From NCBI RefSeq assembly GCF_000422885.1, contig NZ_KE383942.1, forward strand, positions 499,353 to 563,352: a DNA stretch of 64,000 nucleotides, read 5' to 3'. Shown here one piece after another: positions 1 to 64,000 of this stretch (the stretch's first letter is position 1; each line of letters begins with the position of its first letter). Made by a program: the position numbers and the translations under genes. The DNA is from Ottowia thiooxydans DSM 14619 (GTDB lineage Bacteria > Pseudomonadota > Gammaproteobacteria > Burkholderiales > Burkholderiaceae_C). The notes under the pieces are model-generated. The model made no database searches, had not been told where the DNA came from, and was given only the letters and a program-made list of their open reading frames with translations.

Positions 1-814
1 CGATCCAGGGAGACAAGTTGGTAAAGAAGCTCTTGCCCAGGAATGGGCCCAGAATTTGCTCCCACCATTGAATGTCCTTGGCCGACCAGTCGTTGAACAG
101 CGCCAGGCCGAAGATGTGGCTATCGGCGTCACTGATGCGAATAGGTTCTCCAAGCTGATTGCCATGGCGGACAAACGCCCCCATTTCCAGCTCGAAATCC
201 AGCGCACGCGATGGTGCATAGATCACCTGCCCGTTGGCATCACGGAACTGCCCCCATGGACGCGTGGGGTTCTGGCCACTCGGACGAATCGAAGACACGC
301 GACCGTTGTAGGCAACGGGCAACGAAAAGAACGCTGGAGGCACGCCATCGTGTGAACCTCTAAGGCGTAAATTGCGCTCGGTGTGATGCTTCGAGCAAAG
401 AAAATCTGTGTAGCCACCGATTTTTGCAGGCAGCTGAAAGTGCACGGCATCCATGGCAACCAGGCAATTCCGGACCTGCTGCTCTACTGCGCTGTCTGTA
501 GAAAGCAAAGCTGAAACAGATTTGCGCAGGGCAAAAGACGCCGAAGGTGGCGACGCCATGAGCGCATTGAGCGTGGTTTGTGCCGCGGCTCGGCAAGCGT
601 CGAGTGCTTCTCCGTGCAGCAAGCCAGACAAAGCCAGCGCCTTGAGATCGAGCACTTGGTCGCCAATTCCGATGCCACCACGTGCGTCTTGCCCGTCCAC
701 CTCAAACACACACAGAGGCAGGTTTTGTATCGGGAAGTCGCCATCTTCGATATTGGCGGAGGCCAGCCAGCTTCTGCGGGCAGGATCGTGCGTTTCGTCG
801 ATCAGATTGTTCAA
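1..814 (-). CDS. fahA: Fumarylacetoacetase, 3' part cut off by window edge
   Basis: The minus strand reads openly from a TTG at 814-812 to the window edge, giving about 271 residues. The reading shows DFPIQNLPLCVF near the N-terminus, then GGYTDFLCSKHH, the SSIRPSGQ loop, DFELEMG (the two metal-binding glutamates) and FNDWSAKDIQ (metal aspartate). These are the hallmarks of fumarylacetoacetase, which splits fumarylacetoacetate into fumarate and acetoacetate at the end of tyrosine and homogentisate breakdown. The TTG overlaps the TGA of the upstream hydrolase, so the two are probably translationally coupled. No in-frame ATG lies near the conserved N-terminus, which supports the TTG. The C-terminal third lies outside the window. 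Identity is nearly certain; only the start codon is inferred. Confidence 0.9.
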   Translation of the reverse strand, partial: MNNLIDETHDPARRSWLASANIEDGDFPIQNLPLCVFEVDGQDARGGIGIGDQVLDLKALALSGLLHGEALDACRAAAQTTLNALMASPPSASFALRKSVSALLSTDSAVEQQVRNCLVAMDAVHFQLPAKIGGYTDFLCSKHHTERNLRLRGSHDGVPPAFFSLPVAYNGRVSSIRPSGQNPTRPWGQFRDANGQVIYAPSRALDFELEMGAFVRHGNQLGEPIRISDADSHIFGLALFNDWSAKDIQWWEQILGPFLGKSFFTNLSPWI

Positions 815-1695
815 AGTTTGTCCCTCATCTCAGTTTCTACTGCGGCGCGCACTTTCACTGTGATTGCACCAATACCGTCGAAAGAGCAGTCGATCTGATC
901 ACCTGGTACGACCGGGCCCACGCCTTCCGGAGTTCCGGTGAATAGCAAGTCACCGGGATGCAGCGTGTAGAAGCTCGAAGCGAACGCTATCAATCCGGGT
1001 ACGTCGATGATCAAATCGCAGGTATTGGCCTGTTGGCGCGGTTCGCCGTTCACGGTCAGGCGGAAAGCGATATTGGAAGGGTCCGGAACTTCGTCCGCGG
1101 TGACAAGCCATGGCCCCATGACGGCATAGCTGTCAATGGATTTTCGAAGGCTGCGCTCTTCGGGGCCGCGAGTGGTCATGTCCAGTCCCACGGCATACCC
1201 TGCCACGTACTCCAGCGCCCGGGAGCGAGGAATATCGCGCCCCGCCTTGCCGATGACGACCACCAGTTCCGCCTCATGGTCGTTGCGGCGGTTTGGATGC
1301 TTAAGTTCCACTCCTGCGCTCGGTCCTACCAGCGCGCTATTGGCCTTCAGGAACAGACCTACTTCTTGAATAGCCGCCACGCGATTGTTGTGATGAATCT
1401 CTGCTTGCTCGCGTGCTTCGTTCAAGTGGTTGATGTAGTTGACAGGCGCCGCAACGATCTTGCCGGGGTTTGCAATGGGGCTGAGCAGGGTGATCTGAGA
1501 CAGCGGCAAGGCCTGGGCGGTGGGGGCCAGCAGGGCGATCTGGTGCATGACCTCAGGCAGATGAGCGACCAGCGGGTCGAACTGCGGTAGCGGGTAGCGG
1601 TAAGAGGGCAGCACATTCAGCGCAGCGGTTACATCGCGTACTTGTTCGCCTTCTACGAGGCCTAAGCGGTTGTCATTGAAGCGGCAGATTCTCAC
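811..1695 (-). CDS. FAH-family hydrolase/isomerase
   Basis: This 294-residue protein of the fumarylacetoacetate hydrolase superfamily has a short N-terminal domain and a C-terminal FAH fold. It shows the family metal site: NDHEAELVVVIG near residue 140, a downstream aspartate in YAVGLDMTTR, and the closing LLFTGTPEGVGPV loop. Relatives act on 2-oxo-diacids or acylpyruvates, for example HpcE-type decarboxylase/isomerases and fumarylpyruvate hydrolases. The substrate cannot be fixed from sequence. The start is GTG (1695-1693), preceded by an AAGGAAG ribosome site about seven bases away. It is the promoter-proximal gene of an operon with fahA (stop/start overlap) and is divergent from a LysR regulator, so a role in aromatic ring-cleavage product hydrolysis is likely. 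Confidence 0.85.
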   Translation of the reverse strand: MRICRFNDNRLGLVEGEQVRDVTAALNVLPSYRYPLPQFDPLVAHLPEVMHQIALLAPTAQALPLSQITLLSPIANPGKIVAAPVNYINHLNEAREQAEIHHNNRVAAIQEVGLFLKANSALVGPSAGVELKHPNRRNDHEAELVVVIGKAGRDIPRSRALEYVAGYAVGLDMTTRGPEERSLRKSIDSYAVMGPWLVTADEVPDPSNIAFRLTVNGEPRQQANTCDLIIDVPGLIAFASSFYTLHPGDLLFTGTPEGVGPVVPGDQIDCSFDGIGAITVKVRAAVETEMRDKL

Positions 1696-1970
1696 GAGAA
1701 AACTTCCTTGGTTTCCTGAATATTTCTTGCTATCGCACTTTCCAGTCGCGTGTTCGCCTGTCGTGGTGAAACCAACGGTGGTGAGTGCTAGTAGGGTCGC
1801 CGTCCGTCTTGAGGATGCGGCGGCGCGGCTCGGGCGAGGATAAAAGCGGGAGAGGGGGTGGGGTAGGTGGCAGAGGCGGTGAACGCCTGCGGCATGAGCG
1901 ATAGTCTCCTCGGATATTTTTCTGTTCAGGCAATCATCGGCGCAACCGGCTACAACAGCAAAATACTTTT

Positions 1971-1990
1971 ATGCGAAGCTACCATCGCAA
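1971..1990. promoter_or_regulatory. Candidate LysR operator
   Basis: The 301-bp gap between the divergent FAH hydrolase and the LysR gene holds a perfect inverted repeat, TGCGA-N8-TCGCA (1972-1976 and 1985-1989), which contains a T-N11-A core. Just before it is a second, imperfect inverted repeat (GCAAAA-TAC-TTTTATGC, 1958-1974). The placement suits LysR autoregulation and activation of the divergent operon. The rest of the gap (about 1730-1930) is C/T- and G-rich with no credible gene. Inferred from sequence symmetry only. Confidence 0.4.
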
Positions 1991-2029
1991 TCCGGCATGG
2001 CAGACCGTGAACAGGATACGATCCAAGCC

Positions 2030-2965
2030 ATGCACCCCGCTCGCCTTGATCCAGTTTCCTTGCGCCTGTTTGTCGCCGTCATGGAGCACGGCTCCATTGC
2101 CGCTGCCGCCGAGCGTGAGCACATTGCGGCGTCCGCTCTGAGCCGCCGTCTGGCTGAGCTGGAAACCGCCTTGAATGTGGAGCTTTTCGGGCGCAGTAAT
2201 CGAGGAGTAGAGCCGACCGCAGCCGCTTACGCACTGCAACATCGTGCGCGTGGCCTTCTGAATGAAATGGACGACATCGCCCTGCAGATGCGGGATTACG
2301 CCTCAGGCACGCGAGGGCAGGTGCGGGTGGCTGCCAACAATTCGGCCATTACGCAGTTCCTGCCGGCTGAGCTGCAAGGATTTTTAGCCCGGTATCCGCA
2401 GGTGGATGTGCGGCTGCAAGAGCACATCAGCACCTCGGTTGCGCGTTCAGTAGCCGAAAACGCCGCAGACGTGGGGATCCTCAACGACGGACACTACGGC
2501 GAGCGCGTGGTCTTGCTCCCCTATCACGAAGATGAACTGGTGGTGGTGGTACCGGCCAAGCATCCGCTCAGCAAGCGTAAATCCTTGAGGTTCGCGGATG
2601 TGCTCTCGGATGATTTCATTGGTTTGCATCCGGGTAGCGTTGTGAACAACCTGCTGATGCGCGAGGCGACACAAATTGGTCGGCCGCTCAAGCTGCGCAT
2701 GCAAGTCACCAGCTACGACGCCCAATGTTTGATGATTTCCGCTGGTTTGGGCGTGGGAGTACTGCCGCGCGGAAGCGCCCGGCTTTACAGGGGTGCGATC
2801 ACGCTAAGCGTGATCAAACTTGCTGAGCCCTGGGCCATGCGTCAATTGGCGCTTTGCGTGCAGGCCGGCAAGACGCTCACCGGTGCGGCGCAACTGCTGG
2901 TGGAGCACCTGCGCGCGTCCGCACAATTCCAGCAGGAAATGACCTCGAAAATCCGGAGCGAATAG
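2030..2965 (+). CDS. LysR-family transcriptional regulator
   Basis: This LysR-type regulator is about 311 residues from this start. The N-terminal winged helix-turn-helix (SLRLFVAVMEHGSIAAAAERE then ASALSRRLAELE) is followed by a substrate-binding-like effector domain. An in-frame ATG at 1997 would add 11 residues but would place the start almost on top of the TGCGA-N8-TCGCA repeat, and family N-termini usually begin a few residues before the first helix. I therefore favour 2030, though neither start has a strong ribosome site. It is divergent from the FAH hydrolase/fahA operon, which is its probable target; the effector may be an intermediate of that pathway. Confidence 0.88.
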   Translation: MHPARLDPVSLRLFVAVMEHGSIAAAAEREHIAASALSRRLAELETALNVELFGRSNRGVEPTAAAYALQHRARGLLNEMDDIALQMRDYASGTRGQVRVAANNSAITQFLPAELQGFLARYPQVDVRLQEHISTSVARSVAENAADVGILNDGHYGERVVLLPYHEDELVVVVPAKHPLSKRKSLRFADVLSDDFIGLHPGSVVNNLLMREATQIGRPLKLRMQVTSYDAQCLMISAGLGVGVLPRGSARLYRGAITLSVIKLAEPWAMRQLALCVQAGKTLTGAAQLLVEHLRASAQFQQEMTSKIRSE

Positions 2966-3018
2966 CCAGCTGCTGCAAGAGCTCCCAAGAGCGAGCCACG
3001 CGGCGATTAGCGCGATGC

Positions 3019-3615
3019 TTAAACCAAGCCCAACGCTCCTAAAAGCGCTCCGGCACCGATCAACCAAAGCAGGTGCAAACGGGTGCGCCAGACGATGATG
3101 GTGACTGCTGCGGTCAGCAGCCAAAGTGGCCAGTCTCGGGCCGGCTGATTGTTCGCGGAGCTCAGCACCCAGCCGGTAGTGATCAGTAGCGCGATCACAA
3201 TGGGCGCCATGCCTGTCTTGAAGGCACGCACCGCGCGCAGCTCGCGGTTCTTATGCGCCCAGCGCGTAGCGGCGTAAGTCAAAAAACCAGACGGCAGCAA
3301 GATCCCAGACATGGCGACCATCATTCCCAGCAGTGCCAGGCCGTAAGAGTACCAGCCGTTGCCGGCTCCGCCGCTGGCGTTCATGCCCACGTTCCAGCCC
3401 ATTAATCCCACGAAAAGCACGTTCGGCCCAGGTGCGGCTTGGGCGATGGCAATCGAGGAGGTGAACTGATCCTCTGTCAGCCAGTGGCGCGTATCCACCA
3501 GGTAGCGATGCATGTCAGGCGCAGTGGTGATGGCGCCGCCCACGGCCATTAGAGAAAGTGATAAAAAGTGCACAAACAGTGCCCACCAATCTGCGGCGGT
3601 GAAGTCGATGGTCAT
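3019..3615 (-). CDS. Chromate transporter, second half (short-chain CHR)
   Basis: This 198-residue membrane protein is one half of a two-gene chromate transporter of the CHR family. It carries the diagnostic AVGGAITTAPDMHRYLV segment and an AAPGPNVLFVGLMGWNVG motif followed by hydrophobic helices. In long ChrA proteins the two homologous halves are fused; here they are separate genes with a 4-bp ATGA overlap, the organisation known for short-chain CHR pairs. CHR proteins export chromate, or in some cases sulfate-like anions. Whether this pair gives chromate resistance cannot be read from the sequence. No chrB-type regulator adjoins. Confidence 0.85.
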   Translation of the reverse strand: MTIDFTAADWWALFVHFLSLSLMAVGGAITTAPDMHRYLVDTRHWLTEDQFTSSIAIAQAAPGPNVLFVGLMGWNVGMNASGGAGNGWYSYGLALLGMMVAMSGILLPSGFLTYAATRWAHKNRELRAVRAFKTGMAPIVIALLITTGWVLSSANNQPARDWPLWLLTAAVTIIVWRTRLHLLWLIGAGALLGALGLV

Positions 3616-4289
3616 AGTTTCGGGGCATGGCCGGAATCGGCATCAGTGAGCGCGGCGGAGGTGGTCTCCACTGAAGGTGAGGGCGGTGATCCAGGCAGTC
3701 TGCCCAATCGATACCAAGCCCAGAGGCAACTGGCCCCACCTATGGTGAATAGAACCCAGCCCATAGGCCATCGCATGAGGGCTGAAGCGATGAACGTCAG
3801 GACCACCACCGCGATGCACACCGGGATGCCCATAGGGCTTTTGCTCAGCGCGCTGGCCAGCTTGATGCCCGTCGCAATGATCAGCCCAGCTGCTACGGCG
3901 CCCATGCCGCGAAGGGCCCGTTGAGCCATTTCGTTATCGGCCACGGTGGCAAATAACACCGCCAGGGTTAACACCACGAAGGTAGGAAACAGCAGCAAGC
4001 CGACGAGCGCCACTAGCGCGCCTGAGAGGCCGAAGTGCCGATCGCCCACCATCATTCCCATGTTGATCACGTTCGGCCCAGGCATGACCTGGGCTACCGC
4101 CCAATCTTCGAGAAACTGTTCACGCGTCAGCCAGCGCTTCTTTTCAACCAGTTCACGCTGAACGACCGCCAGAACACCTCCGAACCCTTGTAGTGCGAGC
4201 CAGGTGAATGACCAGAAGAGGTCAGTGCGGGAGCTCGGGGAATTGAGCGCTTCTGGCGTCTCGGCGGTATTCGAAGCGATGGGCGGCAT
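3612..4289 (-). CDS. Chromate transporter, first half (short-chain CHR)
   Basis: This 225-residue partner of the downstream half has the N-terminal CHR signature: FTWLALQGFGGVLAVVQRELVEKKRWL, then the VMPGPNVINMGMMVGDRHFG motif and several hydrophobic helices. Its TGA overlaps the ATG of the next gene, so the two subunits are probably made together in equal amounts and form an antiparallel dimer, as shown for other short-chain CHR pairs. The 244-bp stretch between this gene and the upstream dehydratase gene holds no gene I can support. The N-terminal 15 residues are polar and poorly conserved, so the start is not certain. Confidence 0.85.
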   Translation of the reverse strand: MPPIASNTAETPEALNSPSSRTDLFWSFTWLALQGFGGVLAVVQRELVEKKRWLTREQFLEDWAVAQVMPGPNVINMGMMVGDRHFGLSGALVALVGLLLFPTFVVLTLAVLFATVADNEMAQRALRGMGAVAAGLIIATGIKLASALSKSPMGIPVCIAVVVLTFIASALMRWPMGWVLFTIGGASCLWAWYRLGRLPGSPPSPSVETTSAALTDADSGHAPKL

Positions 4290-4533
4290 GCGGCATTATC
4301 CGTCGGGCAATGGGGCCTTGACGACGCGAAGATGCAGAAGGACCAAGTGGTGGTCTGACCGATGTGGCTTTTGAGGAACGAACGGGATGAATTCCGAGAT
4401 CGCTTGTCTGTGTGGACAGAGTGGATGGATATTCGAATATGCAAACCAACGGCCAAATGATCGACCTGTCCCGCCTCACAGGCAAAGGCGCCTGCCCGCT
4501 TCAGGATAGAGCGCCCATGCCATCCTGGCTGGA

Positions 4534-5667
4534 CTAGAAGTCTTGAACAGAACCGTCTGCTGCGATCGGCACTGCGGGCACCATTGGGTTGGCTTTGAGT
4601 TTTGCCAACTCAGCATCATTGAAGTCAATGCCTATCCCGGGTGATTCTGGAACGATGAGATGGCCGTTCTTCAAGGTAAGGGGTTGCACCACCAACTCCC
4701 GTTTGGGCGATTCCGATTCACCTGTGTATTCCTGAAGGGCAAAGTTCGGTATGCAGGCATCAAGCTGAACACAAGCCGCTGTGGAAACGGGGGAAAGCGG
4801 GTTGTGTGGAATCACCTTGACATGATGAGCCTCGGCAAGCGCGGCAGCCTTCTTCGCACCTGAGAGGCCCAATGTCAAGCAAACGTCCGGACGAATGTAG
4901 TCGCAGCCATTTGCAGCCAGCAGGGCCTGAAATTGGTAGATTGTGGAAAACCTCTCGCCGGTGGCTATGGGAATCCCGCAGCGCGCACGGACATCGCCCA
5001 TCATCGCGGGGCTGTCCGGCAGCATGGGATCTTCGTAGAAGTACGGATGAAAGCGCTGGAGGCGTTGAGCCAGGGCAATGGATTCCGCCGGATTCATCTG
5101 GCGATGTAGCTCGATGCACAGATCTACCTCTCCTCGCAGCACTTCATGCAGGGCGCCTACGCGCCGCTCCGCTTCTGTTACCCATTCCTCGAAAGACTTC
5201 CTGAGATGAAAGTCAGGCGCGAATGGAGAGAAGCGAATCGCGGTGAAACCCTCGTCTTTCTTTTTCAGTGCGTCCGCAACAAGCGCGTCTACCGTGTCTC
5301 CGCGTACGTGGATGTAGCAGCGAACTTTGTGGCGCGTCATCCCACCCATGAGTTCGTACACAGGCACACCCAGCCGCTTGCCTTGGATGTCCCAAAGCGC
5401 AATGTTGATAGCGGAGAGTGCTCCATCCACCAGCGAACTCATGAAGTGCCAGTTACGATGCAGGAGCTGTGTGTGGTGCTCGATTTTGGAAGGGTCCTGT
5501 CCTATCAAATACCTCGCCATGGAATCGATGACGGCAGCCGTGGCAGCGGGCCAGGCATGCACTCCGGCTTCACCAATGCCGACGGTTCCGTCTTCGCAGC
5601 TGACTTTTAATAGACACCAGCGGTCAACCAGAAAGGTTTCCAGCTTCTCGATCTTTGTTTTTTTCAT
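4534..5667 (-). CDS. Mandelate racemase/muconate lactonizing-family dehydratase, DgoD-like
   Basis: This 377-residue enolase-superfamily protein closely follows the architecture of D-galactonate dehydratase. There is an N-terminal capping domain to about residue 110, then a TIM barrel with IELH (E186, H188), YEDP (E212), TGER (E238) and IPHNP (H288). Each is offset by three from E. coli DgoD D183, H185, E209, E235 and H285. The first metal ligand is therefore Glu rather than Asp. It probably dehydrates a sugar acid, but the substrate is open. The gene lies 101 bp downstream of a Bug-type binding protein on the same strand, with a divergent LysR beyond, suggesting an uptake-plus-catabolism unit for an acid sugar or related carboxylate. 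Confidence 0.82.
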   Translation of the reverse strand: MKKTKIEKLETFLVDRWCLLKVSCEDGTVGIGEAGVHAWPAATAAVIDSMARYLIGQDPSKIEHHTQLLHRNWHFMSSLVDGALSAINIALWDIQGKRLGVPVYELMGGMTRHKVRCYIHVRGDTVDALVADALKKKDEGFTAIRFSPFAPDFHLRKSFEEWVTEAERRVGALHEVLRGEVDLCIELHRQMNPAESIALAQRLQRFHPYFYEDPMLPDSPAMMGDVRARCGIPIATGERFSTIYQFQALLAANGCDYIRPDVCLTLGLSGAKKAAALAEAHHVKVIPHNPLSPVSTAACVQLDACIPNFALQEYTGESESPKRELVVQPLTLKNGHLIVPESPGIGIDFNDAELAKLKANPMVPAVPIAADGSVQDF

Positions 5668-5768
5668 GACACGGTTGCGCCGAGGGAAATGGGTATTGCG
5701 GCCAGCTGAGATCTTTTGGGGCTTAGCCGCGCATGTGAATGCACAGGGGAGTAAATGGCTTGTCGCCC

Positions 5769-6743
5769 TTATTCCGGTTCAATCCCAGCGGCCTTGATGA
5801 CGGCTGCCCACCTGGTGATTTCTGAGCGCTGGAAGCTGGCGAATTCAGCAGGAGTCTTGAGCGTCAGGGCGCCCATGCCTGCCGCATTGAGTACTCCAGC
5901 CACCGCTGGCGTCTTACGCGCGGTTTCCCAGTCGCTTGCCAGCTTCTGGATGATGGAGGCCGGTGTCTTTGCTGGCGCGTAGACACCCAGCCACCCCAGC
6001 GACTCGAAACCTTTGAACCCAGATTCATCGAGAGTTGGAATCTGAGGGATGGCCGAAAGCCGAGACTTACTGGTGACTCCGAGCACCCGTAAGCGTCCGC
6101 TCTTGATGTGCGGTTCGACCAGATTCAAACCTGTGAACATGAATTGAACTTGTCCCCCCAGGACGTCCATGAGAGCCTGACCATCCCCCTTGTAGGGTGA
6201 GTGGATGAGTTTCGCACCCTGAGCACGCGCCCAGGCTTCGGCGGTCAGATGAGACGCGGTGCCTTGCCCTCCTGATCCAAACGCGACTGAGCCCGCAGGT
6301 GCTTTCTGGATCAAGGCAGCTAGATCAGTCACAGATTTCACAGGAAGCTCGGAAGGAACCACCAGTACCAGCGGGCCCCCACCGAGCAAACCGATGGGTT
6401 CAAAGTCTCGCGATGGGTCGAAGCTGAGTTTCTTGAAGAGGAATGGGGCCACCACCATGGTGGCGGGTGCGGCGACGAGCAGGGTATAGCCATCGGGGGC
6501 TGCCTTGGCGACGAAGTCCGCAGCCAATGTTCCCGCAGCGCCCGGTTTGTTTTCCACGAAGAGGCTTTGGCCGCCTTCTGAAAGACGCTGCGCGAAAAGA
6601 CGCCCCAGGATATCTCCCGCCCCGCCTGGCGCCACGCCCACGACGACACGTATGGGCTTTTGAGGATAGGGCTGTTGAGCGGATGCCAATACAGGCAAGA
6701 GCAGGGGGGCGCACAGGCCAAGCAGGTATTTTCTACGGTTCAC
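5769..6743 (-). CDS. Bug/TctC-family periplasmic solute-binding protein
   Basis: This 324-residue extracytoplasmic receptor belongs to the tripartite tricarboxylate transporter family. It has a signal peptide (MNRRKYLLGLCAPLLLPVLASAQ), then YPQKPIRVVVGVAPGGAGDILGR, the ligand-loop signature of Bug proteins, and ENKPGAAGTL further on. The start is GTG (6743-6741) with an AAGGAGA ribosome site upstream. No TctA or TctB membrane partner is adjacent, so it may work with the TctAB pair at the far right of the window or with one elsewhere, or act only as a sensor. The downstream dehydratase suggests its ligand may be a sugar acid; that is inference. Confidence 0.9.
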   Translation of the reverse strand: MNRRKYLLGLCAPLLLPVLASAQQPYPQKPIRVVVGVAPGGAGDILGRLFAQRLSEGGQSLFVENKPGAAGTLAADFVAKAAPDGYTLLVAAPATMVVAPFLFKKLSFDPSRDFEPIGLLGGGPLVLVVPSELPVKSVTDLAALIQKAPAGSVAFGSGGQGTASHLTAEAWARAQGAKLIHSPYKGDGQALMDVLGGQVQFMFTGLNLVEPHIKSGRLRVLGVTSKSRLSAIPQIPTLDESGFKGFESLGWLGVYAPAKTPASIIQKLASDWETARKTPAVAGVLNAAGMGALTLKTPAEFASFQRSEITRWAAVIKAAGIEPE

Positions 6744-6787
6744 GTATGTCTCCTTTTTTGCCTATTTTTTATGCGAGACGTTATAGA

Positions 6788-6821
6788 ATTCAAATAGAAA
6801 AAATGTCCTTCATATTTGATT
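6788..6821. promoter_or_regulatory. Inverted repeat in divergent LysR/Bug promoter region
   Basis: The 85-bp, AT-rich spacer between the divergent Bug and LysR genes contains ATTCAAAT (6788-6795) and ATTTGATT (6814-6821), an imperfect inverted repeat with an 18-bp spacer. It is the only clear symmetry there and could be the LysR binding site. The assignment rests on position and symmetry alone. Confidence 0.3.
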
Positions 6822-6828
6822 CTTCTAT

Positions 6829-7773
6829 ATGTCGTTGCCTCCCAGCGTGATTGCTTCGCGCCTGATGGTCAAGGCGCGTATCCGGCATTTGCAAGTGTTG
6901 GTCAAGGTTGCAGAGTACGGGAGCATTCAACGCGCAGCCGCAGCCATCGGTCTGACGCAACCCACCACCACCACTGTGCTTGCAGACCTCGAAACCCTGC
7001 TGGATTGCGAACTCTTCCAGCGCCATGCAAGAGGAGTGAGGCCCACTCAGATCGGCAAGCATCTGATCCCGATCGCTCGACGAGCACTCGATGGTATGCA
7101 GGAGCTTGCCAGTGTGGCTTCCGCTATGGCCGGTGAGGCTAGCTCGGTGGTGCGGGTGGTTGCAATCTCCAGTGCGGTGTCAGGCGTTTTGTCGGATATC
7201 TTGCCAAATTTTAGTGCGGCTCACCCTGACACGCTCGTCCAGATTCAGGAGCTTGATATAGAAAATATCGGTGCGCTCATTGGGACTGGTGAGGTGGATG
7301 TGGCTTTGTGCCGCCAACCCGTAGTGATTCCCACCGGTTGGTCGTTCACCAAGCTGGCAAGCGACCGCTTGATCGTGGCGTGCGGGCCCCAGCACCCGCT
7401 GGCCGGAAGGCGCCAGGTTACTTTGGAGGAGTTATGGCGGGAGACGTGGATGTTGGGGCCGGCGCCGAGTGCTCCCCGTACCGCTTTCGATTCACTGACA
7501 GCCAACGCCGGCGTCACGCCACCTCTTCGCCTGGTGAGCAGCCGATGCGCATCGATTTTTTGGGCGATGCTTCAAGCGCAGGAAATCGTTGCATTGCTGC
7601 CCTACCGGGCTGTGTATCAGATGCTGAATACAGGCCAGCTGTGCGAGATAGATGTTCAGTTACCTCTGGCGTTTGAGCCCATCGGTGTGTTGAAACCAAC
7701 GCAAGATGTCACGGATGCAACGATCAGATTCGTCGATTTTCTTGAGATGGCTGCGCCCCGTCTGAAGGACTAG
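6829..7773 (+). CDS. LysR-family transcriptional regulator
   Basis: This LysR regulator is 314 residues from this start. The helix-turn-helix is formed by LQVLVKVAEYGSIQRAAAAIGLTQPTTTTVLADLE, and LFQRHARGVRPTQIG follows. The N-terminus could instead begin at the in-frame ATG at 6865 (MVKARIRHLQ), which fits family starts better, but neither start shows a clear ribosome site. The C-terminal effector domain resembles the galactonate/GbpR-like branch of LysR proteins (a weak impression). It is divergent from the Bug and dehydratase genes and probably controls them. Confidence 0.87.
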   Translation: MSLPPSVIASRLMVKARIRHLQVLVKVAEYGSIQRAAAAIGLTQPTTTTVLADLETLLDCELFQRHARGVRPTQIGKHLIPIARRALDGMQELASVASAMAGEASSVVRVVAISSAVSGVLSDILPNFSAAHPDTLVQIQELDIENIGALIGTGEVDVALCRQPVVIPTGWSFTKLASDRLIVACGPQHPLAGRRQVTLEELWRETWMLGPAPSAPRTAFDSLTANAGVTPPLRLVSSRCASIFWAMLQAQEIVALLPYRAVYQMLNTGQLCEIDVQLPLAFEPIGVLKPTQDVTDATIRFVDFLEMAAPRLKD

Positions 7774-7790
7774 GGCGTGCGAACACGCCC
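7773..7790 (+). terminator. Stem-loop after LysR gene
   Basis: A perfect 7-bp stem, GGGCGTG / CACGCCC with a CGAA loop, begins inside the TAG stop of the LysR gene. It has no long T-run, so it is either a weak intrinsic terminator or an mRNA 3'-end stabiliser. It separates the LysR unit from the metal-efflux operon. Confidence 0.5.
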
Positions 7791-7904
7791 TGGATTCCAG
7801 TGCATGCGTGGCGCTTAAGAACGCCTTTGATTAGCCCTGATCGTGAATCGGATTCCCAGGTCGATCTTATCGACGCTAGTGCCTTAGCTGCTACACTTTT
7901 CGAT

Positions 7905-8282
7905 ATGCGCCGCTGGCTTGCCATTCTTTTATTTGTACTGCTACCCACTCAGATGAGTTGGGCGGCGGTGGCTGGCTACTGCGTGCATAAGCCAGGTGCT
8001 GTGGTGGTGGATCATGTTGGACATCACGATCATGCAGCGCACAGCCATGACTCAGATTTGTTCGATGTCGCAGCCACGGTGGATTCAGGCCACGATGTAG
8101 ATGGGGCTGATTTTGACCACGATTGCGGGCATTGCCACGGGCAACTGGCGGGCCTGCTGACTGGAGTGCAGCCACTGCAGCTCGATAGAGTGCCGCATAT
8201 GCGTATACGCGGCAGTGATGAGCCCGGGGCTCCCTACACGGCCGCGCAACCCGACCGCCCTAAGTGGGCACGCCTCGCCTGA
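7905..8282 (+). CDS. CzcI-like His-rich periplasmic protein
   Basis: This small exported protein has about 125 residues from the ATG at 7905, just before the signal peptide MRRWLAILLFVLLPTQMSWA. A longer frame reaches back to 7800, but the extra N-terminus is not signal-like. The mature part is His- and Asp-rich (GHHDHAAHSHDSD, FDHDCGHCHG), with two cysteines near the second cluster. Small His-rich proteins of this kind (CzcI family) sit at the head of cobalt-zinc-cadmium efflux operons and are thought to tune induction or bind metal in the periplasm. It opens the RND efflux operon here. Confidence 0.75.
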   Translation: MRRWLAILLFVLLPTQMSWAAVAGYCVHKPGAVVVDHVGHHDHAAHSHDSDLFDVAATVDSGHDVDGADFDHDCGHCHGQLAGLLTGVQPLQLDRVPHMRIRGSDEPGAPYTAAQPDRPKWARLA

Positions 8283-8426
8283 TCGGCGAGGCGGGACTCT
8301 ACGTTTCCTTAAATCCCGTTTGCGTCTGAAGGCATGCCGCCATGCGCGGTCCCTTCGGATTCGGCGCGACCCTTTGGTCGTCGCTCGCCGGTCTCCTGTG
8401 TCTCACCCTCAACACTGGAGTATCGG

Positions 8427-9701
8427 ATGGTTCCGAGAACAAGAATATCGATTTGTATGCGGCAAGCTGTGCTTGCCATCGTTCTCGCTGGCACGGGAGC
8501 CGGCGTATTAGCTCAATCAACATGGCCCCCGGCGAGTTTGAAGGAAGTCTTCGATGCAGCCTGGGTTCGTCAACCCGAATCGCAGGCTCTGCTTGGGCGC
8601 CGCGAAGCCGTGCAGGCGGAGCGTCGCGCGGCCCAGGCTTGGACGCCCGAGCCGCCTGCGCTGGAACTCAGCCACAAAACCGATCGGCTGACGCGCAACG
8701 ATGGCGCGCGAGAGTTTGAGCTTGGGGTTGCGGTGCCCCTGTGGCTGCCCGGTGAGCGGCGCCACAACAGTGCGCTGGCGGATGCGGAAGCGGCAGCCAT
8801 AGAGAGCCGCGTGGAAGCGGCTCGCTTGCGCCTTGCGGCCACCGTGCGCGAGGCTTGGTGGAATTGGCAGCGCGCGCGTATTGATGCGGATGTTGCGCGT
8901 GGGCAATTGGATAATGCGCGCCGCATTGCCAGCGATGTGGCACGGCGCGCCAAGGCCGGTGAGTTGGCGCGAGCTGATCAGCACCAGGCTGATGGCGCAT
9001 CCGCCGCAGCTGAAGCGGGCGTGGCCCAAGCTGATGCGGAAAGCGTTACTGCCTTGCTGCGCCTGAGAGCGCTGACCGGTGGGGCAACCGTGGCAGCAAA
9101 TACAAATGCAAATGCAAATGCAGGTGTGGATGTCCCTACGGAAGCTGAGCCTTCTTCCGCAGAGGCACCCGTGCATCCGGCGCTTACCGAACTGCAGGAC
9201 CGAGCCAAAGTGGCGGAGCGTACGGCTGCCCTCGCTGCTACAAGGTCACGTGCCAATCCGGAGCTGACGCTGGCGGCTACGCGTGATCGCGGAGGAGCAG
9301 GCGAGCGTTACGGCCATACCGTTTCCGTAGGTATCCGGATACCGTTTGGGGCCGGTCCGCGTTATGACAGCCGCGTGGCCGCCGCCAGAGCTGATGCAGT
9401 GGAAGCGCAAGTGCAACTTGAGCTTGATCAAGTGCGTTTGCAATCTGAGCGCGAATCCGCGGTGGCTCGCGTGGGCGCTGCACGTGCCCAGCTGGCGGCT
9501 GCAGAAAGGCGCGCCACCCTCGCGCGCGAAACGCGTGGCTTTTTCGAAAAATCCTTCCGCCTGGGCGAAAGCGACCTTCCGACCCGCTTGCGTATTGAGA
9601 ACGAAGCCAATGAAGCCGAGCGCCAGGCGGCGCGCGGGCGTATTGAGTTGGCCGCAGCGATTTCTCTTTGGCGCCAAGCGTTGGGTTTGCTCCCGCAGTG
9701 A
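8427..9701 (+). CDS. czcC: CzcC-like outer-membrane factor of RND metal efflux
   Basis: This TolC/OEP-family outer-membrane channel is about 424 residues from the ATG at 8427, which has GGAG upstream; a longer frame from 8334 lacks signal character. The signal peptide ends near VLAQ. Two long alpha-helical OEP repeats follow (WPPASLKEVFDAAW... and HPALTELQDRAKVAERTAAL...), separated by a linker with a short AAT-GCA microrepeat encoding alternating Asn and Ala at about 9097-9120. It should form the trimeric outer-membrane duct for the CzcB/CzcA-type proteins encoded just downstream. The symbol is by family and operon position; the metal is not known. Confidence 0.85.
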   Translation: MVPRTRISICMRQAVLAIVLAGTGAGVLAQSTWPPASLKEVFDAAWVRQPESQALLGRREAVQAERRAAQAWTPEPPALELSHKTDRLTRNDGAREFELGVAVPLWLPGERRHNSALADAEAAAIESRVEAARLRLAATVREAWWNWQRARIDADVARGQLDNARRIASDVARRAKAGELARADQHQADGASAAAEAGVAQADAESVTALLRLRALTGGATVAANTNANANAGVDVPTEAEPSSAEAPVHPALTELQDRAKVAERTAALAATRSRANPELTLAATRDRGGAGERYGHTVSVGIRIPFGAGPRYDSRVAAARADAVEAQVQLELDQVRLQSERESAVARVGAARAQLAAAERRATLARETRGFFEKSFRLGESDLPTRLRIENEANEAERQAARGRIELAAAISLWRQALGLLPQ

Positions 9702-9742
9702 TGCCCGCTGCCAAACCCCAGATTCTCATAAAGAACTTCATC

Positions 9743-10294
9743 ATGAAACCTATCTCTTTCCTGGCGTTGCTCTGCATCGTCACGGCACTTTTTCTACCTG
9801 CGATGGCGCATGCAGACGATGGCCACGGTCATGGCGGGGCGGCTCCGTCTGCCTCCGGGCCTTCACTACCCCGGTTTGCCGCCGTGTCCGATGTCTTTGA
9901 GCTTGTCGGCGTGCTCGATGGCAAGCGCATCACCCTCTGGCTGGACCGCGCTGCGGATAACGCTCCCGTAGTCGATGCCCGTATCGAACTCGAAATCGCT
10001 GGTGAAAAGCTCAAGGCAGAACCCCACGAAGACGTCTATGAAGTCGTACTGGCCGCTGAGCCCAAGCCGGGCGTACTGCCTATCACGGCGATGGTTGTCG
10101 CCGGAAGCGAGACCGACCTTCTAGCTGCGGAATTGGATCTCCATGAGGATTCGCACGCCGATGCCGCGGCACCCGCCAGACCCTGGAGTCGGTATGCGCC
10201 CTGGGCCGCTGGCCTGGCGGCGCTGTTGGTCTTGGTTGTTTTTACACGCCGCATGTCGGCCTCCCGTCAACGCCGTGCTGGAGATGCCGCATGA
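9743..10294 (+). CDS. Unknown membrane-anchored periplasmic protein in metal-efflux operon
   Basis: I do not recognise a named family. The protein is about 183 residues from the ATG at 9743. It has a signal peptide (MKPISFLALLCIVTALFLPAMAHA) followed directly by the His-rich stretch DDGHGHGG. The next 110 residues are beta-rich and have a repeated look (ELVGVLDGKRITLWLDR... DARIELEIAGEKL). One C-terminal transmembrane helix (YAPWAAGLAALLVLVVFT) ends in a basic tail. The TGA overlaps the ATG of czcB by 4 bp. The position between channel and adaptor genes and the His cluster suggest a periplasmic metal-handling accessory of the pump; that is inferred. An ATG at 9668 would overlap czcC and lacks a signal peptide. 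Confidence 0.7.
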   Translation: MKPISFLALLCIVTALFLPAMAHADDGHGHGGAAPSASGPSLPRFAAVSDVFELVGVLDGKRITLWLDRAADNAPVVDARIELEIAGEKLKAEPHEDVYEVVLAAEPKPGVLPITAMVVAGSETDLLAAELDLHEDSHADAAAPARPWSRYAPWAAGLAALLVLVVFTRRMSASRQRRAGDAA

Positions 10295-11403
10295 CCTCGA
10301 AGCACTTTTTTCTCATCTTGACGGCAGCGCTGTCGCTCGGTACAGCTACCGCCGCTTTGGCCGGCGAGGGCCATGACCATGGCGGTGCGTCCGCGCCAGC
10401 CAACTCCAATGGTCCGCAGCGCTTGCCTGATGGCGCCGTCTTTTTGCCTAAATCCGCGCAACGGCAACTGGGCGTGCGAACCTTGCTCACCGAAGAAGGG
10501 GACTTGCCTAGAACGTTCGAATTGAATGGCAAGGTGGACATGGATCCGAACGCGGGCGGCAAGGTGCAGCCTTTGAATGCCGGCCGCCTGGAGCCCGGGC
10601 CACGGGGGTTGCCGGATCCCGGCCAACGGGTACGCAAGGGCGAAGTGCTGGCTTACGTCGTGCCTTCTGCCTCGCCCATTGATCGATCGAACCAGGCCGC
10701 TCAATTGGCAGAGTTGCGTGCGGCCAAAGGCCTTGCTGACAAACGCGCAGCTCGTTTGAATGAATTGGCGGACACGATTCCACGCAAGGATATCGAGGCG
10801 GCTGAGAGCGAAGCAAGGAGCCTGACCGAACGCATTGCTGCTGTGGGAGGCGGACTCTCCAACCGAGAGGCGTTGGTGGCGCCGGTATCTGGCGTGATTG
10901 CATCCATCAATGCAGTAGCTGGGCAGGTGGTTGATGCCCGTGAACTTGTTTTCGAAATCGTCGACCCAGCCCGTCTGCGTATTGAGGCTCTGAGCTTCGA
11001 CCCTGCGCTGGCTTCCAACATAGGCGGCGCCGCGCTTGCTGTCGGCAAAGAGCGCGTGCCGCTTACTTTCGTTGGTGCAGCGCGAAGCTTGCGAGAGCAG
11101 GCTTTACCGCTGGTCTTCCGGGCTGAGGGGGCCGCGCTGCAGGCACTGGCAGTGGGGCAACCGGTACGGGTGTTCGTTCAGAGTAAAGACAAAGTCAAAG
11201 GCATCGCAGTGCCCGTGGCTTCGCTGATGAAGAACCCGTCCAATCAGACGGTGGTGTGGGTGAAGGCCGCGCCAGAGCGCTTTGAGCCACGCACGGTGAC
11301 GGTGGAGCCGCTGGACGGCGTGAGCGTAGCGGTGACCTCAGGCCTCAAGGCCGGTGATCGCGTGGCTACCCAGGGTGCCACATTGATCAATCAGGTGCGC
11401 TGA
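10291..11403 (+). CDS. czcB: CzcB-like periplasmic adaptor of RND metal efflux
   Basis: This 370-residue membrane-fusion protein starts with a signal peptide (ILTAALSLGTATAALA) and a His-rich GEGHDHGG stretch. Next come a barrel-sandwich/lipoyl part (GKVDMDPNAGGKVQP...LPDPGQRVRKGEVLAYVV), a helical hairpin (residues about 140-180), the second lipoyl half (LVAPVSGVIASINAVAGQVVDA) and beta-barrel and membrane-proximal domains. It bridges the inner-membrane pump and the outer-membrane channel. It overlaps the upstream gene by ATGA and lies 9 bp before the pump gene, so the operon is tightly coupled. Confidence 0.88.
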   Translation: MTSKHFFLILTAALSLGTATAALAGEGHDHGGASAPANSNGPQRLPDGAVFLPKSAQRQLGVRTLLTEEGDLPRTFELNGKVDMDPNAGGKVQPLNAGRLEPGPRGLPDPGQRVRKGEVLAYVVPSASPIDRSNQAAQLAELRAAKGLADKRAARLNELADTIPRKDIEAAESEARSLTERIAAVGGGLSNREALVAPVSGVIASINAVAGQVVDARELVFEIVDPARLRIEALSFDPALASNIGGAALAVGKERVPLTFVGAARSLREQALPLVFRAEGAALQALAVGQPVRVFVQSKDKVKGIAVPVASLMKNPSNQTVVWVKAAPERFEPRTVTVEPLDGVSVAVTSGLKAGDRVATQGATLINQVR

Positions 11404-11412
11404 GGAGTCCGC

Positions 11413-14400
11413 ATGTTCAAGTGGCTTCTCGATAACAGCCTGGCCAACCGATTGCTGGTGATCATCGCCAGCGTGGTGCTCATGGCCTATGGTGCATTCA
11501 CCCTTTCGCGTACACCGGTGGATGTGTTCCCGGATCTCAACAAACCCACCGTGACCATCATGACCGAGGCGGGGGGGATGGCTGCGGAGGAGGTGGAGCA
11601 ACTCATTACCTTTCCGCTGGAAACGACAATGAATGGACTGCCCGGAGTGGAGTCTGTGCGCTCCACTTCTTCGGCGGGGCTGTCGTTTCTCTATGTCACG
11701 TTCAACTGGAGTACGGACATTTTTCGCGCGAGGCAGTTGGTGTCAGAGCGCCTTTCAGCCATGGAAGAAGGCTTGGCTGAAGGAGTGGTTCCGCGCATGG
11801 GCCCCATCAGCTCGGTCATGGGTGAGATCATGCAGATCGCGATTCCGGTCGATCCGCAGAAGATCAGCCCAATGGCGGTGCGGGAATATGCAGACTGGGT
11901 ATTGCGCCCCCGCTTGCTCTCCGTACCGGGTGTGGCTCAAGTGATTCCGATTGGCGGGGAGGTGCGGCAGTTCCAGGTACAGCCGAACACCGCACGGATG
12001 GCCGAATTGGGCATCACGCACGATCAGCTTGAGGCCTCGCTCAAAGGGTTTTCCGCCAATACCTCGGGCGGTTTCCTGGAGCTGAACGGCAGGGAATATC
12101 TGATCCGCAATCTGGGCCGCACTTCGCGGTTGGATGATCTGAAGAACTTGGCGGTGAGCGCGACCAAGGGCCAAGCGATCTTGTTGCACCAGATCGCGGA
12201 TGTGGCCTTTGCTGCAGCGATCAAGCGCGGCGATGCGGGTTTTGAAGGCAAGCCCGCCGTCATTCTGGGCATTCAGAAGCAGCCCACCGCGGACACCATC
12301 GGGTTGACCGCCTCCATTGAGGACGCGCTTGCCGGGCTCAACGCCTCGCTACCCGTGGGTATGGAAAAGCCGCGCGTTACGTTCCGACAGGCCAGCTTTA
12401 TCGAAGCCTCGATCACCACTCTGCAAGGCAAGTTGATAGGTGCTTCGGTATTTGTAGCGGTGATTCTGTTTTTCTTCCTTGGCACGCTCCGGCCCACCAT
12501 CATCGCGTTGACCGCGATACCCGTCTCGATTTTCATCACGGCGCTGGTTTTCCGCTACTTCGGCCTGTCCATCAATACGATGACGCTGGGTGGCCTGGCC
12601 ATCGCGATTGGTGGCCTCGTGGACGATGCCGTGGTGGGGGTGGAGAACGTGCTGCGCCGCCTGAAGGAGGATAGGCTCAAGAACCCTGAGCAGCGCTTGA
12701 GCGCCAAAGAGATCGTGAGCCGCGCGACGATGGAGGTACGTTCGGCCATTCTGTACGCCACGGTGATCATCGTGCTGGTGTTTATTCCGCTGTTCGCGCT
12801 GCCGGGATTGGAGGGCAAGCTCTTTGTGCCATTGGGTATCGCTTTCGTGGTCTCCACCTTGGCCTCGCTGGTGGTCTCAGTAACCATCACGCCCGTGCTG
12901 AGTTACTTCCTGCTTCCCGGTATGAAGAATCTCGATCATGGCGACACCAAGGTGCTGGCCTGGCTGAAAGCGCGCTATCGAGGCAGCTTGCAGGCCGTAC
13001 TGGATCGCCCAAGGGCCGCGCTTGCTGCGGCGTGTATTGCCGTGGTGGCTGCTGTGGCTGCAGTGCCGTTCTTTCCCACCACCTTTTTGCCACCATTCAA
13101 CGAAGGGACCTTGCTGATAGGTGTGCGCCTGAACCCCGGCGTGACGCTGACGGAGAGCTCCCTGTTGGCGCGCCAGGCAGAGGTACTGGTGAGCAAGGTG
13201 CCGGAGGTCACGCACGTTGGCCGCCGCAGTGGCCGTGCGGAGTTGGATGAGCATGCCGAAGGCGTGCATGTGAGCGAGCTTGATGTGGGTCTCAAACCGG
13301 CCTCTGAGCTGACGCGCACCATGGACGAGATCAAGGCTGATATTCGGGCACGGCTGGTTAACTTGCCGGCGGCCATTGAGATCGGTCAACCTATCTCGCA
13401 CCGTATTGATCACATGCTTTCCGGAGTACGCTCGCAGATCGCCATCAAGATCTATGGCGAAGACCTGGATGCTTTGCGCGGGCAAGCGGATTCGCTGCGT
13501 CAGCGCTTGGCAACGATTCCGGGTATTGCAGACTTGCAGATTGAGAAGCAGGTACTCGCGCCTCAGATCAAGGTGCGGGTGGACTACGCTGCTGCGGCGC
13601 AGTATGGTGTTCCTGCGCCGCAGATCTTGGCCACGCTGCAGGCCTTGGTGGAGGGTGAGAAGATCACGCAGATCGTGGAAGGGGGTCGGCGCTTCGCGTT
13701 GGTGGTGAAGCTACCGGAATCGGCGCGGTCGATCGAAGGCCTGAGCCAGATTTTGATCGAGACTCCGGCGGGACGTATTCCGTTGTCAAAAGTGGCAACG
13801 ATTGAAGACGGCGACGGCCCCAACCAGATCAGCCGAGATGATGGTAAGCGGCGCATCGTACTGTCGGCCAACGCCTCGGGCCGAGCGCTTTCAGAGATTG
13901 TGGCGGACATCCGTGCGATCGTCGCGGAGACCAAGCTGCCAGAAGGGCACTTCATTACCCTGGGTGGTCAGTTTCAGGCTCAAGAGGAAGCATCGCGGCT
14001 TGTCGGCGTGCTGTCTGTGGTCTCGCTGATGTTGATGTTTGTGGTGCTCTATAGCCGCTACAAATCCACCACGCTCTCGGCGTTGATCATGGTGAACATT
14101 CCGCTGGCGCTTGTGGGCGCGGTGATCGGCTTGTGGCTTTCCGGACAACCACTTTCCGTGGCTGCGTTGGTGGGCTTCATTACGCTGGCGGGAATCTCGG
14201 TGCGCAACGGCATCCTGAAGATCAGCCACTACATCAATCTGATGCGCTTCGAAGGCGAGAGCTTTGATCAGAAGATGATCGTGCGCGGTTCGCTTGAAAG
14301 GCTCTCTCCTGTGCTGATGACTGCGCTGGTGACCGCGTTCGCGTTGGCGCCGCTTTTGTTCGAGGCCGAGCGGCCCGGTACGGAAGTGCTGCATCCCGTA

Positions 14401-14532
14401 GCGGTGGTGATTTTCTCCGGCCTGATCAGCTCCACTCTCCTCGACACCTTCCTCACGCCCGTCATGTTCTGGCTGTTTGGCCGTAAGGACGCGGAGAAGC
14501 TGCTGACTGATAAGGATGCTGAGGCGCTATGA
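11413..14532 (+). CDS. czcA: HME-RND heavy-metal efflux pump (CzcA/CusA family)
   Basis: This 1039-residue proton-driven RND pump has twelve predicted membrane helices and two large periplasmic loops. The N-terminus (FKWLLDNSLANRLLVIIASVVLM...TPVDVFPDLNKPTV) is typical of the heavy-metal exporter branch. The transmembrane-4 motif reads AIGGLVDDAVVGVEN (398-412). Compared with the CzcA motif DFGxxxDGAxxxVEN, the first acidic residue is Ala398, D404 and E411 are kept, and D405 replaces Gly. The porter loop contains GRRSGRAELDEHAEGVH and SHRIDHMLSGVRSQIAIK. The metal range therefore cannot be taken from CzcA; the symbol is by family only. Its TGA overlaps an ATG at 14529, but the next gene more likely starts at 14634. 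Confidence 0.85.
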   Translation: MFKWLLDNSLANRLLVIIASVVLMAYGAFTLSRTPVDVFPDLNKPTVTIMTEAGGMAAEEVEQLITFPLETTMNGLPGVESVRSTSSAGLSFLYVTFNWSTDIFRARQLVSERLSAMEEGLAEGVVPRMGPISSVMGEIMQIAIPVDPQKISPMAVREYADWVLRPRLLSVPGVAQVIPIGGEVRQFQVQPNTARMAELGITHDQLEASLKGFSANTSGGFLELNGREYLIRNLGRTSRLDDLKNLAVSATKGQAILLHQIADVAFAAAIKRGDAGFEGKPAVILGIQKQPTADTIGLTASIEDALAGLNASLPVGMEKPRVTFRQASFIEASITTLQGKLIGASVFVAVILFFFLGTLRPTIIALTAIPVSIFITALVFRYFGLSINTMTLGGLAIAIGGLVDDAVVGVENVLRRLKEDRLKNPEQRLSAKEIVSRATMEVRSAILYATVIIVLVFIPLFALPGLEGKLFVPLGIAFVVSTLASLVVSVTITPVLSYFLLPGMKNLDHGDTKVLAWLKARYRGSLQAVLDRPRAALAAACIAVVAAVAAVPFFPTTFLPPFNEGTLLIGVRLNPGVTLTESSLLARQAEVLVSKVPEVTHVGRRSGRAELDEHAEGVHVSELDVGLKPASELTRTMDEIKADIRARLVNLPAAIEIGQPISHRIDHMLSGVRSQIAIKIYGEDLDALRGQADSLRQRLATIPGIADLQIEKQVLAPQIKVRVDYAAAAQYGVPAPQILATLQALVEGEKITQIVEGGRRFALVVKLPESARSIEGLSQILIETPAGRIPLSKVATIEDGDGPNQISRDDGKRRIVLSANASGRALSEIVADIRAIVAETKLPEGHFITLGGQFQAQEEASRLVGVLSVVSLMLMFVVLYSRYKSTTLSALIMVNIPLALVGAVIGLWLSGQPLSVAALVGFITLAGISVRNGILKISHYINLMRFEGESFDQKMIVRGSLERLSPVLMTALVTAFALAPLLFEAERPGTEVLHPVAVVIFSGLISSTLLDTFLTPVMFWLFGRKDAEKLLTDKDAEAL

Positions 14533-14633
14533 CCGTTTTTTTCTCTCACTTCAAGAGCCATTTACTCACCGCTGGACTACCCAAACCACTAAGCGGTGAG
14601 ACCTATTTTTCAATCAACCCGAAGAGGATTTTC

Positions 14634-15020
14634 ATGAAGATGCATGCAGTTGTGGCTATCGCTACTTTGGCTTTTTCCACCTCCGCTTTCTCCGCAGGAG
14701 ACAAGCACGACCATGCCCACGCACACAAGCCACTGCATGGCGGCGTTGTGGTGGAAGTCAAAGACATGGACTATGAACTGGTGGCCAAACCCGCAACGAT
14801 TCAACTCTACCTACGGGACCACGGGAAACCAGCGGATCTCTCCAAAGCCAGCGCCAAGCTCACATTGCTGACCGGCGCCGAGACTCAGGCGGTTGAACTG
14901 CGGCCTGTGGGAGATAAGCTGGAGGCGACTGGGAGCTTCAAGCTTGGACCCGGCACCAAGGCGGTGGCGGTCATCACAATCAATGGCAAGCCGGCGACAG
15001 CACGCTTCACCCTGAAGTGA
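14634..15020 (+). CDS. Small His-rich periplasmic protein ending the metal-efflux operon
   Basis: This secreted protein has about 128 residues from the ATG at 14634, with GAAGAGG upstream. The signal peptide is MKMHAVVAIATLAFSTSAFSA, followed by GDKHDHAHAHKPLHGGVVVEV, then a small beta-rich domain to the end. A longer frame starts at 14529 inside the end of the pump gene, but its first 35 residues are not signal-like. It resembles small periplasmic metal-binding proteins that close Czc/Cus-type operons. No enzyme motif is seen. It probably buffers or delivers the exported ion in the periplasm. Confidence 0.7.
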   Translation: MKMHAVVAIATLAFSTSAFSAGDKHDHAHAHKPLHGGVVVEVKDMDYELVAKPATIQLYLRDHGKPADLSKASAKLTLLTGAETQAVELRPVGDKLEATGSFKLGPGTKAVAVITINGKPATARFTLK

Positions 15021-15036
15021 GGGCGTGAATACGCCC
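15021..15036. terminator. Stem-loop between convergent genes
   Basis: GGGCGT-GAAT-ACGCCC forms a perfect 6-bp stem and begins at the base after the TGA of the His-rich protein gene. The arsC stop follows within 5 bp on the other strand, so this hairpin may end both converging transcripts. There is no T-run. Confidence 0.5.
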
Positions 15037-15040
15037 CCTA

Positions 15041-15400
15041 TCAAGCGCTAGGGAGTACTTCCAACACTTTTTCAATCGGGCGAGCAAGTCGCGCGCCCAT
15101 TGGCGTCACAACGATGGGCCGATTGATCAGCACAGGATTTGCCAACATCGCATCGATCAGTTGATCGTCTGTGAGTTCGGGCTTGTCCAGTCCTTGCGCC
15201 AGATACTCAGGCTGCCTGGTGCGAACCAGCTCGCGCAAGGGCTCGCCGGTGGCCTTGGCAATGGCCTTGAGCTCCTCCCGGCTGGGGGGCGTTTTCAGGT
15301 ACTCGACGATGCGAGGCTCCTCACCTCTTTCGCGGATAAGGGCCAGCGCGTTGCGCGAGGTGCTGCATTGTGGGTTGTGGTAGATCGTGATGTTGCTCAT
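15041..15400 (-). CDS. arsC: Glutaredoxin-dependent arsenate reductase
   Basis: This 119-residue protein of the R773 ArsC family reduces arsenate to arsenite using glutathione and glutaredoxin. All key residues fall at the same numbers as in the plasmid R773 enzyme: Cys12 in HNPQCSTSRN, Arg60 in LVRTRQPEY, Arg94 in LINRPIV and Arg107 in ARLARP. The length is slightly short of R773 ArsC (141), as in chromosomal homologues often called YffB/ArsC. No arsB, acr3 or arsR adjoins, so it may be a general ArsC-like reductase rather than part of an ars operon. It lies 12 bp downstream of the NamZ-like gene. Confidence 0.9.
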   Translation of the reverse strand: MSNITIYHNPQCSTSRNALALIRERGEEPRIVEYLKTPPSREELKAIAKATGEPLRELVRTRQPEYLAQGLDKPELTDDQLIDAMLANPVLINRPIVVTPMGARLARPIEKVLEVLPSA

Positions 15401-15412
15401 GTGATGGTCCCA

Positions 15413-16615
15413 TTAGTAAAGGAGATAGGGCGCGCGGATTTCTATCCACGCAGATTCGTCAGGCCGAGTGATCGCTTCAAGATCAGCGGGGGTGGCGCCA
15501 GGATCGTCTACCCACTCGCGCAGTAGCTCGCTGCCATTGATAAGGTCAATGGAGAGCCGGCCGGTTTCATACTCGTACGCGAAATCGCGCCACAGGGGAT
15601 AGTCTGGCGCTTGTTTACGCAAAGCCTTGAAAGCCAATGATTGCAGCCGCCAGGGTTTGAATGCCTCGTGCTTGTAATGAGTGGAATCTTCCACGTGTAT
15701 CTGCACGCCCGCACAAAGTTTGCCCACGTGCTTGTGGAAAGTTGGCTCGAACCAGCATTCGCGCAGCACACAGCCCTCTAGCCATTCGGGGGCCATTGCG
15801 CGCATGTCGTTTAGTAGCCGGCCTGTGTCTATACCCGGCGCGCCAAACAGCTCGAGTGGTCGCGTCGTGCCACGGCCCTCGGAGAGGGTCGTGCCTTCCA
15901 ACATCACGGTTCCCGCATAGGCACGGGCCATGGAGAGATTGGCCGCGTTGGGGCTAGGGTTCACCCAGCTGCGCTCGCTGGGCCATCCAAACCCAGGAGC
16001 GGCGGTGGGCTGCCATCCGTCCATTTTGATCACGCGGTATTCCAGCTGAAGCCCCAGCGTATCGATGAACCAATGACCCAGCTCGCCCATGGTCATGCCG
16101 TGGCGCATGGGCATCGGGCCTGCTCCTACAAAGCTTTCCCAACCTGCTCGCAAGGTCAAGCCCTCAACCGGACGCCCTGCTGGGTTGGGACGATCCAGCA
16201 CCCATACCGCCTTGCCATGAGCCGAGGCCGCTTCAAGCACATAACGAAGCGTAGTGATGAAGGTGTAGATGCGGCAGCCGAGATCCTGCAGGTCCACCAG
16301 GAGCGTGTCGAAGCTGCCCATCATGGCGTCGGTGGGGCGGCGCACCTCTCCGTACAGGCTAAAGACAGGAATACCGAGTTTTGGGTCAACGTAGTCGGGC
16401 GACTCCACCATGTTGTCCTGCTTATCACCGCGCAGGCCATGCTGTGGTCCGAACGCAGCCGTGAGCTTGATTTCCGGCAGTGCCGCCAGCGCATCGAGTG
16501 AATGAGTGAGATCGCGGGTGACAGACGCAGGGTGCGCCAGCAGGGCCACGCGGCGGCCGATCAGGGGCGCGCGCAAGGCCGGATCGTTTAGTAGGCGTTC
16601 AATTCCGAAATTCAT
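15413..16615 (-). CDS. DUF1343 protein, NamZ-type exo-beta-N-acetylmuramidase
   Basis: This 400-residue DUF1343/GH171 protein belongs to the family whose Bacillus member NamZ removes terminal MurNAc from peptidoglycan fragments. Recognisable segments are FGPQHGLRGDKQDNMVES, SLYGE, DLQDLGCRIYTFITTL, LDRPNPAGR, EGTTLSEGRGTTRPLE and a C-terminal ITRPDESAW. No signal peptide is visible, so it probably acts in the cytoplasm on recycled muropeptides; many family members are exported. Its start overlaps the stop of the DOMON-like gene by 4 bp. Confidence 0.85.
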   Translation of the reverse strand: MNFGIERLLNDPALRAPLIGRRVALLAHPASVTRDLTHSLDALAALPEIKLTAAFGPQHGLRGDKQDNMVESPDYVDPKLGIPVFSLYGEVRRPTDAMMGSFDTLLVDLQDLGCRIYTFITTLRYVLEAASAHGKAVWVLDRPNPAGRPVEGLTLRAGWESFVGAGPMPMRHGMTMGELGHWFIDTLGLQLEYRVIKMDGWQPTAAPGFGWPSERSWVNPSPNAANLSMARAYAGTVMLEGTTLSEGRGTTRPLELFGAPGIDTGRLLNDMRAMAPEWLEGCVLRECWFEPTFHKHVGKLCAGVQIHVEDSTHYKHEAFKPWRLQSLAFKALRKQAPDYPLWRDFAYEYETGRLSIDLINGSELLREWVDDPGATPADLEAITRPDESAWIEIRAPYLLY

Positions 16616-17340
16616 GATGTTGAGAATGAGGCTGTCCAGCCAGTTTTTCGATGGAAGTCAGGTTTGGCATCGGGATGATGCAAAGCCCAGTAGCTCAGGT
16701 GACCCTCCAGGAGGCTGTCGGACTTGGAAATCGCCGGCTGCAAATGGGCCGCAGCGGTCCATTTTTCACGGTCTTTTTGACCCATAGCTAGGCTATGGGC
16801 CTGCAAATCCCGTGAAAACTGTCCTCGCTGGCGCCCATTTTCGCTATCGGCGCTCCAAGTCCGACAGCCTCCTAGCGTCTCTATGACTGCTGACAAGCCG
16901 AGCTTGAGAGTTTGACCGGGTAGTGCTTCTGGCAGCGGCAGCCAGGCCTCAAGAGCAAGGGTTTGAGGCGAGAGCGACATCGCGATGGCTAGCGGTGCAG
17001 TCGGCACACCTGGCTCATGGCGCACACGCTCATCACTGAAGGCGTATGCAGCCCATTGCCCGGAGGGTGAAAGGTTGAATTCGCGGTAACCACTTTCGCC
17101 GGGCCGGTGGATGAAGGCTTCAAAGCAGGTGTGCCGCCAAAGGTCATCGGCCGCTTCAGGCCTTTTCACGGGCGGAGGTATGCGCAGTTGAGGGGTATCG
17201 CCTTGCAACAAGTACTGAACCAGCACGCCTGACTGTCCGTTCCGGGTTTGTGGATGCGCGGCGGCAGTCAATGCCTGCACCGCCCTGCAGGGTGTGAGCG
17301 GGTGCGCGCTGAGTGTATGAATGAGAGGCTGTGCCGTCAT
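16612..17340 (-). CDS. DOMON-like domain protein interrupted by an in-frame palindromic insert
   Basis: This 242-residue protein matches the bacterial DOMON-like family: LRIPPPVKRPEAADDLWRHTCFEAF, GYREFNLSPSGQWAAYAF and a final SYWALHHPDAKPDFH. Proteins of this family may bind a ligand such as haem or sugar; the function is unknown. Residues 157-211 (GGCRTWSADSENG through SKSDSLL) do not belong to the family. They are encoded exactly by a 165-bp palindromic repeat. Removing those 55 codons rejoins AVIETL to EGHLSYWAL, the expected continuous sequence. The frame is kept, so a protein with a foreign loop may be made, though its activity is uncertain. Confidence 0.78.
   Translation of the reverse strand: MTAQPLIHTLSAHPLTPCRAVQALTAAAHPQTRNGQSGVLVQYLLQGDTPQLRIPPPVKRPEAADDLWRHTCFEAFIHRPGESGYREFNLSPSGQWAAYAFSDERVRHEPGVPTAPLAIAMSLSPQTLALEAWLPLPEALPGQTLKLGLSAVIETLGGCRTWSADSENGRQRGQFSRDLQAHSLAMGQKDREKWTAAAHLQPAISKSDSLLEGHLSYWALHHPDAKPDFHRKTGWTASFSTS
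16709..16873. repeat. 165-bp palindromic (MITE/REP-like) element inside a gene
   Basis: The ends are perfect 20-bp inverted repeats, AGGAGGCTGTCGGACTTGGA (16709-16728) and its complement (16854-16873). The inside is an imperfect long hairpin with arms around CAAATGGGC and TTTTCACGG, centred on CCCATAGC-TAG-GCTATGGG (16781-16799). There is no coding capacity of its own. The length is exactly 55 codons and the element contains no stop in the host frame. It looks like a small non-autonomous mobile repeat; no transposase relative is in the window and no target duplication is evident. Confidence 0.8.
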
Positions 17341-17403
17341 GACCCGTATTTTGTCAGGGGCGAGGAGCCCATCTGAGTCTGTGCCCGTTCTTCAAGCGTC
17401 GTC

Positions 17404-17443
17404 ATGTCATCAATCCTTCATAAATATGACATTGTTCTGTCAA
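17404..17443 (+). promoter_or_regulatory. Tandem Pho box (PhoB-like binding site)
   Basis: Four 7-bp half-sites follow each other with an 11-bp period: ATGTCAT (17404), CCTTCAT (17415), ATGACAT (17426) and CTGTCAA (17437), with A/T-rich 4-bp spacers CAAT, AAAT and TGTT. This matches the PhoB consensus CTGTCATAAAT as tandem direct repeats. A plausible -10 (CAACAT, 17454-17459) lies about 10 bp downstream, where a PhoB-dependent promoter would have it, and 54 bp separate the box from the ATG of the first gene. It predicts phosphate-starvation control of the following operon. Confidence 0.75.
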
Positions 17444-17496
17444 GGCGCCGGGTCAACATCTGCAGCAATGGTGAATACCCCGCAAGGAGAAAGAAG

Positions 17497-18351
17497 ATGA
17501 AGGAACTACCCACACCGACCTTTGCATTGTCGCCCTCGGCGCACCCCGCAGCATTGCCTCGGGGGTCGCTTCATCAAAGCAGCCAAAGGGCGGTTGTGGA
17601 GCGGCCTGCAGATGGCGGCGGGCAAGGGATTCAAGTGGCCTGGGCGCGTCACCAAGATGAAGTAAGGCAAGCCCAGCGGCTGCGCTACGATGTTTTTGCA
17701 GGTGAAATGGGTGCTCGCCTTACCACCACGCTAGCTGGACATGATATCGATCTGTTCGACGATTTTTGTGAACACCTGCTGGTGCGCAGCGAGGCCACTC
17801 AGGAAGTGATTGGTACTTACCGGGTCCTCACGCCCGTTCAGGCCAGGCGTGTGGGCAGCACCTACAGCGATACCGAATTTGACCTCACACGCCTGCGCAC
17901 ATTGCGCCCGCGCATGGTGGAGTTGGGCCGCAGTTGCGTTCACCCGGATCATCGTCACGGTGGCGTCATCATGGCTCTGTGGGGAGCGCTGGCCGAATTC
18001 ATGGTGCGCAACCAACTTGACACGATGATTGGCTGCGCCAGCATCCCCATGCTGCACGGCGGCGCCGTGAGCGGAGACGTGGCGGCCAGTATCTGGCGGC
18101 AGGTCAGCTCCACCCACATGGCGCCTATAGAGTGGCATGTGCGCCCGCGTCTGGCATTGCCTGTGGAACGCCTTGACGGTAGCCTCCAGGTGGAACCGCC
18201 AGCCTTGATTCGCGGCTATCTCCGTCTGGGCGCCAAAGTGCTGGGGCCACCGGCCTGGGATCCGGATTTCAACACCGCCGATCTGCCCATGCTCATGCGC
18301 ATCGCTGATTTGCCGGCGCGCTATCGCAAGCACTTTCTGGGATCCACCTGA
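17497..18351 (+). CDS. OlsB-like N-acyltransferase (GNAT fold)
   Basis: The protein has about 284 residues from the ATG at 17497, preceded by AAGGAGAAAG; an upstream in-frame ATG at 17404 lies inside the Pho box and is rejected. Family features in order are LRYDVFAGEMGA (about residue 65), DDFCEHLLVR, VIGTYRVL, MVELGRSCVHPDHR, ALWGALAEF, GCASIPML and ALIRGYLRLGAKV. The last is typical of OlsB, which adds a 3-hydroxyacyl chain to ornithine to make lyso-ornithine lipid. The partner O-acyltransferase OlsA is not adjacent. Related GNAT proteins make other acyl-amino acids, so the acceptor is not proven. It leads an operon with a PlcP-like phosphoesterase and a glycosyltransferase. Confidence 0.78.
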   Translation: MKELPTPTFALSPSAHPAALPRGSLHQSSQRAVVERPADGGGQGIQVAWARHQDEVRQAQRLRYDVFAGEMGARLTTTLAGHDIDLFDDFCEHLLVRSEATQEVIGTYRVLTPVQARRVGSTYSDTEFDLTRLRTLRPRMVELGRSCVHPDHRHGGVIMALWGALAEFMVRNQLDTMIGCASIPMLHGGAVSGDVAASIWRQVSSTHMAPIEWHVRPRLALPVERLDGSLQVEPPALIRGYLRLGAKVLGPPAWDPDFNTADLPMLMRIADLPARYRKHFLGST

Positions 18352-18353
18352 TC

Positions 18354-19331
18354 ATGGTCGTGCCAACCCATCCACACTTTGGACAGATGCTGCGCGATCA
18401 AAGCCAGTGGCTTGATTCGCCTCCATCCAGTTCCGGTATGCCGGCAGCATTCTTGATGGACCGTGGACCAGCCTTTGCGGCGCTACAGGGCGCTGGGGGT
18501 GGGGGAGATGACGAGGCTGCGGAGCCCACTTCTCCTGAAATGGCGCGCTACCGCGCCATTTTTATTTCAGATCTTCACCTGGGAACGCCGGGTTGCCAGG
18601 CCGGGCCCTTGCTGGACTTTCTGAAAGACCACACCAGCCAGACACTCTATCTTGTGGGCGACATCATCGACGGCTGGCAATTGCGCCGGCGCTGGTACTG
18701 GCCTCAGTTGCACAACGACGTCGTGCAAAAACTTCTGCGCCGCGCGCGCAAGGGTTGCCGGGTGGTTTTCGTTCCGGGCAATCATGATGAGTTCGCTCGC
18801 GCCTTCGTGGGTTTGAACTTTGGTGGCATCGAAGTGCTGGAAGATACCGTACACGTTACCGCAGATGGAAAACGCCTTTGGGTTACGCACGGCGACTATT
18901 TCGATGGCGTGATCCAGTGCGCCAAGTGGCTGGCCTATGTGGGCGACTACGCCTACGAGTTCACGCTGCGGGTGAACCGGCATTTCAACAGCTTGCGAGC
19001 TCGCCTGGGACTGCCTTATTGGTCGCTATCGAGCTACCTCAAGCACAAGGTGAAGAAGGCGGTGAACTACGTCAGCGATTTTGAGTCGGCGGTGGCTGCA
19101 GAGGCCAGGCGGCTTGGCCTGGATGGTGTGGTTTGCGGCCATATTCACCACGCCGAGATCCGCAGCATCAACGGCACGCTTTATTGCAACGATGGAGATT
19201 GGGTGGAAAGCCGCAGCGCTTTGGTGGAACACCACGATGGCCGGCTGGAACTGATCTACTGGCAGCCTACGCCGGAGCCGGCTGCCTCCACACAACAGGT
19301 GCCAGCACCCACCGAGGCGGAACACGCATGA
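18354..19331 (+). CDS. PlcP-like metallophosphoesterase (LpxH-related)
   Basis: This calcineurin-type phosphoesterase has all metal motifs: FISDLHLG (D, H), LVGDIIDGW (D), VPGNHDE (N, H), VTHGDYFDG (H) and CGHIHHAEI (GHxH). The segment RRRWYWPQLHNDVVQKLLRRARKG and the closing NDGDWVESRSALVEHHDG match the clade usually annotated as UDP-2,3-diacylglucosamine diphosphatase. That clade contains the phosphate-starvation phospholipase C PlcP of Sinorhizobium. The first 60 residues are poorly conserved, so the true start may be the in-frame ATG before ARYRAIFISDLHLG. It lies 2 bp after the OlsB-like gene and overlaps the glycosyltransferase by ATGA. Expected role: cleaving phospholipids to diacylglycerol so the phosphate can be reused; an LpxH activity remains possible. 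Confidence 0.78.
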   Translation: MVVPTHPHFGQMLRDQSQWLDSPPSSSGMPAAFLMDRGPAFAALQGAGGGGDDEAAEPTSPEMARYRAIFISDLHLGTPGCQAGPLLDFLKDHTSQTLYLVGDIIDGWQLRRRWYWPQLHNDVVQKLLRRARKGCRVVFVPGNHDEFARAFVGLNFGGIEVLEDTVHVTADGKRLWVTHGDYFDGVIQCAKWLAYVGDYAYEFTLRVNRHFNSLRARLGLPYWSLSSYLKHKVKKAVNYVSDFESAVAAEARRLGLDGVVCGHIHHAEIRSINGTLYCNDGDWVESRSALVEHHDGRLELIYWQPTPEPAASTQQVPAPTEAEHA

Positions 19332-20383
19332 AGCTCGCACTCATCACCGATGCATGGTTGCCGCAAGTCAACGGCGTGGTGACCACGCTGGTCGAGCTGG
19401 TGCACGGATTGCAAGCCAGAGGCGATACGGTAGATGTCATCGAACCAGGCTTGTTTCGCACCAGGCCTTGCCCTGGCTATGCCGGCATTGATCTCGCGAT
19501 ACGTCCGGGCCGGGCACTTGCCCGTATGCTGGATGAAGCGCAGCCTGATGCGGTCCACATTGCCACCGAAGGCCCGCTGGGTTGGGCCGCGCGACGCTAC
19601 TGCCTGCGCCACGGCCTGGCATTCACAACGGCGTTTCACACCAAGTTCCCGGAAATCCTGAATGCGGCGGTGAAGGTGCCCTTGTGGTTGGGATATGCGC
19701 TGTTTCGCCATTTTCATCGGCCTTCGGCAGGCGTCATGGTGCCTACGCGCGGTGTGGCGGATATGTTGGCCACGCGCGGCTTCCGCAACCTTCGCTACTG
19801 GACGCATGGGGTCGATACGAACCTATTTGCCTTCTCCCCTCAGTCGGGTGAGTATCCGCCGTTGGGGCACCTGGCTCGGCCAGTTCACTTGTTTGTTGGC
19901 CGGGTGTCCTACGAGAAGAACATTGAAGCCTTTCTTCAACTCGATCTGCCCGGCACCAAGGTGGTTTGCGGGGTGGGTCCTATTGAAGAGCGGTTGCGCG
20001 AGCGCTTTCCGCAGGTGTGCTGGCTGGGTGTGTTGCCGCGCGAAGAGTTGTCGCGCGTCTATGCGGCCGCAGACGTCTTTGTTTTCCCTAGCCGCGCAGA
20101 CACGTTTGGCCTGGTGATGCTTGAAGCCATGGCCACAGGTACTCCGGTGGCAGCCTTTCCGGTGGATGGCCCCCTGGAGGTGCTGGCCGCTGTGCCGGGC
20201 CAGCCGTGCGGTGGTTTCATGCATGTTGACTTGGCCCAGGCTGTAAGCGCCGCCCTGGAAATTCCGCGAGAAGACGCCAGAGCCCATGCGCTGCGCTTCG
20301 ACTGGAATCAAGCCGCACTGCTTTTTGCTAGCTTTTTAGTACCTGCGCGCACCAACGCCCCTGCGTTAAAGCCCGCCTCGTGA
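19328..20383 (+). CDS. GT4 glycosyltransferase, Agt-like
   Basis: This retaining glycosyltransferase of family GT4 has about 351 residues. The N-terminal Rossmann domain starts LALITDAWLPQVNGVVTTL; the acceptor side has TAFHTKFPE and the nucleotide-sugar site has VGRVSYEKNIEAFL, ADVFVFPSRADTFGLVMLEAMATGTPVAAF (ESR/EX7E-type loop). The ATG at 19328 overlaps the phosphoesterase stop; a longer frame from 19133 lies inside that gene and is rejected. In alphaproteobacteria and marine bacteria a GT4 enzyme (Agt) next to plcP glycosylates diacylglycerol during phosphate starvation. The same pairing here suggests glycolipid synthesis. The sugar donor cannot be told. Confidence 0.82.
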   Translation: MKLALITDAWLPQVNGVVTTLVELVHGLQARGDTVDVIEPGLFRTRPCPGYAGIDLAIRPGRALARMLDEAQPDAVHIATEGPLGWAARRYCLRHGLAFTTAFHTKFPEILNAAVKVPLWLGYALFRHFHRPSAGVMVPTRGVADMLATRGFRNLRYWTHGVDTNLFAFSPQSGEYPPLGHLARPVHLFVGRVSYEKNIEAFLQLDLPGTKVVCGVGPIEERLRERFPQVCWLGVLPREELSRVYAAADVFVFPSRADTFGLVMLEAMATGTPVAAFPVDGPLEVLAAVPGQPCGGFMHVDLAQAVSAALEIPREDARAHALRFDWNQAALLFASFLVPARTNAPALKPAS

Positions 20384-20415
20384 TACAACGTCAAACGATC
20401 TAATCTATTTCTTCG

Positions 20416-22494
20416 ATGCCTCCGTCAGCTTCTGATTTGCCAGCCGTTTTGCAGAAATATCCGCTGCAAGACCGTGACCTGAGTATTCTCGCGTTCAACC
20501 ATCGCGTCATGCATTGGGCCGAGCGCCCTGATGTGCCCTTGCTTGAGAGATTGCGTTATCTGTGCATCGTCTCTTCCAATCTCGATGAGTTCTTTGAGGT
20601 GCGAGCGGAGTCTCATATCTCGGCCTGGCGAGAAACTTCCAGAGTCGATGCAGGCCTGCGCGATATGCTGGATGTCGCGCACGCCCTGGTAGAGCGGCAA
20701 TATGCCATTTTCAATGGTTCGCTGATGCGGGCGCTGGGTGAAAAAAAGGTGCGAATCCTGTCCCACCTGGATCGCAATGAGGCGCAGCGGCGTTGGGTGC
20801 GTGATCTTTTCCTGCGGGAAGTGAAGCCGCTGCTGGTACCGGTAGCGCTTGATCCGGCACATCCGTTTCCTCAGGTGGCCAATAAGTCTTTGAACTTCAT
20901 CGTTCAACTCAAGGGCAAGGACGCCTTTGGCCGTAGCAATGAGATCGCTATTGTGAAAGTGCCGCGCGTGCTGCCGCGCGTGCTTCGCATGCCAGAGAAA
21001 GTCGCTGGGGGAGAGACGCTTTTTGTCATGCTCTCCAGCGTCATCCGTGCGCACCTGGCGGAGTTGTTCCCCGGGCGCGAGGTGGGGGAGTTTTCTCATT
21101 TTCGTGTCACCCGGCACTCGGATCTCTGGGTGGACGAGGAAGAAGTCAAGAACCTGCGTACTGCGCTTCAGCAAGGCCTGCATCAACGCCACTATGGCGA
21201 GGCTGTGCGGCTGGAGGTGTCTTCGGCCTGTTCGGATGAGCTGGCGCAGTTTCTTCTCCGGCAATTCAAGCTGCCCCCAGAGGCGATGTTCAGAGTGCAA
21301 GGCCCAGTGAATCTGGTGCGCCTGCAGCAGTTGATCCAACTCGTGGACGCACCAGAGTGGCTTTTCCCACCTTACCAGCCCAGCTATCCGGCGCAGCTCA
21401 AAGTGGCTGCAGGAGAATCGGTGTTTGATCGTCTGCGCAGTGGTGATGCGTTGATTCATCAGCCGTTCGAAAGCTTTGACGGTGTGATCGACTTTCTTCG
21501 CCAAGCAGTTCACGACCCGGCCGTTTTAGCTATCAAACAAACCATCTATCGCACTGGCAATGACAGTCGAATGATGGATCTGTTGATCGAGGCTCAGCGG
21601 CGCGGAAAAGAAGTGACTGCGGTGGTCGAGCTCAAGGCTCGATTCGATGAAGAAGCCAACATCAACTGGGCAGAGCACCTGGAGCGAACCGGCGCGCAGG
21701 TGGTTTATGGCGTGGTTGGACTCAAAACGCACGCCAAGATGCTCCTGGTGACTCGGCGGGAGGGGCGAAACCTGCGGCGCTACGGGCACCTCTCCACCGG
21801 GAATTACAACCCGCGGACGGCCTCTCTCTACACCGATCTGAGTTATCTCACCGCTGATGCACGCCTCACGGCTGATATGGAGCAGCTTTTCGTGCACCTG
21901 GCCAGCCATAGCCGGCTACCACGGATGCAGCGCATGCTTTTGGCGCCATTTACTCTGCACAAGCGCATGATTGGCAAGATTCGGCAAGTCGGCGAGGCAG
22001 CCCGACGCGGCCAGCCAGCACGCATTGTTGCCAAGATGAACGCCTTGACCGATCAAGCCCTGATTGAGGCCTTGCTCGTCGCCGGGGACGCCGGGGCGCA
22101 GATTGATCTCATCGTCCGAGGCGCTTGCATGTTGCCTGCGCATCTGACACAAAACATCCGTGTTCGCAGCATCATCGGGCGCTTCCTTGAGCATTCTCGG
22201 GTTTTCTATTTTCTGGCGGATGAGAAAGAAGAGCTCTGGCTGTCCAGTGCGGACTGGATGAACCGCAATATGCTGCGCCGGGTGGAAACAGCATGGCCGG
22301 TCACGGACCCGGCGCTGCGCCAACGTATCGTGGATGAATGCTTGGTCGCATGCTTGCATGATGCCCGCGATGCGTGGGTCATGGGGGAGGGCGGCAAGTA
22401 CCGCCTGGTGGTGCCTGAAGGCGGCGTTCCAGGGCATGGATCGCAAGACGCATTGATGGCGCGCTACGCAGCGCATCGAGGGAGTACAAAATAA
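20416..22494 (+). CDS. ppk1: Polyphosphate kinase 1
   Basis: This 692-residue enzyme transfers the gamma phosphate of ATP to a growing polyphosphate chain. The N domain (LQDRDLSILAFNHRVMHWA, SSNLDEFFEVRAE) is followed by the head domain and the two catalytic C domains. KTHAKMLLV gives His439 and YGHLSTGNYNPRTA gives His458, the counterparts of E. coli His435 and the autophosphorylated His454. The gene lies 32 bp after the glycosyltransferase on the same strand, so it probably shares the Pho-regulated transcript. It overlaps sixA by one base. ppk1 belongs to the Pho regulon in many bacteria. Confidence 0.95.
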   Translation: MPPSASDLPAVLQKYPLQDRDLSILAFNHRVMHWAERPDVPLLERLRYLCIVSSNLDEFFEVRAESHISAWRETSRVDAGLRDMLDVAHALVERQYAIFNGSLMRALGEKKVRILSHLDRNEAQRRWVRDLFLREVKPLLVPVALDPAHPFPQVANKSLNFIVQLKGKDAFGRSNEIAIVKVPRVLPRVLRMPEKVAGGETLFVMLSSVIRAHLAELFPGREVGEFSHFRVTRHSDLWVDEEEVKNLRTALQQGLHQRHYGEAVRLEVSSACSDELAQFLLRQFKLPPEAMFRVQGPVNLVRLQQLIQLVDAPEWLFPPYQPSYPAQLKVAAGESVFDRLRSGDALIHQPFESFDGVIDFLRQAVHDPAVLAIKQTIYRTGNDSRMMDLLIEAQRRGKEVTAVVELKARFDEEANINWAEHLERTGAQVVYGVVGLKTHAKMLLVTRREGRNLRRYGHLSTGNYNPRTASLYTDLSYLTADARLTADMEQLFVHLASHSRLPRMQRMLLAPFTLHKRMIGKIRQVGEAARRGQPARIVAKMNALTDQALIEALLVAGDAGAQIDLIVRGACMLPAHLTQNIRVRSIIGRFLEHSRVFYFLADEKEELWLSSADWMNRNMLRRVETAWPVTDPALRQRIVDECLVACLHDARDAWVMGEGGKYRLVVPEGGVPGHGSQDALMARYAAHRGSTK

Positions 22495-22955
22495 TGGACC
22501 TGATCCTGTGGCGCCATGCAGAGGCGCAAGAGCCCGAGGGCGATATGACCGATCTCGAGCGCCCCCTGACACGCCGGGGCGACAAACAGGCTGCACGAAT
22601 GGCCGCCTGGCTCGATCGGCAGCTTCCCGAAGGCACTCGTATTCTGTGCAGCCCTGCTGTTCGTACGGAGCAGACCGTGCGGGCGCTGGCCAGAAAATAC
22701 AAAATTCACGATGAATTGCGCCCCGGTGCATCTCCTGAGCAACTGCTGCAATTGGCGGGCTGGCCAAGTGCTAAAGCGCCCGTATTGATCGTGGGCCATC
22801 AACCTACACTTGGTGAGACCATCTCCCGCTTGCTGCAACTGACCGAACCCGAATGCTCGGTCAAAAAAGGCGCTGTCTGGTGGCTGCGCAGTCGCGAGCG
22901 AGAGACAGCCCAGCAGACGGTGGTGGTGACGGTGCAAACGGCGGAATTGCTGTGA
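22494..22955 (+). CDS. sixA: SixA-type phosphohistidine phosphatase
   Basis: This 153-residue histidine-phosphatase-superfamily protein begins directly with the catalytic RHAE motif (R7, H8, E10). The second histidine is in VGHQPTLGE (H102), and ERPLTRRGDKQA is the usual SixA segment. SixA removes phosphate from phosphohistidine on signalling or phosphotransferase proteins. The ATG shares a base with the TAA of ppk1, so the two are translationally coupled. Since PPK1 works through a phosphohistidine, a functional link is possible but not shown. Confidence 0.88.
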   Translation: MDLILWRHAEAQEPEGDMTDLERPLTRRGDKQAARMAAWLDRQLPEGTRILCSPAVRTEQTVRALARKYKIHDELRPGASPEQLLQLAGWPSAKAPVLIVGHQPTLGETISRLLQLTEPECSVKKGAVWWLRSRERETAQQTVVVTVQTAELL

Positions 22956-23005
22956 CTACTCTCTTGATCCACGGTTGATCCGCTCCACGCATCGCTGATC
23001 AAATT

Positions 23006-23419
23006 TCAATCGCTTTTGGTTCCCAGCACCAATTGCGTTTGAGTGACCAGCGCGCAGAGCTTGCCTTCGGCGGATCGGATACTGGTCTGCCACACCTGAG
23101 TCGTACGGCCGCGGTGAAGTGCAATGGCTTCACCGGTCACCACGGAGTTGAGCTTGGCCGCTCCGATGAATTTGGTACTCGAATCCGTGGTGGTGGTGGT
23201 TTGGCCTTTCCCAAGATTCATGAAGGTTCCCACCGCGCCCAGTGTATCGGCGAAGGCCATGTATGCGCCTCCATGGAGGATGCCTCCAGCGGTACAGAGA
23301 TCGGATCGCACCGTCAATTCCGCGAGAACGCGCTCGCCTGTGGCCTCAATCAGCCGAACACCCATAAGGCCCGGAAACAGTGGATCAAGGATGTGTTGAA
23401 CATCACTAAGTACCAGCAC
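23006..23419 (-). CDS. PaaI-family hotdog thioesterase
   Basis: This 137-residue single hotdog-fold protein has CTAGGILHGGAYMAFADTLGAVG near residues 42-64, the HGG segment and following catalytic acidic residue of PaaI-type acyl-CoA thioesterases. A beta sheet (TKFIGAAKLNSVVTGEAIALHRGRTTQVWQTSI) follows. It hydrolyses acyl- or aryl-CoA; the substrate is unknown. It converges on sixA with a 50-bp gap and is divergent from the CHRD lipoprotein gene. Confidence 0.88.
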   Translation of the reverse strand: MLVLSDVQHILDPLFPGLMGVRLIEATGERVLAELTVRSDLCTAGGILHGGAYMAFADTLGAVGTFMNLGKGQTTTTTDSSTKFIGAAKLNSVVTGEAIALHRGRTTQVWQTSIRSAEGKLCALVTQTQLVLGTKSD

Positions 23420-23567
23420 GATAATCCTCCTTCAGCATAGAACGTATTTACTATCTACTCGGGGGCGTGTGAAGTCGCATGGTTGGCTTTGCATGTTTCC
23501 CTACAATTTCGACTTTCGCCCATAGTTGACGTATCAGGCGTCACGTATCGATCATAAGGAGTCCGCC

Positions 23568-24239
23568 ATGCCCATGACAACTGCTTCGCGTCCTTCGCGT
23601 CATGCCCTGGCCGTGCTTGCCGCCGCGTGCCTGGCCAGCGCCTGCGCCTCGGTTGACCTCAGCAAGCGCTACGATCCACCTCCCCTGCGCCTGCCGCAGC
23701 CGATTCCATCCCAGCAACCCCCGATATCGCCGACCGGGGTGCAGCCACAACCCATTTCTGGGGTGCAACCTGTGCCGCAGGCGTTGCCGCCTATCGGCGC
23801 CGTACAGCCGCAGCCCCAATCTCCGCCACCGGCCCCTGTGGATTCCACGGTTGTTGCGCCAGTGCGCCCCGATACACATCTTGTAACCCTCACCGGACAG
23901 CTGGATGGCATGAGCGTCATACCCGCCACGCGCAGCAACGGGAGCGGCCAGCTTGATGCTCTGTACGACTCGAGCACCCGCACCTTGCGCTGGAAGACCT
24001 CCTGGACCGGTCTCTCGGGTGCCATTACGGCAGTGCAATTTCATGGCCCGGCAGACCCAGGCCAATCAGCGCCAGCATCCATGATCTGGCCCGGCCCCTT
24101 CGGCCCGCGCTACGAAGGACGCGCCACTTTGACCCCGCAGCAAGCCGTAGACCTGATGGACGGGCGTTGGTATGTCAACGTGATGACCAGCGCCTATCCC
24201 GCAGGGGAAGTACGGGCCCAATTGCGTATCGTCAGGTGA
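23568..24239 (+). CDS. CHRD-domain lipoprotein
   Basis: The protein has about 223 residues from the ATG at 23568, with AAGGA upstream. A signal peptide ends at LASAC, an imperfect lipobox. A Pro/Gln-rich linker follows (residues about 35-105), then a CHRD domain: VTLTGQLDGMSVIPATRSNGSGQLDALYD, LRWKTSWTGLSGAITAVQFHGPA and WYVNVMTSAYPAGEVRAQL. CHRD domains occur in chordin and in bacterial exported proteins of unknown role. A paralog with the same layout lies about 6 kb downstream. No operon partner is clear. A cell-envelope location is likely; the function is unknown. Confidence 0.82.
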   Translation: MPMTTASRPSRHALAVLAAACLASACASVDLSKRYDPPPLRLPQPIPSQQPPISPTGVQPQPISGVQPVPQALPPIGAVQPQPQSPPPAPVDSTVVAPVRPDTHLVTLTGQLDGMSVIPATRSNGSGQLDALYDSSTRTLRWKTSWTGLSGAITAVQFHGPADPGQSAPASMIWPGPFGPRYEGRATLTPQQAVDLMDGRWYVNVMTSAYPAGEVRAQLRIVR

Positions 24240-24251
24240 GGTTTATGTTTG

Positions 24252-24267
24252 GAGCGTAAAAACGCTC
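24252..24267. terminator. Stem-loop between convergent genes
   Basis: GAGCGT-AAAA-ACGCTC is a perfect 6-bp stem 12 bp after the CHRD lipoprotein stop and before the end of the convergent LuxR gene. It is a plausible bidirectional terminator; there is no strong T-run. Confidence 0.5.
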
Positions 24268-24324
24268 TAAACGCCGCAAGCCAAACGAGTCACAGGCCCC
24301 AAGGGGAACAGAACCCGGATGGCC

Positions 24325-25101
24325 TCACGCCAGAAACCCATTCATCAGCGCGAACAGTTCATTGCGATGATGAATGCCCAGCTTCTCGAAAGCTCGGTCG
24401 CGATAGGTCTTCACCGTAGCGGGAGACAGTTGAAGATCCGCTGAAATCCCTTCGTGGGTCCAACCCTTCAACATGCGCTCACACACCTGGCGCTCACGCG
24501 GAGTGAGCACGCCGAGCGCGGTAGCGGCAGGTGAGGCTGCAGCGCTCAAGGCCAGGTGGCGCTGAACGCTTGAAAGAATCAAGGCGCAAGCACTGTCTAC
24601 GGCGTCTATCTCGTTGTCGGAAAACTGAGGCTGCTCTTCTCTCCGGTAGAGGTTGACAGCCAACCAGGCCCCTTCGTTTTCGCACACCAGAGAGAGTCTT
24701 TCACGCAGCGCGTGCTTGCTGTAGATGCGCTCGCGGTGGGCACGCGGTATTTCGCGGGCGTTCCAATGCACGATCACCTGCTGCGAGCCGCTCGCTTTCT
24801 CTCTGGCCTCCAGAAAGGTCTGATCCCGCAGATAAAGGGATTTTCGGTAGGCCTGCCAGGAGTCCAGGGTTCCATCAGGAAACTCAAAGCTGGCCGTGAG
24901 CGGCATGCAGGGTGGCGTGTCGTGATGCAACTGAAACACCGACCACCATGCAATGGGCATGAAGCGGTTGATCTGTGCCAGCGCGCCGCTGGCGAAGTTA
25001 GGGTCGCCTATACATCCCACTAACCCGGCCATCGACTCAAGCGCGCGCGCACTCGTCCATGAACGGATGCGAGTTGGTCGGCTGGTGGAAATGAGTTGCA
25101 T
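24325..25101 (-). CDS. LuxR-family transcriptional regulator
   Basis: This 258-residue protein has a C-terminal LuxR/GerE helix-turn-helix (LTPRERQVCERMLKGWTHEGISADLQLSPATVKTYRDRAFEKLGIHHRNELFALM, about residues 200-255). The N-terminal 190 residues resemble no sensor I can name with confidence and have no response-regulator phospho-site or obvious autoinducer pocket. It is divergent from the acyl-CoA synthetase operon across a 168-bp gap and could control it; that is inferred from position only. Confidence 0.85.
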   Translation of the reverse strand: MQLISTSRPTRIRSWTSARALESMAGLVGCIGDPNFASGALAQINRFMPIAWWSVFQLHHDTPPCMPLTASFEFPDGTLDSWQAYRKSLYLRDQTFLEAREKASGSQQVIVHWNAREIPRAHRERIYSKHALRERLSLVCENEGAWLAVNLYRREEQPQFSDNEIDAVDSACALILSSVQRHLALSAAASPAATALGVLTPRERQVCERMLKGWTHEGISADLQLSPATVKTYRDRAFEKLGIHHRNELFALMNGFLA

Positions 25102-25269
25102 GCCTATGGCGCTGTGGCGGGTTGAGGGCGGGCTACTCGGTGATGCGTTTGGAACGAAGACATTTTCAGGGATGCTATCTGAGAGAAGGCAAGGGTTTTC
25201 CCTTGACTAACGCCCTGTTTGTCCCCATCGCAGAGGACAGACGAAAGCACCTGGCATGAAGAGAATTTG

Positions 25270-27204
25270 ATGGAGCGCAACGGCTTGAAAGCAAAGCTGT
25301 TGTTGTTCGTCGGTTTGTCTGTTCGGCTCCAGGAGCGCTTCTTGAGTATTCGTCCCATTCATTGCCTTGATGATGTTCGCGCTATTGAGTCGCGTCCATT
25401 CGAAGAGTATTTGCCTTACACCAGCGTGATGCATGCCCTGGAAGTCCAGGCGCAAAAGCATTCCAATCGCGTCGCGCTCCAGTACATCAAAAGCGCAGAC
25501 CTGGCTGAACCATCCGAGGCATGGACCTACCTGCAATTTGTGGCGCAGGTACGGCGTACCGCCAGGCTGTTTCAATCGCTCTGCGGCAACGAACAGCCTC
25601 GTGTGGGGTTCTTACTCCCAGCCATCCCGCAGGCCCATTTCACCCTTTGGGGCGCGGAGGCGGTGGGCATCGCTTGTCCCATCAACTATCTGCTTGGTGA
25701 GGAACATATCGCCGAACTCATCCTGGCTGCCAAAGTGAATGTTCTGGTGGTTCTGGGGCCACATCCTGAACTCGATATCTGGTCGCGCGTGGACGGCATT
25801 CGGCAGCGTTGCCCTCAGTTGCTCCACGTACTGGCGGTGGGCGGTGGGGAGGCGTTTGGTGCAGGTGAGGGCGGGGCACTGAATTTTGATCAGGCGGTTG
25901 CAGCGCAAAGCGACGAACCCTTGTCCACTTCGACGTCATTGGATGACGTGGCCGCTCTCTTCCACACCGGAGGCACCACAGGCAGCCCGAAACTGGCGCA
26001 GCACCTGCACCGCAACCAGCTTTGCGCTGCAGCAGGGGCGGCTTGCATGTACGGCGCCTCAGACCAGGACGTGATCATCAACGGATTTCCGCTGTTTCAC
26101 GTAGCGGGTTCGTTCGTTTATGGCCTCTCCATGTTCCTGGTGGGCGCGACGGTTGTTCTGCCCACCTTGTTGGGCATGAGAAACCCAGGGTATGTCCAGC
26201 GCTACTGGCATTTTGCCGAGCGCGAAAGAGCTACGCTACTCGCCGCAGTTCCCACGGTGATGTCGTCGCTGCTTACGGTTCCCGCAAGCGGCGCAGATAT
26301 CTCTCGTATCAGATGCCTGTTAACGGGTGGCTCGCCCTTGCCGCCCGATCTGGCAGAAGCGTTTGAGCGGCAGTTCTCCATGCCCGTTCGCAATATCCTG
26401 GGCATGACCGAGTGCGGCGGCATCATTGCCATAGAGCCTTGCGCCATGCCGCGCACGGCGGGCTCGGTGGGTTTGCCCATTCCGTTCGTGAAGGTCCGCG
26501 CAGTGAATGCGAATGGAGAACCTGTCCCTGAAGGTGAAGACGGCGAGCTGCAGATAAAGGGGCCTAACGTCAGTCCCGGCTACACGGACGCCACTAAGAA
26601 CAGCGGTTTGTTCCTGGATGGCGGGTGGTTGAACAGCGGAGACGTAGGCCATCTCGATTCAGAAGGGCGCCTGTATGTGACCGGGCGCGCCAAGGACATG
26701 ATCATCCGCAGCAGCCACAACATCGATCCGCTCCTGATCGAAGACACCCTCCACAAACACCCGGATGTGGCTATGGCTGCGGCGGTAGGCGCACCAGATG
26801 AGTATGCCGGCGAGTTGCCGGTGGTCTACATCAGCTTAAAGCCCGGCGCTACGGCCGATGCACAAGCGCTACTGGCTTTCGCGGAGCAGCACGTGCCCGA
26901 GCGTCCGGCAGTGCCCAAGCAAATTTTCATACTCGACACGTTGCCCATGACTGCTATTGGCAAGTTCTTCAAGCCCAGGTTAAGAGAGATGGCAACGCAG
27001 CACGTCATCGACTCCCGACTGGTGGAGCGCTCCCTTCAGGCCAAGGTGGTGGCCCAAGTGCAGGCCGACCACAAAGGTGTTCAGGTGGTATTTCATTGTG
27101 GAGATGACGCGGGTGCGGCTGCTGCAGTGAAAGAAATGATGGTGCCTTTTGCGGTGCGTTGGCGGTTAGCTGATCAGCGCGATTCGCAAGGAGCGGGTGT
27201 ATGA
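25270..27204 (+). CDS. Acyl-CoA synthetase (AMP-forming)
   Basis: This ANL-superfamily adenylating enzyme is about 644 residues from the ATG at 25270. It shows the P-loop LFHTGGTTGSPKLAQ, NGFPLFHVAG, LGMTECGG, WLNSGDVGHLDSEGRLYVTGRAKDMIIRSSHNIDP and the final PMTAIGKFFKP lysine motif. It activates a carboxylic acid to its CoA thioester through an acyl-adenylate. A C-terminal tail of about 70 residues after the usual end is unusual. It overlaps the enoyl-CoA hydratase start by ATGA, and a Bug protein follows, suggesting uptake, activation and beta-oxidation of one organic acid. The substrate is unknown. Confidence 0.88.
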   Translation: MERNGLKAKLLLFVGLSVRLQERFLSIRPIHCLDDVRAIESRPFEEYLPYTSVMHALEVQAQKHSNRVALQYIKSADLAEPSEAWTYLQFVAQVRRTARLFQSLCGNEQPRVGFLLPAIPQAHFTLWGAEAVGIACPINYLLGEEHIAELILAAKVNVLVVLGPHPELDIWSRVDGIRQRCPQLLHVLAVGGGEAFGAGEGGALNFDQAVAAQSDEPLSTSTSLDDVAALFHTGGTTGSPKLAQHLHRNQLCAAAGAACMYGASDQDVIINGFPLFHVAGSFVYGLSMFLVGATVVLPTLLGMRNPGYVQRYWHFAERERATLLAAVPTVMSSLLTVPASGADISRIRCLLTGGSPLPPDLAEAFERQFSMPVRNILGMTECGGIIAIEPCAMPRTAGSVGLPIPFVKVRAVNANGEPVPEGEDGELQIKGPNVSPGYTDATKNSGLFLDGGWLNSGDVGHLDSEGRLYVTGRAKDMIIRSSHNIDPLLIEDTLHKHPDVAMAAAVGAPDEYAGELPVVYISLKPGATADAQALLAFAEQHVPERPAVPKQIFILDTLPMTAIGKFFKPRLREMATQHVIDSRLVERSLQAKVVAQVQADHKGVQVVFHCGDDAGAAAAVKEMMVPFAVRWRLADQRDSQGAGV

Positions 27205-28013
27205 GCGGCGCGATCCACTCGGAGATGTATGGCCAGCACATCGCCCTGATCCGCATAGATAGGCCAGAGGCTCGCAACGCACTATCGCCAAAGATGCTTT
27301 GCGCCCTGGCAGACGCATTTCTCGCAGCCAAGCGCGATGTTCAAGTGCGAGCAGTCGTGCTTACCGGTACAGGCGATGCCGCCTTCTGTTCAGGCGGAGA
27401 TCTTGGTTTGACCTTGCCGCTCATGACGGGCGCACGTGCGCCGCAGGATGAGTTCGATAGGCGCTTGCTCGAAGACGAGCGGACCATGGAGGTGTCTTCG
27501 CTGCGCAATTTCGACATCGTCAAGCCGACCATCTGCGCCATCAACGGCACCTGTTTGGCCGGTGGGTTTGAGCTGATGCTGGGAACGGACATCCGCATAG
27601 CGGCGGACCACGCCCAGTTTGGTTTGCCCGAGGTGCAACGCGCTCTGCTGCCTTTCGCCGGCTCCATGGCGCGGCTACCTCGGCAGGTGCCTGCGGCGGT
27701 GGCCATGCAGGTGCTCCTCACAGGAAGACCGTTCAGTGCCCAACAGGCGCTTCAGTGGGGCTTGGTTACAGAGTTGCATCCCCGCGAGCATCTGCAGGCC
27801 AGAGCGCTTGAACTGGCCGAACAGATCGCCAGCAATGGCCCCATTGCGGTGCAGGCCGTGCGCAGAGCCGCCATTCAAGGCAGTGGCCTTCCGTTGCACA
27901 GCGCATTTGCTCTGGAAGACGGCGCCAAACGGGAAGTGATGAGCAGCGAAGACGCCCGCGAAGGCCCTCTCGCGTTCATGGAAAAGCGAGCCCCCAGATT
28001 CGTTGGCCGCTGA
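27201..28013 (+). CDS. Enoyl-CoA hydratase/isomerase family protein
   Basis: This 270-residue crotonase-fold protein has the oxyanion-hole segments RPEARNALSPKM and FCSGGDLGLTLPL, then INGTCLAGGFELMLGTDIRIA and FGLPEVQRALLPFAGS. Glu residues lie near both positions used for catalysis in hydratases (GGFEL and PEV). It probably hydrates the unsaturated CoA ester made downstream of the acyl-CoA synthetase, with which it is translationally coupled. Other crotonase reactions cannot be excluded. Confidence 0.87.
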   Translation: MSGAIHSEMYGQHIALIRIDRPEARNALSPKMLCALADAFLAAKRDVQVRAVVLTGTGDAAFCSGGDLGLTLPLMTGARAPQDEFDRRLLEDERTMEVSSLRNFDIVKPTICAINGTCLAGGFELMLGTDIRIAADHAQFGLPEVQRALLPFAGSMARLPRQVPAAVAMQVLLTGRPFSAQQALQWGLVTELHPREHLQARALELAEQIASNGPIAVQAVRRAAIQGSGLPLHSAFALEDGAKREVMSSEDAREGPLAFMEKRAPRFVGR

Positions 28014-28060
28014 GGATGCCGGCCCACCAATAACCACCATATCAACAAAGGAGCAAACCC

Positions 28061-29056
28061 ATGTTTTTCGATTCAAAGCAACGCCGCCAAGTTCTTCAGG
28101 CCAGTATCGCCCTGGCGCTGGGCGTGGCCGCTGGTAGTGTTCAAGCACAAGCCAAGTACCCAGATCACCCCATTCGTCTTCAAGTGGGCTTTGCCCCAGG
28201 CACCGGGCCAGACATCCTGGCGCGCACCCTGGCCAGAGGCATGTCCACCCAACTGAATCAGCAGGTCGTGGTTGAAAACCGCACCGGGGCGGGCGGGCAG
28301 ATCGCAGCCGCCAACGTCGCCAAAGGTCCGAAGGACGGGTACAACCTGCTTCTGGCTGACGTGAGTGCCATCTCCATCGCCCCCTTCGCCTTCTCAAAAA
28401 TTGGCTACGAGCCCACGAAGGAGTTGGTGCCGCTCTCAGAAGTCGCGAAGACCGATTTTGTTCTGGTGGTGCCCAACAGTTCTGTAGCCAAGGACGCACC
28501 CAGCTTCATGAAGATGGCCACCGCCAAGGGCGGCAAGGTTGATTTCGGAACCTTCGGCGCGGGCAGCCCTGGCCATTTTGGGGCCGTCATCCTTGGTCAA
28601 TTGGGTAGCTTTCCTCTGGAAGCGGTGCACTACCGGCAAACTGGCGATGCCGTTACCGCGACCATCGCTGGCCAAATTGACGGCATCCTGATGTCCACCC
28701 CGCTTGCGATGGCGCAAATCAAAGGCGCAAAAGTCAAAGGCCTGGCCACCACCGCACCTAAGCGCTCCCCGTTGCTTCCGGATGTCGCGACCTTTGCCGA
28801 ACAAGGCTACCCGAAGGCGGATTTCTCCGCGTGGTTCACGGTATTCGCGCCCACTGGAACACCCGAGCCCATCTTGCAATTGCTGAGTGAAAAAGTGGCC
28901 GCCGCGGTGCGCGACCCTGAGATCAACAAGACCCTGGTTGAAGCTGGTTTCTCAGTGACAGGTACCAGCAGAGACGAAGTGACCCGCATGATCGCCGCCG
29001 ACATGCCTCGCTGGAAGGCCGTGGTGGAGGCTTCTGGCTTTCGCGGGGTGGACTAG
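28061..29056 (+). CDS. Bug/TctC-family periplasmic solute-binding protein
   Basis: This 331-residue receptor has a signal peptide ending near VQAQA, then YPDHPIRLQVGFAPGTGPDILAR, VVVENRTGAGGQIAAANVAK and later YKQ-type ligand-loop residues (HYRQTGDAV). The ribosome site AAAGGAG precedes the ATG. It is the third gene of the acyl-CoA synthetase operon (47-bp gap) and probably binds the acid that the operon degrades. No membrane TctA/TctB genes are adjacent. Confidence 0.9.
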   Translation: MFFDSKQRRQVLQASIALALGVAAGSVQAQAKYPDHPIRLQVGFAPGTGPDILARTLARGMSTQLNQQVVVENRTGAGGQIAAANVAKGPKDGYNLLLADVSAISIAPFAFSKIGYEPTKELVPLSEVAKTDFVLVVPNSSVAKDAPSFMKMATAKGGKVDFGTFGAGSPGHFGAVILGQLGSFPLEAVHYRQTGDAVTATIAGQIDGILMSTPLAMAQIKGAKVKGLATTAPKRSPLLPDVATFAEQGYPKADFSAWFTVFAPTGTPEPILQLLSEKVAAAVRDPEINKTLVEAGFSVTGTSRDEVTRMIAADMPRWKAVVEASGFRGVD

Positions 29057-29830
29057 ATACGGCTCCCCCTGAGTCGCTGACGCGCCTTCCCCCAGAGGGG
29101 GACGCCGCTAGCGGCCTGGCAAAGCCAGCTCCGCGGCAGCCCCGCATGGCCTGCTCCGCGGCCTTCTGATTTTGCTCCCTCTCCCGCGCGCGGGAGAGGG
29201 TTGGGGTGAGGGTCGGCGGCGTATCCAAGTGGACTCAGCTCATTTGCGGCGCGAAAGACCGATAAGAGCCGACCACGCAGTTCCTGAACAAAGCCTGGTA
29301 AATCTTGGTAACGCTGCCGCCCCCTCACCCCCACCCTCTCCCGCCTGCGGGAGAGGGTGTAAAACGATTCGCTTGCGACTGACAGTGCAGGGCCGAGCGC
29401 AGCAATGGCCCGAATCAGGCTCCCCACCCCTTGAGGCCGTGCTGAGGAGCGCAGGGCAAGGGGCGGGCAAGAGCACTGAAAGATGCTCTTGCTTCAAGAA
29501 CTAGCTTGCGGCAGTTGTTTGAGGGTAGAGAGCGAAGCGAACGAAGCGAGTTCTGCCGCACCGGCCCTTGACCGAGCACCGGAGGGTGCCCGAAGCGCAG
29601 CGCAGGGACACGGACTTGGGGTCGCATTTCTTTGGTTACTTGCTTTGTGCGAGCAAAGAAAGGGACTGCGCTGCCGGGCGCATTCCCGGCCTCCGCCCTA
29701 AGCCAAAAAGCAGAAGGCCATTAAAAAGCAAAAAATCCACCACCACTTGCCTTCACCCACCCTTGAAATCATCACCCACCCACCCCTAGCTGTTGCACTT
29801 TTCCATAACGAAACACCCCCCAAGAATGAT
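29057..29830. repeat. Intergenic mosaic of repeats, no gene seen
   Basis: The 770-bp gap holds several repeat types. First is a CCCCCTGAG...CCCCCAGAGGGGG segment after the Bug stop (about 29064-29092), common in Comamonadaceae intergenic DNA. Next are two palindromic units built on CCCTCTCCCGC-GCGGGAGAGGG in opposite orientation (about 29178-29219 and 29320-29357). A stretch near 29555-29665 carries TTTCTTTGGTTACTTGCTTT and an AGCAAAGAAAGG complement, also a familiar dispersed repeat of this group. Short open frames here are repeat-derived. Family names are from memory and were not searched. Confidence 0.6.
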
Positions 29831-30415
29831 ATGGTCCAAGGCATGCCGTTGCCGACTGCCCCCAACCCCCAAGCCCCCCATCCCACCAACTCCCTGCCCC
29901 GAGCAAGGTTCACCCGCCAACTGATGGGCGTGGCCTTGTTAGCGTTACTCAGTGCTTGCGGCACCCAGCCCCCCATCCAACCCCAACCGTCGGCGCCTCC
30001 CGCACCCGCTCCCCCCCCAGCACCCCCCGTGGAGCCCCCACGCGAACCAGCGTTGGCCGCCTTCAGCGCACGGCTGACCGGCAAAGAAGCGGTGCCGCGT
30101 AACAGCAGCGCAGCCCAAGGCCAACTGGTGGCGGTTTTAGACCGCAAGACTGGCCTTTTCCGCTGGAAACTGACTTTTGAAGGTTTGAGTGGCCCCGTGC
30201 GTCGCGCAAATTTCCACGGTCCGGCGATGGATGGAGAAGTTGCCAACCCACGTGTCGCGCTGGGCCAACGCGGAATTTCCAGCCCCAGCGAAGGCCGCGC
30301 CATGCTCACGCCTGCGCAGCGCGCTGACTTGCTAGCCGGGCAGTGGTATGTCAATTTGGGCACGGCTCGCTTCCCGGAAGGCGAAATCCGTGGCCAATTG
30401 ATCGAAAAGCATTAA
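29831..30415 (+). CDS. CHRD-domain lipoprotein, paralog of the 23.6-kb gene
   Basis: The protein is about 194 residues from the ATG at 29831; the start is uncertain (29747, 29843 and 29924 are in frame, with poor ribosome sites). A signal segment ends in a good lipobox, ALLSAC (cysteine near residue 43). A Pro-rich linker follows, then a CHRD domain with FSARLTGKEAVPRNSSAAQGQLVAVLD, FRWKLTFEGLSGPVRRANFHGPA and WYVNLGTARFPEGEIRGQL. Layout and motif order match the first CHRD lipoprotein, so the two arose by duplication. The function is unknown; envelope anchoring is expected. Confidence 0.8.
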   Translation: MVQGMPLPTAPNPQAPHPTNSLPRARFTRQLMGVALLALLSACGTQPPIQPQPSAPPAPAPPPAPPVEPPREPALAAFSARLTGKEAVPRNSSAAQGQLVAVLDRKTGLFRWKLTFEGLSGPVRRANFHGPAMDGEVANPRVALGQRGISSPSEGRAMLTPAQRADLLAGQWYVNLGTARFPEGEIRGQLIEKH

Positions 30416-30504
30416 GCCAAAAACGGTCGTTTTAGCAAGCCCCTATTCTTGGGCGCGCGCATTCTATCCTTTTTCCAGCACGAAATCGGCTTAAAAAGTA
30501 CACT

Positions 30505-33054
30505 ATGGGGTTGTCCCGCACATCTCCACACGTGAACGCACCCATCGACGTTTCCTTTTTCCCGCGCGCCGCCAAGCCTCTTTCCAGCTACAAACCGTAC
30601 TGGGCCAAGCGCTTCGGAACCGCTCCATTTCTGCCCATGAACAGGGCCGAGATGGATATGCTCGGCTGGGATTCGTGTGATGTGATCCTGGTCACCGGCG
30701 ATGCCTATGTCGATCACCCCAGCTTCGGCATGGCCGTGATTGGCCGTGTGCTCGAAGCCCAAGGCTTCAGGGTGGGGATCATTGCCCAACCGGATTGGCA
30801 AAGCAGTGAATCCTTCAAGGCGCTTGGCCGTCCTAATTTGTTCTGGGGCGTCACGGCGGGCAACATGGACTCCATGATCAACCGCTACACGGCTGATCGA
30901 AAAATCCGCAGCGATGACGCCTACACCCCGGGCGATGTGGGCGGCAAACGCCCGGATCGCGCAGCCATTGTGTATAGCCAGCGCTGCCGTGAGGCTTACA
31001 AGGAAGTGCCCATCGTCCTTGGCGGTATTGAAGGCAGTTTGCGCCGTATCGCCCACTACGACTATTGGAGCGACAAGGTCCGCCGCTCCATCGTGGTGGA
31101 CAGCAAATGCGATCTTCTGCTCTACGGTAACGCCGAGCGCGCGCTGGTAGAAGTGGCGCACCGGCTGGCACGACGTGAGCCTGTGGAGAACATCACAGAC
31201 GTGCGCGGCACGGCTTTTGTAGCCCGCACCACGCCTGAAGGCTGGTTCGAACTTGATTCGACAGAGGTTGATCGCCCTGGCCGTGTGGAAAGCCACATCA
31301 ACCCTTACCAGACCACGAGCGAGCAAGCGGCTGCGCAAGGAAGCGTCTGCGAAGCTGAGTCAGGCACTCAAGATGGCTCCAAAGCCATGAGCAAAACGAA
31401 CCTGACCGCTGGCGAGCAGCCGTTGCGGTTTGTTCCGTCAGCTGGGCGCGCGTCCACTGAAGGTTCAGTGGCGGCTGCCGCTTCGAGCAAGGCAGAGCAA
31501 GAGCAGGGGGCCCTCACGCCTGCAGCAGTTCTTCGGCCTCCACGTGAACGTACGGTCATTCGCCTGCCCAGCTACGAAAAAGTCAAATCAGACACCGTGC
31601 TCTATGCCCACGCCAACCGCGTGCTGCATCTGGAAACCAACCCCGGCAATGCACGTGCCCTGGTTCAAGCCCATGGCGAAGGAACCACGGCGCGCGATGT
31701 CTGGATCAATCCACCTCCTATTCCGCTGACTACGCAGGAGATGGATCTCGTTTTCGATTTGCCCTACGCGCGCAGCCCGCACCCCAGCTATGCGGATGCG
31801 CGAGGCCGCCATGACGGCGAGACCAAAATTCCAGCCTGGGAAATGATCCGCTTCTCCGTGAACATCATGCGGGGTTGTTTCGGTGGCTGCACCTTCTGCA
31901 GCATCACCGAACACGAAGGCCGCATCATCCAGTCGCGCTCAGAAGATTCCATCGTGCACGAAGTCGAGGAAATGCGCGATAAGGTTCAGGGCTTTACCGG
32001 CATCGTGAGCGATCTCGGCGGCCCCACGGCCAATATGTACCGCCTGGGCTGCTCGTCTCCCGCGATTGAGGCCGTCTGTCGCAAGCCCAGCTGTGTATAT
32101 CCTGGCATTTGCCAGAACCTCACGACCAATCACGATCCCCTGATCAAGATCTACAAGCGCGTGCGCACGCTTCCAGGTGTGAAGAAGGTGTTGATCGGCT
32201 CCGGCTTGCGATATGACCTGGCGGTGAAATCTCCAGCCTATGTCAAAGAACTCGTGCAACATCACGTTGGCGGCTATCTCAAGATTGCCCCCGAGCACAC
32301 GGAGGAGGGCCCGCTCTCCAAGATGATGAAGCCGGGTATTGGCAGCTACGACCGCTTCAAGCAACTCTTCGAACAATTCAGCGAAGAGGCAGGCAAGAAG
32401 CAATTCCTGATTCCCTATTTCATCGCGGCGCACCCCGGTACGACCGATGAAGACATGCTGAATCTTGCCCTCTGGTTGAAGAAAAACGGCTTCCGTGCAG
32501 ACCAGGTACAGGCGTTCTACCCGTCGCCCATGGCCACTGCGACCACCATGTACCACACCGGTCTGAATACCCTGAAAGGTATTCACCGCGACGAGCGTGC
32601 TGAGAAGGTGGATACGCCCAAGGGTGAACGCCGCCGGCGCCTGCACAAAGCCTTTTTGCGCTACCACGACTCCAATAATTGGCCATTGCTGCGCGAAGCA
32701 CTGAAGGACATGGGCCGCGCCGATCTCGTAGGCAATGGCAAGCACCACCTCATTCCTGCATGGCAGCCGCTGTCTGACGGCGGCTACCAGACGGCCCGGC
32801 GAAAAAACAGTACACCGGCCACCACCTCAGTTTCTGGCTCGTCCGAATCCGCAAAACCGCGTGTGGGTTCTTCCGCAGGCGCTAAGCTAGGACGCCGTGA
32901 GGCAGTCATGGCGGCCAATGAGCCGGTTGAGGACGTGCGGTTCCGTACCAGCCGACCCGCACCTGGTCAGATCCTCACGCAGCACACTGGCCTTCCTCCA
33001 CGTTCTACGGGGCAGGGCGGTCAGCGAAAAGCGGCGAGTCGCAAGCCTAGGTGA
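30505..33054 (+). CDS. ygiQ: YgiQ-family radical SAM protein
   Basis: This 849-residue protein follows YgiQ (UPF0313) throughout. The N-terminal domain starts near [51 protein letters not shown]. The radical SAM cluster CFGGCTFC has Cys458, Cys462 and Cys465 for the 4Fe-4S cluster, and [21 protein letters not shown] follows. It is about 110 residues longer than E. coli YgiQ (739). Much of the excess is a low-complexity Ala/Ser/Glu/Gln insert at residues 272-346; the C-terminal tail (from about 760) is also low complexity. The reaction of this family is not established. Confidence 0.9.
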
Positions 33055-33062
33055 TTAGTGTG

Positions 33063-33090
33063 AAAACGCCCTGATTGCTCTGGGGCGTTT
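33063..33090 (+). terminator. Stem-loop after ygiQ
   Basis: AAAACGCCC and its near complement GGGGCGTTT flank a 10-base loop just after the ygiQ TGA. The stem is followed by a few A/T bases only. It is probably the end of the ygiQ transcript. Confidence 0.5.
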
Positions 33091-33156
33091 CAAGGTGTGA
33101 AGGGCGCCGGAGTTTCTCGCGCCAAACGGTCGATCTCGGGTAGACTGGTTTCCACC

Positions 33157-34782
33157 ATGCGGAATCACTCTTGTACTTCGCTGCAGCGTCTCGCTCTCGC
33201 AGCCACCACCTTCGCTGCTTGCGCAGCGCCTGGTTGGGCCCAATTCGACGCCACCAAGGTCGTTCTAGAGCCCGAAGCGATCGCCCGCCAGTTTCCCGAT
33301 CCGGCGCAGGCCTATCAAACGCCCGGTTTTGCCCCCGGGCGCAAGGACTTCACCTCGCATGCGGAAGTCTTCGGCTTTATAGATGAACTCGCGCGCCAAT
33401 CTGCCCGTGTTGCCATCGAAACCATGGGGCGCTCTCAGGAAGGCAGGGCGATGGCGCTGGTGGTCCTGTCGGGCACTCGGGGCTTCAATCCTGCGCTGCC
33501 AACAGTGATGCTTCTTGGCCAACAGCACGGCAATGAACCAGCAGGCGGAGAGGCGGCTCTGGCGCTTGCACAAATCCTGGCCACGCAGCGCAGCGCGCTG
33601 CTGGAGAAAGTCAATGTACTGATCGTTCCACGCGCCAACCCGGACGGTGCGGAGCACTTCCGGCGAGTCACGGCCAACGGCGTTGACGTTAACCGTGATC
33701 ACCTCCTGCTGCGTACGCCGGAGGCCCTCGCGATCGCCAGTGCGGTGCGGCGCTACAAGCCTGCCGTCACTCTCGATATGCACGAGTTCACCGTGGCAGG
33801 GCGCTGGGTAGAAAAATTCGGCGCCATGATGCGCTACGACGCGCTTTTGCAAGCGGCCTCGGTGGGCAACCTGAACCCGACGATTCGATTGGTACAAGAC
33901 CGCTACCTGGCCGCTGCGCGCTCGGCCATCGAAGCTGAGGGTCAGCAGGTGTCTGACTACCACACGACGTCGCCTGACCCGAAGAACAAGACGGTGGCCA
34001 TGGGCGGCGTCAATGTCGACACGGGGCGCAACGTTGGGGGCTTGCATGATTCGGTGAGCATCCTTCTTGAAACGCGCGGCGTTGGCCTCGGCCGGGCGCA
34101 TTTGGCGCGGCGGGTGCAGGCACACGTGGCAGCTGCCATGGGGGTGATCGAGCAGGCCGCTCAGGATGGCGCCTCGTTGATGCGTGCTCGCGCCGAGGCA
34201 GGAGCGGCCAATGCTGATCAAGCGTGTCGGGGCGACATGACCTTGGTCGTGCGTCAAACCCCACAGCGTCGATCTTTGAGTTTTCTCGACGCGCAGACCG
34301 GGGAGGTCCGCGAGATCGACGTCGACTGGAGAAGTTCGTTGCAATTGGAGAAGGTGCGCGAGCGGGCACGGCCGTGTGGCTACCTGATTGGCGCCGAGCA
34401 GAAGGAAGCTGTTGAGCAGTTGCGCTTGCTTGGCGTCAAGGTCCAGGCGCTGAGCAGGGCGTCGACTGGCAAGCAGTGGGGCGTCGAGAACTATGTGGTC
34501 GAAGCGGAATCCTCCGGGCAGCGGGAAGACGCGCGCGGCGCCATCGCAGATGGTCAGGGCATTCGCCTGTTGACGGTGCGTACGGAGCCAGGGCAAGCCC
34601 TGCCGGTCAGGGGTAGCTTCTATGTGTCGATGCGCCAACCGCAGGCGGGCCTCATCAGCGCTGCGCTGGAGCCCGATTCCCAGAACAGCTTCGTGGCCAA
34701 TCGCATCATGGCGGTCGATCCGGTGCAGCTGCGTCGTGTGACGAGGCTTCCCGCAGGCTTCACGGTCGACCGCGAACGGTAA
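33157..34782 (+). CDS. M14-family zinc carboxypeptidase, exported
   Basis: This peptidase has about 541 residues from the ATG at 33157, which gives a proper signal peptide (LQRLALAATTFAACAAPGWAQ). The zinc ligands are His124 and Glu127 in QQHGNEPAGGE and His209 in LDMHEF; ANPDG near residue 160 and the catalytic-type Glu305 in ILLETRG are also present. The peptidase domain spans about residues 60-350. The 190-residue C-terminal extension is beta-rich and unidentified. It is probably periplasmic, acting on peptides or cell-wall material. It forms a single-gene unit between two terminator-like hairpins. Confidence 0.87.
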   Translation: MRNHSCTSLQRLALAATTFAACAAPGWAQFDATKVVLEPEAIARQFPDPAQAYQTPGFAPGRKDFTSHAEVFGFIDELARQSARVAIETMGRSQEGRAMALVVLSGTRGFNPALPTVMLLGQQHGNEPAGGEAALALAQILATQRSALLEKVNVLIVPRANPDGAEHFRRVTANGVDVNRDHLLLRTPEALAIASAVRRYKPAVTLDMHEFTVAGRWVEKFGAMMRYDALLQAASVGNLNPTIRLVQDRYLAAARSAIEAEGQQVSDYHTTSPDPKNKTVAMGGVNVDTGRNVGGLHDSVSILLETRGVGLGRAHLARRVQAHVAAAMGVIEQAAQDGASLMRARAEAGAANADQACRGDMTLVVRQTPQRRSLSFLDAQTGEVREIDVDWRSSLQLEKVRERARPCGYLIGAEQKEAVEQLRLLGVKVQALSRASTGKQWGVENYVVEAESSGQREDARGAIADGQGIRLLTVRTEPGQALPVRGSFYVSMRQPQAGLISAALEPDSQNSFVANRIMAVDPVQLRRVTRLPAGFTVDRER

Positions 34783-34862
34783 CGGGAAAGCGGGCTTGGA
34801 TGTTGCACATTGTGCCGCCAGCTGGACAGTCATCAGGGCAGCGATAATTCAGGGGAAGTTAG

Positions 34863-34890
34863 AAAAAGGCAGCTCACGGCTGCCTTTTTT
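34863..34890. terminator. Strong bidirectional intrinsic terminator
   Basis: AAAAA-GGCAGC-TCACG-GCTGCC-TTTTTT is a perfect GC stem with an A-run before and a T-run after, 80 bp downstream of the M14 peptidase stop. It is the clearest intrinsic terminator in the window. Confidence 0.85.
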
Positions 34891-35010
34891 CGTGGACGCC
34901 TATCCCATTGGCGTTCAATCGAAAAATACCGTTCATGCTTGAAAGCAAGTTGTTATGAGCCCGCAAGCGACCCGGAGCCGGTTGGCGGGGGCTGAGTGGA
35001 GGAGAAGAGA

Positions 35011-36048
35011 GTGCTGTTACTAATTACTTATCTCGTGGTTCTTGTCTGGATCCTGTATCTCTTTTGGAGCCAGCGCGTCATGAAACGCCTACAGAACGAA
35101 CTCGTCACCGACTTGAAGGGTGTGCGTTTCTGGCGAGTAAATCTGGCGCGGCCAGCGTTCTTTAAACGTTGGCTCACGTGGCAGCCTTTCGAGGCCAAGG
35201 GTGTGCTGATTGATGAGGGCGCTCAGTTGCGAGTGCGCGGCTACTGGCGTGGCAATAAACGAAGATTTGAGTCTGTCATGCGAAAAGCGGAATGCCAACC
35301 TAGCTGGCTAGGCAACCGCTCCATCAAGTCAGGCAACATGTACTGGGGGCAGTTGCGAACCCCTAAGGGAGACATGCTGTTTGCCGCCGATACGGGGGTC
35401 TACGCCTTGCCTTCCCGGGAAAACTTGAAAGACATTTTTTCCGCCATTTTTCCTCAACTCGAGTTGCCTGAGGAAGCAAGCCAAGACTTTGCGCTGGAGA
35501 AAAACTCGCACAGCATTGCGGCCCTGGTGCTTTTCTTTGGGCTGCTGGCGTACGCGCTCATCGATACGTTCTTTGTCTCGCGCTACGAAGTGACTGATCA
35601 ACAATTATTCCGCATTCTTTCTCACCCCGGCGTGTTGATAGGCGCGGCGGTGATTGGGTGTGTGAGCGCCTTGGGAGCTTACAGGTGGATGCTCTCCGGG
35701 CAGGTTCCTTCCCGTGAATCTTTGGTGCTTTCTGCCTTCCTCGTCAGCGCGATCGGCCTCGCCGCATTGCCAATCGCCAAACGTGTGGATCAAGTCCTTG
35801 CTTCCGGGCCCAGCCAGGACTACGCTTATCAACTGATGCAGCCTGCGCGCTTGGAGCCTGTCGATAAATCCCTTGATTTGCCTAGACTGCGTTTTCCCAA
35901 GTCAAGAGAGTATTGGGATCAATTCGATGATGGCCACCTTTATTCCATTCCATTTCTGCGCGGTCCCTTGGGGCTGTGGCAACTGGATCACGAGAAGTTT
36001 GACCCTCCATTGATTTCTTTTTTTGAGAAGCAAGGGCCTCGTAAATAG
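35011..36048 (+). CDS. Unknown multi-pass membrane protein
   Basis: I do not recognise this protein. It is about 345 residues from the GTG at 35011, which has GGAGGAGAAGAGA directly upstream; a GTG at 34996 would place the start inside that ribosome site. One N-terminal membrane helix (VLLLITYLVVLVWILYLFW) is followed by a soluble segment of about 150 residues rich in Arg, Lys and Trp. Three more helices lie at about residues 165-250 (IAALVLFFGLLAYALIDTFFV, VLIGAAVIGCVSALGAY, LVLSAFLVSAIGLAALPIA), then a soluble tail. It sits alone between two hairpins, so it is likely monocistronic. Codon use seems less GC-rich than in its neighbours. Confidence 0.7.
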   Translation: MLLLITYLVVLVWILYLFWSQRVMKRLQNELVTDLKGVRFWRVNLARPAFFKRWLTWQPFEAKGVLIDEGAQLRVRGYWRGNKRRFESVMRKAECQPSWLGNRSIKSGNMYWGQLRTPKGDMLFAADTGVYALPSRENLKDIFSAIFPQLELPEEASQDFALEKNSHSIAALVLFFGLLAYALIDTFFVSRYEVTDQQLFRILSHPGVLIGAAVIGCVSALGAYRWMLSGQVPSRESLVLSAFLVSAIGLAALPIAKRVDQVLASGPSQDYAYQLMQPARLEPVDKSLDLPRLRFPKSREYWDQFDDGHLYSIPFLRGPLGLWQLDHEKFDPPLISFFEKQGPRK

Positions 36049-36069
36049 ATTGCCTGTTTCGGGCAATCT
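36047..36069 (+). terminator. Stem-loop after unknown membrane protein gene
   Basis: AGATTGCC-TGTTTCG-GGCAATCT is a perfect 8-bp stem starting inside the TAG stop. It isolates the membrane-protein gene from the DUF924 gene. Confidence 0.6.
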
Positions 36070-36121
36070 GTAGATCGAAATCTGTGCATCACACCATCTG
36101 TACCTTAACCAACCTGTACAC

Positions 36122-36757
36122 ATGACAAACTCACCATCCGCACTTTCTACAGCCTCCGATGTCCTCGCGTTTTGGTTCGGCACTGCTGCGCCTACCGACG
36201 CCGCGTCGCTTCAAATTCAAAGCCAATGGTTTACCAAATCAGACGCTTTCGACGCCCAAATACGCACACGTTTTGGCGCCACCATAGAAGCCGCCGTTAA
36301 AGGTGAGTTGGATTCCTGGGCTAGTGAGCCTTGGGGGTGGCTTGCCTTGGTGATCGTGCTGGATCAGTTCACCCGCAACGTCTATCGTGGCCAACCGGCC
36401 AGCTTTTCAGGAGACAGCTCTGCCTTGCGTTGGTCCGACCGCGGGTTGGCTGAAGGCTGGGATCGCACCTTGCCGCTCATGGTTCGGCCATTCACCTACT
36501 TGCCTTTGGAACACTCTGAAGATCTTGCACGGCAAAACCAAAGCGTCGCAGTTTTCGAGCAGTTGGTGGCCGATGCGGAGTCCGCAAATGCACCGTCGCC
36601 AGTGCTCGCCACCCTTAAAGCCAATCTCGACTATGCCGAGCGTCACCGCGACGTGATTCGTCGCTTCGGGCGGTTTCCCCATAGAAACGCGTTTATTGGC
36701 AGGGCCAGCACACCCGCTGAAGTGGAGTATCTGGCCCAACCGGGGGCCGGGTTCTAA
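36122..36757 (+). CDS. DUF924 family protein
   Basis: This 211-residue protein has the full DUF924 pattern: VLAFWFG near the start, LALVIVLDQFTRNVYRG (about residues 77-93), PFTYLPLEHSEDLARQNQSV and the C-terminal RFGRFPHRNAFIGRASTPAEVEYL. The family is all-helical and TPR-like in predicted fold, and its function is unknown. It converges on the halogenase-like gene 31 bp away. Confidence 0.9.
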   Translation: MTNSPSALSTASDVLAFWFGTAAPTDAASLQIQSQWFTKSDAFDAQIRTRFGATIEAAVKGELDSWASEPWGWLALVIVLDQFTRNVYRGQPASFSGDSSALRWSDRGLAEGWDRTLPLMVRPFTYLPLEHSEDLARQNQSVAVFEQLVADAESANAPSPVLATLKANLDYAERHRDVIRRFGRFPHRNAFIGRASTPAEVEYLAQPGAGF

Positions 36758-36788
36758 CCAGGCACCCGCCCGCACACTCCGAGTGCGT

Positions 36789-38114
36789 TTACTCAGCCTT
36801 CATGATGGTCTCTCCACGCAAGAGACCGGTATCGCGAATATTGACGCGGTGCCGCTTCCAGCCGTCGTAGGTCCGCTTGAAATAGCGTAGTGAGATCAGG
36901 TAATAGAACACCTTGAACATGAACAGCGAACGGCGGTAAGCCGGGCCGTGATGCAGGTCAGCAGCCAGGAGCGACATCAAGCCTTGCTTGATGTTGAACA
37001 TGTTTTTGGGGTGCATGAACATGTCACGAATGGTGGGGTTCGTGGCTCTATAAATGAACCATGAGTAATCTTTCGGGCCCGTGCGCATGCGTGTTTCCAG
37101 CGCCTGGCGGGCCAGGGCGAGGTCTGCAGGCTGATCCAACGCCGTCTCCACGAATTTTGCGCCATCGAAAGCGCCCTGCATCGCCAGAAAAACGCCTGAG
37201 GAAAACATGGGGTCGATGAAGGTGTAGGCATCACCGATCATCAAGTACTGATCGCCGGTGGCATGCGTGCTGGAATACGCGAAATTGCCGGTGGCATGCA
37301 CTTTCTCGTCCACCAAGGTGGCGTCTTTCAGCCTGTCCGCCAATTCTGGGCACAGCGCGATCGTGTCGTAGAAGTATTCCGTCAAGGGCTTATTGCGGGC
37401 CTTGAGGTAGTACGCCCAGCAAACGGCACCCACGCTGGTGGTTCCGTCAGCCAGCGGAATGAACCAGAACCAGCCATGTTCGAACCAGCAGATGCTGATG
37501 TTGCCTTCGCGCTTGCCTTCCAGCCTTCGTACACCCCGGAAATGTCCAAAGAGGGCGGTGCTGTTGTGATCGGGGTTCTTGTTTTTGCACTTGAATTTGT
37601 TCGCCAGGAGGGTGTCCCTCCCACTGGCATCCACTAGAAAGCGCGCACGCCATTGGCGCTTGCTTCCATCGTCAAGAACCGCCTGCACCTTGACGCCATC
37701 TGAGGAGAAGTCCACTTCCCGGACTTTCGCGCCTTCCAAGGTTCTGGCGCCCACCTTGGCGGCATTGCGGAATAAAACTTGATCAAGGTCTGAGCGGCGA
37801 ACCTGCCAGGCAGAACCTTTGGCTGGGTCCCAACCCTCCGCGAAATCTACGTAGCTGCAGTAATTCAGATCTGGTCGAACGAATTCAATGCCAAATTTGG
37901 GCATGCCGATTTTTTCGACCTCTTCACGCACCCCCAATTGATCGAACAAGGCCACGTTGCCCGGCAGAAGCGATTCACCGATGTGGAACCGCGGGTGATG
38001 GTCTTTTTCAAGCAGGACCACATCACGGCCTTCGCGAGCCAGCAAGGCCGCAATGGTCGAGCCGGCGGGGCCGCCACCCACCACCAGAACGTCGCAGTTT
38101 TCAGTCTCGGACAT
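36789..38114 (-). CDS. Flavin-dependent halogenase-like FAD oxidoreductase
   Basis: This 441-residue protein has an N-terminal Rossmann motif VVGGGPAGST (residues 11-20). FHIGESLLPG (43-52), Lys73 in MPKFG and the exact WxWxIP motif (W215, W217, I219, P220 in GWFWFIPL) follow, then a second FAD motif GDAYTFIDPMFSSGV near 290. This set marks the CmlS/PltA-like branch of flavin-dependent halogenases, where WxWxIP keeps the enzyme from acting as a monooxygenase and the lysine handles hypochlorous acid. Many such genes have no known substrate, and some act as dehydrogenases. No flavin reductase, carrier protein or PKS/NRPS gene adjoins. It lies about 120 bp downstream of the left iron-uptake module on the same strand. 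Confidence 0.75.
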   Translation of the reverse strand: MSETENCDVLVVGGGPAGSTIAALLAREGRDVVLLEKDHHPRFHIGESLLPGNVALFDQLGVREEVEKIGMPKFGIEFVRPDLNYCSYVDFAEGWDPAKGSAWQVRRSDLDQVLFRNAAKVGARTLEGAKVREVDFSSDGVKVQAVLDDGSKRQWRARFLVDASGRDTLLANKFKCKNKNPDHNSTALFGHFRGVRRLEGKREGNISICWFEHGWFWFIPLADGTTSVGAVCWAYYLKARNKPLTEYFYDTIALCPELADRLKDATLVDEKVHATGNFAYSSTHATGDQYLMIGDAYTFIDPMFSSGVFLAMQGAFDGAKFVETALDQPADLALARQALETRMRTGPKDYSWFIYRATNPTIRDMFMHPKNMFNIKQGLMSLLAADLHHGPAYRRSLFMFKVFYYLISLRYFKRTYDGWKRHRVNIRDTGLLRGETIMKAE

Positions 38115-38235
38115 AGGGCGTGATTCTCTTGTTGGAGCTTAGAAGCGGATATCGTAGCGCTTCAGGCAGCCTTGCCAGCTTTGGCAGGTTTATCTGCCTA
38201 TGGGCGGCCGGCGGGAAATGACCCTCTCATCGTCA

Positions 38236-38424
38236 TCAACTCCGCAGGCCGAACCATGCCGCCACCAGTACGGGAGATGCCAGCGCGAGCCAGGATGCCC
38301 AACGCCATGTGCCATCCCCGAGGAGCGCCAAGAGAAGCCCGAACACGGTGAGCACGCCTAGCAGGAGTGGCATGCGCCAGACGATCCATAGGCTGTGGCG
38401 TGAGCGCTTGTCAAGGCTCCTCAT
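38236..38424 (-). CDS. Small membrane protein ending the left iron-uptake module
   Basis: This 62-residue protein has two hydrophobic helices (WRMPLLLGVLTVFGLLLALLG and WASWLALASPVLVAAWFGL) after a basic N-terminus. Its ATG overlaps the PepSY stop (ATGA), which supports translation. Small membrane proteins of this size commonly follow PepSY genes in TonB-receptor operons; the function is unknown. The following 120 bp to the halogenase-like gene contain a short hairpin (38173-38186). Confidence 0.65.
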   Translation of the reverse strand: MRSLDKRSRHSLWIVWRMPLLLGVLTVFGLLLALLGDGTWRWASWLALASPVLVAAWFGLRS

Positions 38425-39605
38425 CCTGCGGCTCTCCTGGTGAGGGAGGATTCATGTGTATTGATGTGGGCTTGTATGAGCCTTGCGATCCGCTCACCGT
38501 TTGCTTTGCGTCGCGCCAACCAAAGATACAGGCCGCTGACGAGAACACCAATGACGATGATGTCCAGGGCTGCCCACAGGATTTTCAGAGGCATGCCCCC
38601 GTAGTCTCCAAAGTGCAGAGGGCGCGCAAGCTGGACTGCCGTCAGATACCAAGGCACTTCGCCGATGCTGGAGATCGTTCCCGTCACCGCATCTACAAGG
38701 GCGGGTTGGAAGAGTCGAGATCGCAGCGGCGTGTCCCCTATGGACCAGATCAGATAGTGGTGCGGGCTTCCAAGCTCAGCGTCTGGGTAGCGAATACTTC
38801 TGATCTTCATCCCTGGCAACGCGAGAGAAACCGCATTGGCTGATTTCTGTACGGAAAAGAGTTTCGTAGGCATAGGCTTGCCCGTATAGGGCTGCAGCAA
38901 GGCCGGAATGGCGGTTTGGCGCCAACGCTCGTACATGGGGCTGGAGATTTCATTCAAGACGCCCGTTACACCGACCACAAACACCCAGGCCAAACTCGAT
39001 ATGCCTAACAAGTTGTGCAAATCCAGCCAGCGCAAGCGCCGGCTATCGCGTCGGATGGAACCAAAATCCAGCTTTCTCATGAATGGGGCGTACAGCACCG
39101 CTCCCGACACGGTGGCCACTACAAACAGCAGGCCCATAGCGCCCAGAAAGAGCTCACCCACCTCACCGGCAAGCAGCCCCTTGTGGAGCCAGAACACGAC
39201 GCCGATCAAAGTGGGTTTTGCGGTAGCAGCGGAAGGCCTCTGCGCCAGAGTTTGGCCTGAATAGGCGTCGAACTTGATGACGTGGTCGAGCGTGCGGCTT
39301 GCTGAGTAGGCCGGAGCCAACGCAATCCAGACCTCCGGGCGGTCATCTTCCAGACTGATCCAGCGGACCACCTCGCCAGGGTATAGGCCATCAGGTCCGC
39401 GCGCTGAAGCCACCATGGCATCCAGGTCAGCCCGGGCGTTTCCCACGTCAGTTCTGGCGGCTTTTGCGCTGGACCAGTCCTCGATCTCATCCTTGAAGAT
39501 CAGCGGCAGCCCGGTCACACAAAGCAGCAGCAAGAACAGGGTGCAGATCAGGCTGCTCCATTTGTGCACCTGATACCACGTTCGAATTCTGACGGCCGAC
39601 GCCAT
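38421..39605 (-). CDS. PepSY-associated transmembrane protein of iron uptake
   Basis: This 394-residue inner-membrane protein has four main helices: one near residue 20 (WSSLICTLFLLLLCVTGLPLIF) and others at about 145-175, 190-215 and 345-370. PepSY-type periplasmic segments lie between them (ISLEDDRPEVWIALAPAY, VIKFDAYSGQTL). Such proteins accompany TonB-dependent siderophore receptors; some relatives reduce ferric siderophores in the periplasm. It lies 13 bp after the receptor gene on the same strand and overlaps the small membrane protein gene. Confidence 0.85.
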   Translation of the reverse strand: MASAVRIRTWYQVHKWSSLICTLFLLLLCVTGLPLIFKDEIEDWSSAKAARTDVGNARADLDAMVASARGPDGLYPGEVVRWISLEDDRPEVWIALAPAYSASRTLDHVIKFDAYSGQTLAQRPSAATAKPTLIGVVFWLHKGLLAGEVGELFLGAMGLLFVVATVSGAVLYAPFMRKLDFGSIRRDSRRLRWLDLHNLLGISSLAWVFVVGVTGVLNEISSPMYERWRQTAIPALLQPYTGKPMPTKLFSVQKSANAVSLALPGMKIRSIRYPDAELGSPHHYLIWSIGDTPLRSRLFQPALVDAVTGTISSIGEVPWYLTAVQLARPLHFGDYGGMPLKILWAALDIIVIGVLVSGLYLWLARRKANGERIARLIQAHINTHESSLTRRAAG

Positions 39606-39618
39606 GCCCTGCAGACGC

Positions 39619-42096
39619 TTAAAAATCGAAGGTAGCCGATAGCCGGAAAGTGCGTGGCGAGCTTTGGATCAGATAGCCATCGACTGCCGCAGCCCAATAG
39701 CTCTTGTTGGTCAAATTCTGTATGTTGAATCGAAGCGTGGTGGGTACGGCGCCCAGCTTGGTTCGGTATCTCACGCCAGCGTCGTACCTGGTCCATGACG
39801 GAATGGATTGCAGATTGGCGAGGTCCATGTATTGGTTGCTGGTGTGGATGGCCCTGGCCGAAAGGGTGAGGCCAGGAACTTGCTCCAGGTCCCACTCACC
39901 TCCCAGATTCAGTTGAACCTTGGGCGCGCCTGTGACTTGCTTGCCATCGTTCGTACCGTTTGCTGTTTTGGTTTGCTTGGCGCTCACGAAGGCAACGCCA
40001 CCCAGTAGGCGAACACCTCGCGCGACTTCACCGAAGGTATTCAACTCAACGCCGCGTGTGCGCTGCTCGCCGTTGATGCCATAGATCAGGGTAGCGGGAT
40101 TCGTGAACCCGTTGGGGGTTTTTAGCTGATAAATACTAAGCGTGGTGGCGAAGCCTCCAAAGTCGACCTTGATCCCCGCCTCATGCTGCTTGGAAACATA
40201 GGGCGCAAATATCTGGCCCGCATTGGAGGCGCCGGCCGCCCCCACCGGGCCCTGCTGAAGTCCTTCGATGTAGTTGGCGTAGAGAGCAACGTTGGGCGCA
40301 ACTTTGAAGAGAACACCCAGGCCAGGCGTTGTGACCGACTTGTTGTATGTGGAGGTTGTGGCGCCCGTTGTGCCGTTGAAATTCTCGGATTTGACGCGCT
40401 GATGCCGCAGTCCCAGTGTGACTTGCAACCTGTCATCCATCATCGACAGTGTGTCTGCGATTGCAATGCCGGAGGCAGTCGTCGCTCCTGTCTTGGGTAT
40501 GTTCGACGCGTCAGCAAGGCCTGAGATGCTGGGCTGATCAATAAAAACGGGCGAGTAGATGTTGGTGTAGGTACTGGCCAGGTTGTTCAGTGCGATCCCG
40601 TTTTTTACCCAGAGGCCGGAAGTGCTTGCTACCCAGTTGTGCGTCACAGATTCGGTCACGAGACGGCCGCGTATGCCCGTCTCTGCGGTGGAGCTGTCCC
40701 GGTAGACGGGCCAATACACCTGCCGCTGAAGAAGATTTCCGTTGGCTTCGTAGAGAATGGAATTGGCGAACAGCTCCTCCATTCGCAGGCGGGACGCGCC
40801 CAATGCGGCGAACGCGGTGACGTCTGGGGTGATGTCGACTTCGCCTCTCAATGCTCCCATGAGCCCTTCGGTATTTTCGTAAGACCAGCGCTGCTGCCAG
40901 CTTTTTCCTGAACTGGGTGGCTTGGGGATAGCGAACCCTGCCGTCAGATAAGCCGTGCGCGATGGCGACTTGGCATCGTTTTGGCGATATCCCAGATCAG
41001 CAGATAGCCGAACCTTGTCTCCGCTGTAGTCGAGCGCGAGCGCACCCATGGTGACCTTCTTGGACTGGCCGTCAATCGCAGTTTTGCCATCGCTATAGGC
41101 CCCGTTGAAGCGCACGCCCCAACGGTTATCTTCACCAAATCGCCGGCTGATGTCGGCATGCACTCCCAGTTGAGAATCGGACACAAAGCCTGTGGCTACA
41201 CGGGTCAAGGGTGTACTCAGCGCACGCTTGGGAACCATGTTGATGCTCCCGCCAACGCCGCCAATGGGCCCCAACCCGTTGAGCAAAGCGTTGGCACCTG
41301 TGATGACCTCAATTCGCTCCAATGCCTCTACACCGGGCGATGTCAGGCCGTAGAGCCCACCGTACGCGACATCAAGCGATTTAACTTTGTTGCCCCGAGC
41401 GGTGAAGTCCGTCGAGACATCATTGTCCGGATAGATAAAGCGAAACGCGGGATTGTTGTCTGCCACATCCGCCAAGGTCCGGGCTTGCTGATCTTCTATG
41501 GTCTGGGCTGTGTAGCTCACCACGCTGAAAGGCGTGTCCATGAAGTCCTTGTTGCCCAAGATCCCTACACTCCCGCCGCGGGCGACCTGCCCACCACTGT
41601 AAGGTTTGGGCAGGTCCGATGGGGATTGCAGCGGTGCGGTCACCAACACCGCTGGCAGCGTGGATACGGAGTCCGTCGACTGGGGCGCGGATGAAGGCAA
41701 TCTACCCAGCGTGTAGTTCCCGTTGCCCTGGTGCCGAGCCTCCCAGCCGCTTCCGCGAAGCAACTGGGCGAAACCTTGGTCCACCGAATAGCTTCCCTTC
41801 ACGCCGGAAGATTGAAGGTCTCTTAGCTGAGACGCATCAAATGAAATCGCTACTCCCGCCGCAGCTGCAAAGCGGGTGATGCCAGAGGCCAATGGGCCGG
41901 CTGGGATATCGAAAGGGCGCACAGCGGAACTGCTCGCCGGCGAGGGTATGGGGGCGGTGACCTGAGCCTGGGCCAGCCCCGATGCGGTAGCCAGCACGCC
42001 CAACAACAACATGTGCGTGGCGCAGGCAATGGGGTTCACCAGGAACAAGGCGTCCTTGGACGAGGCGCTAAGCGAGTTTGATCGAGCGGCAGTCAT
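39619..42096 (-). CDS. TonB-dependent siderophore receptor with STN signalling domain (left module)
   Basis: This 825-residue outer-membrane receptor has a signal region ending near LAQAQ, then a secretin/TonB N-terminal (STN) domain at about 60-115 (FDIPAGPLASGITRFAAAAGVAISFD...SVDQGFAQLLRGSGWEA). The plug (TPFSVVSYTAQTIEDQQARTLADVADNNP...EALERIEVITGANALLNG) and a 22-strand barrel follow, ending in the usual aromatic Phe. The STN domain identifies a transducer receptor that signals through FecR to an ECF sigma factor; both are encoded directly upstream. The ferric ligand is not readable from sequence. Confidence 0.88.
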   Translation of the reverse strand: MTAARSNSLSASSKDALFLVNPIACATHMLLLGVLATASGLAQAQVTAPIPSPASSSAVRPFDIPAGPLASGITRFAAAAGVAISFDASQLRDLQSSGVKGSYSVDQGFAQLLRGSGWEARHQGNGNYTLGRLPSSAPQSTDSVSTLPAVLVTAPLQSPSDLPKPYSGGQVARGGSVGILGNKDFMDTPFSVVSYTAQTIEDQQARTLADVADNNPAFRFIYPDNDVSTDFTARGNKVKSLDVAYGGLYGLTSPGVEALERIEVITGANALLNGLGPIGGVGGSINMVPKRALSTPLTRVATGFVSDSQLGVHADISRRFGEDNRWGVRFNGAYSDGKTAIDGQSKKVTMGALALDYSGDKVRLSADLGYRQNDAKSPSRTAYLTAGFAIPKPPSSGKSWQQRWSYENTEGLMGALRGEVDITPDVTAFAALGASRLRMEELFANSILYEANGNLLQRQVYWPVYRDSSTAETGIRGRLVTESVTHNWVASTSGLWVKNGIALNNLASTYTNIYSPVFIDQPSISGLADASNIPKTGATTASGIAIADTLSMMDDRLQVTLGLRHQRVKSENFNGTTGATTSTYNKSVTTPGLGVLFKVAPNVALYANYIEGLQQGPVGAAGASNAGQIFAPYVSKQHEAGIKVDFGGFATTLSIYQLKTPNGFTNPATLIYGINGEQRTRGVELNTFGEVARGVRLLGGVAFVSAKQTKTANGTNDGKQVTGAPKVQLNLGGEWDLEQVPGLTLSARAIHTSNQYMDLANLQSIPSWTRYDAGVRYRTKLGAVPTTLRFNIQNLTNKSYWAAAVDGYLIQSSPRTFRLSATFDF

Positions 42097-42199
42097 GTAT
42101 TCCCTCAGGTTTTGAGCGCATGTGCAGCGCTTTCAGAAGGGAGGTCGTATGAGCCACGTCAAAAGTGCACGGGCTGAAGAAATTATTTTTTTCTAGTGT

Positions 42200-43234
42200 C
42201 TAGCCACCAGGCATGACCCGCACCCAATAACGGGTACGGGTTTCGACGCGCAACTTGAGCCCCGTCGCCAATACCGAAAGTGCTCGATCCGTGTCCGGAA
42301 CCGGAAAAACGCCGGATACCAGCAGACTCGCAATGCCCGGGTCGCAACCCAGCATGCCAGGGCGGTAGCGACCCAGCTCAGTCAGGAGTTGCCCAAGCGG
42401 CATGTCATTGGCGATGATGCTTCCCTGTTGCCAGGCGTCAGCCACTGGATCGGCAGGCGCGACGCCCGTACCGAAGCCATCGCGGGTAAAGCGCAGTTGC
42501 TGGCCAGCGTGAAGCACAACCGGAACACCCGAAGCGTTTTCAGTTATGGTGCGCACTTCTACGGCTTTTTCCAGAACGGTGACTCGGGATTCGTCAGCAT
42601 TGGTGCGTACAAGAAAGCGAGTGCCTAGTGCGCGGATGCGCCCGTGGGCCGTCTCGACCAGGAAAGGCCGTGCGCCCCCGAGTGTCATGGCTTCGGGGTC
42701 CGGTGTGGTTTGAACCAGAATCTCGCCGGCAAGCAACACCAGCCGCCGCTCCGAATTCGTGAACACTGTGTCAACGGAAGTCCCAGTGTTAAGCACGAGC
42801 TGAGAGCCATCGCTCAGCTTCACGTCACGCTGTTCACCGATGTTCGTGCGCAGGCTGGCCATCCATTCCCGGCGGGAAGGCTGTTGCCAGCCCCACCAGG
42901 CCAAGGCGGTTATGCCCAGCCCCCCGACAGCGCTGCGCAGCATGGTTCGGCGCGTACTCATCTCTGATTGCACGGCGGCGGTCAGGGCTGGGGCTGCCAG
43001 CGTACCCGGCACCAGGCTGATTCGGCGGTGCATGGCCTCCACGCGTTCCCAGGCGAAGCGATTGTGCGGCTGTTCTGCACGCCAGTTTTCCCATCCGCGC
43101 TGGTCGTCGTCGGTGGCGCTTCCTGAACTCAGGCGCACGTACCACGCAGCGGCCTCCTCGATCGCCCGCACTTCAGCCGTCGTGCGTGCCGAAGGTGAAG
43201 AGGGGAAGCGTCGCAAAGGGCTGGCCGCACTCAT
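42200..43234 (-). CDS. FecR-type anti-sigma factor/sensor (left module)
   Basis: This 344-residue protein has an N-terminal cytoplasmic DUF4880 anti-sigma segment (AAAWYVRLSSGSATDDDQRGWENWRAEQPHNRFAWERVEAMH), one membrane helix near 100 (VGGLGITALAWWGW) and the periplasmic FecR domain (RDVKLSDGSQLVLNTGTSVDTVFTNSERRLVLLAGEILVQT). A C-terminal STN-like region receives the receptor signal (PLGQLLTELGRYRPG). It lies 11 bp after the sigma gene and about 100 bp before the receptor gene, the standard fecIRA order. Confidence 0.88.
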   Translation of the reverse strand: MSAASPLRRFPSSPSARTTAEVRAIEEAAAWYVRLSSGSATDDDQRGWENWRAEQPHNRFAWERVEAMHRRISLVPGTLAAPALTAAVQSEMSTRRTMLRSAVGGLGITALAWWGWQQPSRREWMASLRTNIGEQRDVKLSDGSQLVLNTGTSVDTVFTNSERRLVLLAGEILVQTTPDPEAMTLGGARPFLVETAHGRIRALGTRFLVRTNADESRVTVLEKAVEVRTITENASGVPVVLHAGQQLRFTRDGFGTGVAPADPVADAWQQGSIIANDMPLGQLLTELGRYRPGMLGCDPGIASLLVSGVFPVPDTDRALSVLATGLKLRVETRTRYWVRVMPGG

Positions 43235-43245
43235 ATCAAATGAGG

Positions 43246-43752
43246 TTAGGGTTCCAGGAGGCAGATATGTGTCACGGCCTGCGTCATGTACTTGTTGACG
43301 GTGCGCAAGCTCATGCCCAACTGCTCGGCAATCTGTGCATAGGTCAAACCTTCAAATTGCGACAGTATGAAAACTTGTTTGATTCGGCTGCCGAGTCCTT
43401 CGAGCATGGCATCTATCTCGTAGAGCGTCTCCAGCAAGATGGCGCGCTCTTCAGCGGACAAGGCTTGCTGAGCGGGCCAGTGCGACAAGGCATCCAGATA
43501 GGCGCGCTCCAGCGCTTGCCGCCGGTAATGATCCACCACAACCCGGCCCGCCACCGTAGCAAGATAGCTCCGCGGCTCACGAATAGCCTGTGCGTTGCTG
43601 TCTAGCAGGATGCGCAAGAATGTATCGTGTGCGAGATCGGCGGCGTCGAATGCGCTGCCCAGTTTTCCTCGTAGCCATCCCTGCAGCCAGCCATGGTGGT
43701 TGCGATAGAGCGACTCAACGCTATTAGGGGATGCGGTTTCCAGCGTAGACAT
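43246..43752 (-). CDS. ECF sigma factor, FecI-like (left module)
   Basis: This 168-residue sigma-70 family factor has region 2 (LYRNHHGWLQGWLRGKLGSAFDAADLAHDTFLRIL) and region 4 (IKQVFILSQFEGLTYAQIAEQLGMSLRTVNKYMTQA). This is the FecI/iron-starvation ECF type. It heads the left module, with a Fur-box-like sequence about 41 bp upstream, and should direct transcription of its receptor when FecR signals. Confidence 0.88.
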   Translation of the reverse strand: MSTLETASPNSVESLYRNHHGWLQGWLRGKLGSAFDAADLAHDTFLRILLDSNAQAIREPRSYLATVAGRVVVDHYRRQALERAYLDALSHWPAQQALSAEERAILLETLYEIDAMLEGLGSRIKQVFILSQFEGLTYAQIAEQLGMSLRTVNKYMTQAVTHICLLEP

Positions 43753-43792
43753 GGACCGTGCAAGCTATAGGCAAGAAGCAGAATGTGGATCG

Positions 43793-43813
43793 AAATAAGA
43801 ATCAATATCAATT
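43793..43813 (-). promoter_or_regulatory. Putative Fur box
   Basis: The 21 bases starting AAATAAGAATC and ending TATCAATT agree at about 17 of 21 positions with the Burkholderiales-type Fur site AAATGAGAATCATTCTCATTT (consensus from memory). It lies 41 bp upstream of the left sigma-factor start, in the promoter zone, so iron-replete repression by Fur is likely. It could also act on the divergent module, though that start is 400 bp away. Confidence 0.5.
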
Positions 43814-44217
43814 CTAGATCATTCGATCAAGGCAGCACTCAGACTACGTGAGGCGGGTGAGGCCCCGCCCTCCGCCGTAGGTGCAAAGTTGCCTAGGCAG
43901 GCGTTCCCCTCGGAGGTACCCGATACAATCGCACTCAGTTTGTCAGCCATTCGACATCCGCACGTAGCCAGGCCAGCCTAGTCCTTACCCGACGCACGGG
44001 GCTCTGCCATTCCGGATTAATGGCCTTCGGTGTCATACGTGCTTATCTCTCCGTTCTGTTCTTCGTCACCTGGGCGTTTCCCAGGCAAGATGCGCCTTCA
44101 CTGCGAAAGGCGCAGGGGCACTGCTTTGTGCGAGGAGTGCGTGGCGGAGCGGGAATTGGCTCCTCAGGTGAGGGTGCAGTCTTGAAGCGCGAGCCTCTGC
44201 CAGGAGCGAATCGCTCT
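43814..44217. other. Structured gap between the divergent signalling modules
   Basis: No gene is supported in these 400 bp. From 43850 to 43920 the DNA is very GC-rich, with a perfect stem GGCGGG-TGAGGC-CCCGCC (43852-43869) and a 10-bp palindrome TGCCTAGGCA (43890-43899). A TACAAT box follows at about 43924-43929. This could be a small RNA, a structured leader or a remnant; I could not match it to a known riboswitch. An open frame in the right part (from 44020) is continuous with the right sigma-factor frame but has no conserved residues before 44218. Confidence 0.4.
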
Positions 44218-44844
44218 ATGGAAAGCCCTGTCGGCGCTGGTAGCGCAGATGAACAACTGGCCAAGCTCTATCAACGCTGGCGTGGTCCCCTCACGCGTAT
44301 GCTGCGCCGCTATTTCGGTACACCCGCAGAGGCTGAAGATGGCGCGCAGGAAGTTTTCGTCCGTATGGCTGCAGCGGGTAAAACTTTGCCAGAGGGGGAT
44401 GAGCAACGGTATCTGCGCACGACCGCGCGCAACATCGCCATCGATGGGTGGCGCAAGAGCGCGGAGCGAGAAGAGATCCAAGTGGTCTCGCTAGAAGTTC
44501 AACATCAGGAAGTCGCCGTCCAGGGAGCTGGAGATTCCACCCTGGATCAGGCGGAGCGCCACCAACTTATTGCCCGGCTTGACCAGGCGTTGGAAGAATT
44601 GCCCACGCGCCAGCGCGAAGCGTTCATGCTTCACCGTATTGAAGGCCACACGGTGCAGGAGACCGCGTTGCTGATGGGCATCTCTACGCGCATGGCCGTC
44701 AAGCACCTCAGCAGGGGCTTGGCATACTGCCAGGCGCGCGTGATGTATGTCAGCATTGAGCAAATGCGGCAGTTGCATACCCAGGAGGCCGGTGCAGAGA
44801 ACGAAGAAGAAACTGAAACCTCTCCCGGTGGGAGCCAACCATGA
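44218..44844 (+). CDS. ECF sigma factor, FecI-like (right module)
   Basis: The factor has about 208 residues from the ATG at 44218, preceded by AGGAG at 11 bases; the same frame opens at 44020, but the extra part is not conserved. Region 2 is LAKLYQRWRGPLTRMLRRYFGTPAEAEDGAQEVFVRM and region 4 is LDQALEELPTRQREAFMLHRIEGHTVQETALLMGISTRMAVKHLSRGLAYCQ. An acidic tail (GAENEEETETS) of about 30 residues follows. The TGA overlaps the FecR start by ATGA. It is the divergent counterpart of the sigma factor at 43.2-43.8 kb. Confidence 0.85.
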   Translation: MESPVGAGSADEQLAKLYQRWRGPLTRMLRRYFGTPAEAEDGAQEVFVRMAAAGKTLPEGDEQRYLRTTARNIAIDGWRKSAEREEIQVVSLEVQHQEVAVQGAGDSTLDQAERHQLIARLDQALEELPTRQREAFMLHRIEGHTVQETALLMGISTRMAVKHLSRGLAYCQARVMYVSIEQMRQLHTQEAGAENEEETETSPGGSQP

Positions 44845-45923
44845 TGAAGCCCATCCCCACGGGCCAGACACCCGCATCCGTTCTGAAGCTGCACACCATC
44901 GCAGCTGACTGGTATGTTCGCCGGCAGCAGGTAGGCTGGCGCCGTGCGGACGAGGTGGAGATGAATGTCTGGCTGGATGCCGATCCCTTGCATCGCGAGA
45001 TCATGGATGGCCTGGCGAGCACTTGGCTGCAGGCGGACCAGCTCAAGGCCTATAAACCGGAAGTCTATGCGCGCCAGCCGACCGCCGCTTCGACACCGGC
45101 GCGGCCTGCACCCCTCGAGTCAGCCACTGCGCCTGCAGTTCACGGAGCATTTGGGGGGGCGGCTGATGCATCATGGAAGGCAGGCATGCGCCGCCGCGCA
45201 TTTGCGCCGGCATTTGCGGTGGCCTGTGCCGTGATCGTTGCAGCGGGCTGGTATCGCTGGGACACCGCTGCCAATTACTCCCTCGATGCTGCCACCGGCG
45301 CCAGTGAAACCCGCGAGCTGAGTCTGCCTGATGGAACTCAAATCACGCTCAATATCAACAGTACGCTTAAGGTGCGTTACTACCGGCACCGGCGAGAGAC
45401 CGTGCTCAACCAGGGCGAGGCGTTTTTTCAGGTTGCAGCAGATGCGTCCAAGCCTTTCACTGTTGATAGCGGCGCCAGCCAGGTGCGCGTGGTCGGCACC
45501 GCCTTCAACGTGCGCGCTGCACCGCCCAGTTTGGTTGTGAAGGTGAGCGAAGGCCGTGTGGAGGTACAACCTGATCGCGATGCACGTGGTACTTCAGTGC
45601 TGGTATTGGGACCGGGATCTGGCGTTGGCATAGACCCCTCTACCGGCAAATACCAGAGTTTGCCAACTACCGTAGAAGACGTGGGTGACTGGCGCAGTGG
45701 GCAGGTCCATTTCAGCCGGGCCCCGCTGGCGGAGGTGGCGCAGGAGTTGTCACGCTACCTGGGAAGGCCCGTCATGGTGACGGACGCTACGCTCGGCTCG
45801 GTACCCATCTCCGGGCTCCTGGCCGTGAAAACGCCTGAGAACTTCATTCAATCCTTGCCGGATGTTGCACCCGTGCGTGCGGAGCGTCTGGGCGATGGCA
45901 GTTGGCGCTTGACTCCACGCTGA
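44841..45923 (+). CDS. FecR-type anti-sigma factor/sensor (right module)
   Basis: This 360-residue protein has a DUF4880 N-terminus (LHTIAADWYVRRQQVGWRRADEVEMNVWLDADPLHREIMDGL), a Pro/Ala linker, one membrane helix near 122 (FAPAFAVACAVIVAAGWY) and a FecR domain (TRELSLPDGTQITLNINSTLKVRYYRHRRETVLNQGEAFFQV). A C-terminal STN-like part follows (PLAEVAQELSRYLGRPVMVTD). It should hold the sigma factor inactive until the receptor signals. It is translationally coupled to the sigma gene. Confidence 0.88.
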   Translation: MMKPIPTGQTPASVLKLHTIAADWYVRRQQVGWRRADEVEMNVWLDADPLHREIMDGLASTWLQADQLKAYKPEVYARQPTAASTPARPAPLESATAPAVHGAFGGAADASWKAGMRRRAFAPAFAVACAVIVAAGWYRWDTAANYSLDAATGASETRELSLPDGTQITLNINSTLKVRYYRHRRETVLNQGEAFFQVAADASKPFTVDSGASQVRVVGTAFNVRAAPPSLVVKVSEGRVEVQPDRDARGTSVLVLGPGSGVGIDPSTGKYQSLPTTVEDVGDWRSGQVHFSRAPLAEVAQELSRYLGRPVMVTDATLGSVPISGLLAVKTPENFIQSLPDVAPVRAERLGDGSWRLTPR

Positions 45924-46344
45924 TGAGGCTTTGCGTCCGTCAACGATAGCTCTGGATCTGTTTCTTTTTGTTTCAAATTTCGGAGACACCTGGGTTCCAT
46001 GTTTCCGGTAATTCCCGTCTACCTATTCAGAGGGTGGAATTTCATCCAACCTCCGGCTGCCAGCCGCGGAGTTGAAGGCATTTCCTTCGCCCTAGCCAAC
46101 GGTCCCAATCAAGCGGTGCGCTTCGTGCGCAGGTTGGCTGCAGGGTGCCTCATGCACGATTGCGTTCAATAGATCAACACCGTTCACGCTGAGCTCGGCG
46201 TGAATGGGTTAGTGTTTTTGAAGCTATTCGGTCTGAAAATTTTCTCTGCCGGGTGCGCTCATGCGCACCTGAAGCAACCTGCCCGCAAGAAGTGTCATTC
46301 GACATGCGCATACGCGCATTAGCGGCAACGGAAAGAACGCAGGC
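45924..46344 (+). promoter_or_regulatory. Leader/promoter region of the right TonB receptor
   Basis: The 421-bp gap has no supported gene. It contains a perfect inverted repeat TTCACGC-N8-GCGTGAA (46183-46204) and a second one, ATGCGC-ATAC-GCGCAT (46304-46319), which sits 26 bp before the receptor ATG and may fold over the ribosome site. The receptor promoter used by the ECF sigma factor is probably here, but I cannot point to its -35 and -10 with confidence. Confidence 0.45.
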
Positions 46345-48843
46345 ATGGCAATGCAAGAACAATGGAAGGGCTCCCCCGCCTCGCGAGGGTTGATGAGGAA
46401 TTTGAGAGTTGGGGTGACTGGCAGGCCAACGCCTTCCTTGATGGCCTTGTTGGTTGCCGGCGCCTTGGCGGCTATCGCGGCACCGCAAGCTGCACAAGCA
46501 CAGCCAGCATCCGGTGCGCAGGAGAGCCGGGCGCAATTGAACATCACAGCGCAACCTTTGTTGGGGGCCTTGCGTGAGTTCGGGCGGCAGACCCAACACC
46601 AGGTGCTGTTTGATGAAAGCCTGGTGGTGGGGCGGCAAGCGACGGCGGTGTCTGGCAGGTATACACCCCGGGAGGCATTAGAGCGGCTGCTGGCCGGCAC
46701 CGGCCTGGAGATCGCTACTGCGAGGACAGGTGCGTTCTCACTCAAGCTGACGCCATCTGCGCCGGTTGCGTTAGCGCCTGCATCTTCGAGCGCTGCGCTT
46801 GCGGAAGTGAAGGTGACGGCTCCGATCGACCGCAGCGGCATTTCTGAAGCCACAGGGTCTTATACTGCGCGCTCCACCAATACGGCAACCAAGTTGGCGT
46901 TGTCTCCCCGCGAGACGCCCCAGACACTGACGGTAGTAACGCGCCAGAAGATGGAGGACTTCTCACTGGACAGCGTCGAGGAAGCGCTTGAGAGCACAAG
47001 CACCATCTTCATCCAACGGCAAGGAGGCGATGGCGCGCAGTACTTCAGCCGCGGATTCCGCCTCCAATCCCAGTACGATGGCATGCCCAACCCTTTGGGC
47101 ATTGGTGAGGACAACTTCAGCCCATCGCCTGACAGTGCCTTTCTTGACCGCGTGGAGATACTGCAAGGGGCTGCGGGGTTAACCAGCGGCGCAGGCGAAC
47201 CTGGCGGCACGATCAATCTGGTGCGCAAGCGCCCCACAGAGCAGTTTCAGGCGCATGCAGAAGCGCAGTTTGGCTCCTGGAACAAAAGACGCCTGGTGGG
47301 TGACATCTCCGCACCGCTGATCAAGTCCGGCAAGATTCGCGGCAGGGTCGTTGCCTTCACGGACCACAGGGATTCCTTTACCGACTACGTCTTCGACAAC
47401 CGCGAAGGTATCTACGGCATCGTTGAAGCCGACCTCTCTGACACAACCATGCTGGCAGCCAGCGTCACCTATCAGAGGAACAAGTTCAACAACCATTACG
47501 GCGTGCCCATGGCGCCTGATGGCTCAGATCTGGGGCTGCCGCGTTCGAGCTTCTTTGGCGTTTCCAATGGCGACAGCACACGAAAAAACGTCAACTACAC
47601 GTTCAATCTCGACCAGCGCCTGGCGGGCAACTGGCGTCTGAGGGCTGCCTTCACGCATGCCAGGACGGATGTAGACAACGTGCCGAGCAATCTCGGTGGA
47701 ACTTTGAACGTGGGCACGGGCGCCGGCTTGCGGATCTTCAGCGCTCTGCAGCAACGAGAGACTGATGCGAATGTCTTTGATGCCTATCTCACCGGGCCGC
47801 TAGAGATGTTTGGGCGCACGCATGAACTGGCGTTCGGTGCGTCGGCCTCCAAGCTCAATTACCGCAATCGCATGACCGACTACGTGCGAAACGACATCAA
47901 TATCAACAACTTTGACCGCACCAGCGTCACGCGCCCAGTTGGGGAGTTTCCAGACTGGACCACTGGCGATACGACCCAGCAACAGGCCATGTATGGCGTG
48001 GCCCGCCTGAATCTCACAAACTCACTCAAGTGGATTTTGGGTGGCCGTGTGAGTTGGTATGAGTTCAAGGCGGAAGGCGTTCGTGATCAGAAAGAGGACG
48101 CTGTCTTCACGCCCTACACGGGCCTCGTCTATGACATTAACCAGAGCTATTCGCTGTACGCGAGCTATTCGGACATCTTCAAGCCGCAAAGCAGCCGCAC
48201 TGCGCAAGGTTCCACGGTCAAGCCCGTAGTTGGCCGGAATTTTGAGCTGGGCGTCAAAGGCGAGTTCATGCAAAAGCGGTTGAACCTATCAGCTGCCGTT
48301 TTCAAGTTGGAGCAAACCAATCTCGCCGAGGTAGATCCCAGCGTTCCATTCGATGAAGGCAACATCTGCAAGGGAAATTGCTACACAGCCGCAGGGCTGG
48401 TGGTCAGCAAGGGGATCGATCTGGGGGTCAATGGCGAGCTGGCCAAGGGTTGGCAGATCGGCGCGGGCTACACCTATGTGAAGAGCGAGTACCGCACTGG
48501 CGATCAAAGCGGCATGCCCTACTTGAGCTACGCGCCCAACCATATCCTGCGCGCCTACACCACCTATCGCATTCCGGGCTCGGGCTGGACTTTGGGCGGT
48601 AGCGTGCGAGTGCAGAGCAAGGTGTTTACCAGGACGGAAGACTTCTACATCCAGCAGAAGGCCTATGCCGTGGTGGGCATCATGGCCAAGTACCAGATCA
48701 ATCGGCAGGCAGAGGTGGGCATCAACATCAACAACTTGTTCGATCGCCGCTACTACGATTCCGTTGGAAGCTACAGCACCAAGCTGGAAAACATCTACGG
48801 CGCACCTCGCCACATTGCGGTCAATTTCCGCTATGTGTTCTGA
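46345..48843 (+). CDS. TonB-dependent siderophore receptor with STN signalling domain (right module)
   Basis: This 832-residue receptor has a signal peptide around LMALLVAGALAAIAAPQAAQAQ, then an STN domain (LNITAQPLLGALREFGRQTQHQVLFDE...TPREALERLLAGTGLEI, about 65-125). The plug (RETPQTLTVVTRQKMEDFSLDSVEEALESTSTIFIQRQGGDGAQYFSRGF, EILQGAAGLTSGAGEPGGTINLVRKRP) and the barrel follow, ending in YVF. The plug wording is of the FpvA/FoxA type, which takes hydroxamate or mixed siderophores; the actual ligand is unknown. No siderophore biosynthesis gene is present, so it may serve xenosiderophores. Confidence 0.9.
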   Translation: MAMQEQWKGSPASRGLMRNLRVGVTGRPTPSLMALLVAGALAAIAAPQAAQAQPASGAQESRAQLNITAQPLLGALREFGRQTQHQVLFDESLVVGRQATAVSGRYTPREALERLLAGTGLEIATARTGAFSLKLTPSAPVALAPASSSAALAEVKVTAPIDRSGISEATGSYTARSTNTATKLALSPRETPQTLTVVTRQKMEDFSLDSVEEALESTSTIFIQRQGGDGAQYFSRGFRLQSQYDGMPNPLGIGEDNFSPSPDSAFLDRVEILQGAAGLTSGAGEPGGTINLVRKRPTEQFQAHAEAQFGSWNKRRLVGDISAPLIKSGKIRGRVVAFTDHRDSFTDYVFDNREGIYGIVEADLSDTTMLAASVTYQRNKFNNHYGVPMAPDGSDLGLPRSSFFGVSNGDSTRKNVNYTFNLDQRLAGNWRLRAAFTHARTDVDNVPSNLGGTLNVGTGAGLRIFSALQQRETDANVFDAYLTGPLEMFGRTHELAFGASASKLNYRNRMTDYVRNDININNFDRTSVTRPVGEFPDWTTGDTTQQQAMYGVARLNLTNSLKWILGGRVSWYEFKAEGVRDQKEDAVFTPYTGLVYDINQSYSLYASYSDIFKPQSSRTAQGSTVKPVVGRNFELGVKGEFMQKRLNLSAAVFKLEQTNLAEVDPSVPFDEGNICKGNCYTAAGLVVSKGIDLGVNGELAKGWQIGAGYTYVKSEYRTGDQSGMPYLSYAPNHILRAYTTYRIPGSGWTLGGSVRVQSKVFTRTEDFYIQQKAYAVVGIMAKYQINRQAEVGININNLFDRRYYDSVGSYSTKLENIYGAPRHIAVNFRYVF

Positions 48844-48912
48844 AGGCAAGAGTCATCGCTTAAAAGATCACGCTCCTGGCCACGTCTGGTGGTGTGAAGG
48901 CGGAATTGCTCG

Positions 48913-50520
48913 ATGAAAGAGCAATTTCGTCAGAGCATGGCGTGGCTGCACACATGGGGCAGTCTGGTTTCCGGGTGGCTCCTGTACTTCATCTTCGTCT
49001 GCGGTACCGCAACGGTATTTCACCTGGAGATCACGCGTTGGATGCAACCGGAGCGGGCACTCGTCAAGGACGTGCCGGCAGCTTCTGCGCCCGAGATGAT
49101 CGAACACGCCCTGGCTTACCTGGAGCGTCATGCGGCAGGTGCTACACGTTGGGACATCTTTTTGCCTCACGACAAGCATCGGCATAAGCAGGAGACGCGT
49201 TCTTATCTCGCGGTAGGCTGGGAAAGCAGCATGACGGGGCAAGTGAATCTGGACCCTGGAACCGGTTCAATCATTGCACCGGTTTCATCCAGGGCGACCA
49301 AGGGTGGGGACGCGTTCATGGAGCTGCACAGCGAGCTCCACTACATGGCGCCGGCGATTGGCATACGCATTGCGGGGGTCGCGGCGGTGCTGGCCCTGAC
49401 GGGCATCGCCACGGGCGTGATTGTTCACCGTAGAGTCTTCAAGGATTTCTTCACCTTTCGTCCCGGGCGAGGTCAACGCTCCTGGCTGGATGGGCATAAC
49501 GTGGCAGGCGTCATGGGTTTGCCCTTCTTTGTGATGATCATTTACAGCGGGCTGGTGTACTTTGACAGCGATACGCTGCCAGTACCCATCGCCGCCATCT
49601 ATGGGGTGTCGGCCGACGCGCACGAACGCTTTCACGGTGAGCTTCCCAACGAGCCCGAACCTTCCGGTGCGGTAGGGCGTCCTGTTGCGTCCATTGCGCA
49701 GATGTTTGAACGCGCCGAACACGTGTTGGGACGTGGGGAGGTCGCGCGCATCATTATTACCAACCCAGGTAGTGGGCGGCTGCAGGTCGATCTGAGGCGC
49801 CCCTACGGCAGCGAGATGCCGCGCTACGAAACTGCTGACAACACACTGCGCTTCGATGGCACGACAGGTGCGCGTCTTGTCTTTCCTGAGTATGGGCCTG
49901 GCATTCGCTACCGATGGTTTCTGCTCAGCTTGCACGATGGCTGGTTCGCCGATGCCTGGATGTTGTGGCTGTATCTTCTTTCAGGGCTGCTCGGGTGCGT
50001 GATGATCGGCTCCGGCCTGACACTCTGGGTGATCAAGCGCCGGGCCAAGCATGCTCAGCGCCAAGACTTGCCTTGGGGCATAACGATGGTGGCACGCCTG
50101 AACCTCGCCTTCATAGCGGGCTTGCCAGTCGCCATTGCAGCCTTTTTCTGGGCCAATCGACTTTTGCCCTTGGGCATGCCCGAACGCGCCGAATGGGAAT
50201 TGCATTGTTTGTTTTTCACCTGGGGGTGGCTGGCCATCTATAGCCTGTGGCGCTCCGAAGAGAAAGCCTGGGTGGAAGTCCTGATGCTGGCGAGCGCTGC
50301 CTTCGGGTTCATCCCGCTACTCAATGCCCTGACGACTGATCGCCACTTGGGCGTGACGATCCTCGCAGGTGACTGGGGCCTTGCCGGCTTTGATCTGAGC
50401 ATGCTGATTCTGGCATTGTGCTTCGGTGCTATTGCGCGCAGGCTGCATCTTCGATGGGCTCGACCTCCTAACGCGCCAGGAGCCGCCGAATTGGCTGTGA
50501 AGCGAGAACTGACGGCATGA
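48913..50520 (+). CDS. PepSY-associated transmembrane protein of iron uptake
   Basis: This 535-residue inner-membrane protein is longer than its counterpart in the left module. It begins with a helix (TWGSLVSGWLLYFIFVCGTATVF), then a PepSY-type region and helices at about 150 (GIRIAGVAAVLALTGIATGVIV), 200 (GVMGLPFFVMIIYSGLVYF) and 345-370. A further four-helix block runs to the end (AFIAGLPVAIAAFFWANRLL and following). Several membrane-face histidines are present (HSELHYMAP, DGHN, LHDGW). Such proteins may reduce or process ferric siderophores. The TGA overlaps the next gene by ATGA. Confidence 0.85.
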   Translation: MKEQFRQSMAWLHTWGSLVSGWLLYFIFVCGTATVFHLEITRWMQPERALVKDVPAASAPEMIEHALAYLERHAAGATRWDIFLPHDKHRHKQETRSYLAVGWESSMTGQVNLDPGTGSIIAPVSSRATKGGDAFMELHSELHYMAPAIGIRIAGVAAVLALTGIATGVIVHRRVFKDFFTFRPGRGQRSWLDGHNVAGVMGLPFFVMIIYSGLVYFDSDTLPVPIAAIYGVSADAHERFHGELPNEPEPSGAVGRPVASIAQMFERAEHVLGRGEVARIIITNPGSGRLQVDLRRPYGSEMPRYETADNTLRFDGTTGARLVFPEYGPGIRYRWFLLSLHDGWFADAWMLWLYLLSGLLGCVMIGSGLTLWVIKRRAKHAQRQDLPWGITMVARLNLAFIAGLPVAIAAFFWANRLLPLGMPERAEWELHCLFFTWGWLAIYSLWRSEEKAWVEVLMLASAAFGFIPLLNALTTDRHLGVTILAGDWGLAGFDLSMLILALCFGAIARRLHLRWARPPNAPGAAELAVKRELTA

Positions 50521-50840
50521 GTGCCTCAAGCCTTCTCATCCGGTCTCGTTTGGGCGAACGCACTCGTCATCGCCTGAGCGTGGCCTCGCGTGTGATGGCC
50601 GCTGCCGTTGGAGGTTACTTGTTGACCTCTGCGTTGGCGGTACTGCTGGCGTTGTTGTTGCCCGTGGCACGTTCACAGGCCGTCGTACTGGGAACGGATC
50701 TAGGGTTCCTGCTCGCCATCCCTATCCTGCTATGGGCTTTCCACACGCGCAGTGCCTTGCGTGCATGGGGCTGGTTGTTGGCATGGACAGGCATGGTGGC
50801 GCTTTTGTCCTGGTACCTGATCAGAGGTGGCGCAGCATGA
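50517..50840 (+). CDS. DUF3649-type small membrane protein
   Basis: This 107-residue protein has three hydrophobic helices (VMAAAVGGYLLTSALAVLLALLLPV, AVVLGTDLGFLLAIPILLWAF, AWGWLLAWTGMVALLSWYLI). It resembles the DUF3649 'iron uptake' proteins that follow PepSY genes in TonB-receptor operons. The role is unknown. It overlaps both neighbours by ATGA. Confidence 0.75.
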   Translation: MSASSLLIRSRLGERTRHRLSVASRVMAAAVGGYLLTSALAVLLALLLPVARSQAVVLGTDLGFLLAIPILLWAFHTRSALRAWGWLLAWTGMVALLSWYLIRGGAA

Positions 50841-51301
50841 TGCCGAGCCTGCCGTTTCAATGGCATCTGCTGGTGCTGCTTATCAACCTGGGCGGCTTGA
50901 CGTGTCTGGCCTTGTCTTCCGAGCGTGAGGGGGAGCTACTGCTGAAACGTGCACCTGGCAAGCGCCTGCGTTGGGTCTTGCGCGGTGGCGGCTGGGCTTG
51001 GCTGGCATGGGCCCTTGCAGTGTGCATGCTGAAGTGGCGCTACAACTTCGGGCTAGTTCTGTGGCTAGGCTGGTTAACGGTAGCCGCGACTGCCTTGGTG
51101 TTTTCCGTGGCCTATTGGCCATGGCGAAAACGTGGTGCCCGGGTTCTCCACGGCAAGCCAGAACCAGCTGTGCAAGCGTCGCCTGAAGGCATCACCTCAT
51201 TGGATCTGAAGCGCGCTTGGCACTTGACGCTATGTCTTTCAATGGTTGGCTTGCCTTTGCTTTTTGCTTGGCTTTTGTACACAAGAATTTTGACACCATG
51301 A
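50837..51301 (+). CDS. DUF3325-type membrane protein
   Basis: This protein of about 154 residues starts at the ATG-ATG pair at 50837, which overlaps the previous stop; a longer frame from 50732 lies inside the upstream gene. The N-terminal helix WHLLVLLINLGGLTCLALS and EREGELLLKRAPGKRLR followed by further helices resemble DUF3325. That family travels with DUF3649 and PepSY proteins in iron-uptake operons. The C-terminal 50 residues add another helix (LTLCLSMVGLPLLFAWLLY). The function is unknown. Confidence 0.72.
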   Translation: MMPSLPFQWHLLVLLINLGGLTCLALSSEREGELLLKRAPGKRLRWVLRGGGWAWLAWALAVCMLKWRYNFGLVLWLGWLTVAATALVFSVAYWPWRKRGARVLHGKPEPAVQASPEGITSLDLKRAWHLTLCLSMVGLPLLFAWLLYTRILTP

Positions 51302-51915
51302 ATAGCTATCAATATGCACTGTTGGCTTCCCTTGCCGCTTTGATGGCGCCCCTGGCCCATGCTGACTATCTCTGGCTGCAGCGTGAAGGCCCGCAAGCCG
51401 TGGTGCGTGCGGGCGAGTTACATAGGCCTCTCGCGCGCCTGCCAGATCTGACTGATCCCAAGCCCGTTTCTTCAGAAGGCAAGCCGGCGCTTTCCCATGA
51501 GCAGACTGAAGCGAACTTCAGATTCGCACTTGGCACAGGCGATACGCGTTTTGTGGCCACGCGCGCCAGTTCTGATGGCGTGCTGACCTATTTTCAGGCC
51601 CGATTCGGAAGGCTGGAGACCAAGGCCGTCAATGATCTGGAGTTGGTACCCACCCAGCAGGGCAGCAACAGCTTTCGCCTGTTTTTCAAAGGCCGGCTGG
51701 CGAACGCCAGCCGGGTGAACGTGGAGACTGCCGCTGGCTGGCGTAAGTCGTTAACGCCCAACACGGATGGCACCGTGACGCTGGACACGCCCATCCCTGG
51801 CCTCTACGTGTTGGAGGTCAGTGCGAAGGTGAACAACGCCACTGTCAACATCGAGGGAAAGAAGTATGAGGACGTGCGCTATACAGCTACTCTGAGCTTT
51901 GAGGTCAACCCGTAA
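51298..51915 (+). CDS. Periplasmic DUF4198-like protein of iron-uptake operon
   Basis: This protein of about 205 residues starts at the ATG at 51298 (ATGA overlap); the longer frame from 51217 reads through the upstream gene. A signal peptide (YALLASLAALMAPLAHA) leads to DYLWLQREGPQAVVRAGELHRP, the start typical of DUF4198/NikK-like periplasmic proteins. A beta-rich body follows with TPIPGLYVLEVSAKVNNATVNIEGKKYEDVRYTATLSFEV. Relatives in other operons take part in metal uptake. Translational coupling to the membrane genes suggests a periplasmic helper of the receptor system; family placement is moderate. Confidence 0.6.
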   Translation: MNSYQYALLASLAALMAPLAHADYLWLQREGPQAVVRAGELHRPLARLPDLTDPKPVSSEGKPALSHEQTEANFRFALGTGDTRFVATRASSDGVLTYFQARFGRLETKAVNDLELVPTQQGSNSFRLFFKGRLANASRVNVETAAGWRKSLTPNTDGTVTLDTPIPGLYVLEVSAKVNNATVNIEGKKYEDVRYTATLSFEVNP

Positions 51916-52023
51916 TGGAGGGAGGTCCGAGGGCGTTTTCTATCCTGAAGCGTTGGGGCATCTTAGGAACGGTTCTATACAAAATCTTTGGTTGCAGGTC
52001 GCCAGCCCAGCGGAATTAACCCG

Positions 52024-52449
52024 ATGAGTGAACTCACTGTTTTGCAACGCCTGCGCTTGGCTCGCCTACGCCCTACCTCGGCACGCATTGGTGTGCTGCA
52101 GGTGGTGGAAGCCGCAGGCCTGGCGAGCATCCGCGCTGAAGACGTATTCCGCCGGATGTTGGAGCGCGGTACACCAGTCAGTGCAGGCACCATCTACAGG
52201 TGTCTCCAGAAATTCGAGCGAGCAGGGCTTCTGCTGCGTGAGTGGGACCACTCCCGCACGGCGCACTATCGCGTCAAACCAACGCACGACGATACGCAGG
52301 TTCTGCGGCTGATCTGCCCGGAGACTGGGCGTGCGTTGATGCTGGCCGACCCGGATCTTTACGCGCGTGTGCTGAACGCAGCTCGCCGCCAAGGCCTGGA
52401 GCTCAGAGGCAAGCCACTGTCTATCCAGGCTGCATCTCAAAATCGATGA
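52024..52449 (+). CDS. Fur-family protein lacking canonical metal ligands
   Basis: This protein has about 141 residues from the ATG at 52024. The N-terminal winged helix matches Fur: LRLARLRPTSARIGVLQVVEAAGLASIRAEDVFRRMLERGTPVSAGTIYRCLQKFERAGLLLREW. The C-terminal half starts like Fur (THDDTQVLRLICPETGRALML), but the HHxH cluster and the CxxC pair are gone. Only one cysteine remains (ICPETG), and no C-terminal cysteines follow. It lies 108 bp after the right iron module on the same strand. It may be a metal-independent or differently sensing Fur paralog controlling these operons. Its last 29 bp overlap the end of the convergent RNB gene. Confidence 0.75.
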   Translation: MSELTVLQRLRLARLRPTSARIGVLQVVEAAGLASIRAEDVFRRMLERGTPVSAGTIYRCLQKFERAGLLLREWDHSRTAHYRVKPTHDDTQVLRLICPETGRALMLADPDLYARVLNAARRQGLELRGKPLSIQAASQNR

Positions 52450-53896
52450 ACCCGCGCTCGACGTTCGTCGATTGCAGCTTCGCACGCACCTTGTCCCCCA
52501 CTTTCACTGCGTGGCCACGCACTACCAGCAGCTTGCCTTCCGCAGGAGGCGTAAAGATGCGCACCCACGTATTGCCCTTGGAAACACCTGTCACCACGCC
52601 ATTGAAGATATCGCCAATGCGTGACTCAAGCAGGAGCGCCGCTTCGGATTTGCGCAACTGCCGCTCAACCTTATTGGCAGCGTCTTCCTGCCGGGTGCAA
52701 TGCGCCGCCAGAAATTCCAGTTCGCTATCTGAGTAGGGTGAGGGCGCTCCAGACAAGGCTGCTTTAATCAAGCGCTGAGTCACCAGGTCAGGAAACCGGC
52801 GGTTGGGGGCGGTGGAGTGTGAGTAGTCGCGTACCGCCAACCCGAAGTGGCCAATTTTGGGGCCACCAGGCCGATCCACAGCATATTCGCCGCGCCCCAT
52901 CAGTTTGACGATGGTTAGGGACAGGTCGGGAAATCGCACCGGGTCCCTTCGGCGTTGCTTCACCAGAAAACTCTCCAACGCAAGTGAATCAGGCTCCGGC
53001 GGCAGTGTCTCGCCGTATTCAGCTGCGATTTCAGCGATGCGCGCCCAGCGCTCAGGCGAGCGGACAACCCGGCGGATGGATGAGCGGTGCTTGCCAGCCA
53101 GGAAGCGGGCCGTCACACCATTGGTGGACACCATGAACTCTTCGATCAACTGGCGGGCGTGATTTTGCTCTTGCTGGCGGATGTCCACCACTTGATCGCC
53201 ATCGAACACCGCCTTGGGTTGAAAGGTCTGGAATTCCAGAGAACCTTTTTCTCGCCGCATGGCACGCAGCTGCTGCGCTACCGAATGCTGGGTGCGCAAC
53301 TGCTGATCCATGCCGGGTACTCTGGCCGCCGCTTCGGGAAGCGGGCCCTGGCCATCAAGCCAGGCGGCAACTGAGTCGTAAGCCAGTTTGGCTTTGTTGT
53401 GTACGCGCGCACGGAAAATGTCCGAGGCCGCCAGCGAGCCATCGGGTTTGAGCACCATCTCGGTCACTGTGGCCGCGCGAATCTCATGAGGATTGAGCGA
53501 GGTCAGATCGGTGGAGAGCTTTTCCGGCAGCATAGGGAAGATGCGTGCAGAGGTGTAGACCGAGCTGGTGTTGGCTTGCGCGTGCTGATCGATCGGTGTG
53601 TTCTTGGCCACCAGGATGTCGACGTCGGCTATGGCAATGAGGATTTTGACCTCGCCACCTGGCAGCAATTCGCTGACCGAAAGTTGGTCCAGATCGCGAG
53701 AGTCGTCATTGTCTATTGAGCACCAGAGCAGGCCGGTCAGATCGGCCAGACTGGCGCTTTCTTTGGTCTCCGATGTGGGAATGGTTTCGAGCTGTTCCAG
53801 TGCCTCTTTCGAGAACTCCGGCTTCAGCCCGCGTTCGTGCATGGCTGCCACGGCCAGTTCGGCCAACTCTTTTTTCTGGTGAGGATGCAGACCCAT
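52421..53896 (-). CDS. RNB-domain ribonuclease (RNase II/R family)
   Basis: The protein has about 491 residues from the ATG at 53896; an upstream in-frame ATG at 53944 gives an unlikely N-terminus. It is short for the family and has no N-terminal cold-shock domains. The RNB domain starts SIDNDDSRDLDQLSV (Asp62, Asp68, Asp70), where the fourth metal aspartate of E. coli RNase II (Asp210) is Gln71. Further on are YTSARIFPMLPEKLSTDLTSLNP, IGHFGLAVRDYSHSTAPNRRFPDLVTQR and a C-terminal S1-like part (FNGVVTGVSKGNTWVRI). It is probably a 3'-5' exoribonuclease of a divergent subgroup. Catalysis is likely but not certain with the Gln. Confidence 0.85.
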   Translation of the reverse strand: MGLHPHQKKELAELAVAAMHERGLKPEFSKEALEQLETIPTSETKESASLADLTGLLWCSIDNDDSRDLDQLSVSELLPGGEVKILIAIADVDILVAKNTPIDQHAQANTSSVYTSARIFPMLPEKLSTDLTSLNPHEIRAATVTEMVLKPDGSLAASDIFRARVHNKAKLAYDSVAAWLDGQGPLPEAAARVPGMDQQLRTQHSVAQQLRAMRREKGSLEFQTFQPKAVFDGDQVVDIRQQEQNHARQLIEEFMVSTNGVTARFLAGKHRSSIRRVVRSPERWARIAEIAAEYGETLPPEPDSLALESFLVKQRRRDPVRFPDLSLTIVKLMGRGEYAVDRPGGPKIGHFGLAVRDYSHSTAPNRRFPDLVTQRLIKAALSGAPSPYSDSELEFLAAHCTRQEDAANKVERQLRKSEAALLLESRIGDIFNGVVTGVSKGNTWVRIFTPPAEGKLLVVRGHAVKVGDKVRAKLQSTNVERGFIDFEMQPG

Positions 53897-53980
53897 GAGG
53901 CAGTACTCCAAATAAACGCTGCCAGCCAAGCCGCCCGGCAGCATGGCCCCATCTTAGCCCGCGGGGCTGCCTTTACTGCC

Positions 53981-54874
53981 TCATGTCTTGGACAAGGTGT
54001 GGAGCGGTATGTCGTGCTCGCGTGCCAGGGCATCCAATTGCGCCCGTGTTTTGCCAGCAGCCCAGCCCGCAATGGCTTTTCGAGTGGCCGGCGCGAGTAG
54101 CGTTTTTGCATTTGGTACAGGCAGGCCGACTACTCGGCACAAGGCCGCCGCAAAATGCGGTTCCAGCGCGGCCACCGCCACACGCCCGTCTTTGCAGGCG
54201 TAAACGCCGTAGCCGGCATGCGCGCCGCCCACGGCGCCTTTGGGTGTTGTGAGACCCCACCCACGCGGAAGAGCCAGCCAGCCAGCGGCGTCGGAAAGCG
54301 CGATTTCCTGACGAACACCCTTGGCACTCGCACGCGCCGCGAGCACCGTTGCCAGCACGGCTTCACTGCTCATCAGTGCGCCCGCCATGTCGGCGAACAA
54401 GGTGGCGGGTAGTTCAAGCGCTGGCACCAGCCCAGCTTCAGCCAGATAGGTGAGATCGTGCCCTGGTTCCTCGGCTCGTTCTCCAGGTGCACCAACGATG
54501 GACACCAGCGAAAGCTGCGGGTGGCGAGCGTGCAGTGCCCTCCATCCAAGCCCGAGCTTGACCAGCGCAGAAGGCCGAAAGGAGGTGAGGAGCACGTCCG
54601 TGCGAGCCAACTCACGGTGCAAAGCAGTTTGCCCCTTATCGCTCTTGAGATCGGCTTCCAGCACCCGCACGCCCTGATGCATCGCCTCATAAGCGTTCGG
54701 TGCGTACTGACCCATAGGATCAGCCGTGACGCCCGCTCGGCCGGGCGGTTCAATCTTGGTGCAACGAGCGCCCCAAGCATTCAAGCGCATCAGAGCTGCA
54801 GGTCCGGGAAGATTGAGTGCGAGGCTGACAACCCGCACGCCACGCAAGGGTTTGATTGATGAAGTGCTGCTCAT
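53981..54874 (-). CDS. CaiB/BaiF family CoA-transferase (alpha-methylacyl-CoA racemase-like)
   Basis: The protein has about 297 residues from the ATG at 54874, with CGGAGA upstream. The family III CoA-transferase start, PLRGVRVVSLALNLPGPAALMRLNAWGARCTKIEPPG, is followed by VLEADLKSDKGQ, TSFRPSALVKLGLGW and the catalytic-type Asp140 in EPGHDLTYLAEAG. It is shorter than typical members (about 360-400), lacking part of the C-terminal segment. It may move CoA between acids or epimerise 2-methylacyl-CoA; the reaction is undecided. It is 19 bp from the end of the upstream repeat-protein gene. Confidence 0.83.
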   Translation of the reverse strand: MSSTSSIKPLRGVRVVSLALNLPGPAALMRLNAWGARCTKIEPPGRAGVTADPMGQYAPNAYEAMHQGVRVLEADLKSDKGQTALHRELARTDVLLTSFRPSALVKLGLGWRALHARHPQLSLVSIVGAPGERAEEPGHDLTYLAEAGLVPALELPATLFADMAGALMSSEAVLATVLAARASAKGVRQEIALSDAAGWLALPRGWGLTTPKGAVGGAHAGYGVYACKDGRVAVAALEPHFAAALCRVVGLPVPNAKTLLAPATRKAIAGWAAGKTRAQLDALAREHDIPLHTLSKT

Positions 54875-54893
54875 GGTGTCTCCGTTAGCTGGA

Positions 54894-57047
54894 TTATTTT
54901 TCATTTTCTGGATGGCCGGTTCCCTCTGCCCTGCGCTTTTCCTCACTTTTTCTTTTCAACCGTTCAAGGAGCGAAGGCTTGGCATCCGGATCCCCCGGGA
55001 CCACCGGAGAATTGACCGATTCTGGCGCAGAGCGCGGCTTTGGATTCTTCCATGCCTGGTAGGCACCCAGGGCGAAGAAGAGAAGAAATAGCACTAGAGC
55101 GGTCAGCAGAGTCCACTTGATAACCTTGCCCAGCAGTCGCTTGCCGAACAAGCCCACCAGAAAAGCCCACAACAGCGCGATCGGGCCGAAGATCAAATGC
55201 ATCAACAGCGAACGTCCTACGGACTCGCTGTGGTTGCCTTTGAAGGACAAATGCTTGAGGTCATCGGGGAGCTTGACGCCAAGCTTTTCCGCACGCGCGG
55301 CCAATTCATGAGCGGCGTCGCCGTCTTTTTTGACGCCCAGGCCGCGGTCATGGGCGCGCGCCAGACCTACCAGCGCCCACTGGCCCGCAATGTCGTCATC
55401 GCCAGCTTCCTCAAGCGCTTGCTGGAATAACTGGACCGCCTTGGTTTGCTCTTCTTTTCCGCTCTCCTTGGTTTCACCTGCCTGGATCATTTCCCCCAGC
55501 ACACGCTTGGCGTTAGCAGCTACCACGGCTGAGCCATTGTCAATGGCCTCTTGCAACCAGCCTTCGGCCTGCTCGAACGACTGCGCCACCATCTGCCCGC
55601 GGCGATGAAGCTGTGCCAGCGCGATCTGAGAATAGGCGTGCCCGTTTTCAGCGGCCGTCATCAGGTGATACAAATACAGCCGGATACCCTCGGGGTCATC
55701 TGCCATCGCTACTTGCGTCAGCCACACCTTCCCCGATTCGTCATACCTAAGGCCTTGGTCTGTGATGGCATCGGCCAGGCGGCCATGTGAGAACGGCTCG
55801 TCATGCACGTTTGCCGCTTCGATCAGCGTGGGCGCCAAGGCTTGCAAATTGTGGCCGGGAGCACGCCCTTGCACCACCCACCAGTAAGCATTGGCCACAG
55901 CGCCATGCCAGCCCAGCTGGTAGGAGCGCAGGTACCAAAACACGGTTTGATCTCCGTCCTGCTTGACGCCACGCCCTTGGCCGTAAGCCACTTCGGCCAA
56001 GCGCAATGCGCACAACGCAATGCCTTCGTCAGCGCCTTTCTTCCAGGCGTCATAGGCCGGGCCGGCGTCGTCCAGCACTGTGTTCAGGTAGTCACCTAAA
56101 GACAGGAATGCCTCCTCGTGTCCCACCGCCACCAAGCGTTTCAACTGCGGCAGAATTTTTGGGTCGTTCTTGTCCGCTGACCAGCGCGCTTGTGTACCTT
56201 CCCAAAGCAGCTCCGTGTATTCCGGATCCAGCTCCAGGGCCTTCTCGCTATATTGGATGGCATCCTGATACTTGCGTTCGCTGCGGTCTACCAGCACGCG
56301 CCAGTAGTAGCCCAGCGCATCTTGCGGCAATAGTGCAATGGCCTCGTCAATCAATCGTCGGCCGGCGTCCCGTTCCCCCAGGAACATGCACCGGTAAAAG
56401 CCAAGCACGGACTTCGACAGGCGCTTCAGCCGCTGCTTACCCAATGGCGTTAGCGAGGCTTGCTCCGGCGCGTTGAGGTATTTCTCCACCTCCCCGATGG
56501 AGCCGCCCCATTCCGGACGCAAGCTGTGCAGTTTGGCGGCATGAAGCGCGTAGGAAGCAGGGTCTACCGCCAATCCATAGCTATACCAGTCCTGCCCTTT
56601 GGGAAAGCCCAGTCCCTTTGCGGTTTCATCGCCGGCTATCCATACCATGCGGCCAATCATGGAAAGCGCCAACCCTGGGTTTTTTACCCTCAGTGCGGCG
56701 CGATAAAACAACTGGCAAGCCTCGTTGAAGCACTCGTGCATGCGGCTCCACTGTGCTTGCGAAACCTCGTTGGCTGTTGTGGATCCGCGTGCCTGCCTGC
56801 CACAGGCCCAAAGATATTGGCCGCGCATCATCAGTGCGGCATAGCTCTCAGGAGATCTGCGAAGCCATTGCGCCGTGGCTTCGTCAACAGAGCGCAGCGC
56901 GCTGGCGCCAGCCCCTACAGCGGTGGCTTCCGCTTCACTGTCTGGATCGCGCAGGTATTCATTGTGTAGTTCGAGCAACCAGTTTTCACAGGCGTCGAAT
57001 TGGTGACCGAGCAGGTAGCTGCGCGCGGTTTGAAGATAGAGCGTCAT
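54894..57047 (-). CDS. TPR/Sel1-repeat protein with two membrane helices, DUF4034-like N-terminus
   Basis: This 717-residue protein is mostly helical repeats. The first 200 residues (SPESYAALMMRGQYLWACGRQARG...SLRPEWGGSIGEVEKYL) resemble DUF4034. TPR-like units follow (YQDAIQYSEKALELDPEYTELLWEG), then Sel1-like units (ALRLAEVAYGQGRGVKQDGDQTVFWYLRSYQLG, AENGHAYSQIALAQLHRRGQMVAQSFEQAEGWL, ALVGLARAHDRGLGVKKDG). Two membrane helices at about 610-665 and a charged Lys/Arg/Glu tail end the protein. No signal peptide is visible. A scaffold role at the inner membrane is possible; the partner is unknown. Confidence 0.75.
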   Translation of the reverse strand: MTLYLQTARSYLLGHQFDACENWLLELHNEYLRDPDSEAEATAVGAGASALRSVDEATAQWLRRSPESYAALMMRGQYLWACGRQARGSTTANEVSQAQWSRMHECFNEACQLFYRAALRVKNPGLALSMIGRMVWIAGDETAKGLGFPKGQDWYSYGLAVDPASYALHAAKLHSLRPEWGGSIGEVEKYLNAPEQASLTPLGKQRLKRLSKSVLGFYRCMFLGERDAGRRLIDEAIALLPQDALGYYWRVLVDRSERKYQDAIQYSEKALELDPEYTELLWEGTQARWSADKNDPKILPQLKRLVAVGHEEAFLSLGDYLNTVLDDAGPAYDAWKKGADEGIALCALRLAEVAYGQGRGVKQDGDQTVFWYLRSYQLGWHGAVANAYWWVVQGRAPGHNLQALAPTLIEAANVHDEPFSHGRLADAITDQGLRYDESGKVWLTQVAMADDPEGIRLYLYHLMTAAENGHAYSQIALAQLHRRGQMVAQSFEQAEGWLQEAIDNGSAVVAANAKRVLGEMIQAGETKESGKEEQTKAVQLFQQALEEAGDDDIAGQWALVGLARAHDRGLGVKKDGDAAHELAARAEKLGVKLPDDLKHLSFKGNHSESVGRSLLMHLIFGPIALLWAFLVGLFGKRLLGKVIKWTLLTALVLFLLFFALGAYQAWKNPKPRSAPESVNSPVVPGDPDAKPSLLERLKRKSEEKRRAEGTGHPENEK

Positions 57048-57235
57048 GGCGATGACTAAAGAACTGATTTAGAGGCTGGCTGTCGTTGCCAATGTAGCGC
57101 AGAGTCTGCCACTCCAAAGCCCGAGCCGATCAGTGCCGCCGTGTCTATTCGCTCGAACTCACACTTTTTTCAATTTCATGAAAGCATCCTTAAAACTAAT
57201 TGATTGAAAAGGCGTTTGGTTGGGTTTGAGGGGTT

Positions 57236-58570
<1,335 letters not shown>

Positions 58571-58598
58571 TCATCCGCGCCAGTGCTTTCAGCATCCT

Positions 58599-58629
58599 TT
58601 GTGCGATCAGAGAAATAATTGTGCGATCA
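58599..58629. promoter_or_regulatory. Direct-repeat operator for the IclR-type regulator
   Basis: Two perfect 11-bp direct repeats TTGTGCGATCA begin at 58599 and 58619, exactly 20 bp (two helical turns) apart. They lie 30 bp upstream of the regulator start, between divergent pobA and pobR. IclR-family PobR and PcaU bind spaced direct repeats, so this is the probable operator for both genes. Nearer pobA (about 58470-58545) the gap is occupied by GC-rich repeat-like DNA with runs such as CTCTGGGGGAGGG. Confidence 0.65.
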
Positions 58630-58659
58630 TCGCGCAGAACTATTCACCTACCTGTAGCC

Positions 58660-59430
58660 ATGAGCATCGCTCGCGCAGACACCATCGATGGCCTCGTCAA
58701 GGGGCTTGCCGTACTGGAGAGTTTCGATACCGAACGCCAGCGCCTCAATGCCACGCAAACCGCTGATCGTGCGGGCTTGACTCGCGCGGCTGCGCGGCGG
58801 CACCTTCTCACGCTCGCACACCTGGGATATCTGGAAACGGATGGAAGCCATTTTTGGCTTAGCCCGAGAGTGTTGCGCTTGTCCGGTGCCTATCTTGCAT
58901 CCGCTCGGCTGCCGCGCGTGATCCAGCCTACGTTGAACCGGCTGGCCGCCGAAACCCAAGACGTTTATTCCGCCGTGGTACTAGATGGCGACGAAGTGGT
59001 CATCATTGCGCGCGGTTCTGGCCTGGCCCCGGTTACCCGGTTGTTGGCTTACGGCATGCACCTGGGGGCAAGGCTTCCCGCGCATGCTACGTCTACAGGC
59101 CGGGTTTTGTTGGCCGCACTGCCCAAACACGAACTGAACGACTGGCTGGCTGGCCGCACTCTACCGCGTCTGACACCTCACACCACCACCAACCTGCGTG
59201 AGTTCAAGGCACTATTGGCGGAGACTTCCAAGCAGGACTTTTGCGTGGCGAGCGAGGAGCATGAACTGGGCGTTCACGCTGTCGCTGTGCCGCTCAGGAA
59301 CCCACAAGGGCGTGTGGTGGCGGCGCTGAATGTCATCGTTTCTCAGGGACGAATGCAGGGGACACCGCAGCTTGAACAAGTGCTGGAACGGTTGCGTGAA
59401 GCGGCGCGAGAGCTGCGGCAGATGCTTTAG
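58660..59430 (+). CDS. pobR: IclR-family regulator, PobR/PcaU type
   Basis: The regulator has about 256 residues from the ATG at 58660; a GTG/ATG-type start further up would run through the operator repeats. The N-terminal winged helix reads ADTIDGLVKGLAVLESFDTERQRLNATQTADRAGLTRAAARRHLLTLAHLGYLETDG. The IclR effector domain follows, with GMHLGARLPAHATSTGRVLLA and EEHELGVHAVAVPLRNPQGRVVAALNV. Its place opposite pobA makes it the likely activator responding to 4-hydroxybenzoate. The symbol is by context. Confidence 0.85.
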   Translation: MSIARADTIDGLVKGLAVLESFDTERQRLNATQTADRAGLTRAAARRHLLTLAHLGYLETDGSHFWLSPRVLRLSGAYLASARLPRVIQPTLNRLAAETQDVYSAVVLDGDEVVIIARGSGLAPVTRLLAYGMHLGARLPAHATSTGRVLLAALPKHELNDWLAGRTLPRLTPHTTTNLREFKALLAETSKQDFCVASEEHELGVHAVAVPLRNPQGRVVAALNVIVSQGRMQGTPQLEQVLERLREAARELRQML

Positions 59431-59527
59431 CCACTGAGTTGCGCTGATCTGAAACCAACCCAAAATCATGGTGCAAGGAATTTTTCAGCTAGCATCGATC
59501 AGCGATTCACCAATAAAGGAGACATTC

Positions 59528-59908
59528 ATGTTCAGTCACATCATGATCGGCACTAACGATCTCGACCAATCCAAGCAGTTCTACGATACCGTGCTGGGCA
59601 CGCTTGGGGTGAAACCCGGCGTCGTGGACCGCCACCGGGTGTTCTGGCGTACCCCTGGCGGCACGTTCAGCGTGAGCAAGCCCATCGATGGCGAACCGGC
59701 TACGCTTGCCAATGGAGCGACCTTCGGTTTCAAAATGGAATCGCCAGAGCAAGCCGATCAGTTTTATGCGGCCGCGCTCGCGAACGGTGCTGTGGCTGTG
59801 GAAGACCCGCCCGGCTGGCGCGGAGGCCCAAGTGGCGTGTATCTCTGCTACTTTCGCGACCTCGATGGCCACAAGATCTGCGGCCTGCACCGCGCGCCGA
59901 AAGCCTGA
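59528..59908 (+). CDS. VOC-family (glyoxalase-like) protein
   Basis: This protein has about 126 residues from the ATG at 59528, preceded by AAAGGAGA. It consists of a single pair of vicinal-oxygen-chelate modules: HIMIGTNDLDQSKQFYDTVLGTLG and later GFKMESPEQADQFYAAALANGAVAVEDPPGWRGGPSGVYLCYFRDLDGHKICGLHRA. Metal-ligand positions include His4 and the C-terminal DGHKI acidic/His region. The substrate is unknown; related proteins are lactoylglutathione lyase-like. An earlier in-frame ATG at 59468 lacks a ribosome site. Confidence 0.85.
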   Translation: MFSHIMIGTNDLDQSKQFYDTVLGTLGVKPGVVDRHRVFWRTPGGTFSVSKPIDGEPATLANGATFGFKMESPEQADQFYAAALANGAVAVEDPPGWRGGPSGVYLCYFRDLDGHKICGLHRAPKA

Positions 59909-60014
59909 CGACCGGTTCGCAGGCGGGCATCTCCACCCTCACATTTGCTTCAGCCGGATTGGCACGCAGCTGCCAAGCTGCGGGTATGTCCGTAGTGAAA
60001 AGGTTGACGTTGTC

Positions 60015-60180
60015 TGAGAGCCTATGCAAAGTCTCTGCGCGAGGGCCATTGCGCCCGAAAAGCTGTGGATGCAAGGCGAAAAACGCAGGGATACCTTGTG
60101 GTATCGCGAGTATTTTCAACGCCGCAGACGCGGTTTTTCGGGCGCAATGGGTCCGCGAGGAGACTTTGAATAGGCTCTTA
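60015..60180. repeat. 166-bp palindromic (MITE/REP-like) element, intergenic
   Basis: Imperfect long inverted repeats run from TGAGAGCCTATGCAAAGTCT (60015) inward and from the matching TAGGCTCTTA end at 60180. An inner matched arm, CCATTGCGCCCGAAAA, pairs with TTTTTCGGGCGCAATGG, and the tip GATACC-TTGT-GGTATC (60090-60105) is exactly at the centre. There is no coding capacity. Size, end-to-end hairpin shape and central palindrome match the element inside the DOMON-like gene at 16.7 kb, but the sequence differs. Confidence 0.75.
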
Positions 60181-60280
60181 TACCTTCAGCGCTTAAGCAA
60201 ATGCATTTTTCCACTTTGTGGAAAGCTAGACTCGTCTTTCAGAAAAAATCAATCTGCAGACTAATCAAACGAGGATGTTC

Positions 60281-61258
60281 ATGATCTACACCCGCCGCGT
60301 CGTTCACTTGGCTGTACTGGCAACCCTTGCCAGTGTGGCCGTTCCCACGATGGCGCAAAGCCCAGCGGCATGGCCTAATAAGCCGGTGCATTTCGTCACG
60401 CCTTATCCTCCTGGTGGGTCGTCGGATGTCATCACCCGGTTCATCGCTGATGGCGTCTCGCGCGTGCTGGGCCAGCCTGTCGTCGTCGAGAACAAGCCCG
60501 GGGCGGCTGCCACTATGGGCACCGACTATGCGAGCCGCCAAGCGCCCGATGGCTATTCGTTCCTGGTGGCGCCAACCGCTGCTGTGGCGCTGGCACCCTA
60601 CCTGCTGAAGACCGTCAAGTACAGCTATCAGAACTTCGAACCTGTGGCGAAGCTGGCCTCCTCGTATGGTTTGGTCACCGCGCGGAAAGACGCCCCTTTT
60701 TCCGACTACAAAGGAATGATCGCCTACGCCAAAGCGAATCCCGGTAAGCTCACGTTTGCGACCAACGGCGTAGGCTCCATCGTGCACATGACAGGTGTTT
60801 TGCTGCACAAGGAAACTGGCGTACAGCTGGTGCACATTCCATACAAAGGGGCCAGCGAATCCACCGTTGATTTGATGGGCGGGCGCATCGATCTCATGTA
60901 CGACCCAGCCACGGCCACTCGCGTGAAGGCTGGTGATCTCAAAGGTCTGGCGACCAACAGCAGCGTTCGCAACCCCGAGCTTCCGGATATCCCGACGCTC
61001 AAGGAGCAGGGTTTCGGTGATGGCAGCTCGTTCAGCTGGTTCGCCATCTTCGCGCCCAAAGGCACGCCTCAGCCTATCGTTCAGCGCATGGCGGAGGCGG
61101 TACGCCAAGTGCTTGATGCCCCCGAAGTGAAAAAGCAATTGCAGCTGTCGGCCCTCTATCCCAACTACGAAGACCCTGCCACGTTCGCCAAGTCACTGAA
61201 GCGCGATGCTGAGTTGCTTCAGAAGGTCGTCAAGGACGAAGGCCTGAAGATAGATTAG
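60281..61258 (+). CDS. tctC: Bug/TctC-family periplasmic solute-binding protein
   Basis: The protein has 325 residues from the ATG at 60281. An ATG at 60275 directly abuts the GAGG ribosome site, so the later one is better placed. A signal peptide ends at PTMAQ, then AWPNKPVHFVTPYPPGGSSDVITR, VVVENKPGAAATMGTDYASRQ and later HIPYKGASESTVDLMGGRIDLM show the TctC fold. It probably feeds the TctBA membrane pair encoded 650 bp downstream, past a divergent MarR gene. The ligand is unknown; pobA nearby makes an aromatic acid or a tricarboxylate possible. The symbol is by context. Confidence 0.88.
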   Translation: MIYTRRVVHLAVLATLASVAVPTMAQSPAAWPNKPVHFVTPYPPGGSSDVITRFIADGVSRVLGQPVVVENKPGAAATMGTDYASRQAPDGYSFLVAPTAAVALAPYLLKTVKYSYQNFEPVAKLASSYGLVTARKDAPFSDYKGMIAYAKANPGKLTFATNGVGSIVHMTGVLLHKETGVQLVHIPYKGASESTVDLMGGRIDLMYDPATATRVKAGDLKGLATNSSVRNPELPDIPTLKEQGFGDGSSFSWFAIFAPKGTPQPIVQRMAEAVRQVLDAPEVKKQLQLSALYPNYEDPATFAKSLKRDAELLQKVVKDEGLKID

Positions 61259-61347
61259 ATGTTCCGGTGGGTGGCAAGGCCCGTCAGTGGCCTGCTGCCT
61301 TGATGGCTTGTAGTGAAAGCCTTTCCCACGCTCTACACCTGAAGCGC

Positions 61348-61797
61348 TTACCGGTGACGAGCGAAGGCCACCACGTTCGCAACCTCGGCCACGTGATCGG
61401 CTAGTTCCGTGGCCAGCGCTTCCAGCTTCTTGCGCCCCTCCGGCAGCAGGTGAACCTCTACCTGCCTACGATCGGTGGCGCTGGTCCGGCGCTCCACCAG
61501 ACCTGCCTCTTCACAACGTGAAATCAGCGCAACCACACCATGCGGTTGCGCCTGCAGGCGTTCTGCAATTTCACTGATCGACGCCCATTCGCGTCCCGCG
61601 AACCCCTGCGTGTGCAGCAGCGCCTGGTATTGCAGGATTGTGATGCCGTGTGCCCGCGCCGCATCTTCGCTAAAGCGCAGAAAGCTGCGAAGCCTGAATC
61701 TGAAGTCTGACAAGGCTTCGAGTCGCGCCTTGTCGATAGGCATTCTGGGGGGAGACATGGCAGCCAGTGCAGTGAGTGGGTCAATGAAGGCAATCAA
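61348..61797 (-). CDS. MarR-family transcriptional regulator
   Basis: This 149-residue protein has a winged helix-turn-helix: ITILQYQALLHTQGFAGREWASISEIAERLQAQPHGVVALISRCEEAGLVERRTSATDRRQVEVHLLPEGRKKLEAL, with the conserved DRR wing. Flanking helices form the dimer. The start may be the in-frame ATG 13 or 18 codons further in (MSPPRM...). It is divergent from tctB and probably binds the palindrome between them, in response to the transported acid. Confidence 0.85.
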   Translation of the reverse strand: MIAFIDPLTALAAMSPPRMPIDKARLEALSDFRFRLRSFLRFSEDAARAHGITILQYQALLHTQGFAGREWASISEIAERLQAQPHGVVALISRCEEAGLVERRTSATDRRQVEVHLLPEGRKKLEALATELADHVAEVANVVAFARHR

Positions 61798-61845
61798 CCG
61801 ACTGTAGCAGGGCTCCGAAAACGCTGAGGGTAATTACTCATACTG

Positions 61846-61863
61846 TGAGGTATTAAAACCTCA
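61846..61863. promoter_or_regulatory. Palindromic operator between marR and tctB
   Basis: TGAGGTATTAAAACCTCA is a perfect inverted repeat of 6-bp arms around ATTAAA in an AT-rich spacer, 53 bp upstream of the tctB start and 49 bp upstream of the MarR start. MarR dimers bind palindromes of this size, so this is the best candidate operator for both divergent units. Confidence 0.55.
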
Positions 61864-61915
61864 TAACATGACATAGATTAGTAAGCAATCTGTAAGTATT
61901 CAAGGAGATGAGCTA

Positions 61916-62413
61916 GTGTCTTTACGGATAAAAAGGAAGAAGGATTTCATAGCGGGCCTCATGTTCGCCACTGTCGGGGCGGCATTCGCGATCGGTGCGT
62001 TTGATTACACGGTGGGTAGCGCTGCACGAATGGGCCCCGGCTATTTCCCGTTGATGGTGGGTGTGTTGCTGACCGTGCTGGGCTCGGCAGTGGCCTTGTC
62101 TGCAGTAGGGTCCAGCCCCGGTGGAAATGGCGAACCCGTGGGAAGGATTGCCTGGAAGCCCTTGGGCTTCATCATTGGCGCTAACCTCTTGTTCGGGGTG
62201 CTGCTCGCGGGAGTGCAATCCCTGGGCCTGCCTGCCATGGGGCTGATTGTGGCGGTGTATGCGCTGGTTATTGTGTCCTGCATGGCTGGAGCCGCGTTCA
62301 GCATGAAGGCGTCACTGGTGCTCGCCACCGTGTTGGCCGTGGGGAGCTATCTCACCTTCGTTCTCGGTTTGGGCTTGCAGTTCCAGGTGTGGCCGACCTT
62401 CATTAGCAGCTGA
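61916..62413 (+). CDS. tctB: TctB small membrane subunit of tripartite tricarboxylate transporter
   Basis: This 165-residue protein starts with GTG (61916), with AAGGAGATGAG just upstream. An ATG within that ribosome site is followed at once by a stop, confirming the GTG. Four hydrophobic helices and the family signature GSAARMGPGYFPLMVGVLLTVLG near residues 35-57 identify TctB. It forms the membrane complex with TctA, 5 bp downstream. Confidence 0.9.
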   Translation: MSLRIKRKKDFIAGLMFATVGAAFAIGAFDYTVGSAARMGPGYFPLMVGVLLTVLGSAVALSAVGSSPGGNGEPVGRIAWKPLGFIIGANLLFGVLLAGVQSLGLPAMGLIVAVYALVIVSCMAGAAFSMKASLVLATVLAVGSYLTFVLGLGLQFQVWPTFISS

Positions 62414-62418
62414 GCGCC

Positions 62419-63939
62419 ATGGAAGATCTCATCAATAACCTATCGCTCGGTTTCGCCACGGCCATCAGCCTGCAAAACCTGCTGTATGCCTTCCTCGGCT
62501 GTTTGTTGGGGACGCTGATCGGCGTGTTACCCGGGATCGGGCCGACGGCCACGGTAGCCATGTTGTTGCCAGCCACCTACGCGCTACCGCCCGTGGCTGC
62601 GCTGATCATGCTGGCGGGTATTTACTACGGCTCTCAGTATGGCGGATCGACCACCGCCATTTTGGTCAACCTTCCGGGTGAAGCATCATCCGTGGTCACT
62701 ACGATTGATGGGCATCAGATGGCCAAGAAGGGGCGTGGCGGTCCTGCTCTCGCCGCTGCCGGCCTGGGCTCCTTCTTTGCTGGCTGCGTGGGCACGTTGA
62801 TGCTCGCTGCGTTTGCCGTGCCACTGACGGAAGTCGCTTTCAAGTTTGGCCCGGCGGAGTATTTCTCTCTGATGGTGCTGGGCCTGATCGGCGCGGTCGT
62901 GCTGGCTTCGGGGTCACTCCTCAAGGCCATTTGCATGATCCTGCTGGGATTACTGCTCGGCCTGGTGGGCACTGACGTCAATTCAGGCGTGGCACGATAC
63001 GCTTTCGATGTGCCGGAACTCACCGACGGTCTGAGCTTCATCGCCGTGGCTATGGGGGTATTTGGCTATGGCGAGATCATCTTCAATCTGGCGCGGCCAG
63101 ATGAAGATCGTGAGGTATTCACTGCCAAAGTCTCTGGCCTGTTGCCTTCCGGGAAGGACTTGAAGCGCATGGTTCCGGCCGTGCTGCGCGGTACTGCTCT
63201 AGGTTGCTCGTTGGGCATCCTGCCAGGGGGCGGTGCAATGTTGTCGGCCTTTGCCGCCTACACCATCGAAAAGAAAACCAAGCTTGCCCCAGACGAGGTG
63301 CCTTTCGGCCAAGGCAATATCCGCGGTGTGGCGGCGCCTGAGGCGGCCAACAATGCAGGAGCGCAGGCGTCTTTCATTCCTATGCTGACTCTGGGCATTC
63401 CGCCCAATTCCGTGATGGCGCTGATGGTTGGGGCCATGACCATTCACAACATCCAGCCCGGTCCGCAAGTGATGACCAGCAACCCTGAGCTGTTCTGGGG
63501 CCTGATTGCTTCAATGTGGATAGGCAACTTGATGCTGGTGATCTTGAATCTGCCCTTGATCGGCCTTTGGGTGAAGCTGCTCACGATTCCCTACCGCTGG
63601 CTGTTCCCCGCCATTGTGTTGTTCTGCGCTATTGGCGTGTACTCCACCAACAACAACGTGTTCGACATCTGGTTGATCGCTATCTTCGGCGTCGTGGGTT
63701 ATGGTTTCCTCAAGCTGAGCTGCGAACCTGCACCACTCCTGCTGGGCCTGATTCTGGGCCCGATGATGGAAGAAAACCTGCGCCGTGCGCTGTTGCTTTC
63801 ACGCGGCGACTGGACTGTGTTAGCTACACGCCCCATCTCACTGGGACTGCTGCTGGGGGCCGTGTTGCTGTTAGTGATCGTGTTGGCACCTTCTGTTCGT
63901 TCCAAGCGCGAGGAAGCGTTTGTCGAAGAGGCAGCCTGA
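62419..63939 (+). CDS. tctA: TctA large membrane subunit of tripartite tricarboxylate transporter
   Basis: This 506-residue membrane protein has about twelve helices and both family signatures: LIGVLPGIGPTATVAMLLPATY (about 35-56) with IYYGSQYGGSTTAILVNLPGEASSVVTTIDG, and LGCSLGILPGGGAMLSAFAAYTIEK (about 258-283) with GVAAPEAANNAGAQASFIPMLTLGIPPNSVMALMVGAM. It transports the carboxylate delivered by the Bug/TctC protein, using the proton or sodium gradient. Confidence 0.95.
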   Translation: MEDLINNLSLGFATAISLQNLLYAFLGCLLGTLIGVLPGIGPTATVAMLLPATYALPPVAALIMLAGIYYGSQYGGSTTAILVNLPGEASSVVTTIDGHQMAKKGRGGPALAAAGLGSFFAGCVGTLMLAAFAVPLTEVAFKFGPAEYFSLMVLGLIGAVVLASGSLLKAICMILLGLLLGLVGTDVNSGVARYAFDVPELTDGLSFIAVAMGVFGYGEIIFNLARPDEDREVFTAKVSGLLPSGKDLKRMVPAVLRGTALGCSLGILPGGGAMLSAFAAYTIEKKTKLAPDEVPFGQGNIRGVAAPEAANNAGAQASFIPMLTLGIPPNSVMALMVGAMTIHNIQPGPQVMTSNPELFWGLIASMWIGNLMLVILNLPLIGLWVKLLTIPYRWLFPAIVLFCAIGVYSTNNNVFDIWLIAIFGVVGYGFLKLSCEPAPLLLGLILGPMMEENLRRALLLSRGDWTVLATRPISLGLLLGAVLLLVIVLAPSVRSKREEAFVEEAA

Positions 63940-63978
63940 GAAGGTGTGAACGAATCCCCCATTCCTACCTTGACCGAA

Positions 63979-64000
63979 AAAAAGCCGCCTTGACCCGGCG
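63979..64000 (+). terminator. Possible intrinsic terminator cut by window end
   Basis: An A-run is followed by GCCGCC-TTGACC-CGGCG at the last bases of the window. If the next bases complete GC and a T-run, this would be the terminator of tctBA. Only half is visible. Confidence 0.35.

Follow-up and report, generated by a model that had tools for sequence, protein, structure and literature searches.

The stretch of Ottowia thiooxydans DNA analysed here (the window, 64 kb) contains a Pho-box array followed by five closely spaced genes on one strand, namely olsB-, plcP- and agt-like genes, ppk1 and a sixA-like gene (Table 1). The olsB-like gene ends 2 nt before the plcP-like gene, the start of the agt-like gene lies within an ATGA overlap with plcP, ppk1 begins 32 bp past agt, and sixA overlaps ppk1 by 1 nt. 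The first-pass annotation had described three tightly packed genes; the packing of these three was confirmed, but the run extends beyond them into ppk1 and sixA. Between 17200 and 23100 a single plus-strand terminator-like site was found, at 22186 inside ppk1, and the 64-kb window gave no match to Rfam. Such an arrangement is likely to represent a predicted operon of five genes, olsB-plcP-agt-ppk1-sixA.

Table 1. Features of the olsB-plcP-agt-ppk1-sixA locus (positions within the window).
Feature	Position	Strand	Evidence
Pho-box array, four PhoB-like half-sites, 11-bp spacing	17404..17443	+	Site scoring, shuffles, conservation in many relatives
Possible −10 element CAACAT, 10 nt past last half-site	17454..17459	+	Weak match, putative
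olsB-like ornithine (amino acid) N-acyltransferase, 284 aa	17497..18351	+	Pfam Acetyltransf_5, NCBIfam, identity to S. meliloti protein
plcP-like intracellular phospholipase C (metallophosphoesterase), 325 aa	18354..19331	+	PlcP identities; trees against LpxH
agt-like GT4 diacylglycerol glycosyltransferase, 351 aa	19328..20383	+	Identity to P. aeruginosa protein; Pfam GT4 domains
ppk1, polyphosphate kinase 1	20416..22494	+	TIGR03705, 832.2 bits, above cut-off 465.85
sixA-like phosphohistidine phosphatase	22494..22955	+	TIGR00249, 72.7 bits, just below cut-off 74.5

The olsB-like gene starts at 17497, not at the in-frame ATG at 17404, which falls inside the first half-site of the Pho array. The corrected start is preceded by AAGGAG (17484–17489), and the MKELPxPTF-like N-terminus that it gives recurs in the majority of aligned relatives from the family.

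Pho-box array and promoter region

The half-sites can be read directly as ATGTCAT (17404), CCTTCAT (17415), ATGACAT (17426) and CTGTCAA (17437), and together they score 22 of 28 matches against four copies of CTGTCAT. When the 200 bp preceding the olsB-like gene were put through 1000 dinucleotide shuffles, none reached this score (best shuffle 19). The array is also the single best four-half-site match on either strand of the window, where the runners-up are its own shifted registers (19 and 18) and the next separate site scores 17. The four tandem PhoB-like half-sites reported in the first-pass annotation are therefore borne out. A two-box Pho pattern allowing up to three mismatches turns up no more often than chance predicts (4 found against 4.42 expected) and was dropped as sole evidence; the evidence is therefore the four-site array together with its conservation.

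Among family loci tested, 12 of 16 have the array (two more loci were skipped), and in the four without it olsB is immediately preceded by a phoX-like gene. A gene of this type was identified as Pfam PhoX (PF05787) in both of the named relatives checked. A larger set comprised the best 80 of at least 594 confirmed relatives ranked by similarity to the window OlsB, and is biased toward near kin by that choice. The array was equalled by at most 2 of 200 shuffles at 53 of these 80 best loci, and the other 27 fail this test. PhoX lies just upstream in 4 of the 27, as located by automatic ORF calling in which antisense ORFs hid the OlsB ORF at many loci.

No sigma-70-type promoter was found in the scan used for terminators (17200–23100). 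A hexamer at a spacing like that of the possible −10 element was noticed by eye in several relatives. Elsewhere in the genome a PhoB gene scores above cut-off 3.6 kb after pstS, and the region upstream of pstS contains CTGTCAC-GGTT-ATGTCAC. With a conserved upstream Pho box, present in many though not all relatives, and PhoB in the genome, the cluster has the features of a predicted Pho regulon member.

Identity of the lipid enzymes

The description of the first gene product as OlsB-like is supported by homology. The protein contains Pfam Acetyltransf_5 (119 bits), is the sole Acetyltransf_5 protein found in the genome, and has OlsB as its best N-acyltransferase family. Its top NCBIfam models, both OlsB, give 157.5 and 144.6 bits and miss their cut-offs of 350 and 320, so the amino acid used is not fixed by the family match. 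The first gene could instead make a non-ornithine aminolipid (lysine, glutamine or glycine lipid), in which case the operon would pair a glycolipid with a different aminolipid. These low scores and the 33% identity to the S. meliloti protein leave room for this, as does the available part of an account in which A. baumannii OlsB makes both ornithine and lysine lipids (PMC11828411). However, the OlsB models are far ahead of OlsF (39.1 bits) and GlsB (19.7 bits), and the available portion of a study on Burkholderia, a member of this order, assigns the initial step of ornithine lipid synthesis to its OlsB (PMC7814305). Distance alone may explain the sub-cut-off scores, as the model names (Rhodobacter, Brucella) suggest alphaproteobacterial seeds, and we consider a different aminolipid unlikely. 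No solved structure matching the OlsB profile was found.

The middle gene raises a question of naming, as databases label many PlcP-type proteins as UDP-2,3-diacylglucosamine diphosphatase. If it were the essential lipid A enzyme LpxH, the cluster would be one of envelope housekeeping, and two LpxH models do match it weakly, at 51.8 and 45.9 bits. Both scores are nevertheless under their cut-offs (134 and 190.35, respectively), and a copy of S. meliloti PlcP scores the latter model equally poorly (38.9 bits against 45.9, cut-off 190). Identity to E. coli LpxH is just 28% over 123 columns, and a separate true LpxH is encoded elsewhere in the genome (213 bits). By comparison, the protein is 52% identical to S. 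meliloti PlcP and 56% to P. aeruginosa PlcP. The phylogenetic placement proposed in the first-pass annotation was decisive: 22 PlcP rows split from 16 LpxH rows with support of 100/100, the window protein falling with PlcP, and a repeat tree without five long LpxH rows again separated the 22 from 11 LpxH rows at 100/100. Residues D73, H75, D103, D106, N143, H144, D145, H179, H263 and H265, which we take to be the metallophosphoesterase ligands, are identical in all ten aligned rows. On this phylogenetic evidence the phosphoesterase is of the PlcP clade and not LpxH; an LpxH identity was rejected and is, in our judgement, extremely improbable.

The third product, earlier called Agt-like, retains that name: by homology it is a GT4 family protein close to a characterised Agt, aligning across 351 columns at 46% identity with the glycosyltransferase that P. 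aeruginosa encodes beside PlcP.

Ornithine lipid synthesis requires a second step, catalysed by OlsA, after that of OlsB. The genome encodes five PF01553 proteins, one of which has OlsA as its best family (125.3 bits against a cut-off of 300). This candidate is on another contig, unlinked to olsB-plcP-agt and without a comparable Pho array. The suggestion that three phosphate-free lipid steps had been brought together fits the clustered olsB-, plcP- and agt-like genes, but completion of ornithine lipid would depend on OlsA, whose best candidate lies outside the operon.

Gene order in relatives

The host is a betaproteobacterium, as had been supposed, and the closest matches among the best 80 of at least 594 relatives are mostly Comamonadaceae. 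In a family sample of 43 PlcP-bearing genomes, the own genome included, the order olsB-plcP-agt occurs in 16; it was not seen in the remaining 27, and the trio is therefore not obligatory. At the best 80 of at least 594 olsB loci, with gene order taken from protein matches, the trio is present in 35, mostly Comamonadaceae (32 when a distance rule is applied instead). The order is accordingly not peculiar to the source organism. The full order olsB-plcP-agt-ppk1-sixA is the same at loci from Rhodoferax, Limnohabitans, Polaromonas, Curvibacter, Ramlibacter and other Comamonadaceae. A survey of the order across Burkholderiales, which had also been proposed, was carried out as a sample: the trio recurs in the own family, and in the order-level sample olsB and plcP were within 10 kb in 12 of 50 genomes having both (8 families, matched by eye) and not in the other 38. 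From these comparisons the cluster is judged to be real and conserved, with known parts placed in a new arrangement.

The same comparisons bear on whether the primary role is instead phosphate storage and recovery, with ppk1, sixA and plcP as its core and the lipid genes as passengers. This would fit those relatives in which the roughly 1.5 kb read to either side of plcP-ppk1 lacks any match to olsB or agt (loci L022, L023, L024 and L027, and a Mitsuaria plasmid), as it would the occurrence of olsB-ppk1-sixA without plcP between at 22 of the 80 loci (best 80 of at least 594 relatives; gaps of 99–472 nt). Against it, the Pho array and PhoX neighbours are found at olsB regardless of the downstream genes, and in two genomes of another family plcP-agt follows directly behind an array, and the 9.5 kb read there contains no ppk1. 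We regard storage as the primary role as rather improbable. Elsewhere in Burkholderiales the genes are grouped differently; two genomes from a single family, for example, have sixA-olsB-...-ppk1-plcP-agt interspersed with further genes.

Comparison with known systems

In the available parts of the published accounts, a plcP-agt operon is known from P. aeruginosa (PA3219-PA3218), Methylosinus and SAR11, and its products in low phosphate are glucosyl- and/or glucuronosyl-diacylglycerol (PMC8528852, PMC9239053, PMC4796936). As in the window cluster, PlcP is encoded beside a GT4 glycosyltransferase, and the P. aeruginosa operon has a Pho box; unlike it, none of the three operons has an olsB named in those parts. 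The P. aeruginosa olsBA genes form a separate operon (PMC9804370, in part), and the section of PMC4796936 that lists six plcP context types (section 13) names no olsB. Burkholderia and Acinetobacter resemble the window in having olsB behind a Pho box (PMC7814305, PMC11828411), and Acinetobacter olsA is unlinked to olsB and not phosphate-regulated. The window olsB adjoins plcP, whereas the available text of the Acinetobacter account lacks the word plcP (PMC11828411) and that of the Burkholderia account lacks phospholipase C (PMC7814305). The latter gives the olsB neighbourhood as usually conserved in Burkholderia sensu lato, as data not shown. A paper on serpentinite lipids contains nothing on these genes in the part available (PMC10667739), and a literature search, which returned partial listings, found no description of the order olsB-plcP-agt-ppk1-sixA.

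A model for phosphate saving

The cluster is very probably a PhoB-activated operon for saving phosphate by swapping phospholipid for glycolipid and aminolipid. In low phosphate, PhoB would bind the four half-sites and switch on olsB-plcP-agt, with read-through from agt carrying transcription into ppk1-sixA. PlcP would cleave phospholipids to diacylglycerol and a phosphate head group, and Agt would add a sugar, glucose or glucuronate, to the diacylglycerol. OlsB would add an acyl chain to ornithine, or to an amino acid like it, and the unlinked OlsA would complete the lyso-aminolipid so formed. Phospholipid in the membrane would thereby be replaced by glycolipid and aminolipid, and one transcript may yield both. 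Ppk1, made at the same time, could store phosphate as polyphosphate once supply returns. We infer the PhoB binding, co-transcription, substrates, products and Ppk1 and SixA roles from homology and gene order. How Ppk1, encoded in an operon for starvation, would belong to a lipid exchange is not obvious, and this counts against the explanation.

None of these enzymes is of a new kind; what is of interest is their grouping behind what appears to be one phosphate-starvation switch. The literature found on PlcP-type lipid replacement covers, in the parts available, alphaproteobacteria, Pseudomonas, methanotrophs and marine bacteria. If the model is true, both replacement lipids belong to one Comamonadaceae operon and the response could be tested using a single promoter and a handful of deletion mutants; the database label UDP-2,3-diacylglucosamine diphosphatase on PlcP-type proteins would be corrected, and lipid replacement would be tied to polyphosphate storage. 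More tentatively, and with slightly less than an even chance in our estimation, the five genes may be a Pho module, recurrent in Comamonadaceae, that links polyphosphate synthesis with the replacement of membrane lipid by two routes. In that case famine would draw phosphate from the membrane, and the same transcript would prepare the cell for storing phosphate once supplies recover.

Gene content and packing

In Ottowia thiooxydans DSM 14619 (7.05 Mb, 78 contigs, completeness 99.37%; window G000:C2:499353-563352), a predicted run of three genes for phosphate-free membrane lipids, olsB-plcP-agt, is followed on the same strand by ppk1 and sixA. The first-pass annotation had described the three genes as tightly packed, and the sequence and ORF coordinates bear this out, with a 2-nt gap between the first two genes and an ATGA overlap between the second and third; ppk1 follows after 32 bp and overlaps sixA by 1 nt. 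Ppk1 was recognised by TIGR03705 (832 bits), and SixA scored 72.7 bits, marginally below the cut-off of 74.5. Only one + strand terminator-like site was found in 17200-23100, within ppk1, and the scan gave 4 terminator-like sites, fewer than the 5.4 from shuffles. From the tight spacing and the terminator scan we infer that olsB-plcP-agt-ppk1-sixA is likely a single five-gene operon. A scan of the same interval found no sigma-70-type promoter.

Coordinates of the operon, its upstream region and neighbouring genes in the window
Feature	Position	Strand	Remark
AcrB-family (RND) pump	11413-14532		upstream of operon
NamZ-type exo-N-acetylmuramidase	15413-16615		upstream of operon
Divergent gene	16612-17340		no Pfam or NCBIfam match at E 0.001
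Pho half-site ATGTCAT	17404	+	read from sequence
Pho half-site CCTTCAT	17415	+	read from sequence
Pho half-site ATGACAT	17426	+	read from sequence
Pho half-site CTGTCAA	17437	+	read from sequence
olsB-like gene	17497-18351	+
OlsB-like N-terminus	17497-17620	+	about 40 residues, poorly conserved in family (alignment A1, first 80 columns)
plcP-like gene	18354-19331	+
agt-like gene	19328-20383	+
ppk1	20416-22494	+
Terminator-like site	22186	+	within ppk1
sixA	22494-22955	+

Predicted Pho control in the genome and its relatives

The four tandem PhoB-like half-sites proposed ahead of olsB are present, and this array scores 22/28 when compared with CTGTCAT repeated four times at 11-bp spacing, a score matched by 0/1000 shuffles of the 200 bp upstream of olsB; the next separate four-site score in the window, both strands scanned, is 17. 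A two-box Pho consensus with 3 mismatches allowed was, alone, not above chance. The feature had been delimited as 17404..20383, and the trio within it is real, although its left edge is not the gene start and ppk1 and sixA follow its right edge. The frame of gene 1 is open from 17404, where an ATG sits inside the array; AAGGAG precedes 17497, and the N-terminus from 17497 is common to most aligned family relatives. N-termini in the family mostly start like MKELPxPTFxLSP, and several OlsB-like proteins of other families, with automatically assigned starts, are shorter there.

PhoB (323.6 bits, cut-off 296.2) is encoded 3.6 kb after pstS on the same contig, and CTGTCAC-GGTT-ATGTCAC lies upstream of that pstS. 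The array test was passed by 12 of 16 family loci (at most 12/1000 shuffles), two further loci whose olsB start could not be aligned being left out, and in those passing the array is placed between -79 and -137 relative to olsB. All four loci that failed (L006, L007, L010 and L016) have a same-direction PhoX match just upstream. Among the best 80 of at least 594 relatives, 53 passed (at most 2/200 shuffles) and 27 failed; PhoX lies just upstream of olsB in 4/80, none of which reaches an array score of 17, and by these tests 23/80 therefore have neither. The identity of PhoX came from a Pfam match in both loci checked. At these relatives' loci (L077, L080, L086 and L087, besides the four family ones) phoX, for alkaline phosphatase PhoX, is directly upstream and the olsB array is absent, as if olsB had joined the phoX operon.

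In two genomes outside the family an array (20/28 and 24/28) directly precedes plcP, 24 nt from its start codon. A weaker array, scoring 18, precedes olsB in another such genome, where 17 is also found within a gene; none was placed in the remaining outside-family genomes with olsB near plcP. Two olsB loci, L098 and L151 (PKWM01000022.1, PKWM01000042.1), come from one Rhodoferax MAG; each has a strong Pho array and lacks plcP immediately downstream of olsB.

Identity of the lipid enzymes

The phosphoesterase could in principle be PlcP or LpxH. LpxH models gave it 45.9 and 51.8 bits against cut-offs of 190.35 and 134 (38.9 and 38.1 bits for the S. meliloti PlcP copy), and the true LpxH of this genome, at 213 bits, is on another contig. 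The protein is 52% identical to S. meliloti PlcP and 56% to P. aeruginosa PlcP, both references being database copies rather than sequences from the strains used in the published work. The P. aeruginosa copy lies between cyaB and azoR3 and adjoins a glycosyltransferase, a position that we take to resemble that of PA3219. The two references are 47% identical, and 46% is published for PA3219 and S. meliloti PlcP (PMC8528852). The suggested tree placement, run with 22 PlcP-like and 16 LpxH rows, split the groups at 100/100; long branches were flagged for five of the LpxH rows and for P. aeruginosa PlcP. Rebuilding without those five (22 versus 11) kept the split at 100/100; in this second tree the LpxH of the genome itself forms a long row among the LpxH sequences. 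These scores, the separate LpxH and both trees rule out LpxH, and by sequence the enzyme is PlcP, as first proposed.

The third gene was rightly called Agt-like, its product sharing 46% identity across 351 aligned columns with the P. aeruginosa glycosyltransferase encoded beside PlcP; that pathway yields glucosyl- and glucuronosyl-diacylglycerol (PMC8528852). The OlsB-like call for the first gene also stands: OlsB is its best family at 157.5 bits, though below the cut-off of 350, it is 33% identical to S. meliloti OlsB, and no other Acetyltransf_5 protein was found in the genome. OlsA is the best family for one of five PF01553 acyltransferases (125.3 bits, cut-off 300). This candidate, encoded on another contig, adjoins a dihydroorotase-like gene (named by eye), and its 3.3-kb locus has a top four-half-site score of 16; A. 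baumannii olsA is likewise unlinked, and is not phosphate-regulated (PMC11828411).

Spread of the gene order

In the order-level sample olsB occurs in 82/120 genomes, plcP in 58/120 and both in 50, by lists matched by eye. The two lie within 10 kb in 12 of the 50 (8 families), against a chance expectation of about 0.25 (arithmetic for 4-Mb genomes), and are not close in the other 38. All 12 were read. The window's genome and one from outside its family have olsB-plcP-agt. The order plcP-agt-olsB is shared by three genomes from two families, and two genomes of a single family carry sixA-olsB-...-ppk1-plcP-agt along one strand, with some kilobases separating its parts. Three genomes, again of a single family, have plcP and, about 3.5 kb further along, a distantly related glycosyltransferase (34-35%) together with olsB. 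Of the remaining two, one has olsB then plcP without any agt match and the other has olsB and plcP on opposite strands.

PlcP matched in 43/60 family-sample genomes, own included, and all 43 loci were read, mostly with about 1.5 kb each side. The trio stands in a row in 16/43 (own included), olsB-plcP lacks a following agt in 2/43, and no olsB was seen beside plcP in 25/43, one locus ending at a contig edge. Among named genomes, titles of the best 80 of at least 594 confirmed relatives are presumably Comamonadaceae or its genera in 61 cases, with 18 uncultured or loosely named proteobacteria and 1 Sulfuritalea. By match order 35/80 of these loci carry the trio; 13/80 have olsB-plcP without agt directly after (one record ending 0.3 kb past olsB), and 32/80 have no plcP directly after olsB. 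In 22 of the latter ppk1-sixA follows olsB, with gaps of 99-472 nt where plcP is not between. A stricter distance rule leaves 32 trios among the 80, 30 of them then followed by ppk1 and sixA. A 263-kb plasmid record of Mitsuaria sp. 7 (L072, 212189-215255) carries plcP-ppk1, with no olsB or agt annotated alongside.

Relation to known systems

Pairs of plcP and agt and Pho-box olsB are each known separately (PMC8528852, PMC9239053, PMC4796936, PMC7814305, PMC11828411). Pseudomonas plcP and olsBA are reported to be both under PhoBR control at separate loci (PMC5082522, PMC9804370), whereas the window has olsB and plcP in one run. Betaproteobacterial plcP is mentioned for Methylotenera transcripts (PMC9239053), section 13 of PMC4796936 does not name olsB among six plcP context types, and the olsB neighbourhood of Burkholderia s.l. 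is asserted, with its content not displayed, to be usually conserved (PMC7814305). For plcP with Comamonadaceae, the matches listed were by title on plant topics. Among the matches listed in the literature searched, with subscription journals and preprints outside its scope, no description of a joint olsB-plcP-agt operon came up.

The components are known and what they do can be predicted well; their recurrent grouping in one run, and its ppk1-sixA tail, appear undescribed within the searchable literature. Polyphosphate overplus follows phosphate starvation, and one shared transcript, if made, might also ready the cell for polyphosphate storage.
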